Assembly (NCBI GenBank): GCA_025094145.1
Contig: JALLLS010000017.1
Coordinates: 186,001-250,000 of the forward strand
DNA length: 64,000 nucleotides
DNA from: Spinellus fusiger
Taxonomy: Eukaryota; Mucoromycota; Mucoromycetes; Mucorales; Phycomycetaceae
Direction of reading: 5' to 3'
Position numbers and translations under genes: made by a program. Below, piece after piece: positions 1 through 64,000 of this stretch (positions are counted from its first letter, which is position 1; each line of letters starts with the position of its first letter). The notes beneath the pieces are model-generated. The model was not told where the DNA came from. It did not search any database and saw nothing but the letters and a program-made list of their open reading frames with translations.

Positions 1-1945
1 GCCTGCTGGTTTGTTTGTCGTGAGAATGTAAGCGATTGTATTTATATTTAATCTGCTGTTTGTTGTGTTTTAACAGTAATATTATAGGTACATGTTGAAA
101 CCAGCAGATCGTACTTAAGAGAGATAGACATTAATATTCATAGTAGCAGTGCATAGAAATAGAAGTAGATCAATAAATGCCATAGTAATTAAGTGGTATT
201 CACACTGCCAGTCTAGAGATAGGTGTTTATATGACCCAATGACAGATACTCTGTATTATTTTATAGCAAGAGTAGATAATAACAAGAATAATAATAATAA
301 TAATAATAATACAGTCTTATTGTATAACAAGAGATATATTCACAAGAATAGAGGAGTGGGTTTCCTCATAACCTTCTACTATTCCTACTGTTTCTGCTGT
401 TCTTACTGTAGCTGATAGAGGAACAAGTGTTAGATTACTTTCTTCAGTATTGAATACAATGGCTTGATCAACCTTCTCATTCTAGAATAGAATCTACACT
501 GGACACTGAGTGGATCGCATTCTACACTACTACAGTGGTAAGTAGATAATCCCCTTGTACACAGTCATACCAAATAGACATACTCTTTCTTTGGATAAAC
601 TAGCTTTTTGGAATTTTATCTTAATTTAGCCCAGTCTATTTAATCTTCTCGGGAAAACTGACTGCTTGTAAAAGAAGAATCCTAGTGTAAGAGTTAAATA
701 GATAAACAGCCACTGATAAACAGCCACTAATAACCTACTATTTACTATATTATATATATTTATATAAAAAGATAACCTGTAATGAGTGAGTGAAAATGGG
801 AAAAGTAACAGAGCCTATCAATGCCATTTTCCTTCTCTTTAGATTCTATTATTAGAAGGATAAAACACAACCTTCTTGTCTTTGTGTTTTGAGTGGAAGA
901 ATCAAGACAGGCTAGTAAAGCTGTTGTAGTTTGCTCTATCTTTTCCCTTAATTAATATTTAAACCAAAAGACTAATTTGAATTTAAGCACAGGCACAGGC
1001 ACAGGCAAAAGGGTGGACTCTATAAAACAGCTGTTCACTTTCTTATAGATAAAATAGCCCACAGACAACCAATACTTGTTGCTTTCTATCATAGATCATA
1101 AAATAAAAATAAAAAAAGACCACTTTCCTTGTAAAGAAATCTGTGAATTGCACCTTTTAGTTCTTTTTCTTGTACATGGGTATGAAATGTGTCTATTCTC
1201 ATCGTAGAGGAAAAAGAAAACAGAAAGGACAAAATCTATACAAGTAGAAAACCCAATGCCTACATTAATACATAGATCAATACATAGATCAATACATAGA
1301 TCAATACATAGATCAATACATAGATCAATACCTACATTAATACCTACATTAATACATAGATCAATACATAGACCAATACATAGATCAATACATAGATCAA
1401 TAAAAAGGATAAATTTTTTTGCCTTTCTCAACAACCTTTTTCCCCTCAAGAAACATCATACATATTAATGACTCTCCTGATTATAGTAGTAGTCATGGTG
1501 GTATTAGACCTTCATAATAGCACCTGTAGTGGCACTCCTATCCATTTCAATAAAGAAAACCTTGCCAGATAATAAAACACACGGTGTCCTTCTACTACTT
1601 CCTGCAGCTTCAGGAAGAACATCCCTCACTCAATCTCTCATTTCAAAGATATTTCCTTATGATTTCATAGACCGCCTTGCTCACCATCTTATTCGCAACC
1701 AGCCACGATCTTCTTCATTCTTGTTCTATAAAATTACAAGGTAAAACTTATTATAGGAATTATTTTTACTCTTCTATTCTCTGTATCTCCTCTAGAACAG
1801 AAAGTAAAGACGATTGACTCCACTTGTAGTGAAAAGAACTTTTTCTGGACTTGCAATTTGACTGTTTGTTTTTTTTTTCTTTCTTTCTTTAAAAATACGT
1901 ATTCTTACACCATCCACTCATTCTCAATAGTCTTTGTTACCTGGT
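1..1945. other. AT-rich region without a recognised gene
   Basis: No reading frame here resembles a known protein. There is an (AAT)n tract near 287-311, the 12-bp minisatellite described separately, and a 71-codon frame at 1529-1744 (+) that ends at a possible donor but has no partner exon or family resemblance. The last 100-200 bases before 1946 should hold the promoter and 5' leader of the kinase gene, but no clear core element can be named. Confidence 0.5.
1256..1402. repeat. 12-bp minisatellite (ATACATAGATCA-type units)
   Basis: About twelve head-to-tail 12-bp units. Most read ATACATAGATCA; three are the variant ATACCTACATTA or close to it. Because the unit length is a multiple of three, frames stay open on both strands (a plus frame of IHRS-type repeats and a minus frame of CIDL-type repeats). 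The open frames are a by-product of the repeat and are not called as genes. Confidence 0.9.
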
Positions 1946-3905
1946 ATGAGCATAACATCCATCCCAAGTCGATCACGAAAAGAAAACTGGCAAGCAGAGT
2001 TCTATAAGAATGGATATCCCTCTGAAGTCATTGTGATTGAAGATACACCCACACCACAGCCCTCCCCTTCATCACAACAACAACAACAACAACAACAACA
2101 ACATGAGGAGGAAGAGGAGAATCTTATAAGCTCCAGACCAACACATGCTAATAACATGATAACCCGTCGAGCCATTGCTGCTCAGTTGATAGAAAATAGC
2201 AACCACCTATTGGACAATACCATTCAGTACAACACTGGACCTCCTGCTGCCTCTACACGCTCCAAAAGGCCTCGAAGAGATCATGGCCAAGAAGCAGACC
2301 CATTAAATCAAAAACCAGTCGCCATAACAATAGCACCCAAAAAAAGGCGAAAAGACAACGATCCACCAGCATTGATCCATCAAGGTAAAGAGTCACAGAC
2401 ACACATACCTATAGACACTAATTCAGATGCATATATATGTATACATGTACACACGCATTTACACCTGTATTTATATGTGTATTTACATGTATATGTGTAT
2501 ATATGCATACATTGGGGTGTATGTATATGTATATGTATATGTATATGTGTATGTCTGTATGTCTGTGTCTGTCTCTCTCTCTTATTGACACCAGCACAGA
2601 AGGGTGGATAGAAACATAAGATACTAACATTACACTTAGTGAGCCAATCACTATTACTTCAGCCTATACCTGCACCTGTGCCTGTAATTCAGGTACAATG
2701 ATAAATATAAATGAATAGAGAAAGAGAGAGATAGCAATATGAGATCTTATCTTGTGGATAGCTCATTCCCTTACTTGCGCCTTTTTATAGCACCCTTTTG
2801 ACGATAAAGATGGCCACTATGTAATTAAACCCAACGAATCTCTAACGAGACGATGTAAGTCCCTTTAGATGCCTCTGCTCATGCTACTGATACACACTCT
2901 GCGAATGGCATCTAGACAAAATGATGCGCTTGCTGGGACAAGGTACTTTTGGCAAAGTTGTGGAATGCTATGATCGTGTCAAAAGAAACTTTTGTGCAGT
3001 CAAAATCATTCGTGCTATTCCAAAATACAGAGAAGCAAGTAAAGTGGAAATCAGAGTACTTAAAACACTAAAGGAACACGACCCTTTGAACCTGAAGTAA
3101 GTGATGAACTAGCCTACAGAAAAAGGGGGGGAACACTCTATTCACAGACGTACAGCAATTGTATTCACCTACTTGACTGGTTTGATTACAACAATCATAT
3201 CTGCATGGTGTTTGAACTTCTTGGACAATCCATTTTTGATTTCTTAAAGTCAAATGAGTTTCGCCCTTTTCCATCACACCACATTCAACAATTTGCAAAG
3301 CAATTGCTCACAAGTGTGTCATGTAAGTGCCTAGAATGCATCCTAGTACTAAACATCCAACTGTCAAGTTGTCCATGACCTGAAGCTGATTCATACAGAT
3401 CTTAAACCAGAGAATATTCTGTTGGTAAATCATTCAAGTAACGAAATATCAACAGACTACGGAAATGTAAGAGGCCAGGAGAATAAACAAGTACATAGAA
3501 TGACTTATTCTATTAGTGTGACCCTTCTACAACATCACAAGTGCTACAAAACACAGAGATCAGGTTAATTGATTTTGGATCTGCTACATTTGAACAAGAT
3601 TACCATTCTTCAGTGGTGTCCACACGACACTATAGAGCACCAGAGATTATATTGGGTAAGCTGTCTTGAGATGTGTTGGATGCCTTTTGTGTTGAACAGT
3701 GGATCCCACAACTAGGTATGGGCTGGTCCTATCCATGTGATATTTGGTCGATAGGCTGCATATTGGTTGAATTTTTTACTGGGGATGCCCTTTTCCAAAC
3801 ACATGAGAATCTTGAGCATTTGGCAATGATGGAAGTAGTCTTAGGAAAATTGCCATTAAAAATAATAAGAAGTGCAAGGTAAATCCATGAATGACCAACA
3901 AAAGA

Positions 3906-3953
<48 letters not shown>

Positions 3954-4093
3954 ATGTGTGCGTGTGTGCTAAGCATATTATAGTCGAGAAGCCCACAAGT
4001 TCTTTAATGGTGGGCGTCTTAAATATCCAGATACTGAGACAACTAAGCAGAGCCGAAAATATGTTCGTGCACTTCGGCCCCTGAAGGTGTGTA

Positions 4094-4124
<31 letters not shown>

Positions 4125-4365
4125 GTGTGTGTGTGAGAATATGCTCATAACTATCTGTTCATAACTGTCTTTATTCATGATATTAAACTCCCTGTGTTAG
4201 GAAATCATTGTTCCCTCTTCAAATCTCACAAGACATTTCTTGGATCTTGTTTCTAGAATGCTCGTCTATGATGCAAGTGAAAGAATATCCGCGCGTGAAG
4301 CCCTTCGACACCCCTTTTTTCAGCTTACTTTTGATGATTATGGCCGAGAGATGAAGGGAGGATAG
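1946..4365 (+). CDS. lkh1: LAMMER/CLK-family dual-specificity protein kinase
   Basis: Predicted 523-residue kinase of the CLK/LAMMER family, which phosphorylates SR-type splicing factors and other nuclear targets. Ten exons join in phase: 1946-2384, 2640-2692, 2791-2854, 2916-3096, 3156-3322, 3369-3466, 3517-3655, 3716-3878, 3984-4086, 4201-4365. The N-terminal region has a poly-Q run (about residues 44-52), an acidic patch and basic stretches. Kinase landmarks are GQGTFG (193-198), AVK lysine (about 215), HTDLKPEN (310-317, the family-type HTD), DFGSATF (353-359) and RHYRAPE. The signature helix reads EHLAMMEV (414-421), so the usual arginine of LAMMER is valine. The start is the first ATG in frame and begins MSITS. 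Exon 2 (53 nt) rests on a good CTAAC branch site and on phase. Introns 8 and 9 are filled with TG repeats. The gene converges on CDC6. Confidence 0.93.
3907..4137. repeat. TG-rich microsatellites inside two kinase introns
   Basis: A run of about 22 TG units (3907-3953) lies in the intron between kinase exons 8 and 9. A second TGTA/TG tract (4087-4137) begins exactly at the donor of the next intron. The short exon between them (3984-4086) codes for part of the CLK-specific C-lobe. Confidence 0.9.
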
Positions 4366-4649
4366 ATACATAAAGGACTGTTTCCTTAGAGATATTTATT
4401 GATATATTTATACATAATATCGAAAGATTACCCTTTGTATAGTGTTGTTTACTCTTTGTTTCATCAAATCTCAATTTCTTTCCTTTCTATTTATCGGCGG
4501 TTGCCTTTTTTTTTCTTTCAAATTTATATATGTATTGTCTTATTACTTATTTATTAGTCTCGAGAAAAGGTGATATGTTTGAATGAAATATGCTAAAGAA
4601 TATTCTCATAGTATATGTATTAGAAATAAAATAAAATAAAAGGTTGGTA

Positions 4650-6566
4650 CTATGAAGTGTCTTCCAGAATATCTTTTACCCATACATCAAGTGTACTATC
4701 ACTTCGTACCATTTGCATAATATCATCTTCAATGATATTCAACTGAATACGTCTCAGGCGTTCTTCTTTGTTATTTGTAAAGCTAATCATGCCTGTTGTT
4801 TCTATCATCGATAGTAGATCACTCAGCTCTGTCCTTGATACAGGTGATATAGAGCTGGTATGTTTTGAACACAACACTCTGTAATCTTCTCGAAACTAAA
4901 TGCACAGTAAGACTTTCTATCTTACTATATATATCTTACCTTTGCCAATGTAATTGCACTCTTGACAGATTCACGGGTTAATTTTGTCATAACCATCAAG
5001 ACACTCATTACAACCTTTTGTTGTATATTAAGCTGCTTGAGTTTTTGGAGGGTTGGACTGCCATAAACCACCTGAAGTACTTTCACAATATGGGCTACTG
5101 TTACTTTAGGCTCCATGGATGGCACCACGCCATTCACTGAAGGAGAAGTACTAGCAGCAGCTACTTTCTTCTTCCATTCTATTTCTGCCATATCAATGGC
5201 CTGACGACAGACATCCAATGCTGTACGCAAATCACCCATGGCTGCTGCTACCTTGCGTGCGCATAATTCTACAGCGACTGGTTGCATAAGAGGTAGTGGT
5301 GTATTTTCATTGGGTGTTGGAGCTGGTCCAAACGGGTTCTCTTCATTCTCAACAAGTGAATAGAGTCTATCCTTGATAATAGACGTAATTTCTTCTACCT
5401 TGTAAGGATTGAAGTTAAGCAATTGAGGCTCACCTAAATAAATAAACTAGTCAATATACTATACTTTCTCTGATATTCTCTCTTTCTCTCTCTCTTATTA
5501 CAGTTCTTTGCTCTTAATCGAGGCAAAATACGGTCTGTTAAATCAAGAGCATTGGCAATACCAATCAGTACTAAGCGAGAGGAGGGCACAGAGGCCCATT
5601 CAAATATCTTATAGAGCACATCTTGATCTTTTGTAATCAAATGGTCAATCTCATCAAGTACAACAACACTGACTCTGTATAAGTAAATCTATATACAAGC
5701 AGAACTTACTTGAGAATATTGCTCGTTCCATTCAACAGCATCTTTGCCTCCTGTACAATGTCCATGGCCTGGTTTGCCTTGTATTCATCTCCCTTTAGAT
5801 CTGACACAAGTTTTGTATAGATTCCTTTAGGTTCACCCACACTCATACAATTGATCATTACAACATTAACTTGGTGTGTCCTAAGATCCATGGTATCATC
5901 CTCCGTCACACGAATAATCTCACTCAACATGGCAGTTTTGCCTGTACCAGGAGACCCTGACACATACAAGCAGCCTGGCTTATTTTCTATAACATGCTGA
6001 TTCCAAAATGTGAGCATGGTCTCTCTTTCGTTGCCTCTGCCTATGAGCCGTGACGGGATGGCTGTGCGTCGAAAAAGAGCTTTTGCTTGTTGGCATAGTT
6101 TGTGTCCCTGGGCCGAAGTGGTTGTTGAATACAAATAAATACTGCTGGAATCATCCCTGTGGGGTGATGCCACTAGAGACAATCGGATCCGAGAAATAAA
6201 TAAAGAAAATCTTTTCTTCTTCTCTTCAATACATCAACTGCTATGGAATATCAAGCCTACCTTTTGCTAGAGCTAGTTCTCTAGTGATGTTTCGTATGGG
6301 TGTTGGTGTCACGGGTACTACAGTCTGTCGCTTTCTAGGTGTAGGTGGGGGTGAAGGTGTTCTTCTTTCATGGTCAGACTCGCTGTCAGATACAAAACTT
6401 GCAGAAGGTGTGCGATGAGCGTGAGGGTCAGATACTACTACGGTCATAATAATAGTAATAATAGTAATAATAATAATAGAAAAGACCTGATAAGGATACC
6501 AATAAGCCTACAGTAGATGGAGTCTATACCTGATAGTTTAGACCGTGAGCGAGTTCTTTTGAGCAT
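4650..6566 (-). CDS. CDC6: Replication licensing ATPase Cdc6/Cdc18
   Basis: Predicted 529-residue AAA+ ATPase that loads the MCM helicase at origins together with ORC and Cdt1. Six exons in coding order: 6566-6530, 6437-6261, 6172-5710, 5674-5502, 5433-4940, 4895-4650; the total is divisible by three. The N-terminus is basic and rich in SP/TP sites ([17 protein letters not shown]), as expected for CDK-regulated Cdc6. Walker A is GSPGTGKT (about 144-151), Walker B VVVLDEID (229-236), sensor 1 around IGIAN, and a sensor-2 type [11 protein letters not shown]-terminal winged-helix-like region ends in LEDTS. The length and the absence of a BAH domain favour Cdc6 over Orc1. The first exon codes for only 12 residues. 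The acceptor of exon 2 could instead be three bases further on, which would remove one valine. Its 3' end faces the kinase gene about 280 bp away. Confidence 0.92.
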
Positions 6567-9500
6567 GACAAAAAGGTATTGTGCAAATAAGATTCTTTGC
6601 ACACGAACACAAAGAAGATACTACGAGTTGCATATCAACTAAAAAAGAAAAAAGAGGCATATTGTGTGACGTGTTTTATTCCTTCAGTAGGAATTCATAA
6701 ATGATTGTCACTATGTAGACTAACCTAATCAGTTTATAGCAGTTACAAGTTCAAAATGCTGTTGTTATCTCGGATGTTTTATTTCCTTTGATTGTTTCTA
6801 TTCACTCATTGATCATGGTCATTTTATGAGATGTAGTGAACTTTAATAATAATGTATATAAAAAGAAACTCAAGAATATGGGATAATAAATATGAGAAAG
6901 CGCGAATAAAGTGAAATAAGCAACTATAAGACCTCTAAATAAAGAAAATAAGGAATAGAAGTGATTACAAGTAACAATAAAGAATAAGATTTCCGAAGGG
7001 TATTCATGTCGGCAAGGGATTAAAAGACACTAGCAATATAAACTTATTCCTGTGGCTATTAAAAGTCCAAAGAAGGATATTCTTAAAGAAATTAGACAGT
7101 TCTGAGAATACAATTAGAAATATTACACTAACGGCTTCTGGCTTTACTAAACGCGTTGAGAATGAGGGGCAGAAGAAAGATAAAAAGAAGAATGGAAACT
7201 GGAGTGTTTCTCTTAGTAATGCCAGTGTTCCCATACAACATAAACACCAGTAGTTTCAATGAATAAGCTACTAGTGGGTAACATCACCCCCAAGGTCTCG
7301 AGTAGACATGACTCAATCCACAGTTTCCAGAAATATTAGAGAAATAAGTCGACTATCTTGCTAGTAAACAAAATAATTAACTGTGAGTGATAAGTATTTT
7401 AGACAGCATCCAATAAATGTGTATTTTCTGGGGATTGAGGTATAAATAAAAGAAATGTGAGGCTCTCCGAAGAAACTATAGTTTTTTTTTATATATAAAT
7501 TAGTAAGAACTGCTTGATCGTTCAACCTACCTTATATAGAGCAATTGTTTTCCCGTCTTATTAACAAACGCAATACACATAGCAGAGACTTCAAAATTAA
7601 AAAGATAAAAAGAATAACAGAAGAATGCATACGAAATTATTGAAAGAACTCTAATATTTGGTGTTGCCCACCTTTGACTTCTATCACAGCCATGTATCTC
7701 CGCTTTATACTGGTAATCATGTTATTCTTGATCTTATAAGTATGTTCTCATATTCTAACAACGGGGGGTCTTTCAGATCATAAAAAGGTGCTAGCCGTGG
7801 TTATTCTCTTGTGGAATGATTGGTTCATGACATCTCACTTGATGAATTGAGTTCAGGTCAGGAATTTGGGAGGACTACTTCCTTCTACATAACCGTCTTG
7901 CTAGTATAGAACTTAGTATTGTTTTTATTTATTTATTAAAATAAAATAAAAATAAAAATAAAAATAAAATATTATTTGATTAACTTAAGAAAGAAGAGGC
8001 AGTTTTGAATAAAGTTTTTCTCCTAGGATACAAATGTATTTGACAGAGTTTATACTGCACCCCACTGTACATAATCACGCTACACAATAACCAAAGAAAA
8101 GTTCTCACTCCATCGAATTCTTATTAGTCAAATAAAGATCCCTTATTGTCTTATAGAATTTACCAAATATTTAGTGATATACATTTCCCTTGTCTCATCT
8201 ATTAAAGACTAGCTATTTTACTATACTTTATAGTTTCTTAGCTATTAGTTTACCCATAAATTTGAATGACTTGCTACTTCTTATTTACAGAACAATATGT
8301 TTATGTTGGTATTCTTATGTATTATTATTTAATAGAAACAAAAGGTTTATCGTGTAATATAATATCATTTTTCTCAGAATTCCTCGTTATGTTTTTTTCA
8401 ACTAGCCATATTCTAGTACCATTATGTGTTTGTTTTATCTACAATAAAATTCTTAAATTTTCAATGGTTTCATGGCCTCAAATTTTCAACAATAGAAAAG
8501 ATAGATTGAAAAGTTTACACCACTCACTTTGAAAACATATTTTAAGGTTCTCATACTATAGCTCGTTTTCATTCTTAAAAGTCAAATACATTGTAATAAG
8601 TTTTTTTAATTTTTATAAGCACTATTTTTTAAATGATTGTTTAATTTTTTAAAAGAATTGTCATATAATCTTCGATTGTTATGAATATAGTAAACAGCTA
8701 TAACGTATAACGGATTCTATACACATTAGACTATAGGAGGTTGAATCTCATAGGTTATGTCTCCGGTTTAATGTCTCATGTTGTGACAGGATAGTTGACA
8801 CTTGGTCGAGCATATTTTTCACTAAAAAAACTGGTGTGTGCTTTTTATATTTTATATATAAACAATACACTAACATTTCCGAAGAATTATTCTAATGCTT
8901 AGTGATTAATCTAAATAATTGCTAGACCATTATCTCTAAAGAAACGCTTTGAAGGTTTTTTTTTTTTATTTTTTTTATTTTTTAAAAAAAAAAAAAGGTG
9001 CATAGTATTCTTAGATGTTATGTATTTTAGAACAATTTATCTCCAAATTAAATCAGTCTACTTAATAATCCCCAGAGATACCGATGGCTTCTAAGTTACC
9101 AAACCCTACAGTTTTCAATCACCTTTGTCTTTTAGTAAACATCTTTTACTATACCCATATCACAAAAAAAATACCTTTTTTGGATTTTTATCTTATATTA
9201 AAAGGTCGAATAATTCTTCCTACAAGATTTATATTGTCAGCTGGAGATTCAATGGGCCAAAGCATAGTGAACACAATTAAGTTTTATTTTTTATTTTATT
9301 TTATTTTATTTTATTTAAAAAAAAAAATCAATTTCAAGTTACACCCTATTCTTTTTAAGTGAACATATGGTTATTTTATATGCTTAATAGACTGCTACCC
9401 TCTAACGACTTTATATCCACTCTATGACAATAGGTACTTCTATTTATATTTAACATACTTATTCATTAAACCTAAGATGCTTTATGGCTCATCATGTGAC

Positions 9501-9590
9501 CATTGTTTATTTGTTTGGAGTTATTTTTATAGTAACCAAAAAAGAATGTAGTCGACAGTTTTAAATACAGATTTCCTTTTTAGTTTCATA
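6567..9590. other. AT-rich intergenic region
   Basis: No functional gene seen. It holds a decayed LINE fragment (7005-7420), poly-A/T tracts near 7480, 8955-8995 and 9280-9330, and a short CCCCACTGTACA motif near 8060 that matches the end of the Tc1-type element at 14991-15921. Frames of 88-92 codons at 8266-8532 and 9084-9362 are low-complexity hydrophobic translations of AT-rich DNA and are not called. Confidence 0.6.
7005..7420 (-). mobile_element. Decayed non-LTR (LINE) 3' fragment
   Basis: The stretch around 7100-7330 aligns by eye to 13020-13290, the region just 3' of the reverse transcriptase at 13289-14990. Shared landmarks include TTACACTAAC-GGCTTCTGGCTTT, CTAAACG-GTT-AGAATG and CTCGAGTAGAC-TG. 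Many substitutions and small gaps show it is an old copy. The reading direction of the family is the minus strand. Confidence 0.75.
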
Positions 9591-9594
9591 CTTT

Positions 9595-9835
9595 TCTTAA
9601 TAGTGTTATAGCTTCATGAATTCATTAGATAAAGACGTAAAGATTCCAATAAATAAAATCAGTAGTGTTTTTAATAAATAACAGTGGTTTTTATTATAAG
9701 GTTGCCTAATATCCACCATTATTCTTTAGCATCTATGAGGGCCTGGCATCTCCACCCCATGCTGGCAATGAAGGTGTTTCATATTTTTCGATATTTTACT
9801 CCATTCCAGCATCAGAGCCGCCTCTAAATTTTGTG
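9595..9835 (-). mobile_element. 3' remnant of a Tc1-like transposon
   Basis: On the minus strand, 9715-9780 reads like the C-terminal end of a Tc1-type transposase (GMGWRCQALIDAKE then stop). The flanking AT-rich tail contains ATTCATTAGATAAAGACGTA, which recurs near 55515 and, in a diverged form, near 50785. It abuts the better preserved element starting at about 9842. Only the tail is left. Confidence 0.65.
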
Positions 9836-9841
9836 TGACTG

Positions 9842-11187
9842 TATACCACCAAACAAAATTAGAAAGTATACGACACCCTAATTTATACATTTTTAAACAT
9901 GATTCTTCTTCTTTTTACTACAGAATCACATTCCATTAAGCAAAATCAAATGTCAAACGCAGAATCCTCAACTAGAAACTCTAGGGTTTATAATAAGCTT
10001 GAAGAAAAAGAGTACTGAGGTGTTTACTGGCTAAAAAAAGAAAATTACTACATGGGTAGCATTTCAAAGGTCACTGGCATTAGCAAGTCTACTGCCCAGG
10101 ATATTATTAGTAGAATCAAGACTATTGGTATACATATACCAAATTATAGTTCTGGTTCACTAAAAAAACTTAACGAGAGAAATCTCAGATGACTTGAGTC
10201 CATTCTAAGAGGCAACCCATTTGCCTTTTATAACTATATAAATTTGGAACTTAAAGCATATAAGATAACCATCTGTAGAGCAACATTCATCAAATACATA
10301 CACTAGATTGAGTTTGGTTTCTACTTCGCAGCACACAAGCCAAGGTTTTCTTCAGAAAATATAAAAAAGGCTTAGTTGGGCGAAGGAACAGGTCAATTGG
10401 ACCTCTGAGGACTGGAGACGTGTTGTATGGTCTGATGAGTCACGGTTTGAAGTAGAGGGTTACCAGGGAGGAGCCAGAGTGATTCTGAATATTAGAGAAA
10501 GATGCAAGGCTGCTCATATCATACCTACAACCAAATGGGGGAAAGGCAGCATAATGATCTGGAGCTGTTTCTGGACTGGTGGATCTGGGCCTTTGGTCTT
10601 TATTGATGGCAGTGTAAATCAGGACATATATGTCAACATTTTGGGAGGATAATTTCTGCCATGGTTCATTGAATTGAACGAGAAAGAGGATAAGGACTTT
10701 ATATTCCAAGAAGATGGGGCTAGCTGCCATACAGCTGGCTATACAACATGGTGGAAAAACACACATGAAATCAGGCGTTTTGATTACTGGCCTGCCCAAC
10801 GTCCTGATCTCAACCCTATTGAACATCTCTGGATCTGTCTTGATAAGCTTATTGGTAACAAGAGAGCCGATATAAAGAATATCGATGAGCTCAAGATATC
10901 TTTAGAAGAAACCTAGGGAAATATCCACGTCGATCTTGCTGAGCGTTTAATTGGCTCAATGAAGGGTCTCTGCCAAGCAGTTATTGATGCCAAAGGTGGC
11001 CCAACAAAATATTAAATAAAAACTTTATGTATATTAATATAAACAATATGTCAAACTAACTTTGTGTTGAATTTGAAGTCATTAGTATGTGTTTTGAGGT
11101 CGTAACATTTTTATCCGTGAAGCATACTTTTTTTCATGATTTCAAAAAATGAAAATCGTACCCTTTCTAATGCTGTGTGACTGTATA
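9842..11187 (+). mobile_element. Tc1/mariner-type DNA transposon with degraded inverted ends
   Basis: Both ends carry related inverted repeats. The left end (from about 9842) and the reverse complement of the right end (to about 11187) share TATAC, then C-ACA, then ATTAGAAAG and TACGA at the same spacing over about 32 bp. The roughly 1.35-kb element contains one broken transposase gene in plus orientation. A TA lies at each border, as expected for the superfamily. Confidence 0.75.
9950..11015 (+). pseudogene. Tc1-like transposase pseudogene
   Basis: The reading frame starts MSNAESS. The first helix-turn-helix is near 10050-10110 (ISKVTGISKSTAQDII) and a second HTH-like part follows. The catalytic core has WSDESRFE (first D), FQEDGASCHT (second D) and PNPIEHLW-type residues with the final E, then CQAVIDAKGGPTKY at the end. 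Several in-frame stops, for example inside the second HTH and after IL-GG near 10649, plus a changed frame make it non-functional. There are 35 residues between the second D and the E in this copy. A relic at 36093-36558 belongs to the same family. Confidence 0.85.
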
Positions 11188-11370
11188 CTAAAACAATGGT
11201 AGAGTACACAAAAATTATAAAAGCTATGTTAAAATAGCCTACCTATAGCCTTTATCTCAACATAACTGAGCACTTTTTGGTTTGATAAATATATTTTATT
11301 ATGATATAAATATAACATAGTTATCCAAAAGAGATTCGAAGGCTCTTATTAAGCTATAAGGTAAAGTAGT

Positions 11371-12620
11371 CTACATGAAATACGCTACCTCTATTATTCC
11401 TAGAATATTGACACTCTTAAGATAGCTGTCTTCCATAAAACATATAAAATCCGAATACTGGCTAAAATTCATGTCTCCCTCGACTCCTTCCATGGCTGAG
11501 TCAGACCCAAATGCCTGGAGGGCTTCTTTTTCAAGGGTGAAGGGAGGGCTGGTGACTGTGGCCTTGGCCTTGAGATCTGCAAGGAGCTTCTCAAGGACAA
11601 TGGTGGATAGACAGGGTGTGACAATGCTTGAGCCAAAGTGGCGAGCAATGCTGTACCCTGAATGAGTGGGGGCATGAAGACAAGTGTTGGACACTCTTTG
11701 CTCAAAGATTTCTTGAGCTATTGCAGCCTTGGTGCTGTCTGACTCCTGATGGGGCTTAGGGTCTTTAATCACCGTTACAGCTACTCGATCAAAGCTTGCC
11801 TATGAATTGATCTTTGGTTTCTTGAGTTTCTCCTCGAGTTCTTGTTTGAAGCTGCCATGTACAAGCAGTGCAATTGTGCCCCTTGCAGGGAAGTGGATGT
11901 CTATGATCCGTGGCTGTTGGATCTTCAGTGATCCCAACATCTTGCGGATCTGGCCGTACTTGAGGTAGTGGCGACAAGGGACACATACAAAGTCTTATAT
12001 TGAGGGCCCAGTAGGCTCTTGTAAGGCCCGAACTGTTTTTGCTCTAAGCACTGCTCTGGCTTTTGTTGTCCTCTTTGAGGGAGGCGTTCTTTTTAGCCAT
12101 ATTGGCATAGGTAACGGTAGCCTTTTCTATGGCAACTGTTGGTTTCAATGTGGGGATGGGTGTGAGAGTAGTGGCGGGAGGTGATTTGGGTGCATTTTCT
12201 GCACTCTTAGCATTGATTTGAGCCTGGAGAGATGTAATAAGGTCATCTTTGACCTTGACATGCTTCCAATTCCTGGATGCGGAGTCTGATTGTTGCCTTT
12301 TGTCTCTGAATATCTGACAGAAATGCCGTCATCTGCTGGGTGAAGGTATCAGACTTTTCTACCTCAGTCATTTGATATTCGTAGGTATTTGCACGAGTGC
12401 GTTTGGTAAGTAGTCTGGGTTTTCTACTTTCGGAGTTAGGAATGATGGTGGTAGTCTCAGACACAGAGGGTCTAACAGGTGCTGGTACAGGAGGTTGCTT
12501 GATAGTTGGTGGTTGGACAGGATCCGTAGTTGGTGTATCCGATGTGTAATGTTTACTATGTGGGTGAATGGGGATTGTTGCTGATGGATGGATGTTACTT
12601 ATGTTGAATTTTGCGATTTG
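11371..12620 (-). pseudogene. Non-LTR retrotransposon ORF1-like pseudogene
   Basis: On the minus strand, pieces in different frames line up into one long protein. It has a proline-rich N-part, then SETTTIIPNSES, a coiled-coil-like stretch (TFTQQMTAFLSDIQRQKATI), TYANMAKKNASLK, then FPARGTIALLVHG, and a C-terminal piece ending EVAYFM. The second half resembles ORF1 proteins of fungal LINEs; this is family-level inference. At least two frameshifts break it. It starts about 60-80 bp after the 3' end of the LINE at 12676-14992, in the same direction. Confidence 0.55.
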
Positions 12621-12675
12621 TATTTTGCTCTTTTGGGGTAATATTGATTACACGAAAAAGCTTCAATTTGAGATA

Positions 12676-14992
12676 TACAGTTCAAAGTATTCTTTATTTT
12701 TTGGTTGTAATTTGCTATTCGTGCATTGGGTATATTAGCCACCCTGTGAGATTGTTTGAAAAAAGAAAAGAAAAAGAGATATACATTGAAACACCTCAAA
12801 TACAAAAGTGAAAAATAATAATGCAAAGAGGGAGGAAACAGAAGGACAGAGAAACACAAAACCTCAAATAATGAAACATGAGAAATGATTGTAAATGAGA
12901 ATTATGAATAGACATCCAAAAGGCCATAAGGTCAGCAAGGAAACCAGGACACCAAAAAGATAACCATCATCCTGTGGCGATTCGAAATCCAACGAGGGAT
13001 ACTTAGAGCAACTCGGACAGTCCTGAGAATATATCTAGCAATTACACTAACAGCTTCTGGCTTTGCTAAACGGGTTAAGAATGGGTGGGTAGAAGAGAGA
13101 TTGGAGGAGAAGTGAGGATACAGCGTCTGTTGCTGAAGGAGTCTCTGCACTCTATGGCGGCGTTGGCGTTCCCGCTCAACACACCCATCAGCAGCCTCAA
13201 TGAGCAAGCTACCAGCTGATGGCTCTACCTTAAAGTCTCGAGTAGACGTGGCTCGATCAATGGCTTGCAGCAGTATTAACAAACTGGGCTAAAGATCTCG
13301 CCATTTAACAAAAGACTTAACCGTGCGCGGCAGAAGATTTAGACAATAGTCAATTGGATGAACGTCGTGTGGTGGTGCAGGAGCTAAGAAGAACAAGAGC
13401 GTGGAGCGTTCATGGTCAACGAATGTGCAAGTGAGAAAGTGGTCCCGATTGGCAGATGGGTGGCCACATTGGCAAGGAACTGAAGGTGTTGGTGGTAACC
13501 AAGCAATCCTCCATTTTAGTAGACGATGTCTTTCTTTGCGCATGCACGGTAGTAGAAGAATTGAATCCCAAACAGGTCTACATAGTCCACGGGCTACCGT
13601 CACCAGCAGATTCTTGCCACGTACTAGACTAGTAATTTCACTTTGAAGACGTTCAAGATAAGCTACTTTTAATGGATATTTAGGAGAGTTGTGAGCCCGT
13701 CCTATTCTTTGAGCATTTTGCCAGAGTACATTGCCACATAGCTTAATCCATCTGGCTTTACTCTGGGGTGCTTCAAGCTGCGGGACAAGGCACCAGAGGA
13801 GGGTGTCTTCAGGAAGGGTAGCTGCGCGCTCAACAAATTTGGCTTGCAGATAAAGAAAACGAGAGTATATGTTAGGGAGGGCAGCTAATTGGGCAACCTG
13901 GATCGTTCCAAACCTAGCAGTAGCAGATATAGCAAGACAAAGTCTCAGACAAGCAGACTGACAGATTTGTAGCGGGCGGATGCCTAGTCTATTGACATTA
14001 CAAATAGCCAACCCATACTCAAGAATAGGCCGAACAAAAACAGTATACGCTCTTAGGGCTGCTGTAATCCCAAAGCCATACATGTTTACACCCATTCCTC
14101 TCAGCTTTTGCATTACTGCAATTGCCTTGACTTGTGAGTGTGAGAAAAGTGCGTCTTGGTTAATACCTTGACGTGAAAAGGGGATACCAAGGTACTTGAA
14201 AGTATCACAGGTTGGAAGCTTGTTGCCATAGAGGTAAAACGGCACATTGGCCGGGGCATTGAGTACTTCACATTTGGAGGGACTCCATTTGTAACCAAGG
14301 AGGGTCGAGTGAATTTTGGCAAGTGCCAGCATTCGATGTATATCTTCTGGGCAGCCCATAAGAGCCACATCATCAGCATACAACAAACAATTCACAGGAG
14401 CCCAAGTAACAGTGACATGAGATGGACTGTAAGAGGAATCTGACGACTCAGAAGAGTCATCCGAAACTGTAGAAGTAGGAAAAGGATTGTGAAGGGAATT
14501 CTGTAACTCGTCAAGCAATGCGTGAACAGTTGCCTGTGGGGAAGCAAAAGAGAAAGGATTTCGAGCACAGAGATTAATGGACCGTCCCATGATAGGTGGG
14601 TGCATACCAACCAGTATTGGGGATACCGAAGCAAACCTCAAGAAACGTGGAAGAGTATCAATGAAAATAGAATAAAGGAATGGAGAAAGAATACTACCCT
14701 GTAAGACTCCTCGCTTAGGTAAAATGTCCCGGGATGCTACATTTTTCAGAATCACATTCACCACAATGTCATCAAACAAATTCTGTAGTAGCAAGAGCAA
14801 CGGCTGAGACACAAAGGGCATCAGCGACTCCCATATGACAGAGCGTTCCACACTATCATATGCAGCTTTAATATCTAGGAAGACGACGACTGGAGGTTTT
14901 GGATCTTGCTCTCCTGATCCTTGGGCAGCGTACAACCCCATAAGTTCGTGGAGACAGAGGGCCTGGTCTAGAGTTCCACGAGTGTGGCTGTA
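12676..14992 (-). mobile_element. 5'-truncated LINE-type retrotransposon (copy A)
   Basis: It contains the second half of a reverse transcriptase ORF, a roughly 600-bp 3' UTR, and a 3' terminus ending (minus strand) in TACTTTGAACTGTA. The same terminus occurs at 37902 and 63343. The 5' side is cut off in the middle of the RT domain, exactly where a Tc1-type element begins (14991). No RT sequence can be found beyond that element, so the 5' part was never copied or was later deleted. Confidence 0.88.
13289..14990 (-). pseudogene. Non-LTR reverse transcriptase, 5'-truncated
   Basis: An open frame of about 567 codons enters from the Tc1 junction and runs to a stop at 13289. It begins YSHTRGTLDQALCLHELM, which is inside the RT fingers/palm. 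Then come VVFLDIKAAYDSVERSVIW (first catalytic Asp), LPKRGVLQGSILSPFLYS and LLYADDVALM (catalytic YADD). The thumb follows, and a C-terminal part with CQCGHPSANRDHFLTC looks like the terminal zinc-knuckle of such elements. No stop interrupts this half, so the insertion is fairly young, but it lacks the endonuclease and the N-terminal RT motifs and cannot be active alone. Confidence 0.85.
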
Positions 14993-15921
14993 CAGTGGGG
15001 TGACAAAAAAAATGGCATTTTTTTAGAGATCCGATATATTTCATATCTTACATAAGAGACACTTGTAGCAGCTTTCTTCCTTTCTTCTTAATAAAAGTAT
15101 ATTCATATTTAATTTAAAATGCAGAAACTTAACATTGTTAATTTTCGACAAGCAAATATGAAAGTAAAGAAAATAGCTGAAAGAACTAGAGTAAAGCTGC
15201 GAACAATCTACAATGTTCTAAATCAACAAAAGACAAGAGGAACTACCAAACGCCAAGGAGGTTCGGGAAGACTCAAAATATTCAATGAAAGAGGAATAAG
15301 ATACCTTTTGAACTTTGTTGGCAAGAATAAACGAAAGATTATTGATTTAGTTAAAAAAGTCTATGAAGAGTCATTACTACGTTTCTGGGGTCTAGAGTGC
15401 CACTTGATATTGATGGAAGATGGAGCACCCACTCACAAAAGTATTGTAGCAAGTGATTGGAAAAGGGAGATAGGAATTGATAGTTTGGAGTGGCCTGCTC
15501 AATCACCCGATCTGAACCCCATTGAGAACCTTTGGATGCAGATAAAAGATAAGATCCAGGAGAGATGCAATGGTACTGTCAAGACAGACAAGTTCAAAAC
15601 TATTATACAAGAAGCCTGGGATTCCTTTGAGCCAAAAAAATGGAATTCTTTGATTGAGACAATGCCAGCACGGATGCAAAAAGTCATCAAGAACAAGGGT
15701 GGGAGTACCCATTATTAAAGCTACATTTGTAGTAGTTTTTTATAAGTAAAATTAAAAATAAATTAGATATAAGTATTTTAGAGCCTTTCTTTAAACATAA
15801 TATGAGCTTTATTAAAGTAGAAAATACGTTTTATTTCTCTTGATACAAGAAAAACACTATATTGATAATATGAAATCTATCAAATTTTTCAAAATTGCCA
15901 ATTTTTTGTTACCCCACTGTA
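14991..15921 (+). mobile_element. Internally deleted Tc1-like transposon (copy 1)
   Basis: The element is about 930 bp. The left end TACAGTGGGGTGACAAAA and the reverse complement of the right end TACAGTGGGGTAACAAAA match, and the similarity continues to TTTCATAT about 60 bp in. TA is at both borders. It carries one ORF (15119-15718) for a shortened transposase. Its left border coincides with the broken 5' side of the LINE RT. A second copy starts near 63478. Confidence 0.9.
15119..15718 (+). CDS. Shortened Tc1-like transposase lacking the first catalytic Asp
   Basis: 199 residues against about 340 for a normal Tc1 transposase. The N-terminal HTH (IAERTRVKLRTIYNVLNQQ, about residues 20-38) and the start of the second DNA-binding part are present. 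The frame then jumps to VKKVYEESLLRFWGLECHLI, so the segment with the first catalytic aspartate is missing. The second D (ILMEDGAPTH) and the E (DLNPIENLW) are present with 34 residues between them (DD34E type). The frame is open from ATG to stop. Without the first D it should not catalyse transposition but might still bind the inverted repeats; that is inference. Confidence 0.85.
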   Translation: MQKLNIVNFRQANMKVKKIAERTRVKLRTIYNVLNQQKTRGTTKRQGGSGRLKIFNERGIRYLLNFVGKNKRKIIDLVKKVYEESLLRFWGLECHLILMEDGAPTHKSIVASDWKREIGIDSLEWPAQSPDLNPIENLWMQIKDKIQERCNGTVKTDKFKTIIQEAWDSFEPKKWNSLIETMPARMQKVIKNKGGSTHY

Positions 15922-15929
15922 CATACATT

Positions 15930-15958
15930 AGTATTTGTAAAGAAATTTTACAAATACT
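15930..15958. repeat. Perfect 12-bp inverted repeat, 5-nt loop
   Basis: AGTATTTGTAAA (15930-15941) and its exact reverse complement TTTACAAATACT (15947-15958) are separated by GAAAT. It sits 8 bp outside the right end of the Tc1-type element. It could be a hairpin or a trace of an older insertion; no function can be assigned. Confidence 0.7.
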
Positions 15959-15959
15959 G

Positions 15960-17759
15960 TTGCTAAGAATGTTCTTCTATAGAAATATCCTAGCGAGATA
16001 GATATTTCATTTTCTAAAATGAATCAGAAGTCTAATAAAAATATGAGACTATGTTGTGTTTTATTTTATCGAATGAAAGCAATGATAAGAAAATAGAAGA
16101 GTTGAAAAGAAAAACTACAGAGTGATGTAAAGATAGCAGCTAAATAGACAGGCCAGTTAACATATATTGTGACTTCAAATAATTGGATGATTGCTCAGTG
16201 CACTTGCTCGATGGTGAGATAGATTAATTTAATTATTAGAGAAATGTCATAGAGAACATACGATAATTAAGTCATTATGAAAGAATAGTTGATCAAATAT
16301 GATAAAATAAATTAAATTAATACAAGTGATCAGAGACGTAATATGAGTACACTAGATTAATTCTAAGCTGGCTAAAACATGAGTAAAAATTGAACTAAAT
16401 TTATTGAGAAATATCCATCAATACATATTCAAGAAAAAATACAATAAATAAAAGGGACTTAGGACTGTGAGAAAATCTCAAAAATAATTGTGGAAATGTA
16501 AATCAAATAACCTTGGAATGTCAGTTATTAAATAATAAAGATAATACAAAGCATCTATATGTTTGTGTATGATGAATTCCAACATAATACTATAGACTAA
16601 ACAATAAAGTATACCTTTATATTACAGGTTTTTTAATAGCCACAATATGTAAATGATATATTACTTTTATAAATTTATCGGAATAGAAAGACTATTTACT
16701 ATAGATATACATTACACCTATTAAAAGATTAATATGCTTTTCTGTAATGAGTATTTTATCTAGGAAGCAATACCTATACCTATAAGTAAAACAACATATA
16801 TTTTAATTTAAAATCTTCGTAATACTATTTTAATGCAATATAGCATGGTTATTGAATAGTATATCTATTTTAAAGAACCTCCCTCAAACAACAACATTAG
16901 TATTGATACCTACACTTTCATTATCTCGATCGTACTCTATAGTCTTTGGTAAAAGTTTATATAAACTATTTTCACATTCATTCAGTAAAGATAAGTTCTT
17001 TCATCCAATATTCTGTTATTGGTATTACCATAAGACATAAGTGTTTGCTATTGGAAATTGCATATTTATATCTGAACTTCAGCTACAAGAATACTATTTG
17101 TAGTTCGTCTCTCTCTCTCTGGTATTATATATTTGGTAGCTTTCAAGTCTGTTTTTTTTTCTTTTAGTGCTGATTACATTTGTATTTGCATGGCATCAAG
17201 TTTATTTCTATTCTATATGCCAACAATACATTATCTTTATTTTTACAATCTATCTATCCATTAGCAGATATAGAAAAAAATAATGGTCTTTGGACATAAT
17301 GTCTATATTCAGAAGAAATCAGCCAGTTTAATTAATTAACAAATAAAATTAGTTTATGTTAGAACTTTAGAGTAGATATTAATGTAGAGTAATTTATTAG
17401 ATATGTAATGTATTTTTGTAATATATAATGTGTGCTATCCATACAGATGATGTTTAATAGAAATATATGATTATTGATATGTTTTTGCTTTTACTGGTAA
17501 AAATCCATGGTGACTGATATGACATGTATTACAAATAGAAATATAATATCTTTCAACCTAATAAGCATTATTAGATATAAAAAGAAGATAATATATTGAA
17601 ATACTATAAGATAAAATGACTTACTTATTAGTCTTGATGATGTTATAACAATATGAACAGTGTCTCTTAGAGAAGATGAAAAGAAATAGTACAATGAGAA
17701 AAAAGAAATAAGACTTCTTGATCTAGTCTTATTACTTTTTATAATAGTGTCTAGAATAA
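15960..17759. other. AT-rich intergenic region
   Basis: No gene recognised. Short frames (16852-17167 +, 17491-17694 -) are hydrophobic translations of AT-rich sequence with no family resemblance. The 3' processing signals of the coiled-coil gene should lie just below 17760. Confidence 0.5.
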
Positions 17760-20297
17760 TTAAGGGACCATATGACCAAGTCTATGTGCTAGATCAAGAT
17801 TTTTCTCGTAGAGTCGGACTGTTTCACCCTCAAGTCCAACAATCTTCTGTTCAAGTCTATGAAGCACAGTTTTAAGTTCTTTTTCTTCTTTCTCCCACTC
17901 CAATTTTTGAACCTGGGTCTCTTGTTCGATGGCAACCACTTTCTTTTCTGTATTAGTTATTCGCTCTGACTCATTAGATCGACTGCACATCATCTCTTCA
18001 ATCTCATGTTCAAGTTCAGCAATCTGACTGGCCATCTCTCTGATTTCACGTGTGTTTTGCACCTTGAAAATATCAAGATCACGCTGATACTGTAGCTTTG
18101 TTTCATCTACAATATGCTCTTTCCATGCCTCTTTATCTTGTTCATGGCGACTGTTGTAGGCGGCATCTCTGTGTGTTATTTTTCGTGTTAAATCATCAAT
18201 CTTTCTCTTCATTTTAGATATCTCTCCATCTCGTTCTGCCACTACTCTTTGAAGAGCTATCTCAATGCTTATCTCCTCATGCATATTGCTTCTATGTTTA
18301 AAGCGTTTGAGTGAAAGTTGACTCTTAGAAAGCTTCTCTTCAAGATCCGAGATTTTTACTAAAGATGCCTGTAATTGTTTATCTGATAAAGTCTTGGCCG
18401 CTTCTATCTTCATATCACATTCAGCCACTGCCTTTTCTGCATCTACAAGTTTGTCATTAAGTGCATGGCGTTGGATCTCAAGCTTTGCTGCCTTTTCTCT
18501 AAATGTGAAAAGCCGTGCAAGTTCTTTCTCATGACTTGACTTCATTTGCTTTAATTCTCTACATAGGGTCTCATTGGTGCGAAGTTCATTACGAAGATTC
18601 TGGATAGTAACTGCCTGGCACTTCATTTCTTGTTCCATGACCGACAATTCAGTTTTCAATTCTTTTTGTATAACAGCAATGACTGCCTCGGGGTTCTTCT
18701 CACCCTCCACATGAAGAAGCTGATCAAGTTCAGTACGTACTCTTTGTGCCTGTTCCTTCCAACGTAAACACTCTTGTTTTGTCTCATCCAATTCTTCAAT
18801 CACTGTTTTCATTTCGACATGAATAACTTCTAGTATTTGTTCTATTTCTTTCTTTTCTTCCAAATATTCAGCAGCTGTTTTTAATCCAGATTCATCTTGT
18901 TCTGAAAATCCAGATGTCTCTTGTGCCAAATGTTGTTTTTTGAGTTGACTTTGTTGCCATTGAGAATTTTCGAGGGTTGCATTTTCTAAACGGGTGGATA
19001 CGCTTTCGCAGTGGACCTGAAGTTTCTGCAAAGCATGAACTAGACTTGTGTTTTGGTTACGCAGCGAGGTGATTTCTAATGAGCTTTCTTTATCTGTAGT
19101 GTCTAACACGCCCCGGTCATCCTCTTTTAGCATTGTATCGGTCTTGATAGGGTCGCTGGTAGTGTCACTCTCGATCCAAAGATCCAGACACTTTATAATG
19201 TCTGTACAGAAACTCCGGTGGTATTCATAATACCATTCCTCTTCAGAGGATTTTGATGGGAGGATTTTTGTTGAATTTATACCACGGACAGTATTGCTGC
19301 TATTGCTATTACTACCGTGAGGGATGAGTGAACTAGCTTGTACAGGTTCATTTGTTCCAGCTGACAAGAGAGTATCACGAAAATGACCTATTCTATCTTT
19401 CAATTGGCGAAATCTATCACCCGATTCTACCACTTTGAAGGTCGATGCTGCTGTAATACTAATTGCTGAATAAGGTACTCTACCCGACATTTGTTTATTC
19501 GATCGCTTTTGTGAAAGAGAAAACAGTTGATAGAGATCAGCCCCTGACTCTGACCAAATATTTTCCATAGTGTCCCAGAAAGAACTGCGTCGTTCTTGAC
19601 TACTCTTTTCAGATAGCGGGTGTTTGGACTGATGGATAAAGGGTACTTTGTGGTTAGAGAAAGAGGGCTGTTCTGAATGGGAAGCAGTGAGATTTCCACG
19701 GGCATGTTTGAGCTGGCGACGTAGATCTGTTTCATGCTTTACATGAAGTGCCATACTTTTTTCAAGTTGACTCAATTGACGCTCAAGAAGGTGAACTTGG
19801 TCACTAGAAAGATGAGCCATGTCTTGTTCATCATCGGAACTATCTTCATTTTCAGAAAAGAATCTTTGGTAAGATGTACATTCTGGATTTTTATGGGTAT
19901 AAAGTGGAGGTAGGTTTGAAGTTCGGGAGGATAGAGAAGTGGTGTTAGAGTGAGGTGTAACTGTAGTTGGAGATTTTTTTGTCTTTTCAAAAGCTCTTTC
20001 TTGAAGGTTTCTCCCACTTTTTAGTGGTGGCTGGGGTTTATGAGGTGGCTGCTTCTGTTGGTTGTGTTGTAGGTAGGTGGAAAAGGTGGAAGAAGAGCGT
20101 AGAAGAAAAACATTATCATCTGTTAAACCAGTGGGTGTGTCGAGAGCTGTTTCTGCTTCAGAAGTATCAGTGTCTTCAGAGCTAGATTTAGAGAAAGGGA
20201 CTCCTCCCTTGGGTGAATGGTAAGACGGTAAATTAGTAGCGTATATGCCAGTTGCTGTATGACTTTCGTAGTCTATATTTTTGATGGAATATGACAT
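17760..20297 (-). CDS. Long coiled-coil protein of unknown function
   Basis: Single-exon frame of 845 residues starting MSYSIKNIDYES. The first 400 residues are rich in Ser, Thr and Pro with SP/TP sites and an acidic SEDTDTSEAE stretch. A short coiled coil (QVHLLERQLSQLEKSM) lies near 170-190, and a WYYEYHRSFCTDIIKCLDLW segment near 365. From about 405 to the end, almost the whole chain is heptad-like, Glu/Lys/Leu-rich coiled coil without glycine or proline breaks. There is no signal peptide or membrane segment. Spindle, septum or vesicle-tether scaffolds share this design, but no family is recognised. Codon use and the absence of stops over 2.5 kb in AT-rich DNA show it is a real gene. Confidence 0.78.
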   Translation of the reverse strand: MSYSIKNIDYESHTATGIYATNLPSYHSPKGGVPFSKSSSEDTDTSEAETALDTPTGLTDDNVFLLRSSSTFSTYLQHNQQKQPPHKPQPPLKSGRNLQERAFEKTKKSPTTVTPHSNTTSLSSRTSNLPPLYTHKNPECTSYQRFFSENEDSSDDEQDMAHLSSDQVHLLERQLSQLEKSMALHVKHETDLRRQLKHARGNLTASHSEQPSFSNHKVPFIHQSKHPLSEKSSQERRSSFWDTMENIWSESGADLYQLFSLSQKRSNKQMSGRVPYSAISITAASTFKVVESGDRFRQLKDRIGHFRDTLLSAGTNEPVQASSLIPHGSNSNSSNTVRGINSTKILPSKSSEEEWYYEYHRSFCTDIIKCLDLWIESDTTSDPIKTDTMLKEDDRGVLDTTDKESSLEITSLRNQNTSLVHALQKLQVHCESVSTRLENATLENSQWQQSQLKKQHLAQETSGFSEQDESGLKTAAEYLEEKKEIEQILEVIHVEMKTVIEELDETKQECLRWKEQAQRVRTELDQLLHVEGEKNPEAVIAVIQKELKTELSVMEQEMKCQAVTIQNLRNELRTNETLCRELKQMKSSHEKELARLFTFREKAAKLEIQRHALNDKLVDAEKAVAECDMKIEAAKTLSDKQLQASLVKISDLEEKLSKSQLSLKRFKHRSNMHEEISIEIALQRVVAERDGEISKMKRKIDDLTRKITHRDAAYNSRHEQDKEAWKEHIVDETKLQYQRDLDIFKVQNTREIREMASQIAELEHEIEEMMCSRSNESERITNTEKKVVAIEQETQVQKLEWEKEEKELKTVLHRLEQKIVGLEGETVRLYEKNLDLAHRLGHMVP

Positions 20298-22273
20298 GTT
20301 GGAATAAGATGCTTAATGAACAACGTTTTGGGTATCTGTGTTGATTTGAGGGGGGAGGGAATTCTAAAAGAGTATTAAAAAAAATAAGCAAAAAAGATTA
20401 ACAAGAAAATTATAAAAGTAAAAAGCCAAGAAAGAGTGAATGAGAAAGTAAGTCTAAAGACATTGATAAACATATACGTTTTTTTCTTTCTTTCTTTCCT
20501 TTAAATATAACCGGAGTAAGTATACCATGCACGTGTACTATTATCATAAAGGCTTTCATTAACCGAAATAACAGTACAAATGACCTCCACCTATCATTAC
20601 TACAAGACAGTTGAGGACTAAGAGTGATCATTACTGTGATATTTACATAGTTTCATAATATATCATCTCGATGCACACACTTTTATTTACTTGTTGATTT
20701 AAATGAAGGCATTAATACCAGAGATAAACACTTTATTATGAAGAAAACAGATACATATAAAATAGACTGTAGTCTTTTAATTGTACAATTAAGCCAATAG
20801 AGTTAATAAAATACCATTGATATTCAAATTAGATATTCAAAGATATTAGTGCATTTCACATTTAATAGAATAGTTCAACCTTAACCTTAAATGACTCACA
20901 CACCGAGTTACTTTATGCGATTTCAACTCTTTGAATGTATTTGTAAAGCCAACAAGAGATGGGTGAATCTCTGAGCCAACTTGATTCTTCCCTCTCTCTC
21001 TCTCTCTTTCAGATTAATAAACATATATTGATATTGATATAAATATATAAATATATTAGAAGGTAGTCATGTATTTAAACAATTTAACATACTCCAACAC
21101 CTGCTTTCTATTCATACAACACTCCATATTGCTTAGAAAGTACATAGGACATACAGCAAGTACATATCTGAGACATTATGCTTACATATTAATAGTATTA
21201 GTGTCAATGATACATTAGCCAATGATAAACAGTTGAGATGGTGGATCAATTCAGTGACCATGTATGTATGCTTAACCACCAAAACCACTACCTGAGAAAG
21301 TATAGAGTAAAAGCAATAAATAGTTAAACTATTAAATAATACTGTTAGGCATAACTCTAGGATTTATCTCAACATCTCATATTAACTGGCATGTGAAAAG
21401 ATGGATATTTATAAATATAGAAAAGATGATATCTTTTGGCTCATAGATTTCTTCCACTAGATCAGCCAATGTAGATATGTAGTCAGGAAACACCGGTATT
21501 TTCAAGGATAATGTTTTGGGTGTAATACACAGTAAGGGTGTTTGAATTTACAGTTCACAAAGCCTGTGCTCTAGCAGCTTATTTAAGCCTCGCTTTATAA
21601 ATTTAATCTCTACTGCTATCTATCCTTGAGCCTCTGATAGGTTGCGCGTGCTAATAAATCTGCAGTCATTTATTTCATTTCATTTTTAAGAAAAAAGACG
21701 TGTAATAAAGTATCACGCACAATCTATCAAAAAGAGGGAGACTAGCAAGAGGTGTAGCCTTTTAGTTATATAAAAAAACCCCATTCTACACTGTAACTGA
21801 GTTCACAAGGAAGGTATATGGAAATAATCTTCCCCCTGTTAAAATGGCATGTTTTATTTGTTTTTATTTGTTTTGTATTTTTAAAATAGATAAATAAACA
21901 CAACTTGTACAGATAAATAGCAAGTCAGCCCTTGGACTCATTATAAAGACTCTTTAGCTAATGACTAAAGAAAAAGGGTGGGGGGCAAAGAAAGAATTCC
22001 TCCTAGGTATGTCGATTTACTGTGCCTATACTCCAAGTTGGGTGGTCTACACACTGTTGTAGTGTGTGCTAATTCTTTCTTATACTATATTACAATGTTA
22101 TAATAGGCCACCATTTATAGAACCCGTTTATGTTCAGTTTATTTTAATAAAGCTTTACAATAATCTTCAATGTGTGTCATAAAAATCTTATTGTCTTTTT
22201 TTTTATCTTTTTTTTCTGGTCTCTGGTCTCTGGTCTCATGAAATTTTATTGATTTCAAAAAGTAATCTGAGAC
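20298..22273. other. Intergenic region, nothing recognised
   Basis: AT-rich DNA with CT-rich tracts near 20484-20502 and 20990-21010. The part just above 20298 should hold the promoter of the coiled-coil gene. The part below 22274 should hold the 3' end signals of HIRA. No transposon similarity to the other copies in the window was noticed. Confidence 0.4.
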
Positions 22274-25200
22274 TTATACAAGCTGTCTGTATTCATTTGT
22301 GATTCTTTGTAACTGCCGATTAGACGCTAGTAAAAGAAGAGTCAATCCAGATGAGCCTATGTAGTGTCTCGGGTGGATAAGAAACTTACACAATATTGGC
22401 AAGATATGCTTTAGAAGATCCTTTTTTAGGAGATTGTCAAGTACATTGGGTGTCCAAGTCTCATTTACAGGACTATAAAATAAAAAGAACCAATCAATAC
22501 TGTTTGTGAAGAAGAAAAGAAAGATATAAAAGATCGTGCTTACATAAACGGTGGGCCAGCCAACCAACCAAGTAGATCTTCTACTTTCTTTTGAGCACCT
22601 GTCCTTGCTAGCCGCTTTGCATAGAGTAATAGGCAGTTCTTATATTCTTCAGGTGAATCAAGCAAAACAGAGACTGCCAATTGGATCTACAAATATAGAT
22701 ATAAAGATAGATATAAAGATAAAGATAAATATGCAAATACAAATACAAGCTAAAGGTATTGCTATCCCTTTTATATTCACTGCTTACCTCAAGATGACTT
22801 AGTGTAATAGAATCATTCACATCACTGCTAAGAGGTTCTGATCCTAAAGAATAAGAGGGTGTGTTCATGGAAGTAACAGCTGTGAACAACCATCCTAACG
22901 GGTGTTGGTCTGGATGAAGCTGAGTTGTGCGTGAACCAGCATGCCATAAGTCTGATACTGAATACCATGCATCACTAATACAAATCCACACGCCCATTGT
23001 CAAATCATAAGTAAATGCCTGCTGGTTGCTTGTAGTAAATATTGGAAGCCCATTCTTTCGAATCCGTGCATCTTTTATGCTTGGTGTTGACTGTGAGCTA
23101 CTATTGGAAGAAGAGTGTGCTATTCCCAAGATAGGTGCAATAGAAATAGAGTGGATGTGTTTTTTTTTATTGACAATGTCCCTAGGTAGTCCATACATTA
23201 ATAATTCCCATTTTCTATTTCTCATGATATAGCAAATAACTCACCACACATAGAGAAGACCTGTCATTGTCAGACACAACAACCACTGCTCATAAGAGTG
23301 TAGAATGACAGGAGTACTTTCAAGAACAATAGGTGGAATAAGTCTAGTCATAGCAAAAGATGAGCCAAGGGGGGTATCAGCAGTAACCAGTACCTTCTAC
23401 CAGACAAAGAGTACACATGCAGAGTAGCATTCTCACATGCTGCCACTGAGTAATTCTGATTTCCAGTCATTAGTAAGACGGGACTCGCGAGATAGTCTGT
23501 CCAAAGAACCGAGCCTTGACAGCTTACAACAATCTTAGCCAACTCCTTATGATCTCCTAATGATATGAAACGAGTGAGATTCTTATTATTTAGTATCCTG
23601 TTTACCATGATGTGTGTTGTTGTGAGATTCCATAACAATAGATTGATGATTAGTATCATGCTTGTATATGCATTTTGATTTAAGAACAGGCACAGGAAGT
23701 CTTATTTTACTCTCCAATACAGAGGAAGGCACCGATGCACTGTCCACCCATGCTGGTCGTTCACGCAAGACTGTGGATTCTGACGTGCTTCCATTAGACA
23801 TAGCTGTGGTATTGCTTTGGGCTGTTGTTTTGGTGTGATTTATCGATGCACTTAACCCACCCTGTGGAACATAAATAGAAGAAGTTGTGTATTCAACTCT
23901 GTTTTCTAGTGAAGAGGCCGACTGGCCTTGTTTATAGATGGAGTCTTCCATTCTTAGTCGCTATCAAAGATAGATAGAGAGAAGAAGAAAAGGTTATAGT
24001 ATGTCCTAGAGTATGTGTTTGTGAGGTTTACCTTGTGGCTCACTTGTTCTGTAGGTTGGAAGGTATTGACTTGTGCTGGTAATACAGGTCCATTTGCTAT
24101 TTTAAAAGGCTGTATTCGTCTTTTACCATCCTTTATGACTTCAATCTGTTTGAATGGCTCTATAGAAATACCCTCAAGAAGTATAAATACGCTGACCAAG
24201 AAAAGAAAAGGGACTCTGTTCTAATTACCTGGCTTTGTATTTATAGAAGACATGGCTGCACTTTGTGGTGTCTCTACTCCGTTACTCATAATGTCAGCTA
24301 TTCTTTGAGAGGATGAGATTCTATTTGCAATGGTGTAGTCGGTCTCCATGTCTAATTGAGTGATTGATTCTGCAAGATGAGTGTTGGAGTGGGTTCCGGC
24401 TAGTTTTGCCAGTGTATTTGTCTAATAAAATTGGCTGTCAGTAGCTCTTATTGTATCCATCCTACCTATTGTACTTACAGTCTCTGATTCGGGTGCAATG
24501 GTAGGAAGATAGCCACCAAGACGCACACATCCCACAGTACCATCATCAGAGCAAGCGTAAAGCGTAGTACCATCTGGTGACCTTGAAGACGTGTCAATAA
24601 CAGCAGATCTAGCACTGAGCCTACCATGTCAGATCATACACTCCTTTTCTGAAAAAGTCATCTACAGCACAGATAGGCACATCTTTTTCAGTGGACCAAA
24701 TAGTCACACTGCCATCAAGACTTCCTGTAGCACACAAAGAGACCAAGGCAGGGCTTCCACGACCAGAGGCATCAGTACTTTTTTCTGAAGAAGAATAAAA
24801 CATGTGTGGATTGTATTTCTAACAATAACAAGATGAACATACTATATAGTGTTTAGTTCTGGCTTACCGTTACTACTACCGGTGTACTATGGCCAAATAG
24901 AGATATCTTGGGCTCCCAGTCATTACGATCAATGATAGCAGCCACACATGCATTTCCATTGACTGCACTGACAATAACAAAGTCTGTGCCTACAGGAGAC
25001 CAACTGTGTCTTTTGATTAGCCTCAAGGGTAAACAGGAGAAGCCTTACCTTAGTCGTCGGAAAAGAGCAAGTTCAATAGAATTCACAAAGGGCTTTACAA
25101 TCTCCTTTTCGAGTTCCCAGTCAGATGTACGCCATATCTTGACACTTTTATCATCTGCTTGAGAAGCAAGGTACTTTCCAGCAGGATCCCAGTCCACTCC

Positions 25201-26381
25201 CTTGACAATGCCTCTGTGTTGATCGATGATTCTTACTTGGCCTTATATGTTAAGGATAGGAGAGTGAGATCAATGGGCAGTGGAATAGACTGTAGTGTTG
25301 ATTCTTCCTTACCCCATGTCACACCATCCCATACGATAAGCAGACCATCCACACCACAAGAAGCCAAGTATTTATCATCTTTTGACCAAGCCAAATCCTG
25401 GACATCTATATCCACATCCACACCCAATGCATTGAGTTTTCCTAGTCACTCCTCCTCTTTATTTACCTGCACTGTGGCCTCTTAAATACTGAACTGCCCT
25501 CCAGGACTCATGGTTGACATATTGGTTTCCAAATGGCACAGATGTAGTTGGGCGACTGTCACTTTTCACTTTAATACAAGGATGTTTTCTTCTTCTTTTC
25601 TTTTATAGCTTACGAGTCTAGTTCCCATATAATAATGAGATTGTCTTTATCAGAACCCGAGGCCAAGTATTTCCCATTGTTGGACCAGCGCACACAAAGA
25701 ACAGCACCTGAAGAGAGACAAGGAGGATATAAATACAACAGAGTATCATGTCAGCACATTTTCTCTTTCTCTTTCTCTTTCTCTTTCTTGTGATTGCATT
25801 GCCTCTTATTCTCTAGCCAACTTCTATAAGCTTCATCGATGAATAGATTCTTTCTCCATTAGAAATACAAAAAAAAAGAAAAGAAAAACTCATTCTCTTT
25901 TTCTTCTTCTTATTATTTCTATGCATGTTCTTTCTCTGTCTGTCTATCTGTCTGTCTATCTATGGATAGGTGTTTACCGTCATGCAGGGCCAAGGTACTC
26001 AACAGCTTATGGCACTGAGGATCAAGTTCAACCTTTTCATCTAATATAGGTTCTGTGTTCCATATTCTGATAGTAGCATCTTTATATTGGCATATACAAA
26101 GATAGACAAGCACCCTTAGTATAAAATGCATAGTGAGAAGAAGAGAAGGAAGAGAAGAGGGGCAAGGTGTGGATGCTTTTATTCTCTTGTTCATTCTCTT
26201 GTTCATTACCCATTCCACCGGTAGCGATCCTTTTGCCGTCTGGATGAGCGTGGATGGAGAATATGGCCTGTTTCTTCATCGTAACAGACCTCGCAGATTC
26301 TGTTCATCGTAAGCACATATTTCTTAAACAGGAGGAAGGCGTACCAGTGTGAGTTATCCATTCTGGTTTACAGATGATCAT
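22274..26381 (-). CDS. HIR1: Histone chaperone HIRA (Hir1-type)
   Basis: Predicted 950-residue H3-H4 chaperone of the HIR complex, which deposits histones independently of replication and represses histone genes. Eighteen exons fit in phase: 26381-26345, 26299-26210, 26079-25978, 25707-25614, 25561-25467, 25441-25313, 25241-25049, 25009-24868, 24818-24625, 24581-24479, 24421-24229, 24159-24032, 23960-23606, 23556-23394, 23343-23245, 23181-22788, 22686-22544, 22472-22274. The N-terminus MIICKPEWITHTG leads into a seven-blade WD40 propeller (for example SIHAHPDGKRIATGG, DATIRIW, YLASGSDKDNLIIIW, YLASCGVDGLLIVWDG, GSLDGSVTIW). A short B-domain-like KDGKRRIQPF follows near residue 467. The C-terminal Hira domain has GSVLWTDYLASPVLL, PPIVLESTPVILHSYEQW and SISIAPILG. 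Exon 2's acceptor is the least certain junction. The gene is divergent from YOS9. Confidence 0.95.
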
Positions 26382-27489
26382 TGTGTGGCCGTCTTTACAC
26401 TACAAGAACAGTAACTGCACCAAGTAAAAGTGTTTCTTGTATTGCTCCAACAAGGATGTGACTGTGGGGGTAATGCCGTGAGCCAAAAAAATAAAATAAA
26501 ATAAAATAAAATAGAAAGAAGCAAAAGAGACGCCAATGAAACAGAGAGAGAGAAACAAAGAAATGAGAAAGAGAAACAAAGAGAGAAATGCAATGAAAAA
26601 ATGAAGAAAAAATGAAGAAATGAGAGTAGTATGTAGTTGCAATGTTATTTGGAAAATAAAAAACACCCATAAGCATCTATTAACATGCAAACAAAGCAAG
26701 GAGGGAATGGGACACTCTCGGTGGAGACACTTGCAAGAGAAACATGGGCCCTAGGGTGGACAGGATAAGACACGTAGTTACAGTTGGACAGAGAGAAAAA
26801 TTTATAGGAAAGATTCTATAGAAGAGAGGAGCAGACAATACGCAAGGATCTGATGGATCTATGTGTCCATGATTCTAGGGATACTATGAGATGTCTTCTT
26901 CTGTCTGTTGCAGTGAACCTACTTAGCAGTAAAGACAACGGAACGTAGGCCTAAAGAGGAGTTCAAGATGGATTGGTCATGCTAGCTGGCTGTGTATCAA
27001 AATAAGTAAGTGAATGGGTGTATTCTATGGAGAAATAGAACCACAGCCAATGGATAAGTATTTGTGAAGAAGTAAAGGTGCCCTTTTATGTATTTAATAA
27101 GAATAATAAATATCCACCATGGCAGTATCCTTTGTTCTTTATTATTTCCTTGTTTCTGTGGATTTACAGTGTTGATTTTATAAGTATCACTGTTGATAAT
27201 TATTCCTATTTATACAACTTGTGGTTATACTATACTATACTATGCTATACTATGCTATACTACACATGACCAATACCAACGCCAATAATATCCACGTGTC
27301 TATGGATTGGTCTATGCAGTGATCTGTTTAACTATACAAACACGCAGATCACTCACTCACTTACTAGCCCAAGACAAGCCAAAATACACTACAATGCATA
27401 GAACACAGCCAAATACCAAGTCACAAGACTGACTCTCAACGGACACTTGGATTCTAATCGTTCACCAAGATTATGCTGCACACACTATC
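26382..27489. other. Divergent intergenic region between HIRA and YOS9
   Basis: About 1.1 kb shared upstream region. It contains a pentanucleotide AAATA run (26488-26514), an AGAG-rich tract after it, and CTATA/TACTA repeats near 27229-27262. The GC content rises at 26700-27000 but no gene or element is recognised there. Promoters for both genes should lie here. Confidence 0.4.
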
Positions 27490-29118
27490 ATGTTTAAAAA
27501 GTTAATATTTCTAACGCTGACCGTCTCTACCTATGCACAGTTGGGCTTTGCATCCTCATTTGTCTATGAAGATGTATTGGCCTATCCTCGCTACCATGTC
27601 ATTCTATCAGAAAACGAAATACCAGAGTCTGTGGCCTTGAATAATAAAAAGGTACTCCTTTGCCTTTGGTATGAGTCTGCAACTCACCCATAGCGTACAA
27701 GACAGAGGACCAAGTGTCAATGAACTATGAAAACACCTCCAAAGATACCAAGAAAAAAGAGAGTGTGATGATGATGAGTGCCTATGGACAGCCCTTTTTA
27801 TGCACACTGCCTAATGTCAATGCCAAAGATGATGAAAAGAGACAGCAACTGATAAAAGAACAGGCCAGCCAAGAAAATACACATGGAAGCATTGAAAAAG
27901 GTCTTGATTTGTTGGAACCACTTTCAAAAGGATGTCTTTACTTTGCAGTAAGTTACTGCCATGTTCTACAGCCATTGATTTCTTCTTCTCTCTCTCTCTG
28001 TGTGTGTAGTTGCATAGTTATTGGACCTATGAGTACTGTCATAGGAAGCACGTTAGGCAGTTCCATGAAGAACGACTGCCCCAAGGAGAAAATGAAAAGA
28101 CAGAAGTAAGAAGAGAAGTGGCCTCTTACTATCTTGGTGTCTATCCAGGCCAAGGACAGGCCAAGACACCTCCTCAGACAGCAGAACAGGGATTGGTGCA
28201 GCAAAACACACTCCAGTATCAACGGGTTGGACCCAAAACAACCCTTCGTCATGTTGGAGATAAGCCATACTTAGTACAGAAATGGAGTGGTGGCACCGAG
28301 TGTGATATTACAAAGGAACCAAGAACCATTGAAATACAAGTAAAGTGTCCATTGATGAGATATGTCTTGTGTCTAACTTTATGGATGTATAGTATCATTG
28401 TGATATGCAGGCTAATGACAGGATTACAATGTTCCAAGAAGTAAAGACATGTCAGTATCAAATGGTGATTTCTACACCACGCCTATGTGAGGAATTCGTA
28501 TCAAGTCCCCAGTCAACCTCCAATAGCCATGCAATTGATTGTAGTCCTGTGGTGCCTGATGCTATGTATGTGCCTGAACACGAAAAAAAGAGAGTAGCTG
28601 CAGAGGCAGAGAGAGCAGAGGCAGAGAGGGCAGAGGCAGAGAGGGCAGAGGCAGAGAGGGCAGAGGCAGAAAGAGTAGAGGCAGAAAGAGCAGAGGCAGA
28701 AAGAGCAGAGGCAGACATGTTGCCTAGGGAGATAGGTCAGGAAATACATCAAACACTATTTCAAGAGACTCGTTCATCTACACCTCATGGGAACACTGAA
28801 GAAAACTCAAAGACAACCAACATTAGAATTGAGGAGCTACAAAAGGCCATTGCACAGCTCAGTGATCACATTGATGACTTGAATCACAAACTACACAAGG
28901 CCACTTCTCTTCAAAAGACACCCGACAGTGAGAAGGAGACAGTAGCTTATTTCCATCTGAATGAACACGGGAATCTTGTGCCTGTAGATCCAGCTTCTTC
29001 TATTCTACTAAAGAGTCTCCAGAACAAGGCCAAAAGCAACATTGATTATGATTCACCCGAGAAAGTGCCAGAGAATCAGAAAAAGAATAAGCTGGCCTAT
29101 GAGAAAAAGTATTTTTAA
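27490..29118 (+). CDS. YOS9: Yos9/OS-9 type ER lectin with MRH domain
   Basis: ER-associated degradation lectin that reads tr<unk>mmed N-glycans on misfolded glycoproteins for the Hrd1 ligase. Exons: 27490-27651, 27702-27947, 28010-28339 (or 28363), 28411-29118; about 481 or 489 residues. A signal peptide (MFKKLIFLTLTVSTYAQLGF) is followed by a short N-part, then the mannose-6-phosphate receptor homology domain with CLYFA, YWTYEYCHRKHVRQFH, the GGTECD loop and CQYQMVISTPRLCEE. A run of eight AEAER-type pentapeptides follows, then a coiled coil (EELQKAIAQLSDHIDDLNHK). There is no C-terminal HDEL; the protein ends YEKKYF. The donor of exon 3 is ambiguous: the stronger site at 28340 removes a conserved cysteine (IQVKC), while a weaker one at 28364 keeps it. 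The gene converges on SCT1. Confidence 0.87.
28600..28714 (+). repeat. 15-bp coding repeat (AEAER pentapeptide)
   Basis: About eight copies of a GCAGAGGCAGAGAGA-type 15-bp unit inside the last YOS9 exon. It codes for an alternating Ala-Glu-Arg helix. Unit variants (AGAGGG, AAAGAG, one GTA) show some age. In-frame length change would alter only a helical linker. Confidence 0.9.
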
Positions 29119-29254
29119 TAAAACCTTTATCTTTGTTTATTGTCTGGAACAAATGGAACAGAAGTGTATGTGTTTGTATGTGTTTGTATGCGTAAGTGAG
29201 TGTGTGTTGATATGTTTGAATATGTGAATGAGTAAGTGTGTAAGGGAGAAGTTG

Positions 29255-29320
29255 TTTTGTTATGTTATGTTATGTTATGTTATGTTATGTTATGTTATGT
29301 TTTGTTTTGTTTTGTTTTAC
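29255..29320. repeat. TTATG/TTTTG pentanucleotide repeat
   Basis: Eight to nine TTATG units followed by four TTTTG units in the 313-bp gap between the convergent YOS9 and SCT1 stops. It lies where the two 3' UTRs should meet. Confidence 0.9.
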
Positions 29321-29431
29321 TATTCTTGTATTCAAAAGAAGGATAGACAAGTTATGTCTTATTTACTGCTCAGCAATAAATATAAAAAAGAATCTTAATA
29401 CATGCTTCATGAGAACAGACGACTTTCTCTG

Positions 29432-32192
29432 TTACGACCGCTTCTTCATTTCTAATCCTTCTTCTTGATCCCCTACATACTCTTCTTCATGGATTGATTT
29501 TGGACTATCAGTGACACTGTCCTGCTGATCCATGTCTTCAATCTTAAATGTGGGTCGCTTTTGAAGAGTCGACATGGAAAGTGGAACACCACCACCAGCA
29601 GCAGCAGTAGAAGAAGAGGAATCGATAGAACGAATAGACTCCATACGAAGTCCCTCTAATAAGCTACCATAGAAACTGTTGGATCTGCTCTGACTGTTCA
29701 TGCGTGGTGTGTTGGATTCACTCGCTGATCCACTACGACTATTGCCTGTACCATGGCCACTCTGCAAGAATCCGAGTTCCTCCATATCTGATTCTTTGGT
29801 ACTTCCCCAGTTGAAAATATTCTTATCATCCAACCAGTCCATGCGTGCAGCCTGTTGAAAGAACCCGCTTCTGATCTTTGGGAGTTTACTCTGCATGTTG
29901 GAAAGATAAAAACTACTTGCACTGCCACTTTTGCTGGGAGAGGACAGGAGAGGGGCTGTTCGAGTGATATATTCAGCTAATTCAATAGTAAACAAAGAGA
30001 GGGAGGGAGAGGTCAGTGGTCTTTTATCTACTTGTTGAAGAGGACTTACCATCAAAATCAGGGAATGCCTTGGGTCCATATTCATTAATAAGGTCTGTAA
30101 TGTCACGAGAGAGTTTGCTTCTGTTTTGACGAAGCACCTGGGCACCATCAGGATCAAGAAGTGACATGAGCAGAGGTTTTAAGGATCTGAAATAGAATAA
30201 GATAAGATACAAAGTACATCCCAAGACTCCACCGCTCTTCTTACTTTGATATATCCAATCCAATTTCACCAAAACGAAGACTTGCATAGGAAGTAAAGCA
30301 TAATGTAATCCATGTAAACCCAGGAATCATCAATTTCCACTTGAATTCAAGTTCTGTGTTGTAAAAAGCTAAAAAGACAATGAAGCTGTAGAATGCGTAT
30401 AATGTAGGGACAAGGACAAGAGTGACAAGGACTTTCCAAGTAGCAAGAACATCTCGACCAGCGATCTTAACTGTGGAGCTACGAAGGGCAGCTACCAATA
30501 ACAATATCAGATGAGTTAGTCCATGGTATGTATTCACACTTGTACTATTTACCAGAAGCCTTTTTCTCACTGATTACTTTGGCTACTACCATGATGGGAA
30601 GATTGAGTACATAGCTACATAAGAAAGAAAGAGGGGTAAGCTTGCTGTCATTCTCATCTACTTTTCTTTCTTTCTTATTTTACCCTGGAAATCCCCATAA
30701 GCCAAGTACAATGAGAAAGAAGAACCGCTCAAGGAGAAGAGTCAGAGTATGTCTACCGCCAAGGTCTGTTTTAGACACCTGGTGGTCTTGGATGCCGTGA
30801 TACTTTAATAGTTGATTATAGGCAAGTACTCTCTGCTGAAGATCAATCACTTTGAGATCATCCTTGAAGAGAGTATATCCAATCAAGAAGCGTCTGTTAA
30901 GATCCACAACATGAGAGATATGTAATTTACGATGAGCAGGTTTGTACAAACGACGGGCCGCTTGGATTAACTAGCAAGAGATGAGTACCTTCTCCCCCTT
31001 ACATCTACAAGACAGTGGCTCAACACTTACCATGAGAGTCTCATAACTTCCAGCATTGACAGTAACACTCTTTAAGGAATTATAGATAGTGTCCAGCAGC
31101 TTACCACACGCGTCTCTCTTGTCTGTGCCTCCTGTCTTGAACTTCTCCACTAGATCCTGAGAGATAGAAATAGGATTTCCAAATTCAACTACGGCTCGTG
31201 AGCGGAAACGGTGGGCATGGAAGTAGTTGAGACCTAGAAGATACAATGACACGATGAGAACTCCCTTTGCCATTGCTATATGATAGAAGTTCTTACCACA
31301 AGGAACAATCTTTACATCCAGTCCAGGGTATTTTGCCATTGCACCCAATGCCATTAATGTCACACCAGCTAAGAAGAAAAGAAAAAGAAAAATGGCAGGT
31401 GAGTTTATATAGTTATATAGTTATATAGTTATATAAGTATCTTATCACTAAAGTCTCACAGATCAACACACTCACTCTAATTACCTTTAAGAGGAAGCAT
31501 CTCTGCACGATCATGACTACCACCTTCAGGGAATATAGTAATGCAGCCATTATTATTCAGCTCATCATGAACAGACTTATAAACAGATTCTTGCTCAATG
31601 TGAGGCACACACTTATAGGGAGATCCCTCATTACTCGTCAGCAACTCCAGTGCTTTAAGATCCTTAAAGTCTTTTTTGATCAATAGCTCAGTGTCTGATA
31701 TAATCTGAACCACTTCTGCCTGCCCACTGCTCTTGGGTAAAGCAATGGTATCGCGTGGCTTGAGCTGGGAGAGAAACAGTGTGTTGGTGCCAGTAATACG
31801 CAGAGGCTCTGTTTTTCGATTCAAAAGATGGATTTTGCCTTTGCCTTCAACAGCAAGATCTTGGGATCGAACTACAGGAACTACAAGCGTCAGTAAACCT
31901 ATTGTGTCAGGAGAGACTTAACTGGCTTTGATGGCACGAGCAAAGAACCCAATGCCTCTTTGGTGCATGGACTTTTCAGCAATAAGAAAAGAGACTCGTC
32001 TGCCACATTCACGCATGACAAGAATAGGATCCACAAACTAACCATAAGTCTCTACCCTTGTGAGCAGATACTTACTTGGTTGGCATGAGGGGCTACTACA
32101 AAGATAATAGGTCCTTCACGGGGTATTCTATGGGCTCCCCTCGGTCTAACTTCTCTAAAGAAGAGCTTAATGATCCAGTTAAACAACCACAT
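29432..32192 (-). CDS. SCT1: Glycerol-3-phosphate O-acyltransferase (Sct1/Gpt2 type)
   Basis: Predicted 726-residue ER enzyme that acylates glycerol-3-phosphate or DHAP in the first step of phospholipid and triacylglycerol synthesis. Ten exons in phase: 32192-32076, 32037-31923, 31880-31485, 31368-31297, 31233-31031, 30970-30684, 30614-30553, 30491-30245, 30186-30050, 29976-29432. The acyltransferase motif I is APHANQFVDP (residues 34-43, split by intron 1), and FPEGGSHD (194-201) is motif III. IKAIPVVRSQD and GAMAKYPGL are typical of the fungal branch. Hydrophobic segments around FFFLIVLGLWGFPGYVLNLP and VLVTLVLVPTLYAFYSFIVF are membrane spans. The C-tail is Ser-rich and charged, a likely phosphoregulated part. 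The start is the first ATG (MWLFNWIIKLFF), immediately before a conserved amphipathic helix. Confidence 0.94.
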
Positions 32193-32600
32193 GGTGAGGT
32201 CATAGGCAAATCTGTCTGCGTTCATATTGACAGAACAGCAGCAAGTGCAATGAGAATAGATAGATGGATAGATAGATAGAAGAAGAAAATAGAAAAAGAG
32301 AGAGAAAAGGAGAAAGAGAAAGAGAGAGAAAATAGTAGTAAAAACACGAGGTGAAAATAGAAAGAAAAAATAGTAAGCAGCGAGATTAGGTGTTTAAATA
32401 TGAGTAAGTCCTTTCCATTGCCTTTGGATGATTGTTTGGGCGTGTGAGCTGACAGGCACAGAAACTACTGCCTGTATTATTTTTTACCCTACAAAACGCC
32501 AAAAAGAGTATAAAAAAATAAAAAACATAAAAAACATAAAGGGCGTACAGGTGACACTGTAGGACAAGCGAGTCTACTCTTTTGTTATTCTGATAAGTCT
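32193..32600. other. Upstream region of SCT1
   Basis: It contains a GATA tract near 32261-32281 and a purine-rich GA/GAA tract (32280-32335), which may belong to the SCT1 promoter or 5' leader. AT-rich sequence follows. No gene is seen. Confidence 0.4.
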
Positions 32601-32659
32601 ATGAAACATCTGTACATTTTAGAATCATGTGAAAATAGCCATCGCCATGGAATCCTTCA

Positions 32660-33245
32660 ATATATGTGGCCAACATTCTTAGGGAAACCCACTTGGAACT
32701 GCCTGTGTTTGTGGTCTGCTCTACAGATGTTTGCCACGAGGGAGCTTATTGTCTACCTAAGAAAAGGGGAGAATACACTTGTACTTGCAGTAGTGGGGCC
32801 ATGACAGATCCTTTCTGTCCAATCTTATCCTATCCTATCAGGAAGAGATCTGTCTCTTTGAATTGCATTGATGCCAAAACAACAGTCTAGGATCCACCTT
32901 GAGAAAAGTCAACAACAAAAGAGAGATCCTTATTCTATAGGTAGACTTTTACCCCTCCCTCCATCTCTATGATTACCACTGTTATTAACAATGGTATTGG
33001 TATTGGTATTGGTATTGGCAATAGCAATACTTTCTACATAAACACAGCTGCTCACTTGGCGAATGTCTATAAAAATTAAAATTAAAATTATGAAAATACT
33101 GCTTTTCTTTTCCTATTTAGGCCGTCCAACATGGGATAATAAAAAGACAATATCACTTTATACTACCAATGACACTACTACTACTCTTCAATTGCAGTTT
33201 AATCTCTACCAAGCCATGAATATAACTCTTTCAATCTACGAATGA
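32660..33245 (+). CDS. Unresolved exon(s) of a possible small EGF-like protein
   Basis: One frame (about 32678-32890) reads ETHLELPVFVVCSTDVC, then GAYC, YTCTCSSG and PFCP. This spacing of six cysteines (C-x4-C-x5-C-x8-C-x-C, then C) is EGF-like. A second frame further on (33063-33245) follows a good acceptor at 33119 and reads GRPTWDNKKTISLYTTND to a stop after SIYE. No donor/acceptor set joins them in phase, and no signal peptide or start can be fixed, so this may be a real gene with missed exons or a relic. The function is unknown. Confidence 0.3.
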
Positions 33246-33537
33246 AACTTCCATGACTATAAGTAAAGGGAAAGGGAAAAGAGTAGGCATAACAACACTT
33301 GTATTTATTACTACGGCTTTACACACTTAAAGATCTTTAGGATATAAAAGGAAATGGTCGAAATACAATTGTTTAAGAAATGACAAATCGATTTGAAAAG
33401 GAGCAAAAATAAATTAAGATGTATTCATGTTAGTTTTTAAATAAAGATTATTATGTAGATTTACCTGTAAATATCTGAATCCCAGAGGAAACTACCTTTG
33501 GTATGGCGATATATGATATGAATGCATCAAAGAGTAT

Positions 33538-33990
33538 CTATGCTTCTCGACAGAATGGAGCTGGTCGGTGGCGACTATTTAAACACTCTTCTGTGATTGT
33601 ATAGATATTCTTTGATGCATTCACATCTCTGTTCCAAACAATTCCGCAATCTTGGCAAGCGTGGATACTGTTGAAATTCACTAATACCTCGGTGAGGTTA
33701 TTTGTGTTAGTGTGGCAGATCTTGAGAACAAAAATAAGAGTAACTGTTAGAAGAGCTTTTTATATTGGGTGAGAGGTCAATCATGTTTACTCTCGATATT
33801 CTAGACTCATCAACATCAACCACAAGAAAATCTCCATCTTTTTGTCTCTTTTTTCAATGATTGATATAAAATTCTTGTCAAACCAACACAATGGCCTTTA
33901 AATTTGATATTATCTTTTTCCCTTCATTCCTGTACCATAAGTAACAACTGGCAGTTTGGTAGGATCATACTCCAATCCTTTTAGGTGCCA
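33538..33990 (-). pseudogene. Fanzor/TnpB-like nuclease remnant
   Basis: On the minus strand the end of the frame (33720 to 33538) reads ICHTN, then HACQDCGIVWNRDVNASKNI and ends RHRPAPFCREA. The CxxCG...WNRDVNA..NI block is the zinc ribbon plus last RuvC residue of TnpB/Fanzor nucleases. Upstream pieces in other frames read VVTYGTGMKGK, IKFKGHCVGLTRIL and GDFLVVDVDESR, which match the preceding RuvC part. Stops and frameshifts separate them, so it is dead. It may extend to about 34480, where basic pieces (RKSKRVHEQEHNTRF) remain. Confidence 0.7.
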
Positions 33991-36050
33991 ATACCCCTTC
34001 TCACTAATAAAACAGTAAAAATAATTAGTTCAAAATGTATTAATGCACTCTATGTGTGTCGTATTACCCTTGCACTGACACCTTCTTGCCTTTGCCTCTG
34101 TAACGGATTCACTGGGGGGAGGGTTTAAAATAAAATAATATACAATAGAAACTGACTAACATGTCAGACATAATAAACATGCACAAACACTCACCAGATC
34201 ACAACTGTTGGTTTATATGCCAGACAAAGACAAACAAAATAAAGAGGATGTAAGTTATGAAGAACAACAGTCAGTGTGGTTGGCAGGTATTAATATCTGA
34301 GCAGAAGAGAACAAGACGAAATTTCACAAGTCATTTACTTAATCAGAACTACCAAAGTAATGCAGACTACAACAACATTCTAGAAAGAAAAAGAATTGCT
34401 TAAAGAACAGTTGCCTAGTTACCTGTTATGATCAAATCGTGTGTTGTGTTCCTGTTCATGTACCCTCTTTGATTTCCTTAAATCAGCCTTTGTACTAATA
34501 CTCTATTTCTTTTTCCATGCTAGAGACCAAATATCTATACATTTATCTTTCTAGTGGTTCTGTTGATAATCTTAGTACTCTTTATTACAGATACTTGTAA
34601 ACCTTTGATTTTAATCATTGTTCCATATAAGGTGCGTTTTTATTTTACGTAAAAGGAAGGAGACACCACCGCTTAAAGGTCAGAAAAATCTCCTGGCGTG
34701 TAGGTAACTATGGAATTTGTTGCCATAGCATTTAATGTGTAACCAATCTATTGAGGAATGGAATGCCATTACCTTTTTATTGAATTGCAAGTGGCTTTAT
34801 TTTATGAATGAATCGTCTGCCGTTTTATGAGTGTAAATAACCGCAAGAACCTACAGAGTGCAACAGAATGAAATACAACCCGAATAGAGTAACACTTCAT
34901 TCTTATTAAAAAGCACCTTTGTATGTGTGTTTGTGCTGAGATATTGTCCCAACCATCACAACAAATAGACTCAAAGAAAATAATTTATTATATTTTGTTT
35001 ACTTGCAATGCTCCAAATGACATTTATGGGTACGTAGTACTGTGTACATTTAGTTAATACTACGACAAGTCAAGCACTACACTAAGGTTATTTGTTATGT
35101 AGGGTTTAAATAAAGTGTTTCATTCTCCTCCACCTACTGAGCTATGTACATGATAAACAGAGGATGTTTACAAGATATGGTGAGAATAGAACAGACACTT
35201 TCTTTTTAGTGTTGGTGTCTCAATTCTCATGGTAATTGAGTCTATAGTTTCCCATGTATTTTAGGCAAGCTCACGTAGATGAAAAAACACACATTACTGC
35301 AATTTCATTCATTCATTCATTTGGAACACAAGCATGGATCTCTTTTCATTATCCGCTCTATTGTTTTCTTTATAAGCACTGTTTCACCTGAATTCTGTCC
35401 AGAGTGCTTCTTATTAGTGTTTGATTACCATTGCACAAAGAAATAAAAGGGCCCCCAAAGGAACAAACAATAGTTATAAGTAGGAAGGAAATAGAAACCA
35501 TAAGAATTCACTGGAGTCATGGTCAAGTAAACTGTATCTCAATGCACTGTTGCTGATTTGCTGCTGATACCAAATATTAGTGAATCATTATTAGTCCAAA
35601 CACTAATGATACAAGAACTCCTTAATGACTTGGTTGCCGTTCCTGAGCTTGGCAAGGATCTCTATAAAAATAGATTCTTCTTTTTCTTCTCTATTGTCAG
35701 CAATATTATAAAGTACTGCTATACGAGTGTTATAATAACGATGAAATGAAAATAGATTATATAATTACTGGGAAATCACTTTTTTAAGAAGGGTCATGCA
35801 AGGGACCACTAGGAACAGGTAAGAAAAAATAGTACTAGGCGTTGTGCATATAAGATAGAAGATGGTCTATAGTAAGTCTGATAGTAGATATCAGAATAAT
35901 TATTTTATTATGACAGTTGAATATGTATTTATAATTTTGTTTCTATGATACTATCCAATCTCTAGAGGGTAAATGCTTAAGCGATAAATAAAGAGTTTAT
36001 GATTCATGGTATGGAGAAAAAGTGGTTAAATGCAACGGGAAAGATTGAGG
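33991..36050. other. AT-rich region, little recognised
   Basis: Apart from a possible extension of the Fanzor-like relic (to about 34480), nothing can be named. ATTC repeats occur at 35308-35323. A 63-codon frame at 35558-35749 has no family resemblance. Confidence 0.4.
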
Positions 36051-36092
36051 GTTGTTGTGATAAATTTAAAGTGTGATAGATGTAGTCATCAC

Positions 36093-36558
36093 AGGTCATA
36101 ACTTGGAGCTTTTTTCAGGCTAATGGATTTGGCTCATTAGTCTTTGTTGATAGCACTGTAAACCAAGACGAATGTATCACTGTTTTAGTTGGTAAGCTCC
36201 ATCTTTAGTTCATAGAATTGCATTAAATATAGAACAGCGAGTTTCTATTACAAGAAGAGGGTGCTAACTGTCATACTGGAACCTATGCTAGATGGTAGAA
36301 AGATACACATCAGATTTGAGGCTTTGAGTACTGATCCGTACAAACCCTGACTTGAACCCAATTGAACACGCCTGGTGGGCCTTGGGAAGATGAATCGAGG
36401 AAAGAAGGGTATCTATTACCAATGTTGAAGGTTTGAAGGCTTTAATTGCAGAAGAATGGGAGAGGGTTGGTGTTGAACCTGCACAACAATAAATCCAAAG
36501 TATGACAGATAGATGTCAGGCTGTCATTGATGCCAAAAAAGACCCTACAAAGTATTAA
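36093..36558 (+). pseudogene. Tc1-like transposase relic (same family as 9950-11015)
   Basis: Broken pieces on the plus strand read VITWSFFQANGFGSLVFVDS, TVNQDECITVL, FLLQEEGANCHTGTY, RWWKDTHQI and at the end TDRCQAVIDAKK-PTKY before a stop. They parallel the element at 9842-11187 in the same order. Many stops and frameshifts are present. Confidence 0.75.
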
Positions 36559-36839
36559 CTGTATTATTATTTTTCTATTTTCGATAAATAAATATGTTGA
36601 GTTTTATTGTGCTAAAGTCTTGAGGTTCTAGATCAAATGTAAAGTATTTCATTTGATGTTGAACATGGCCTATCTATTTCGTCCTGAAATTTATTTTCAA
36701 AAGTATTCAATTCAATTGGGTATGGCTGTATTCACAGTTTCTTGAACAAGTAGGCTAATCCTGATTATATTTCCAATAACCTTTTTTGAGTGAACCCTCT
36801 TCAAAATAGATATACAAGCTGTTGTGGATATGGTCATTT

Positions 36840-37445
36840 GCACAAAAGTCATTACAATTGTCCAAATAATGATAGATACCAGACAGAAAGTAGAAACATT
36901 GTGATAAGACCAAGAAATGGCTGCTTATTACAAAGAATGAGATGAATCAATCATACAATCATATGAGTTATATACTTTTTTTCCTACAGGACAGTTATGT
37001 TGGAATATAAATACATGTTCAGTCAATGAACAAAATGTCAAGATAAGCACAATGAAATACTACTGACTCAGATTGATGTACAGAAATAACTCCAATCACT
37101 TGCATTTATTTAGAAAGCTCTCCTTATCAGTATAGAGTTTGTGCTAACATTGAGCAAGGTTACCTGAATTTCATAAATCGTAACCCTATTAACGTATGAT
37201 AAATAGTAACTGATACTATTAAATACTATCTATTTTCTCTGAACCAAGAAAAGGTCCAAGTCTTCTGGTTCACTCCCATCCTTCTTCTCCTCACTAATCT
37301 CTGGAGTCTCAGTTGAATAACTGACGGAAACCCATGCTAGAGGTAAACCATCTAAAAAGTGATATAGTGTGTCTTATTGGATTTTATCATGCAAAAAGAC
37401 ATTATAATGTCTAGTAGTATAAATACCAGAAGAATAGTGAGTGAT
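36840..37445 (+). mobile_element. Short copy of a Helitron/Fanzor mosaic repeat
   Basis: 36855-37195 aligns to 57298-57640 (for example GTCCAAATAATGATAGATAC, then ACTCCAATCACTTGCATTTA). 37235-37440 aligns to 58695-58880 (KKRSKSSGS-type coding tail and GCAAAAAGA-ATTATAATGTCT). About 1 kb that lies between these two parts in the other copy is missing here. The first part corresponds to a Helitron helicase-like fragment, the second to the C-terminal tail of a Fanzor-like protein. Confidence 0.7.
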
Positions 37446-37901
37446 CTCTCCACTATAATGATCAGCGTCTATGAAAACACAACAAGAAGGTTCTCTCTTT
37501 TTGACTATAGGACAAATATCTCATACATGTCATAACAATAACAATATACAAATATATAGTTTAATAAATAATTATTATTCTCAGTCTTTCTTTCTTTTTT
37601 CCCCATAGACTTTGAGTTAATAAACATCTCAAAAGAATAGTTTTATTAGGTAGAAATACACTGTAGACCTTTCTCAATGTCTTTTGTCTATTTCTCACAG
37701 TGAGCATAAAAAGAACAGTTCTTTTCTTTTAACTGTTATAATAAAGTTGTTTATTCATACTATTTATGTATAAATATATATATCCAACTCTTCCTGATAC
37801 TATCTTCCTGTCTCTGTATTCATATTTATTGTATTATCTATTGTTTATGTTTTATAGTTCATTTCTTATCAAAAGTAGTCTTGAATCTGCAAAACTATAT
37901 A

Positions 37902-38641
37902 TACAGTTCAAAGTATTTTTTTATTTTTGGGTGTTGGTTGCTATTCACACATTGGGCATATTAGCCACCCTATGAGAGCTTTTGAAAAATTGATATACAT
38001 AGAAACACTTCAAATACAAAAGTAAAAAAAATGAATGCAAAGAGAGAGGAAACAGAAAGAAAAGAGAATATAAAACCTCAATGAGGGAGAAATGATGAAA
38101 ATGAGTGGGGATGATGGTAGAATGATGGTTAACAATAGACATCCAAAAGGCCATGGAGGCAGCAAGGAAACCAGGACACCAAAAAGATAACCGTCATCCT
38201 GTGGTGATTCGAAATCCAACGAGAGATACTTAGAGCAACTCAGACAATCCTGAGGACACAAATACAGCAACTACACTAGCAGCTTCTGGCTTTGCTAAAC
38301 AGGTTAAGAATGGGTGGTAGAGGAGTCTTTGCACTCTATGACGGCGTTGATGTTCCCACTCAACACACCTATCAGCAGCTTCAATGAGAAAGCTACCGTT
38401 ACTAATGAATTCTTGCCACGCACTAGACTAGTCATTTCAATTTGAAGACGTTCAAGATAAGCTACTTTTAATGGATATTTAGGAGGATTGTGAGCCCGTC
38501 CTATTCTTTGAGCATTTTGCCAGAGTACATTGCCATGTAGCTTAATCCATCTGGCTTTACTCTGGGGTGCTTCTAGCTGCGGGACAAGGCACCAGAGGAG
38601 GGTGTCTTCAGGAAGAATAGCTGCTCACTCAACAAATTTGG
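37902..38641 (-). mobile_element. LINE 3' fragment (copy B) with internal deletion
   Basis: It starts at the conserved 3' terminus (TACAGTTCAAAGTAT on the plus strand) and follows copy A through the 3' UTR into the end of the RT (GCTACTTTTAATGGATATTT, GGTGTCTTCAGGAAG). About 380 bp, corresponding to roughly 13210-13600 of copy A, are deleted. The 5' side is truncated at about 38641. AACTATA occurs on both sides (37893-37899 and 38644-38650), a possible but short target-site duplication. Confidence 0.85.
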
Positions 38642-39101
38642 GGAACTATACCTACAGTGACAAACCAACATCTTTTCACAGACTCAGCTCCTTTAAAAAA
38701 CCCTGAACAGTCACTCTTAACAAGAAAATAAAAATAAACTTGATTGGTCTTGCAATGAAATTCACCTCTCATTGCTGGAAGGAGACTCAGGTCCTGCGTT
38801 CAGAAGGACTGTTCATTTCAAAAGTCACGTGTCCTCAGCCTCTTTCCTTTTCTTTTCTAAAAAAAAAAGAAAAAAAACTATAAAAGAACCTCTTGCCCTT
38901 GCAATCCTTTTTTTTCTTTACCCAATCATGCTTATATCCTGTGTGCTTCTCTGTCTGTGAAATGTATACTTCGGGAAAAGCATGAAAGAATAAAATGGTT
39001 TTATAGATCCAACCTTTGTTGTAGACTCTTTGGCACTTTTGTAAAAAGAAGAATGGCTATTGAGACTCTTTGGTGAAGAAACCAAAATCAAACTATTTTA
39101 T
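38642..39101. other. Short intergenic stretch
   Basis: No gene recognised. A 62-codon frame at 38772-38960 has a run of lysines and a hydrophobic tail but no partner exon or family. Poly-A near 38860-38880. Confidence 0.35.
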
Positions 39102-40737
39102 TTATTTATTATCTAAATCCATTTCTTGCAATATACGCAGCCATTCTGTGCCTGCTTCTTGTCGAATTGTTTCTATTTTACGTCGAAAGGCTTCCGTGTC
39201 GGTAGGAGGGACAGGAGGTTGTTGTTGGTGTGGGTCTGTACAAGTAAGAACAGAACGCACTGACTTTGTAAGTGATGATTTCGATCGTTTCTTATGAGGT
39301 GATTTTCGTTGCTCTTGGACTGCCTGTTCAAGAGTAGCGGCTCTATGCATATTATGATCTTCCTTTTTGTGTGGTTTGGGTGAACACAAGGGTTCTCCCA
39401 GTCGAACCAGACGCTTGGTTTTGAGTGATTTTGAGTGAACAATAGGGGGTGCAACGGCTTGTGTGTGAGGTCTTTCACAGGCAGCAATGGAGCGAGGGCG
39501 TGGCCAAAGAGGCTGTCGCTCTGAAACAGTCACAGGAGCAGTCTCATTTACTTTTTTTGGTATGAAGTGGGGTGAGGGTGTGGAGGGAGGAGCGGTGTCA
39601 AGAATAGCCCTTGACCCTGCCTTTTGAAACGCTGCTGGTGTTTCATCTCCGTGCAGTGTCTATGCGATAGGGTGGATAAGTTTCTCTCCCAATAAATAAA
39701 TAAATAAATAAACCCCCCCAACTTACCTCTGTGCATGGATTGTTCTGTAACCATAGCATTTCTAGACTGGGCAAATGGGCCAGTTCCATAATTCCTGCAG
39801 TAGAAATTATACCATTTTCTCGCAAATCCAGTCGTTCTAGTGCCCATACTTTATCGAGATCATACACTGCACTTAGTTTATTTCCTCGCAGATTAAGTTC
39901 TTGTAAATTTCCCAAGACAGTATGAACTTTGAGAGTAGATGTGATGTTGTTAAAGGACATATTGAGTGATTCAAGATTAAACAGAGATGCGAGTTGTGGG
40001 CCAATGCTTGTCAGGGCATTATGAGAAACATCGAGATGAACAAGAGATTGGAGATGTTCAAGGCCTTCCAATGTAGTGATACGGTTGTTAGCCAAAGACA
40101 AAGAATTAAGTTGTATCTTCTGTAACCAGGGCAGGTCTAAAATGTGACTGATTTGGCTGTGCTTAACGACCAAATGTTTCAGTGTACTCTGCACCTCAGG
40201 GGTGATTTGGATATGATTGGGGTGGAGATGTAAGATCACTAGTCGACAAAGATGCTTGAAGGGTGATAGTGAGATATGTGCTGTTGGGTGGGTGCGGGAT
40301 TCTTTGGACACCTGATTCTCTGTTCTTTCTGTTGGACTCTCTTGTGATAGTTTTTTTGGTTCCTCTGTAATGCTAGTCATAGACTCCTCTTCCTCAGCAT
40401 CCTCTCCCTTGAAAGACAACGAGTCCATAGAATACCCTTTGAGGACTTCTCCTGTTGTATCAAGAGTAAGACTGGGTAGAAGAGCCATTCTCTCGAACAG
40501 ATAGGTCATATCATAGGCAGGTTTGGCGGATCGTAATGTCCATAGACTCCACCGTCTTGTCTGTCCCTGCCTCACTGACCCTCGGAACTCTTTCTTGGTG
40601 TCCTCTCTCTTATACTCTTTCTCCAGAAAAGCTACTTCTGACAAATTAAGACAGAGGGGAATAGGTGATGAAGCGTGAAAATAGGCTTCATCCTGTAACT
40701 TTAGGGACATTTGCGATACCCACACACTGGTAAGCAT
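39102..40737 (-). CDS. Leucine-rich repeat protein
   Basis: Two exons, 40737-39727 and 39659-39102, give about 522 residues; the frame is also open to an upstream ATG at 40779, which would add 14 hydrophobic residues. MLTSVWVSQMSLKL was chosen because the upstream part is low-complexity. The N-terminal half has a folded, charged stretch. Then five to six LRRs of the SDS22-like type appear (LNSLSLANNRITTLEGLEHL, LVHLDVSHNALTSI, LESLNMSFNNITS, LQELNLRGNKLSAVYDL, LERLDLRENGIIS, LEMLWLQNNPCTE). After the LRR cap comes a long Ser/Lys/Pro-rich tail with RKSPHKKRSKSS. The intron acceptor follows from phase and lies after an in-frame TAG. It may be an adaptor for phosphatase or polarity signalling; this is inference. 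Its start lies about 100 bp from the TAF4 stop. Confidence 0.78.
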
Positions 40738-40839
40738 TTTTTTATACAAGAACAACGACAGGAACAAGAACAAGAACATGCAGAAACTGTTACGTCGCCT
40801 TGTTCACTTGCATGTCACGGGTTAATCACGTTTATTTCA

Positions 40840-43602
40840 CTATTTCAGCCATTGATTGTAAGTCTTTAGCAATGTACGTTGGCCATTCCCTCGGCCAGTC
40901 TGACAGTCACGCTCAAGAGCAAAAATGGCATCCTTCACTGTCACTGTACGCGAGCCTTGTTCTCCTAGTCTCGGCCTGCCAATCGTAGAAGGGGGAAGAA
41001 ACAAGCCAACATTGTCTTGTCGAGCCAAGTCACGCCCTACGGACGATGGCACACTCAACCCACGTCCCCTGCCGCGCTTCACTTCTGATTTCCGTCCCCT
41101 GGGGCGTCCTCTGCCGCGAGGTGCTTCCTCTACAATAGGTTCGCCATACGAAGGCAGTTGGGGTGGAGAAGGAGGAGCAGGCGACATTCGATTGCCCTCT
41201 TTTCCCATCCCCGTCAACATCCAACTCTTGCGCACACCACCCGCACTCATCAAAGCAGTTTCGTTGGTGTGTTTTTTACGAATATCCTCACTCATATTTC
41301 TTGCTGTGACGCCAGGCCCCATTTCCTTTTCTTTTTTCTTCTTTTTTGGTCTGTCTTCATCCATGTTCATACCGTCACTATCTCCCAACTGAGCCCGTCG
41401 TTCACGCTCAGCCATCATTTCTTTGCGTTTCCTCTCTTCTTCTCTCTCTACACGCTCAATGGCCAACAGCTGCTTCTTAATGTCCTGCTGGATAATAATC
41501 TTGTACATGGGCTGTCCATGGTCATCCACAGGAGGAGAGTCGAATGTCTGAGAAAACACCCTGTGCTTGGACGCAGCTACCATTTGTTCAATCAGATGGC
41601 GTAGTCTGTCTTGAGTAGCAAGCGCCAAATACGACAAAAAGTCCGGATCTATCTTTCCAATAGCAAGGGGTTTGGCTATAGAATTGGTTGATACGATCAG
41701 CCTACCTTATTATTATTATCATCCCCATCTTACCCATCTTTAATACTATGTTTTTCAGCATGTCTGGGTTCATAAAGTCTTGCATTTTGGATCGGTCAAT
41801 TCCATCAGGAAGACTGCCTCCCACCATTTCACCGTCCTTGAGAAAGTGTTCTACTTCTTCCTACATAAAGCTAAGTCCCACCAACACTATATTCACACAC
41901 ACACACACTCTCTCTCTCTTTTTCTTTTTCTTTCTTTTTATATTTACCTTGAGATCCACACCTGCATACCCCATGACATCAGTGAGTGTATCATAATCAA
42001 TTCTGTCGCCTGAGGGGCCTGATGTATTTGACTGTCCAGAAGAAGAGGGACCTGAGATGGAGGGCCCAGACATGGGAGGACCCGACATGGGAGGACCTGC
42101 CATGGAAAGAGACGGTCCCGAAGAAGAGGTAGAAGAAGAGGTAGAAGAAGTAGGGAAAGAAGAAGACATGGAGGCCGTAGGATGAGTAGGATGGGTAGAA
42201 TTGGACACATTGGAGTGTCCTGTCGTAATGGGTGCAGAGGGCTTCCTATGCATGAGATAAGTACCTAGAGGCATGAGCAGTCACCAACATACGGTGGCGT
42301 CAACAGTGTGTTTCGGGGGATCTGCAGTCCAGGCGTAGGAAGGGCGGGCGTTTTGAACAGAGGAAGAGGTACCCCCAAAAGAGGTCCATTGTCTGTTTTT
42401 GTTCTCTTCATCTGTGGTGTGCTTGAATGCCTCGGACTCAGTACACCCCTTTTTTTATATGGATTGACAGTTCGATGAATAGATAGACAGATCAATGGAT
42501 AGAGAGATAGACAGATAGAGAGATAGAGAGATAGATATATCCTATCTATTGTTTTATAGTACAGTAGAGTACTTACATTAATCCTGTCATGGCACGCTGA
42601 GCATCTTCTGCTCTCACTTGTGAGCTGTTCATTGTCCGTTTTCTATCATTTATATCAAGGGGCATTGTAGACTGCATCATTGCCATTGGATCATTTCTCA
42701 GTGTGTTGTTATTTCTAGGTCCCTGGTTAGGTTGTGCATTGGGCTTATTCTTAAGGTCTTCTAATTGCTGGTATTGCTGCTGTCCCAATAACATCTTTGC
42801 TTGTGACAAGAACTGGTCTGCTGAAACTGCATTGTTCTAACTTTTAGACTGCACATCTTTCGTTCTTATATTGTACCTGTAGCTCTCTAAACAGTTCAAT
42901 GAACTTCTCTTTGCGATCTGGTGGCAGTTGAGACGTGATGTTGTCCAAGAGTGTCGTGGAAGTCGCTAACTATTAGCACAAGCTAATCCAGGTGCGCTTA
43001 CCTGCTGTGGGTGGCATGGGCGTAGGAGCTAGAGAAGGATGCATATGAGCATGGCTGCTGGGGGCCGAGGGGTGAGACATGAGACGAGACACTGGAAGAG
43101 GACTGGGGTGGGTGGGCGCAGGTGCTGGTGGGATAGAAGGCATATGATGTGGGAGTGTAGGCGTAACTGCTGCTGTTGCTTGTGGTGGTGGTGGTGTTGG
43201 TGGTGTTGGTGGTGGTGGTGTAGGCGTAGACGTGGCATGGTTCATGTGCATGGGCGGCGTGTTTTGTGTGTGGACATCGAGTGGATCGTTTTGCTTCTCA
43301 TTGGCCTTTGGGTTCCACATGTTAACAATAGCATCCACGTTATGGTGACTGAGCATAGACGCGTCGGAAGAAGATGACTGAGGTGCTAATAGGTCTTCGG
43401 TGGCGTTGGAGCTGAACAGATGTTGGAGTTCTGCAGGCAGATGAGCGTAGGACTGTCCATGACCCTCATGATTGTTGATAGTCTCTACAATAGACTGAAA
43501 TGACTGGTCATTAGAAAGCGGACCATGGTGATCAAGGATATCTTGAATATTAAAGTTGAGATCCTGAACGTGCAAGTCTAATTCCTTGTCTCCTTCTGAC
43601 AT
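40840..43602 (-). CDS. TAF4: TFIID subunit TAF4
   Basis: Predicted 797-residue TFIID component that pairs with TAF12 through a histone-like fold and supports RNA polymerase II initiation. Seven exons in phase: 43602-43002, 42965-42877, 42836-42577, 42448-42285, 42264-41948, 41860-41734, 41675-40840. The N-terminal part is disordered (Pro/Ser/His-rich; TPPPPTPPTPPPP). A TAF-homology-like helix (LPPDRKEKFIELFRELQ) and QFLSQAKMLLG follow. The C-terminal TAF4 domain has DYDTLTDVMGYAGVDLK, EEVEHFLKDGE, IDPDFLSYLALATQDRLR and HLIEQMVAASKHR. A charged REEERKRKEMMAERERRAQL helix and an AT-hook-like GRGRPRGRK end the protein. Intron 3 carries a GATA/GACA microsatellite. The start MSEGDKELDLHV fits the first good ATG. 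Confidence 0.9.
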
Positions 43603-43681
43603 GATGGAAAAAGAACAAGTTATTGACACTTGGCTAACTCAAGGCGAAAGGGATTTTGTTACGTCATCACAATGGTACACA

Positions 43682-46147
43682 TCACTGACTATTTATTTGT
43701 TTCTTGTCATGCTGGGTTAGATTTATGGAGGAAGTTTCTTCTATTATTAGTGGGTTGTGGAGAAAGCTGTCAATGTTATCACTGTGTAGTGTGCCCCGTT
43801 TACTATCATAATATGCGATAATATTCAGCAACTTGGTGTCTGGATCTAGGCCTATCATTGGCAGCTCCTTTGTCAGTATCTCGGTAACAGCGTCTCTTTG
43901 ATGCAGAAGAAGATGACCACACACAAGAATAGTGAATGCAGTTATGTTTGCTTTCTCTTCAAGTTCTTGTTCCATCCTCACAATACAACGGCGGACCCTT
44001 CCCAGTCTTCCCCTTCTCATCCATCCTATCATCAACTGTTCATGAAGTTCTCGAGGGATTTTAACTCCTCTTTCACTAAAGTGTTTATAGACCTTCTCTG
44101 CAATATGAACATTCTTTGGACTCTTTGTATAGGCGTCAATGAGGATTTTACAGGTCATGTAGTTGCTCCGAAGAGGGCCTGTGGTGCCTGGTATAAGATA
44201 TCTACGTTGATTAAGGAAGATTTTTTTAACCAATTTATGAGGACTCCTCTTTATCACCTGCTCTGTCAGTATCATGTTGTTAATCCATATCTCATCCTTT
44301 TGCGTGGCATGAGGATCGTTTAATAACTGTTTCAGTAGTCTATTGGCCAACTGGCCTTCCCCATAGATTGTATAGAGTGTACGGAGAGTTGTTTGGTCTG
44401 GAATAACATCGGCTGTCTTCATATGTTCTAGGATCTCGGATATCTTTTCTTCAGGATGTTCATTTTCCATAGTGGTGGCTCTTATTAATAGATTGAAGTC
44501 TACAGCATCAGGTCCATCTGTGTTGGTGGCAATGATTTGGAAGACAGATTTGGCTGATACATGGTCTTTGGCTGTCAGATAACAGGCCATAAGAGAAGTA
44601 TAAGTATCTCGACGGATCGTGCTTCCTGTAATGCACTGGTAATCAAAGACACTGCGGAAGGTCTCACTGTCGCCTATCTGTGCACATAGTTTGTAGATAT
44701 ACTGGTAAATAACATCAGTCCAATACACCCTATGAACCTTCTCTCGAAGATGTTCAAAGACAATAGATGCTTCTGTGTATCGTTTTGTTGCAAGAAATCC
44801 ACCAAGGACAGATGTGTAGATCATAATGTTGGTGGGAGAATGAATAGCATAACATTGCCTGTAGATTCGCAATGCATCGCCTATACGGGATTCACTTATT
44901 GTAGAGCCGTGCACTAAGTGTTTGAGACATCTACTGTAGGTGTCCTCGCTAATGTGTTCGGGAGCAGCGTCTAGCACACGCAGATAGAGTGTGCTGTTCT
45001 TTTGGGCGAGAAAGAAGTTGACCATCTTCTCACAAATGTGCTTGATGCTTTTTGTATCGTTACGCTCCTGTGCATCTTTTAGTAGTTGGAATGCAATATG
45101 ATATTGTCGGGTGTAGAGTGCTTTGACTATTAGACACTTAACAATAATACTAGTAGACAGGTCTCGTTTCTGCTTGGCAAAATAGAACACTCGACATTCA
45201 TCTAATCGCCATATCTTCAAGTAACAATGGAAATAGTCATTCAGGGCAATGTCCAGCAGTGCGTTGTCCTCATATTCCAAAGCCATAGTAATATTGGAGT
45301 TACCTGGGTTCTCTTTCAAAAAGTTTATTGCCTTTTCATCATATCCTTTCTCCAATAGGCCAATCAGCATGGCTCCTCCTGTGCGCATGGACAATGCAGC
45401 GTTCTTTGATTGCATTGTTTTTATCCATCCTTCTGCATTGGATATATCTCCTTTAAGAGCCAGCATTTCTACCATGGCATTGTAGGTTTCATTGCTCAGT
45501 CTTTGGTCTTTTAAGTGCAGTTGGTAGATTAATTGCGATGCTTCCTCTGGTCGGATTTGATCTCTATACAGCATAATGAGTTGCTGGGCATCCTCCACAG
45601 AGAATTTTGCGAGTTTTGATGGTAGTCTACTCCAGTCACTAAGAACAGAAATGGCTTGGTGGGTCAACTCCTTAGTCAAAGAATTGTTGGGGTTGGGTGT
45701 AAGGAGAAGGACAAGCGCACGGAAGTCTTCTTCTGTTAGCTGATCCAATAGATTCAACTGTCGAAGATCAACGTAGCGCTTCATACACTCTTCTCTTTTC
45801 TCTCGTTGTATATTAGCATGGCTGTATTTATACTTTTTCAGTGGCGCAAACAGAAGCTTGCGGAACTTATCAATACGCTCTCTCGCTATGTTTACAGCAA
45901 ACGTACTATGCAAACGACTTTCTACTCTGACTTGAATTCTCTTTCTAGAGAGTGGTTTGGGGGGAATAAGAACTAATCTTGGTGCTTTTCTGGTCATGAC
46001 AGGGAAGTGTAGCGTTGGTGGCGGTAGTTTAGCTGTACTCATGTGTATTTGACGAGAGAGGCAACTCTTGCATAAAAGCTGACAAGTCAAGAACGAAGCC
46101 AAGTGTAGTTTCCATTCTCCTCTTTTCACCACAAAGTAAAAGGCCAT
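43682..46147 (-). CDS. Mitochondrial pentatricopeptide-repeat (PPR) protein
   Basis: Intronless 821-residue frame. The N-terminus (MAFYFVVKRGEWKLHLASF, then KSCLSRQIHMSTAK) is basic with few acidic residues, as for a mitochondrial presequence. The body is helical repeats with PPR spacing, for example TYNAMVEMLALKGDISNAEG, IYTSVLGGFLATKRYTEASI, TYTSLMACYLTAKDHVSAKS, FNLLIRATTMENEHPEEK and TAFTILVCGHLLLHQRDAV. PPR proteins bind organellar RNA and assist in its processing or translation; the target cannot be told. It ends about 80 bp from the TAF4 start and begins about 120 bp from the next gene's stop, all on one strand. Confidence 0.83.
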   Translation of the reverse strand: MAFYFVVKRGEWKLHLASFLTCQLLCKSCLSRQIHMSTAKLPPPTLHFPVMTRKAPRLVLIPPKPLSRKRIQVRVESRLHSTFAVNIARERIDKFRKLLFAPLKKYKYSHANIQREKREECMKRYVDLRQLNLLDQLTEEDFRALVLLLTPNPNNSLTKELTHQAISVLSDWSRLPSKLAKFSVEDAQQLIMLYRDQIRPEEASQLIYQLHLKDQRLSNETYNAMVEMLALKGDISNAEGWIKTMQSKNAALSMRTGGAMLIGLLEKGYDEKAINFLKENPGNSNITMALEYEDNALLDIALNDYFHCYLKIWRLDECRVFYFAKQKRDLSTSIIVKCLIVKALYTRQYHIAFQLLKDAQERNDTKSIKHICEKMVNFFLAQKNSTLYLRVLDAAPEHISEDTYSRCLKHLVHGSTISESRIGDALRIYRQCYAIHSPTNIMIYTSVLGGFLATKRYTEASIVFEHLREKVHRVYWTDVIYQYIYKLCAQIGDSETFRSVFDYQCITGSTIRRDTYTSLMACYLTAKDHVSAKSVFQIIATNTDGPDAVDFNLLIRATTMENEHPEEKISEILEHMKTADVIPDQTTLRTLYTIYGEGQLANRLLKQLLNDPHATQKDEIWINNMILTEQVIKRSPHKLVKKIFLNQRRYLIPGTTGPLRSNYMTCKILIDAYTKSPKNVHIAEKVYKHFSERGVKIPRELHEQLMIGWMRRGRLGRVRRCIVRMEQELEEKANITAFTILVCGHLLLHQRDAVTEILTKELPMIGLDPDTKLLNIIAYYDSKRGTLHSDNIDSFLHNPLIIEETSSINLTQHDKKQINSQ

Positions 46148-46267
46148 ATAATAAAGAGAAATATTTGTTGTGTGTAGAGAGAAAGAGAAAGAGAGCGGCG
46201 TATCTCTATATTTTTATACTTACTGACGTCACAGTAGTCTGCAGAGGGGGACTGCTAAATTATTCTA

Positions 46268-47504
46268 TTAATCTTGCTTGGTGGGCTCCGGTGCCTGCTG
46301 CTGCTGCTGCTCTTCTGTTTCATACAATGGTGGCTCGGTTGTAGATGCTTTGGCAGAAAGTCTCTTGTCAAGTGCTTTAAGAGCAAGGGCCCTGCGTCTT
46401 TCTGATTCTGCAGTAGATATATCTGCTATTTCCGTGCCTTCTTCCAGGTCTGGCTCTGTTTCTGATGCTGGCAAGTGACAGCATCCAAGACGCACCAATG
46501 TGGTATAAACCCGACCCGACACAATACGGATAAGGGGACTGTCAGTGGCAATATCAGTTCATGGACAAATATTATCAGGGGATAGAACCTACTGAAGGAA
46601 CTCTGGAAAGAAAGTCACAAAGGCAAATGTCTCGCTATGATCACCACGCACACCATCTTGGATTTTGAAGAAGCGCAGATACACCCATCCGATAACCCAT
46701 CCGATATTGACAAGATTATAGAAAACAATAGCATCAAACAGGACAAAACACACCAGACTTGCGGCTGTTGCTATGCCCAACAGATTCTATAGCATGTCCA
46801 TTAAGCATCTATTGATTCTACACCGTCATTGTACCTTGACACGAATAGACACAGCTCCCATCAAAGAAAGTCTATGTTCTGGGATCAAATGCTTAAAGGC
46901 AACAAGGAATCCCGAGAACACACCACTCATACCACAGATCTGTGTGGAGTATCTTTTTTTTCATTCATTCATTCATTCTATTAAGAATCAAATCTGTTGA
47001 AAAAAAGAAAGAACTTACAAGAGTTGTTCGTTCTTGGAGAGATAATACGTAAAGAGAATCCCCACCCAAGTCACAACATTAGAAAGAAAAGCAGTGAGAA
47101 GAACATATTTCAGTAGTTCTCTGCTTCCCCATGCTCTCTCCAGGTATTTTCCACACAGTAGAAGTATCATCAAGCTGCCCATGAGCTATCAAGGTAAGTG
47201 TGTGGGTCATCTTCAATGTCCTACCGAAAACACATTACTCTCATAGAAAGTAGCAGTTAAGAATGTCCAGGGAGTATAAAGACCTCTACCATGTCAGTGC
47301 CATGTATTATGCTCAATACACTTACAGACCAGGAACAAGTCCTATGAAAGAACACACTTGGAGAAGAGGCATGGCTGGGTCTTGGTTTTTATAGTAAAGA
47401 TACACCTTGGCAAAACATGAGACTACCAAAAGTACGGTCACAAGTCCCCTCGTAAGGAGAGGAACACTTGTAATGGCCGATGAGACGGCAGCAGGAAAAG
47501 GCAT
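46268..47504 (-). CDS. TMEM115: TMEM115/DUF1751-type Golgi membrane protein
   Basis: Predicted 329-residue rhomboid-like integral membrane protein of the TMEM115 family, linked to Golgi organisation. Six exons in phase: 47504-47326, 47285-47225, 47185-47019, 46952-46835, 46786-46593, 46538-46268. The first hydrophobic segment (VTVLLVVSCFAKVYLYY) is followed by GLYTPWTFLTATFYE, then LMILLLCGKYLERAWG, NVVTWVGILFTYYL, GFLVAFKHLIPEH and GWVIGWVYLRFF. The family hallmark HSETFAFVTFFPEFL appears near the end of the membrane region, before a charged cytosolic tail with poly-Q. No rhomboid catalytic Ser is seen in the usual GxSG place (there is a GMSG near ICGMSGVFSG, without the partner His context), so it is probably a non-protease. 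Confidence 0.87.
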
Positions 47505-49365
47505 AATGAAGAAAAACAATCTGCACCTGTTTAAGGCTTTTAAATCACGTGAGGAATTGCGGAGTATGAAAAGAGCTCAGTGCTTGTGGACAGTTCATTC
47601 ATGGAATGTGTTTGGTTACACACGATCTATGCTAAGAAATGATTAGAACAGGCTATTCACTGAGCTACACCCAAGAGAGTAGTGGGTGCAGATAAAGGTT
47701 ATATATATTTATCCATAGATTATTAATTCAAAAATAAAATAAAGATAAATACAATGCATTATAAAAGAAATATAGGACGCCTAGAGTATTAAGAGGCTGG
47801 TACATTACAAGTGATATAAACATATTACGTGACTTAATCACTCACATTATTTACTATTATATTAGTTATAAATTAATGGAGAGAAAGAATAATGGCCTTT
47901 TAAACATACACTATATCTTATATTTATACTTTATCTTAGTGTTTTCATTTTATTAATTCATTCGATAGAGATGTGATACTCTCAATAGATACATGGGATA
48001 GTGTTTATAATACATAATAGTGGTTTTATTGTAAGGCCAATTATTGACCACTGACTGTCATTTCCAATACATACTGACCATGAGGCCATCTATATATTCT
48101 TTAGAGATTGTCTTTTACTTCAGTAAAATACTAGTCTCCATCCTTCAATAAGTGACAGTTGCCTCTTCATTTAAGTCCAATGATCCTAAGCTGAGTTAAG
48201 ATCTATGTTCAATATTCATGTTGTTGTAAATGTGAAGACTTCTCCCCCTTGAAATACGTATAGGACAAGGGAGGGAAAACCATCCCTGAATTTACTGAGA
48301 AGCTATTACTTTATAACTTAGATCTTTGTAGCATAGACAAAATATGTATATAAGTAGACCCAAATTCATACAATGAATCTTTGAGAAATATATACTTTAA
48401 TTCAAACAAACACACCTCTTGTTTTTTTTGGGTTTTCCAACAATGTAATATCAGAAATAGAACTGATGTTTATTAATGGCTCTTGGACAATAATAGACTG
48501 TGTCTGGGGGTGGGTGTTTCAATGGTTCATTTGTATGATTATTAAGGGTGTGAATGGCTGTAGTTTAGAAAAATCTAAAATAAGATAGTGCAATAAGTAA
48601 TGGTAGTGATATGTCTATGTCTATTCACTGAAGACATGTATCACACTGTATAATTTCACAATACATAAACACATGACGACTGGTCTACCTCTTAGTTGTG
48701 ATCGAACCCACCTGATAAAGATGTTGTACCATGCTGGTTGGTGTTACTATTAACTATGTTTATGCCATAGTGGATCGATCATTCTCTACTTTTACATAAA
48801 ATCACACTGTTGTTTTTGAGTGGATAGTGTAGAATAATAGCTCAAAAAACAAAACGTATACACAGCATCTTTGTATTCTATAAATGTGCCAATAGAGATA
48901 GAGCCTTACAAAAAGGAAAGAGGAATAGAAGAATAAAAGAGTGCAAATATACATTGTATTGTAAATAAGGCTTGCAAATAAGAAGTTCCAATTATGAATA
49001 TCTGTATTACATTAGCAATTTTATTAAACAGTTTGTGCATATATGCTAGAATGATATCTTTACAATAACAAGAATAAAGAAAAACAAGCAATAATCAAGA
49101 CACAGAATACAGTTTTAGTCTATAAGCAGTCAAGGTAAACAGTGAATATATAAAGGTGCATATTAAGATAATCACTATAAAGAATATTAAAAAAGCCATT
49201 CAATGGTATGAATAGGCACTTCATCATTAGTATCTAAAAAAAACAGAATAGTATAGCTAATAGACACAAACATCCTAAAATATGAAGAGATTAGTATAAA
49301 AAGGCAGTCTAAAGATCTGCTTCTTGTTCATCATACTATTCTTTAACTTCTACTATCTTGCTACT
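47505..49365. other. AT-rich intergenic region with a Tc1-like tail remnant
   Basis: Around 47950-48150 the sequence resembles the 3' tail of the Tc1-like remnants at 50820-50960 (CATTCGATAGA, then ATACATAATAGTGGTTTTAT, then TACTGACCATGAGGCC), but it is badly decayed. The rest, to 49365, shows no gene. The promoter of the small secreted-protein gene should be in the last 100-200 bp (TATAAAAAGG at about 49295-49304 could be a TATA box). Confidence 0.45.
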
Positions 49366-50013
49366 ATGTTGAAATCTGTTCTGATTATTATCTTTGCATT
49401 GATTTCTCTTATCTCTGCCTCTAATATTGGAGGTCACATTGTAAGACATTTACTATCAGTAGTTTTCACCTGTATGTCTTTCTACTGGATTGTACTAACA
49501 AACAATTCAGTTTAGAGCCTAAATATAAAGACCGCTGGATAGGTGGAAAGAATTACACTGTTAGATGGTATACTCTCAAAACACACTTGGTTTATATTGA
49601 ATTAACATGTGTATGGTTATCTAGGAAAACAAACCTTTCTAAAAAGGATCTCTCTCAAGCTTGGTAAGTATTTAAAATGTCATAGTCAGCTCTTATTCAT
49701 ATCTCTATATTTAGTGGTTATATGCTTATTGGTGAATCTACCCTGAGTTATATGGGTATACCAGGTCTAGATAATACAAATAATTATCCAACTTTAGTAT
49801 GTAAGTACATTGAAGAGTGTGTATAATAAATGCTTATAGTTTTATACTTTTGTAGATGGATTAAAAGAAAATATTCCTCTCAGCAAAGGGTTTACGGAAA
49901 TCACCGTTCCTGAAAACATTGATTGGCAAGCTGCTCTGCTTACATTTATATCCTACAATGCTTCTATTCGTATTCTTGGTGCATTTGCTACTGTGAATGT
50001 AACATCCCATTAG
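49366..50013 (+). CDS. Small secreted protein
   Basis: Proposed 133-residue protein from five small exons: 49366-49432, 49516-49567, 49625-49663, 49715-49800, 49856-50013; the total is divisible by three. A clear signal peptide (MLKSVLIIIFALISLISAS) leads to EPKYKDRWIGGKNYTVRW, which resembles the beta-sandwich start of Ser/Thr-rich GPI-anchored surface proteins of fungi (W..G....W pattern). The rest reads YMLIGESTLSYMGIPGLD, NIPLSKGFTEITVPENID and ends IRILGAFATVNVTSH. There is no GPI signal or Ser-rich tail. Intron 1 is uncertain: the stronger donor at 49441 gives a frame break, so the weaker GTCACA donor at 49433 was chosen by phase. A cell-wall or secreted role is inference. Confidence 0.6.
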
Positions 50014-50684
50014 TAATTACATCATTTTATATTCAAAATGTTTCTTTATAATGAATGAATATAAACACTTAGTTTTTCTTGCTTCTCATCATCTATTATT
50101 ATTACTACTACTACTACTACTACTTTTGTATAAGCACTTGGCTACTTTTGAACCAGAGAAAAGTAGACAGAGAAGTGAGGTTATACTTGTTTTTTATGTT
50201 CATTTGAATTAGACTTTTAATGATAGTAGTTACTAAACATTTTGCAATAAGAATATTCATTTATTTATAAAATACACTTCTCTTTATTCATGGAATGTTT
50301 GAGGCCCATAACTATAGAATTCATAGAGTAGTAGTCATAGTAGAGAATAGTATATAGACTGTTGGAATATGGAATAGAATGGAATGAGTCTGTATCTCCA
50401 GAAAATAATGAATGAATAGATAGATAGATAGAAATAAAATCTTGGAACTACTCTATTCATCAATTTAAAGATCTCATAACCTGTATCTTTCATCTACATT
50501 TCATATTACCAAACACATACTTTTTGTTTTCTGGTTTTTTTTATAATAGTATATACACTTTTAGTGTAAAGTAGCCAGTATTTAGTAGGCTCATCTTTAT
50601 TATCTACCACACTGTACTGTGTCCACTATATGCTGACAATGAGGCCATTCAACCATTTCTCGGGGATTACCTTGTCTTGTTCTA
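50014..50684. other. AT-rich spacer with CTA microsatellite
   Basis: A TTA/CTA trinucleotide run lies at 50095-50127. GATA units occur near 50418-50432. Near 50560-50650 there are traces of another Tc1-like tail (TTAGTAGGCTCATCTTTATT; GCTGACAATGAGGCC). No gene. Confidence 0.4.
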
Positions 50685-51330
50685 TATAAAGTGACCAGAA
50701 GTAATCACTCTTTTCAAAATGAAAATTTTCTTTTCTTCTCTATACATACTTTCTTTTATAAACAGTGTTATCACTTTATGGACTCATTAGATAGAAGCAT
50801 ATAGCCTTCAATAGATGCATAAAGTAGTGTATAAGATACATAATAGTGGTTTTTATTACAAGGTTGCTTAGTAACTAACATTATTCTTTGGCATCAATGA
50901 CTACCTGACATCTCCGCCCCATGCTGGAAATGAGGGTATCTATTGCCTTTGATATTTTACCTTATTCTAGCACCAAAACAACATTCAATTTCTGTTTGGT
51001 GCAGAAGGCTTTTCTAAACCATTTACTACTCTCTAGTTGAGTTGCCTTGCTCATATGGGGTCTAACATTGACCTCCTGTAGGCGGAAACTGACTCCAGGG
51101 TTTAGGATAGAGAGAAATGCTCGAGTTCATGGAAGTAGATGTCTCCCAAGACAATGGTGTACTTGTTGGAGTTTATCTTACTCTTCACTAAGATCCATCA
51201 TCCAACACCCTCCCCACTAAAACAGTCTCATATCATCACACCACCACCTTCAGACTACCTTGTTTCCTGGAAATTCTCGGGATTAAAGGCTGTTATCGTA
51301 TTCCAACTTCAATCCAAAGATTCTCCATGA
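50685..51330 (-). mobile_element. Young Tc1-like transposon remnant, inverted copy of 60640-61335
   Basis: On the minus strand it reads broken pieces of a transposase catalytic domain (GGGVMI-DCFSGEGVGWW, then SMGRRCQVVIDAKE before a stop). From about 50770 to 51245 it is nearly identical, in inverse orientation, to 60835-61330: a hand count over about 280 bp at 50880-51160 finds three differences. The coding frame is nevertheless full of stops, so the copies spread recently as non-autonomous elements or arose by segmental duplication. Confidence 0.8.
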
Positions 51331-51714
51331 ATTGGCCAACAATGAGTAGTGTGCTGTGACATATCAGAATACTCTATGAAAGCTTGAGTGCGCGCAAGTA
51401 CTATGGCACATCTCTGCATTATCTCACTGATCGGCTGTAACTACAAATCAAACTTCTTATCTCAGTGTACTATTAGACATTTCAGAACTGCCTTCATCTA
51501 TATATTCTAACTGGACAATAATGACCTATCAAAGGCAATTAAAGTGAAGACTCATAATAACTGATGGTTTCAATAATAGAGTGCTTATCCATTGAACCGA
51601 CCATAAGGTAGAAGCCACTGATGGATAAGCACCCATAAAAGTATAAATAAGGAACCTTTGTTCACTCAATAAGAATCTTGCCTTTGTTCAGTCTCGTTGT
51701 TTTACTTGTCCGAA

Positions 51715-52020
51715 CAATCTCACACAGGCAGACACAAGTAGACACAGGCAGAACCAATAGACAGACAGACAGACAGACACAGGTAGAACCAATAGACAGA
51801 CAGACAGACACATACAGGTAAATATTTATAGAAATGGACATAGACATAGTTAGACATATAGATAGACATAAGTAATCATATACAAACATAAACAGATGGG
51901 CATAGGTGGGCATAGGTAGATACAAATAGATAGACATAATTAGACATGGTTAGACATACACGAACACAGATATAGACAGACACAGACAGACGCAGACAGA
52001 TACGAACACAGATACAAACA
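51715..52020. repeat. GACA/TAGACA-type imperfect tandem repeat
   Basis: Short units (AGACAGAC, CATAGGTAGACA and ACACAGGTAGAACCAATAGA as a longer duplicated block) lie directly 3' of the APC6 stop codon at 52023. The frames that cross it on the minus strand are low-complexity. Confidence 0.8.
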
Positions 52021-52022
52021 GA

Positions 52023-55000
52023 TTACAAGGCCTTTTCCTGGTCACTATTCCCTTTTTCTCTGCACTTCTTTTTTGGTTTTCTCTCGACCAAAAGAAAATC
52101 TCCCACACGTTCTTTAGCTGCAGCCAACTCACTCTCAAAGAAAAGCTGTATCTTTTCGTGTTGAGGCAAGACCTCAGCACACAGCTCACCAGTTACCTTC
52201 TTATTCACTGCATCCCTGGAATGCAGTGGCGTCTTCTTTTCTCTTGACGCAAGCTTTGCTTGTGCTGTCAATGACTTCATTAAGTATGCTTCAGCAAGGC
52301 CCTTATCATTGCACACATGCTTGGCTTAAACAAGAAAGAAAAAAGAGTGTGTAAATTATCTCTTGCCTATACTCTATATTGAGTGCTATTCATTACATAC
52401 CTCTTCAAAATAGCGGATTGCTTTTTTATATTGGCCTTGAAGATAGCATATCTCCCCTTTTGATATGCAGATATCATTGATATGCTCGTTATATGTTTGT
52501 GCCAACTCGAAACAACTGAAAGCACGGTCATACTCTCTACACAGCAGCCATAAAAATAAGCAACCAACAAAAATAAATAAATAGAAAGAAAGATATACTT
52601 ACTCTAGATGACGATAGCACTCTCCAAAACTGCACCAAAGAGACTGCCAGAAATCACCCAGGTTCTCATGCCTCTCATCTGTGGCCGCAGCTGCCATGCT
52701 CAACCCGTCTAGGGCTGCCCGGTAGCTAATGTCATAATGAATCAACTGTGTATTTTCAACGTGTCCAGTCCCACTTACTCTTTCTTTTTCAAATAGTAAA
52801 TACCCATCTCAAGGTAGACATGAGGGTCATTCTTGTACACTGTCTTGCTTTTGGATAGGTTTTTAATGGCCATATCCAAATAACCAATAGCTAAACAATG
52901 CTTTGCGAGGGCCAGGTAGGGACGATGCGAACTGTTTTTTTTTTTAAAAAAAAAAAGAATAACTCGTCAGTAAGTGTCAAAGCCACTAGCACACATTACC
53001 TCAACACCATCGTATTGCATTCCTCATAGGCCTTGATGCCTGCTTCATGGTCGCCCATAAGTGCACATGTGTCACTTAACCCCATCAAAGCGTACTCCAT
53101 GCATGGATTATTATTCAAAACATCCCTAGTATCAAAAAACACATTCAGTTAGGATGAATGAAAGATATATATATATAAAAGTATTGAGTTTTTCACTTAC
53201 ATAAAGTAGCTTTTAGCTGAGGTGTGCTCCCCAATCATCATATGGTAGAGGCCTACTGCATACCTTGTTTGAAACTTATTAGATAATAGATCCATAAGAT
53301 CATTAATAAGATGGTAGAGTTCAACCTTCATCTCCAGTTCATAATGGCACAAGGCCAGGATTGGAATAATCCGAACATAGTATTTATCCTTCTGACGCAC
53401 TCTATAGAATAGAATTCTAGGCTTGAGTTGTATGTTCTCCAATGACAATGGGTGGTGAATGTCCTTACTTCAGGCACACCTGCAGAGCCTCTCGATAATA
53501 ACCGTTGCTGAAGTAAACCTCTGCTTTACTCAACAACAAGTCTGTACAGTCTTTTAGCCCAAGGTGGGTTTCAACTACAGTTTCAGCTGCATCAACATCT
53601 CTGAGATGAGCGTACTACAGAGTTCAATGAGTCCAATGAATGCGAAATAAGATCACTTACCTGTCTGATCTTCATCGAGTACAAAGATCGGATCACTTCA
53701 TCATTGGATCCACAGTGTTTTTCATAGTCAAGACCCGTCACAAAGGCCCATTCTAATAGCCAAGAGTTATTATCCTTTCTTTTTCTCATTCTAAAAAAAC
53801 ACATTGAAGTGTCATGACTCTTACCAACTTCTTCTGATAGTAGTTTGTTATCTACTAAGAGGTCCAATGCCTAGACATCTCTTCGTTATTACATAGTTCT
53901 TGATATAAAATATAAAATAAAGTACTTTACCTCACAACACCGTGCATCTATCATCAGTGCATTCACGAACTGAGCCGAGGCTAGCTCTGGTTGATCCAAC
54001 TTCAGATAGGCCCTTCCTCTTTCCAAATTGATCAAAGACTCAGTCTAATAATGAATCAACACAAATACATTAGTACAAGAACATTGGAAGTGAACAGAGG
54101 ATTACTATCTATAGTGTGTTTTCTACTGTACCTTGATAGTGCTTGAGAGAGTCCACTCTATTTCCCCAGACAAACAAACAAATAAACATGGTTAGTTATC
54201 TGGTTAGCTGCTTAGTTATTAATAAGAAAAGGTACTTGCTTGTTGTGTTGAATAGAGTGTGGGCGCCAATGTAGTCAAATGTTTCACTGTAACGTCCCAA
54301 TGTGTTCTATAAGAAATAGATAGATACATAAATACACACATACACACATACACATGCATGTCTTTATGCAGTGTTTTCTGTAGTTGCTTACCGTACACAC
54401 AGCCGCAAAGTACTGACCACGGACTTCACCCTTCACAAGATTGTCTCGGTTTAGCAAATACAAGGCTTTTTGGTGTTGGCCTGTCTGCATGTAGAGTCCA
54501 ATCAAGTCTAGATGGTCGTTGTTGGTTCGGTCTACAGTGCACATATATATAAAAGAGAATATTTCTTGTTTAATATACACATTCTTTCTCACCCCCACTC
54601 CTTTTTGTATTGAGTAGAGTATTTTTCTTACCTGACATATCAGCAATCTTTTCAGCATAGTAGATAGCATTGTAGGGTGAATGGCTATCCATCGCCCCCA
54701 TAAAGAGTTCTTTTAGTTGGCTCTTTATGTCTTTTTGGAAGACACTGGCCAGAGGTCGTTTTGTTTTGTCTTGAGATTTAGCATCGCATTGGATGGCCTC
54801 ATCATCTGACTTTTTTGTGGGAGCAACTGGGCTCAAGAGCAGGCTGGCTTCATGCTTGTTGAATAGAGAGGGCTCTCTTGGAGCGTACTCTGCTGAGGAC
54901 TCATTTTGACACAGTTCACTGCCACTTTCAAGAGGGCGTTTTGGTGAAGAGTCAAAGGAGTGCTGGGAGATACAGTTTTCCTTTACAGGTGAGTGGTCCT

Positions 55001-55340
55001 GGATGTTGGCCTGGGAAGAGAGGTAGTCGCGTAGTGGAGACTCAGATGGATCTTGTCTCAGTGTGGACAAGAGACTGTGGGACATGTAAAGACGCGAACC
55101 TGACTGTCTTGTAGGAGACTGCGAGCCTGACCGTCTTTCAGGAGACTGGGAACCAGAGTGCAAGGAAGAGGGTCTTGCAGGAGACTGTTGGTGGTGGTGT
55201 CTTGTGGGAGACAGCAGAGAAGAGTGTCTTTTAGGACATTGAAGAGAAGAAGGTCTTTTAAGAGACTTGATCGAAGAGTGCTTTTTGGTGGTTTGTGGGA
55301 GAGATTTTGAGGATCGGTGAGCAGAAGATGTGTTTGTCAT
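52023..55340 (-). CDS. CDC16: APC/C subunit 6 (Cut9/Cdc16), TPR protein
   Basis: Predicted 815-residue TPR scaffold of the anaphase-promoting complex. Thirteen exons in phase: 55340-54632, 54531-54392, 54306-54240, 54157-54132, 54044-53931, 53870-53661, 53614-53469, 53401-53201, 53125-53000, 52931-52779, 52725-52603, 52536-52401, 52319-52023. The N-terminal 200 residues are Ser-rich with repeated SP/TP sites (SPTRQSGSR, SPERRSGS), typical of CDK/Plk-regulated APC subunits. TPR units follow, for example AIYYAEKIAD, LDLIGLYMQTGQHQKALYLL, LERGRAYLKLDQPELASAQF and LEMGIYYLKKKE. The Cut9-like block LLEWAFVTGLDYEKHC and EVIRSLYSMKIRQ identifies the subunit. Intron 3 needs a GC donor (GCAAGT) and exon 4 has only 26 nt. 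The last acceptor follows from phase. GACA repeats follow the stop. Confidence 0.91.
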
Positions 55341-55439
55341 GGTGTATTAGACTATCAACGTGCAGACAATAGGTAGATTGCATGAATTATATTTATAGAC
55401 CAATATTTGTGACTGTCTAATGTCAACAGTAAAAAAAAA

Positions 55440-55720
55440 TTAGGTCATTTCGAATTCAGACGGTCTTTTTCAGACTCCTACTTCATCTTAATGGTGCTAT
55501 CACTTTATGAATTCATTAAAGACGTGAAAGTTTCAATACATAACATTGGGTTTTATTAAACGGTTGCTTCGTAAACATCATTAGTCTTTGGAATAAATGA
55601 AGTTCTGGAATATCTGACCTATGATGGCAATGAGGGTGTCTGTTCTTTTTTATAGACACTGTGGCATATTTCAGCATTGTGGTTGAACGAGTCTCGAGGC
55701 TAGTATATACTCCATACATC
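55440..55720 (-). mobile_element. Decayed Tc1-like transposon tail
   Basis: CACTTTATGAATTCATTA-AAGACGTGAAAG and the following TTTATTAAACGGTTGCTTCGTAA match the tails near 9600-9720 and 50775-50880. The end of the transposase frame is hardly recognisable. It lies just upstream of the APC6 gene (starting about 100 bp from its ATG). Confidence 0.6.
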
Positions 55721-56339
55721 TCAGGAGTTTTGGTGAGAATTTTTTTAGTGTTGAATGATTGAGACATTATAAGAAAGGAAGTGTTATGAACAGAGAAAAG
55801 AATAATATATGTTATTTTGGTATGAAAATAGCCCGGGATTTGGAAAATCCCAATTCTTTCTGTTGGTCACTATTCTTATTCTTATTCTTATTAAAAATAA
55901 AAATAAAAATAAAAAAGCATACAATAGATATATATAGTGAATAATTCAGGATATTCAGCATAAAGGTATTATACAATTGCTACACGATATATCTACTATT
56001 TAATTCTTCGTCAATGCTACTCTTATGTTTCATATACTGATAACGATATGCTTCGTTGAGCTAATATAACATATTTTTAAATTCATGCCCCAATATTTCT
56101 GATTTATTACCACTTAACAAGAAATTAATTCCTATAATATGTATTATATCTACATTGTTCTCTACAACATCTGCAATTTATTCGCCCTCCATCTCGGTGA
56201 ATCTAATACAATAGATCATGGACGAAAACATTCGATCTAGTTGGCTTAGTGTAGCATTCTTGTTTTTCCATTTGACTATCATTTCTCTGTGTGCAGGTTG
56301 TTTGTGTTGATTGATGTCTTTGAGTGTGCTAGTTTTTTC

Positions 56340-57267
56340 TTATTCGTTCTTTACATAATCCTCTTGCTTCTTTGCTTGTATAATTTCAAGTTCTTTTAGT
56401 TTGGATTTAAAAGATAATATTTTATGTTCTATAATTTTATCTTGATTATGACTGTCAATGTATTCGGGCCTCCTGGGGTTATTCTTTCTCCACAGTAGAA
56501 CAGCTTCATAAAATATTCTTTCATCAACATTTGTTTGAAGATTGTTGATTTGCAGAGCCTTTAGCAATACTCTCTTTTACATATATCAATCCAGGATCAG
56601 CAAATAAATTAACACACCTGAATATCATAAAAACAATACAAGTTTTTTCTAATTCTTTAAAATTATGGTCATCTGTACATGCCATTAGTTACTGTTAGAA
56701 ATTTAAAAACATTTGAGTGTCTAATATTGACTTGCCTGCTATGTTCCATATTCCCGCAATGTGTCACAGCTAATTTTCAATTGTAGATAGCGTACTACTT
56801 CAGAGATAAGTCTTTCCATCATAAATTTATCTGCTTCTTTCAATAGGTTAGCACTATCTTTTATGCTTTGAATATCAAATTTTTGGCGTAACAAAAGTCC
56901 AGAATTCTTTCAAATACTTTAGGATCCACTCTTCGAAGAATGACTTCTTTTTCTGTAGATTCTTTCATGCCACTTTTAAATATCTATTTAAAAATGAGGA
57001 TACTGTAACTAGAATTAACTTGGAGCTATAAAACACTTAGCTATTTGATATATCTTCTTCTTTATCATTACTGGTTTCTGATTCTCCTTCACTATCAAAT
57101 ATCAAAATAGTAACATAGTGAAATCATGAAATATACATATCGTCAAACTGAAGAGAGGCATCGGTCATAGGCTTTGGCTTTATTTTTAGTTGATGAGTGT
57201 CGACTTCTTCGACTTTGACAAAAATAATAAGCGTATTATTGTCAAGATATTTAAGACCATTTGCCAT
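56340..57267 (-). pseudogene. BTB/POZ-BACK domain protein, broken
   Basis: On the minus strand the frame starts MANGLKYLDNNTLIIFVKVE at 57267. A small intron is followed by SEGESETSNDKEEDIS. A BTB-type block follows: IFKSGMKEST, then VILRRVDPKVFERILDFCY, then after a one-base frame change DIQSIKDSANLLKEADKF and VVRYLQLKISC. A BACK-like end has YVKESIAKALQINNLQ, NVDERIFYEAVLLWRKNNP and a charged tail to the stop at 56340. A stop at the end of the second piece and the frame change in an A5 run suggest a pseudogene, unless unusual introns or a sequencing error explain them. BTB-BACK proteins are Cullin-3 adaptors. Confidence 0.6.
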
Positions 57268-57294
57268 AGATATAAACTGTGGATACCCTTATGC

Positions 57295-58890
57295 TGTATT
57301 GTCCAAATAATGATAGATACCAAACAGAAAGTAGAGAAATTATGATATGATCAAGAAATGGTAACATACTGCAAAGAATGAGTAAAATGAATCAGTCATA
57401 TAATCCTATGAGCTAATTACTTCTTTTTTTTCATATAGGATAGTTAGGTTTGGAATATAAATACATACTTATTCAATGACTAAAATGTCAAGATAAGCAC
57501 AATAAAACACTACTGCTTCAGATTGATCTACAGAAATGACTCCAATCACTTGCATTTATTTAAAAAGCCCTTTTGTCAGTATGGAGTAGACATGCATGCT
57601 AACACTGAACAAGGTTGTCTGAATTTTATACGGCACAACCAAGACACACTGAGAAGAGATATACTAAGTGGTGTGCAGAATACTGTTACTTCAGGTCTTA
57701 GACACTAAAAACAAGAAATTAACAGTTAGCAAATTGTTAAAAAAAACAGCTACACAATCAATGGTTTGTGGTGAAGCATCTATGATAAGCTGTAGTATAT
57801 TTGAATACAGTGGATTGATCTTTCAGAGATAATATAAAAGTACAACAGCCTGCATTAGAATGTATGCCTTTTGGTGGTGATTTCTGCCAAGTTTTTATAT
57901 TTGTAGTCATCATTAAAGTATAAAAGAAGTATAAAAGAATAACAAACATTTGGATAAATAAGAGCAGAGTTAATTGTACGTTAACTAAAGTAATACCTTT
58001 GGACCTAAGAAGCTATTGACAACACCATCACATCAATGGATGATAAATAATAGCTGACACTATTCAATGTTGCTAATAAAATAACTATTTATTTTCTCTT
58101 TCTTATTGTATTTTTATCTATTCTTTCTGAACTAAAGATGTTATGCAGCCAACAAGATGTTAATGAAGTAAAGAAAATACAATATGTTTATAGAATCAAT
58201 CTAGGGTTCTTACATATATTTGATTTTTATAGGAGACTATAGCAAGTTATTCAGGTGCGAATCCTACCAGAAGAATGACAATAAAGGGAAAAGACATGCG
58301 GAGGATGTTGAAGAAAGAAGGATTCAAGCTCTATCTTATCAATGAATTCAAAACATAGAGCCTGTGTCCTGGGTGCAGGTTCTCACCTTTGGAAACATTT
58401 AAACATGTCAAGAACCCCAGGCCCTATCAACGAACAAAAATGCCCAAAGTTAAATGTTATTTCTTCTTAATCTTATATATATATTATAAAAATAAAAATA
58501 AAAGACTCATCTTTCTCTCTCTTCAAATAGGCGTTCAAACCAATATTATATGGACAAGACATTGAAGCTTTGGAACTGTGGTCTAGCTGCTACGTTATAA
58601 TTTAGACATATTCTAATGTCTCAAAGGGAAAATGGCACCCGTCCAGAGCTCTTTTGTAGATAGAACAAAAGAAAGTACGACTCCAAAGATACACCTACAA
58701 CAAAGAAAAGATCCAAGCCTTCTGGTTCATCTCTATCCTTCTCCATTCCCAGTGATCACTGGAGCCTCGGTTGACTAACTGACGGAAACTCATGATACAG
58801 GTAAACTATCTAAAAAGTAATAATGAAGTGTATATTATTCGGTTTTGTCATGCAAAAAGATATTATAATGTCTAGTATTCATATATTATA
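57295..58890 (+). mobile_element. Decayed mosaic: Helitron-helicase-like plus Fanzor-like sequence
   Basis: 57560-57705 reads FCQYGVDMHANTEQGCLNFI, then NQDTLRRDILSGVQN, matching the VD-y--E--RL-fir-NQ--lR pattern of the Helitron helicase-like region. Near 57865-57910 PFGGDFCQVF recalls the GGDFRQ motif of PIF1-type helicases. 58275-58440 reads IKGKDMRRMLKKEGFKLYLI, NEFKT, SLCPGC and HVKNPRPYQR, and after an intron LKLWNCGLAAT, FRHIL and ENGTRPELFCR (58550-58660). That order (RuvC strand, -EF-T, CxxC, NP-P, then W-RD-AA-NFR-I) is Fanzor-like. KKRSKPSGSS forms its tail (58705-58735). All parts have stops. A shorter copy is at 36840-37445. Confidence 0.6.
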
Positions 58891-60639
58891 AATTGTCACA
58901 GTTATATTAAATTGTAGTTATTAGTCATTTGTCTACATAAATCATAGGTATGTTCAAATTCTATCAGAAGTTGATTAATGTGTATTCAAGTATATCATGG
59001 TTTAGAAAACGTCATCTTACTTTTTACAAAAGACTCAAGGGTATATTCTGTAGGTGGTATTATGGAGATCTTAGCTTTAACATTAGGTTCTGATGTGTTA
59101 GTGTTTCCTGTTAATAATTTTCTTCCACGAGTCAAGTAGATTCCAATATGCTATTGTGGTAACCGAGTTGAGAACTACTAAACAAAGACAGTACTCTATT
59201 AATTGTTCTTGATAGTGTTAAAAGACCCAAAGGCAAAAGGTGTGTTTTTAGGAATTTAATAGATATATTTCTCAAATTGCTTCTGCTATGAATTGAGCAG
59301 GCTTATATACTTTCTTCTAAGTTACATTGATTACTTTTTATGATAGGTCTTATGGGATTCAGGGGGGGTATGTTCTTCATCCCCTTTTTCCAACAATAGA
59401 ATACCTCTTTATTATCTTCCAATCTTTTGTATATCTATTAATTGTATATTTTTAACTGGTAATAAAAATGAAGAACTATGGTTTGGTTTGGTTTGTTTGT
59501 CTATTTCTTACCTTAGGGCGCCTATAGACATATAGTTAATACTTTTGTTTGACATAAAACAATCATTATTAAAAAGAAATGTATACTAGGATAAATTATA
59601 TGCAATGCATTGTATTATTAGCTTACTATTGATGGTTTCTTCCTTGAAAATATGGACTGAATACTCCATAACCTTCTAGGATATCTGACCATCCAGAAAC
59701 CGACCAAATGTAACGATGCTCTTCAGGTACAATTGTTCCTATAGTCATAGCACCTTATAGAATATTTAAATAATTAAAGACTTGCTACAGTACACTATAT
59801 CCGAATATTTATTCTGCTTATACTTACTCATATAAAAAAAGGAAAGGAAAAAAAAAGGTGAATGAGCAGAATATAATGGTTTATTATCATATAAAAATAA
59901 TATAGTAAGACATCATATGGTATGGTAAGTGATGTGTTAAATATTATTTCGTGTGAATTATAAGCTCATACTTATTGAAAAAATAAACATATAAATAACA
60001 GGCTTACCACAAGTTATTAATTGATATTTAGATGTTCTATTATTTATAGTTGTTTATATGCAGGTTTTCTACTTTTTTGGACGTCCAATAAAGAATAAGA
60101 AAGATCAAAGAGTATTTTACTAAACTAAAATCATAGAGTAAAAGTAATTTTTATAATAATAAAAATCTGAGCTATTATTGTACTAAGAAAATTACATACA
60201 CTACTTTTTTTCTCCATAACACTACTATTTCCATAATGTCCCGATAATCCAACACTGCAAACATCTTTGTCAAAAGCCTTGAGATGCATCAAAGGTATAC
60301 TATCACTGAGATCAGTTCAGCTATCCTGAATGAGGTGCTGAACATGAACTCCACTATGGCTGAGGTATATCACATGCTCAACATGCCTAGATTTACTATA
60401 GTGTTAAGAATCCTTGAGCAAATGGTGTGCTATTTGGTTTTATAAGAGTATATTTCTCAAAGATGCAAAGGGTGCATCTGCTCTCACTATTTATGCTATT
60501 CTACATTTTATATATATGGAAACACTATAATAAGTTCTCTTGAAATAGGTGACTAGGTCTACCTATTTCCAACAATAGGAAACATAGTCAATCACTACAG
60601 CAAGATTAAATAAAATAAATGACATTAAAGAGTAAAATT
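58891..60639. other. AT-rich region, nothing recognised
   Basis: No gene or well-supported transposon fragment was found. A stretch at 60285-60430 is less AT-rich and may be a relic of a transposase N-terminal region upstream of the fragment at 60640, but no motif is clear. Confidence 0.35.
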
Positions 60640-61335
60640 TCTGTTAATAAGAAGTATACGGAAGAAAGACTTCAGTAGACTCATGGACAATGGGGCTTAT
60701 TGTTTTAGTCAAATAGGTCAAGAGTAGAGTTGATCGTCTATACAGCAATGCTAATATAATACAATATGCCATGGCCTTCCGGCCTGAGAACATACTGAAA
60801 AGGATATTTGGAGGAAGTGAGGTTATGATATGAGACTGTTTTAGTGGGGAGGGTGTTGGATGATGGATCTTAGTGAAGAGTAAGATAAACTCCAACAAGT
60901 ACACTATTGTCTTGGGAGACATCTACTTCCATGAACTCGAGCATTTCTCTCTATCCTAAACCCTGGAGTCAGTTTCTGCCTACAGGAGGTCAATGTTAGA
61001 CCCCATATGAGCAAGGCAACTCAACTAGAGAGTAGTAAATGGTTTAGAAAAGCCTTCTGCACCAAACAGAAATTGAATGTTGTTTTGGTGCTAGAATAAG
61101 GTAAAATATCAAAGGCAATAGATACCCTCATTTCCAGCATGGGGCGAAGATGTCAGGTAGTCATTGATGCCAAAGAATAATGTTAGTTACTAAGCAACCT
61201 TGTAATAAAAACCACTATTATGTATCTTATACACTACTTTATGCATCTATTGAAGGCTATATGCTTCTATCTAATGAGTCCATAAAGTGATAACACTATT
61301 TAGAAAATAATGACTACTTTCTGGTCACTTTATAT
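60640..61335 (+). mobile_element. Young Tc1-like transposon remnant, inverted copy of 50685-51330
   Basis: Plus-strand counterpart of the copy at 50.7-51.3 kb. It carries the same broken transposase end (SMGRRCQVVIDAKE before a stop) and the same 3' tail (AACATTATTCTTTGGC in reverse). Near-identity with the other copy covers about 60835-61330; a 27-nt stretch found in the other tail is absent here. Left of 60830 the two diverge. Confidence 0.8.
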
Positions 61336-61620
61336 CTAACATAATTGATCATTCTTTCACCACTTAATGTTTCTCTATGAAAATCACTTAAAAACCTCTC
61401 CACATCAGCACACAATTATAACTATAATTATCAGTAAATACTATGTCTTAGTAAAATGCCTTTTTCTTTTCTATTTTCAAAGTGTACATCTAATGTTATT
61501 CTAAGTAATAAATTAGTATTCTGACTTGTCATCTTAAACAGTCAACTACCATTGGTCAAGCAATAACTTTATTCTTATATTCTTCAATAAAGACAGACTA
61601 AAAAAAAAAACCCCTCCCCT

Positions 61621-62943
61621 TTAAGGAAAAATTCCGAGTTTTCTCATTATTCTGTAAAAATTACGTCTAGAAACTCGACTCGTCATACTCATGTGTAATT
61701 CCTCCAATGTCTGGGATGGATTGCGATTCCAATTGCGGGTTATCTCCAACTCGTCTTGCTCGGTAATTAAAGGATGCCTTTCTAAATTCTTCATGAGGTT
61801 GGGAGACTGTGTTTCTTTAAATGCCTTCAAGACTGCAGAGACAGATGCCTGGCTAGTACCAGCTATGGCAGCAACCTTATTTATGGTAAGGCCATTGACA
61901 TTACGTTCATGCAAGATTGTTTTGCGCATGTCTTCATCCACAGGCTTCTTTTTGCTGAACTTTTCACAGGTATCCCCAGTACTAATTGCATGTTCCTTCA
62001 AGACTCTTCTAACAGTTGATGGACTAGTGCCAATCATGGTAGCAATTTCTTTTTGGCTGAGACCATTGATATTACGCTCATGTACAATAGTCTTACGATC
62101 GCTTTCATCAATAGTCTTCATTTTTCTGCGAGACCTATTGTTATATTCACTATTAATATTCTGCTCGCTCAAGACTCTGGAAACAATTGTTTGACTAGTG
62201 CCAACTACAGTAGCAATCTTTTTTTGACCAAGGCCATTGATATTGTGTTCATGTAAAATGACTTTACGCATTATTTCAGGGACAACTTTGTTTTTGTTGC
62301 AAGCTTCACATGTACTCTCATTGCTATGTGCGTGTTCATTCAAAATTCTGGAAACACTTGCTCGGCTAATACCAACGAGAGTAGCAATCTCTTTTTGCAT
62401 GAGACCATTGGCTGTGTGCTCATGCAGGATCCTGTTGCGCATGTCTTCAGCGATGGGTTTCCTTTTGTTACAGGTATCACAATCATCTCCACTAAGACGC
62501 GTATGTTCATTCAATATTCTAGAAACAGTCGAGTTGCTAGTACCAGCTATAACAGCAATCTCTTTTTGCATGAGGCCATTGACTTTGTGTTCATGCAGTA
62601 TGATTCTGCGCATCTTATCAGCAACACGTTTCTTTTCTTCACAGACCTTGCGAGGCTTTTTAGTAAAAAGTAAATTCTCCCTCAAGATTTTTCTAATAGT
62701 CTCTGGCCGAGTGCCGATCATAGTAGCAATCTTTCTTTGGCTAAGGTCATTGACTTTGTGCTCATGAACAATAGTTTTACGTTCGTTTTCATCAATAACT
62801 CTTCTTTTTCTTTTACGAGATTGAGTGTTTGTTTTAGTTTTAGGAGTTTGAACGGTGGTGTTTGTTTCTTCTTTGATGTTTATTGGCTCAGTTGCAGATA
62901 TTTGTTCCATGATGAATGATTGTTCGGTGGGTAAAGTAAACAT
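61621..62943 (-). CDS. Six-fold tandem helix-turn-helix protein, Tc1-transposase-like, without DDE domain
   Basis: Single-exon frame of 440 residues. After a leader with a basic NLS-like SRKRKRR (42-48) come six homologous units of exactly 57 residues; the HE of each unit stands at 60, 117, 174, 231, 288 and 345. The unit consensus is R--I-HEH--NGL-QK-IA---GTS--TV-R-L-EH, a trihelical HTH like the first DNA-binding domain of Tc1/mariner and pogo-type transposases. The linkers carry CxxC (C155/C158, C212/C215) or one of the two cysteines (C101, C326) at the same phase. The end (394-440: EQDELEITRNWNRNPSQTLE, RVSRRNFYRIMRKLGIFP) looks like the second HTH of a Tc1 transposase. The frame stops just where a DDE domain would begin, and no such sequence follows. 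It may be a domesticated multi-site DNA binder or a transposon regulator; both are inference. It could also be a remnant of an unusual element. Confidence 0.85.
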   Translation of the reverse strand: MFTLPTEQSFIMEQISATEPINIKEETNTTVQTPKTKTNTQSRKRKRRVIDENERKTIVHEHKVNDLSQRKIATMIGTRPETIRKILRENLLFTKKPRKVCEEKKRVADKMRRIILHEHKVNGLMQKEIAVIAGTSNSTVSRILNEHTRLSGDDCDTCNKRKPIAEDMRNRILHEHTANGLMQKEIATLVGISRASVSRILNEHAHSNESTCEACNKNKVVPEIMRKVILHEHNINGLGQKKIATVVGTSQTIVSRVLSEQNINSEYNNRSRRKMKTIDESDRKTIVHERNINGLSQKEIATMIGTSPSTVRRVLKEHAISTGDTCEKFSKKKPVDEDMRKTILHERNVNGLTINKVAAIAGTSQASVSAVLKAFKETQSPNLMKNLERHPLITEQDELEITRNWNRNPSQTLEELHMSMTSRVSRRNFYRIMRKLGIFP

Positions 62944-63327
62944 TAAATAATAAAAGGAAAATTATAGTCTGGATAATTTTTTATTTGTATTATGACATTA
63001 TTGATAAAATGTGTTTACGACATAAAGTGACTTTCAACTGAATCTGCATTATTTATAACTCCGAGTGGTCTTTTATGTTAATCTTCTTTTTTTTTCCATG
63101 GCAATTATTTTATAGATTCCGTGAGTACAGGATTTTAACAAAATCAAGCGATTTTATTTATTTATTTTAAAATGTAAATTCATTATTGTAGATATTTCAA
63201 CAAATAAGACAAACACATTAGTGTTCAAAGACTTGCATTGTATTTTGGATGGGTGTAGCAATCACTACAAAAATTTTTTTTTAATTGGCATAAAAGAGAA
63301 AAGAGAAAAAGGAAAAAGGAAGAAGGC
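62944..63327. other. Upstream region of the HTH-repeat gene
   Basis: AT-rich, no gene. It should contain the promoter of the minus-strand HTH-repeat frame. No inverted repeat matching the 3' side of that frame was noticed. Confidence 0.4.
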
Positions 63328-63481
63328 TTTGTCCAATGTACAGTTCAAAGTATTTTATTTTTATTTTTGGGTGTTGGTTGCTATTCGCACATTGGGCATG
63401 TTAGCCACCCTATGAGAACTTTTGAAAAATAAGAATAAACATAGAAACACCTCAAATACAAAAGTGTTTGTCCAATGTACA
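63328..63481 (-). mobile_element. Short LINE 3'-end insertion with target-site duplication (copy C)
   Basis: A 124-bp piece of the LINE 3' terminus (63343-63466), closely matching 37906-38030, is flanked by the direct repeat TTTGTCCAATGTACA (63328-63342 and 63467-63481). The last four bases (TACA) can also belong to the LINE end, so the duplication is 11-15 bp. This is the signature of a severely 5'-truncated target-primed insertion. Its right flank is the left inverted repeat of the Tc1-like copy that follows. Confidence 0.9.
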
Positions 63482-64000
63482 CTGAGGAAACAAAATAATT
63501 GGCATTTTATTTATTTATAGAAGTCCGATAAATTTCATATCTTACATGAGACACCTGTTGCAGTTTTCTTTCTTTCTTCTTAATAAAAGTATATCCATAT
63601 TTAATTTATAATTCAACCAACAGATGAGCAGAAATTTACCATTGTTAATTTTCGACAAGCAAACATGAAAGTAAAGTAAATAGCTGAAAGAACTGAAGTA
63701 AAGCTGCGAACAATCTACAATGTTCTAAATCAATAAAAGACAAGAGGAACTACCAAACGCCAAGGAGGTTCGGGAAAACCCAAAATATTCAATGAAAGAG
63801 GAATAAGACACCTTTTGAACGTTATTAGCAAGAATAAACGAAATATTATTGATTCAGTTAAAAAAGTCTATGAAGAATCATTACTACGTTTCTGTGGTCT
63901 AGAGTGCCGCTTGATATTGATGGAAGATGGAGCACCCACTCACAAAAGTATTGTAGCAAGTGATTGGAAAAGAGAGATAGAAATTGATGGTTTGGAGTGG
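63478..64000 (+). mobile_element. Internally deleted Tc1-like transposon (copy 2), cut by window end
   Basis: It matches 14991-15515 of copy 1 base by base with scattered changes: the left end TACACTGAGGAAACAAAAT, TTTCATATCTTACAT, then the transposase frame from GAGCAGAAATTTACCATTG. The same internal deletion (VKKVYEESLLRF joined to GLECRLILMEDG) is present. In-frame stops (for example in GTAAAGTAAATAG and AATCAATAAAAG) make this copy a pseudogene. The right end lies beyond 64000. Confidence 0.88.

Follow-up and report, generated by a model that had tools for sequence, protein, structure and literature searches.

The poly-HTH gene of the window

A gene encoding a tandem array of helix-turn-helix (HTH) units lies close to one end of the window, i.e., the whole stretch of 64,000 nucleotides of Spinellus fusiger DNA that was analysed. 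Its features, together with a terminal-repeat-like sequence upstream of it, are listed below with the evidence in brackets.

61621..62943, minus strand: whole poly-HTH gene, 440 codons and a stop, no intron needed (open frame; paralogues)
62806..62943, minus strand: leader of 46 residues, rich in Ser, Thr and basic residues (frame reading; comparison with paralogues)
62635..62805, minus strand: HTH unit 1, recognition residues P E R K (unit alignment)
62464..62634, minus strand: HTH unit 2, recognition residues N S S R (unit alignment)
62293..62463, minus strand: HTH unit 3, recognition residues R A S R (unit alignment)
62122..62292, minus strand: HTH unit 4, recognition residues Q T S R (unit alignment)
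61951..62121, minus strand: HTH unit 5, recognition residues P S R R (unit alignment; unit model)
61780..61950, minus strand: HTH unit 6, recognition residues Q A S A, by its place the first HTH domain (HTH1) of Tc1 (unit alignment; Tc1 match)
61627..61791, minus strand: HTH2-like tail, homologous to the second HTH domain (HTH2) of Tc1, followed by one residue and the stop (24/55 identical)
About 63337..63466, no strand assigned: terminal-repeat-like sequence upstream of the gene, similar to small Tc1-type elements beside paralogues (sequence similarity)

The preliminary description, made from the letters of the window, had reported an uninterrupted frame of 440 codons with six HTH units and a C-terminus resembling Tc1 HTH2. 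This frame is indeed present and open, and its six units and tail are borne out by an exact period and by homology. The spacing is exactly 57 aa in all five intervals, with zero indels, and 9 of the 57 columns are invariant across the six units. Chance is excluded as the source of the array because of this exact period and the existence of paralogues, whose leaders (MPTSPTER, MSISFTEE) resemble the start of the leader in the window (MFTLPTEQ). When neutral change at 10% of sites was simulated, the frame was still open in only 1 of 400 simulations. The tail can be aligned without gaps to HTH2 in one of the genome's own Tc1 copies (24 of 55 residues identical, 44%; E 6e-18), and the frame stops one residue past it, where the Tc1 protein continues. 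Unit 6 shares 18 of 46 residues with HTH1 from a different Tc1 copy. When the protein is compared with Pfam, the best 25 of 69 families are mostly HTH families and include no DDE family. The architecture is thus (HTH1)6-HTH2 without a catalytic domain. Structure prediction of the units, which the preliminary description had proposed as a check, gives a three-helix fold with a mean pLDDT of 84.4 in a profile model built from the six window units only.

According to a domain scan, the other genes of the window are eukaryotic (TAF4, ORC/Cdc6-type domains, PPR). A frame of 550 aa at 13289-14941 on the minus strand matches the reverse transcriptase family RVT_1 (E 3.5e-13). Pieces of another Tc1-type element are found on the plus strand at 15119-15718 and at about 63620-64000 (DDE_3, E 4.4e-11). 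The latter piece lies directly upstream of the array gene and is approximately 90% identical to the former.

A large gene family

The picture of a lone protein needs correction: the gene is one member of a large family, broken members included. At least 118 scored matches to the gene were found in its own assembly (38.08 Mb, 197 contigs), the best non-self match of the protein being 48% identical (E 6e-85), and a second query gave 74 genome matches at E <= 1e-20. After hand merging, the family comprises 51 multi-unit loci and 10 loci with one or two units. From the 51-54 multi-unit loci, 40 were read, holding 41 genes; the best-scoring loci were taken first, which biases the share of intact genes upward. 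A single frame runs from Met through the last unit into the tail in 29 of the 41 genes (some of these tails being short or judged by eye), and a stricter scripted criterion accepts 22 of 41. Eight of the 40 loci are split or cut (L015, L018, L024, L042, L045, L050, L051, L052). In L016, L025, L039 and L043, no Met precedes unit 1 in frame, L039 lying at a contig end, and in L021, L022, L028, L044 and L047 the homology of the tail continues beyond a stop.

The number of units varies from 3 to 10 per main frame in the first 20 loci, mostly 57 aa apart, and from two to ten across all frames read. Two types of tail occur in the family, HTH2-like and acidic. Both are present in L020 (C140:11700-20300), where two array genes with a near-identical leader stand head to head (2785-3813, minus strand; 4006-5619, plus strand), one with an acidic and the other with an HTH2-like tail. 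The five-unit array of L033 (225-1574, minus strand) has a tail with short acidic repeats of its own (ERESMMI...), unlike both usual tails. About ten loci apparently combine one or two units with an acidic tail, e.g., C153:134280, C116:49128, C116:73046, C112:146473, C123:9827 and C37:39453; these may be either the starts or the remnants of arrays.

The family is scattered over many contigs. Two of these, chosen after counting, hold more array places of an earlier list of 54 than expected: contig C110 has 10 (expected 1.66, p 5e-6) and contig C137 has 5 (expected 0.41, p 6e-5).

Origin from a Tc1-type transposase

Tc1-type sequences, which are candidate targets of the arrays, abound in this genome, with 1390 and 1544 candidate places at first look. 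Of 150 listed HTH stretches from Tc1 copies, each about 122 codons long, 64 hold a stop by hand count. When ten array members were scanned, PF25787 (Sleeping Beauty HTH) matched 9 of them, the best transposase-type Pfam matches of the arrays were Tc1/Sleeping Beauty and ISL3, and DDE was absent among the 25 families shared most widely (of 127). No DDE domain was seen in the arrays of the 40 loci read, nor was an in-frame fusion of array and DDE found with one working DDE query in 20 loci with long flanks. A DDE piece on the same strand lies about 540 bp past the cut array of L018.

In a tree, all 191 array units cluster apart from 40 Tc1 HTH1 sequences (support 0.743). Terminal units have a higher mean identity to Tc1 HTH1 than the other units (0.383 vs 0.329), which fits the addition of units upstream of an ancestral HTH1-HTH2. 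That the arrays arose by amplification of a Tc1 HTH1, with loss of the catalytic domain, is therefore a well-supported reading of these comparisons. The preliminary description had put forward the same origin, and the HTH2 tail, the likeness of unit 6 to HTH1 and the Sleeping Beauty HTH in 9 of 10 members all agree with it. Among the observations that it had named as speaking against it are a transposase joining such an array to a DDE domain in close relatives and a dN/dS near 1. The 20 loci with long flanks in this genome hold no such fusion, and the background of the units has a ratio of 0.49-0.65 in paralogue comparisons.

Recognition helices of the units

The six-unit profile aligns to the headpiece of the lac repressor (1lcc), profile positions 25-56 matching residues 8-39 at equal length (E 0.0085). 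As a profile position equals the unit column plus one, columns 33, 34, 37 and 38 correspond to LacI residues 17, 18, 21 and 22. In the available part of the LacI source, the specificity residues correspond to 17, 18 and 22 (the equivalence of numbering is our own reading), with which columns 33, 34 and 38 align. Helix 3 spans profile positions 34-48 in the unit model, so that the four variable residues are helix positions 1, 2, 5 and 6. In a whole-chain model of low confidence, the six recognition helices begin at residues 80, 137, 194, 251, 308 and 365, each of which is exactly the first variable position. By analogy with LacI, the variable residues of helix 3 are putative base contacts.

To compare rates of change, units were brought into one gap-free register of 47 columns. 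From 205 matches, 10 were dropped for edge or indel problems and 4 single-unit frames were set aside, leaving 191 units from 45 frames; removal of 8 duplicates gave 183, and with the 38 terminal units analysed apart, 145 distinct non-terminal units remained. As a control, 38 of the 40 Tc1 copies entered the rate tests, two being left out (duplicate, or stop or unread codon). In a tree built without columns 33, 34, 37 and 38, these columns rank 1, 2, 4 and 5 in nonsynonymous rate; rank 3 goes to column 2, which adjoins the linker. For the 145 units, their pooled omega is 1.41 (386 nonsynonymous and 78 synonymous changes, p 0.0023), and that of the other columns 3-43 is 0.49. With all 183 units, the values are 1.32 (p 0.0042) vs 0.48. 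Among the 38 Tc1 HTH1 sequences, they are 0.42 and 0.33. Taken singly, the four columns reach p values of 0.016-0.017 at best.

Pairwise estimates came from pairs with a background pS < 0.3 and were resampled by gene. Omega is 1.43 [0.98-1.90] for the four columns, an interval that touches 1, and 1.81 [1.16-2.49] for columns 33, 34 and 38. Six other variable surface columns have 0.89 [0.67-1.22], the in-between columns 35, 36, 39 and 40 have 0.40 [0.21-0.75], and the remainder of the unit has 0.65 [0.59-0.75]. The Tc1 HTH1 values are 0.31 [0.19-0.56] at the four columns and 0.22 [0.11-0.49] at columns 33, 34 and 38. In the closest pairs (background pS < 0.1), omega is 1.44 for the background and 1.42 for the recognition columns, the high background value probably arising because these pairs are picked for low pS. 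Terminal units have no clear excess at the recognition columns (omega 0.61-1.47 over five bins). Column 33 is fast in Tc1 as well (2.01 times the synonymous rate), and columns 2 and 44, outside the recognition helix, are likewise variable.

The 191 units hold 130 types of recognition quadruplet, and other quadruplets of surface columns come close to this diversity, with 108 and 120 types. Residue use differs by position: column 38 is K, R or N in 144 of 191 units and acidic in 2, and column 37 is S (88 units), G (38) or Y (21) in most units and never K, D or E. Such position-specific use fits contact roles better than free drift. Altogether, the pattern of substitution shows constraint on the unit scaffold and moderately supports diversifying selection on the recognition helices. 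Tract exchange between units can raise rates as well, which counts against a reading by selection.

Turnover of the arrays

Comparisons between loci point to several kinds of change. L014 and L022 share a stretch of 302 bp at the 5' end at 99.0% identity. They have eight and four units, respectively, with zero recognition quadruplets in common, and their units are at least 8.5-11.6% apart outside the recognition codons. L044 and L028 differ by one unit and are 99.4% identical across 846 bp; this pair and the near-identical pair L034/L048 may represent alleles or recent copies. Within genes, nine near-identical pairs of units were found, and the quadruplet is common to both units in 9 of 9, which indicates recent unit duplication.

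L043 and L049 are 94.6% identical over 1398 bp. Within their units, 12 of 48 recognition nucleotides differ, vs 44 of 516 elsewhere; the codon changes are 8 nonsynonymous and 0 synonymous at recognition positions, and 25 and 9 elsewhere. A short tract including the recognition helix seems to have been exchanged between units 2 and 4 in this pair. As read from these alignments, the arrays turn over by the gain and loss of units, by the exchange of tracts and by point change together.

Mobile elements beside the array genes

A 106-bp sequence with TACAGTCC tips resembles a Tc1-type terminal repeat and has 40 scored matches in the genome. No more than 1.5 kb separates 25 of these from 14 of the 61 array loci, and 16 lie within 500 bp, at 12 array loci; array loci with such margins make up 0.6% of the genome. 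By comparison, a different Tc1 family has 1 of 150 matches to its HTH part equally near. The 40 matches are not independent, because an array locus supplied the query and the sequence is copied whenever such a locus is duplicated. Downstream of the array in L015, a pair of the repeats bounds an element of 0.73 kb (4877-5609, oriented). The repeat tips point at the gene on both sides in L015, and they face the gene in L017 too. Judged by their ends, the 0.7-0.8-kb elements with TACAGTCC... tips beside array genes are possibly non-autonomous Tc1-type elements and candidate targets of the arrays. In general, the small Tc1-type elements may be neighbours, vehicles or targets of the array genes.

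No inverted repeat is common to all of the 20 loci tested, and flank homology between loci ends at differing points. At several loci, the flank on the upstream side matches the downstream one in inverted orientation. In L021 (C165:305900-312600), a perfect inverted repeat of 1780 bp flanks a four-unit array gene and is either a real palindrome or an assembly artefact. Pairs of opposite-strand matches with equal scores are also frequent on single contigs (e.g., C182:1454-2218 and 14476-15240; also C150, C24, C6 and C94), which suggests long palindromes in the genome or in its assembly.

Possible function of the family

That the family consists of transposase-derived, multivalent DNA-binding arrays is, taken alone, highly probable. 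The full statement, i.e., that the nuclear genes of this large family encode multivalent proteins which bind DNA sequence-specifically, with diversifying specificity and with transposons as their likeliest targets, is tentative and has a little less than an even chance of holding. Each unit would place its helix 3 into the major groove, where helix residues 1, 2, 5 and 6 would select bases, and a single protein could read either several sites in an array or one long site composed of subsites, one per unit. Changing targets would favour new specificities, the likeliest being transposon ends or bodies, and a transposon might be blocked either because the protein occupies its DNA or because the tail recruits a silencing partner. 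The working mode would resemble that of the KRAB zinc-finger repertoire, but with the transposon's own targeting module as its source. A more specific form of this reading, which is possible and rather doubtful, sees in the family a further natural, modular array for reading DNA, a eukaryotic counterpart of both KRAB zinc fingers and TAL effectors that is derived from a transposase. Each 57-aa unit would then add a short subsite set by its four helix-3 residues, and new arrays would be generated by unit duplication, helix exchange and point change, tracking transposons such as the adjoining Tc1-type elements.

Other explanations have to be weighed against this one. The array genes could be mobile or linked to mobile elements, spread by Tc1-type elements (e.g., by hitch-hiking with them, or enclosed by two small ones in a composite) and serving them as repressor, copy-number control or targeting factor. 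The enrichment of terminal-repeat matches near array loci (25/40, at 14/61 loci, vs 1/150 for the other Tc1 family), the inverted flank-to-flank matches at several loci, the position of L021 between its 1780-bp repeats and the dispersal over many contigs all suit this view. It is nevertheless unlikely: the matches lack independence, the 20 loci tested have no repeat in common, and the recognition helices of the arrays diversify, whereas those of Tc1 stay constrained. Moreover, as the tips face the gene in L015 and L017, it is not simply enclosed by a single element; the tips appear to belong to separate elements of 0.7-0.8 kb beside it. That the genes are truncated, dying copies of a transposase is very improbable. 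The HTH2 tail and the Tc1-type HTH would be expected of such copies, as would the 8 of 40 loci that are split or cut and the five more with a stop inside the tail, but no frame joins array and DDE in 20 loci, DDE is absent among the 25 Pfam families that ten members share most widely, the scaffold is constrained, the units stand apart from Tc1 HTH1 (191 vs 40 sequences, support 0.743) and a second type of tail is common to many members.

Two further explanations are improbable to the same degree. In one, constraint is relaxed: the recognition helices of redundant units drift while the fold is kept, and the protein binds loosely or through few of its units. The four-column omega, near 1 within its error (0.98-1.90), the variability of other surface columns and the terminal units without excess are compatible with such drift. 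Columns 33, 34 and 38, with an interval above 1 (1.16-2.49), the pooled tree test (p 0.0023) and the position-specific residues (K/R/N in 144/191 units at column 38; no K, D or E at column 37) argue against it. In the other, the proteins are host transcription factors, or factors of self/non-self recognition, with fast-changing promoter targets and unrelated to transposon control. The acidic tails of many members could be activation domains, and the clusters on C110 and C137 resemble expanding families of regulators; on the other hand, nothing links the genes to host promoters, and Tc1 pieces occur in the neighbourhood of several loci. A fixed chromosomal role is less likely as well, because the specificity positions change fast. 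The arrays probably target transposons.

Comparison with known systems

Searching 5.8 billion proteins revealed no regular relatives elsewhere; the window protein itself was not returned, so this collection may not cover the organism. Two weak matches and three irregular multi-HTH proteins, one of the latter attributed by a source to a Woesearchaeota archaeon, were rejected as relatives, having neither a 57-aa period nor a Tc1 HTH2. Tandem HTH proteins as such are known, e.g., Myb, and Pipsqueak itself has tandem HTH repeats. The preliminary description therefore went too far in stating that no family with this architecture had been described, as tandem HTH domains are known in Pipsqueak, Myb and Cbp1/CENP-B. 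What stands is that no described family with the present set of features was found in the literature, which was mostly open-access and judged largely by title and the start of the abstract. Modular DNA-binding arrays and domesticated transposase domains are already known in kind. The size of the family, the hypervariable recognition helices, the acidic type of tail and the turnover of the arrays go beyond the preliminary description.

With the DNA-binding region of Tc1/mariner transposases (Tc3, Sleeping Beauty), the family shares a Tc1-type HTH1 and HTH2. In the arrays, however, HTH1 is repeated two to ten times, the catalytic domain is missing, the recognition helices diversify and some members end in an acidic tail instead of HTH2. 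Similarly to Pipsqueak, the arrays have tandem HTH units derived from a transposase. The HTH-Psq of the Pipsqueak family is described as pogo-derived in the available part of its source (PMC10027918), whereas the arrays are of Tc1 type, and a hypervariable recognition helix is unreported there for Pipsqueak. A Psq/pogo-type HTH is not among the 25 Pfam families listed (of 69 for the window protein, of 127 for ten members). Cbp1/CENP-B proteins are fungal and transposase-derived, with N-terminal tandem HTH domains; as far as the available part of the source goes, they keep the DDE domain and a single tandem HTH pair and have few genes per genome, in contrast to the DDE-less arrays (PMC10085805). 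LacI-family HTH domains have the same frame of the recognition helix, and many array units contain T-V-S-R. The arrays are eukaryotic, tandem and without the ligand-binding core domain, the likeness to LacI being confined to the HTH.

TAL effectors consist of head-to-tail units of a fixed length of 34 aa with two variable residues. The array units are also head-to-tail, fixed in length and hypervariable at putative base-reading residues, but the fold is unrelated, with 57-aa units of three helices, and any code in the arrays is hypothetical. The units constitute a natural library, with 130 recognition quadruplets in 191 units on a near-constant scaffold. Such a library would allow direct reading of a recognition code, and the arrays could perhaps be developed into programmable modules for binding DNA.

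KRAB zinc-finger proteins, a likely defence of animals against transposons that acts through a silencing partner, and PRDM9 exemplify large families with variable tandem units that are gained and lost, and with the fastest change at base-contact residues. The array family is likewise large and variable in unit number, and changes fastest at presumed base-contact residues, the contact role being taken from LacI. Its units are HTH rather than C2H2, no KRAB or SET domain was seen, and its targeting of transposons is deduced rather than observed. To our knowledge, zinc-finger families aside, no eukaryotic lineage has a repertoire of proteins that diversify fast and are directed at DNA sequences. 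If the family does bind transposons, this genome would have turned the targeting domain of the transposons themselves into such a repertoire.
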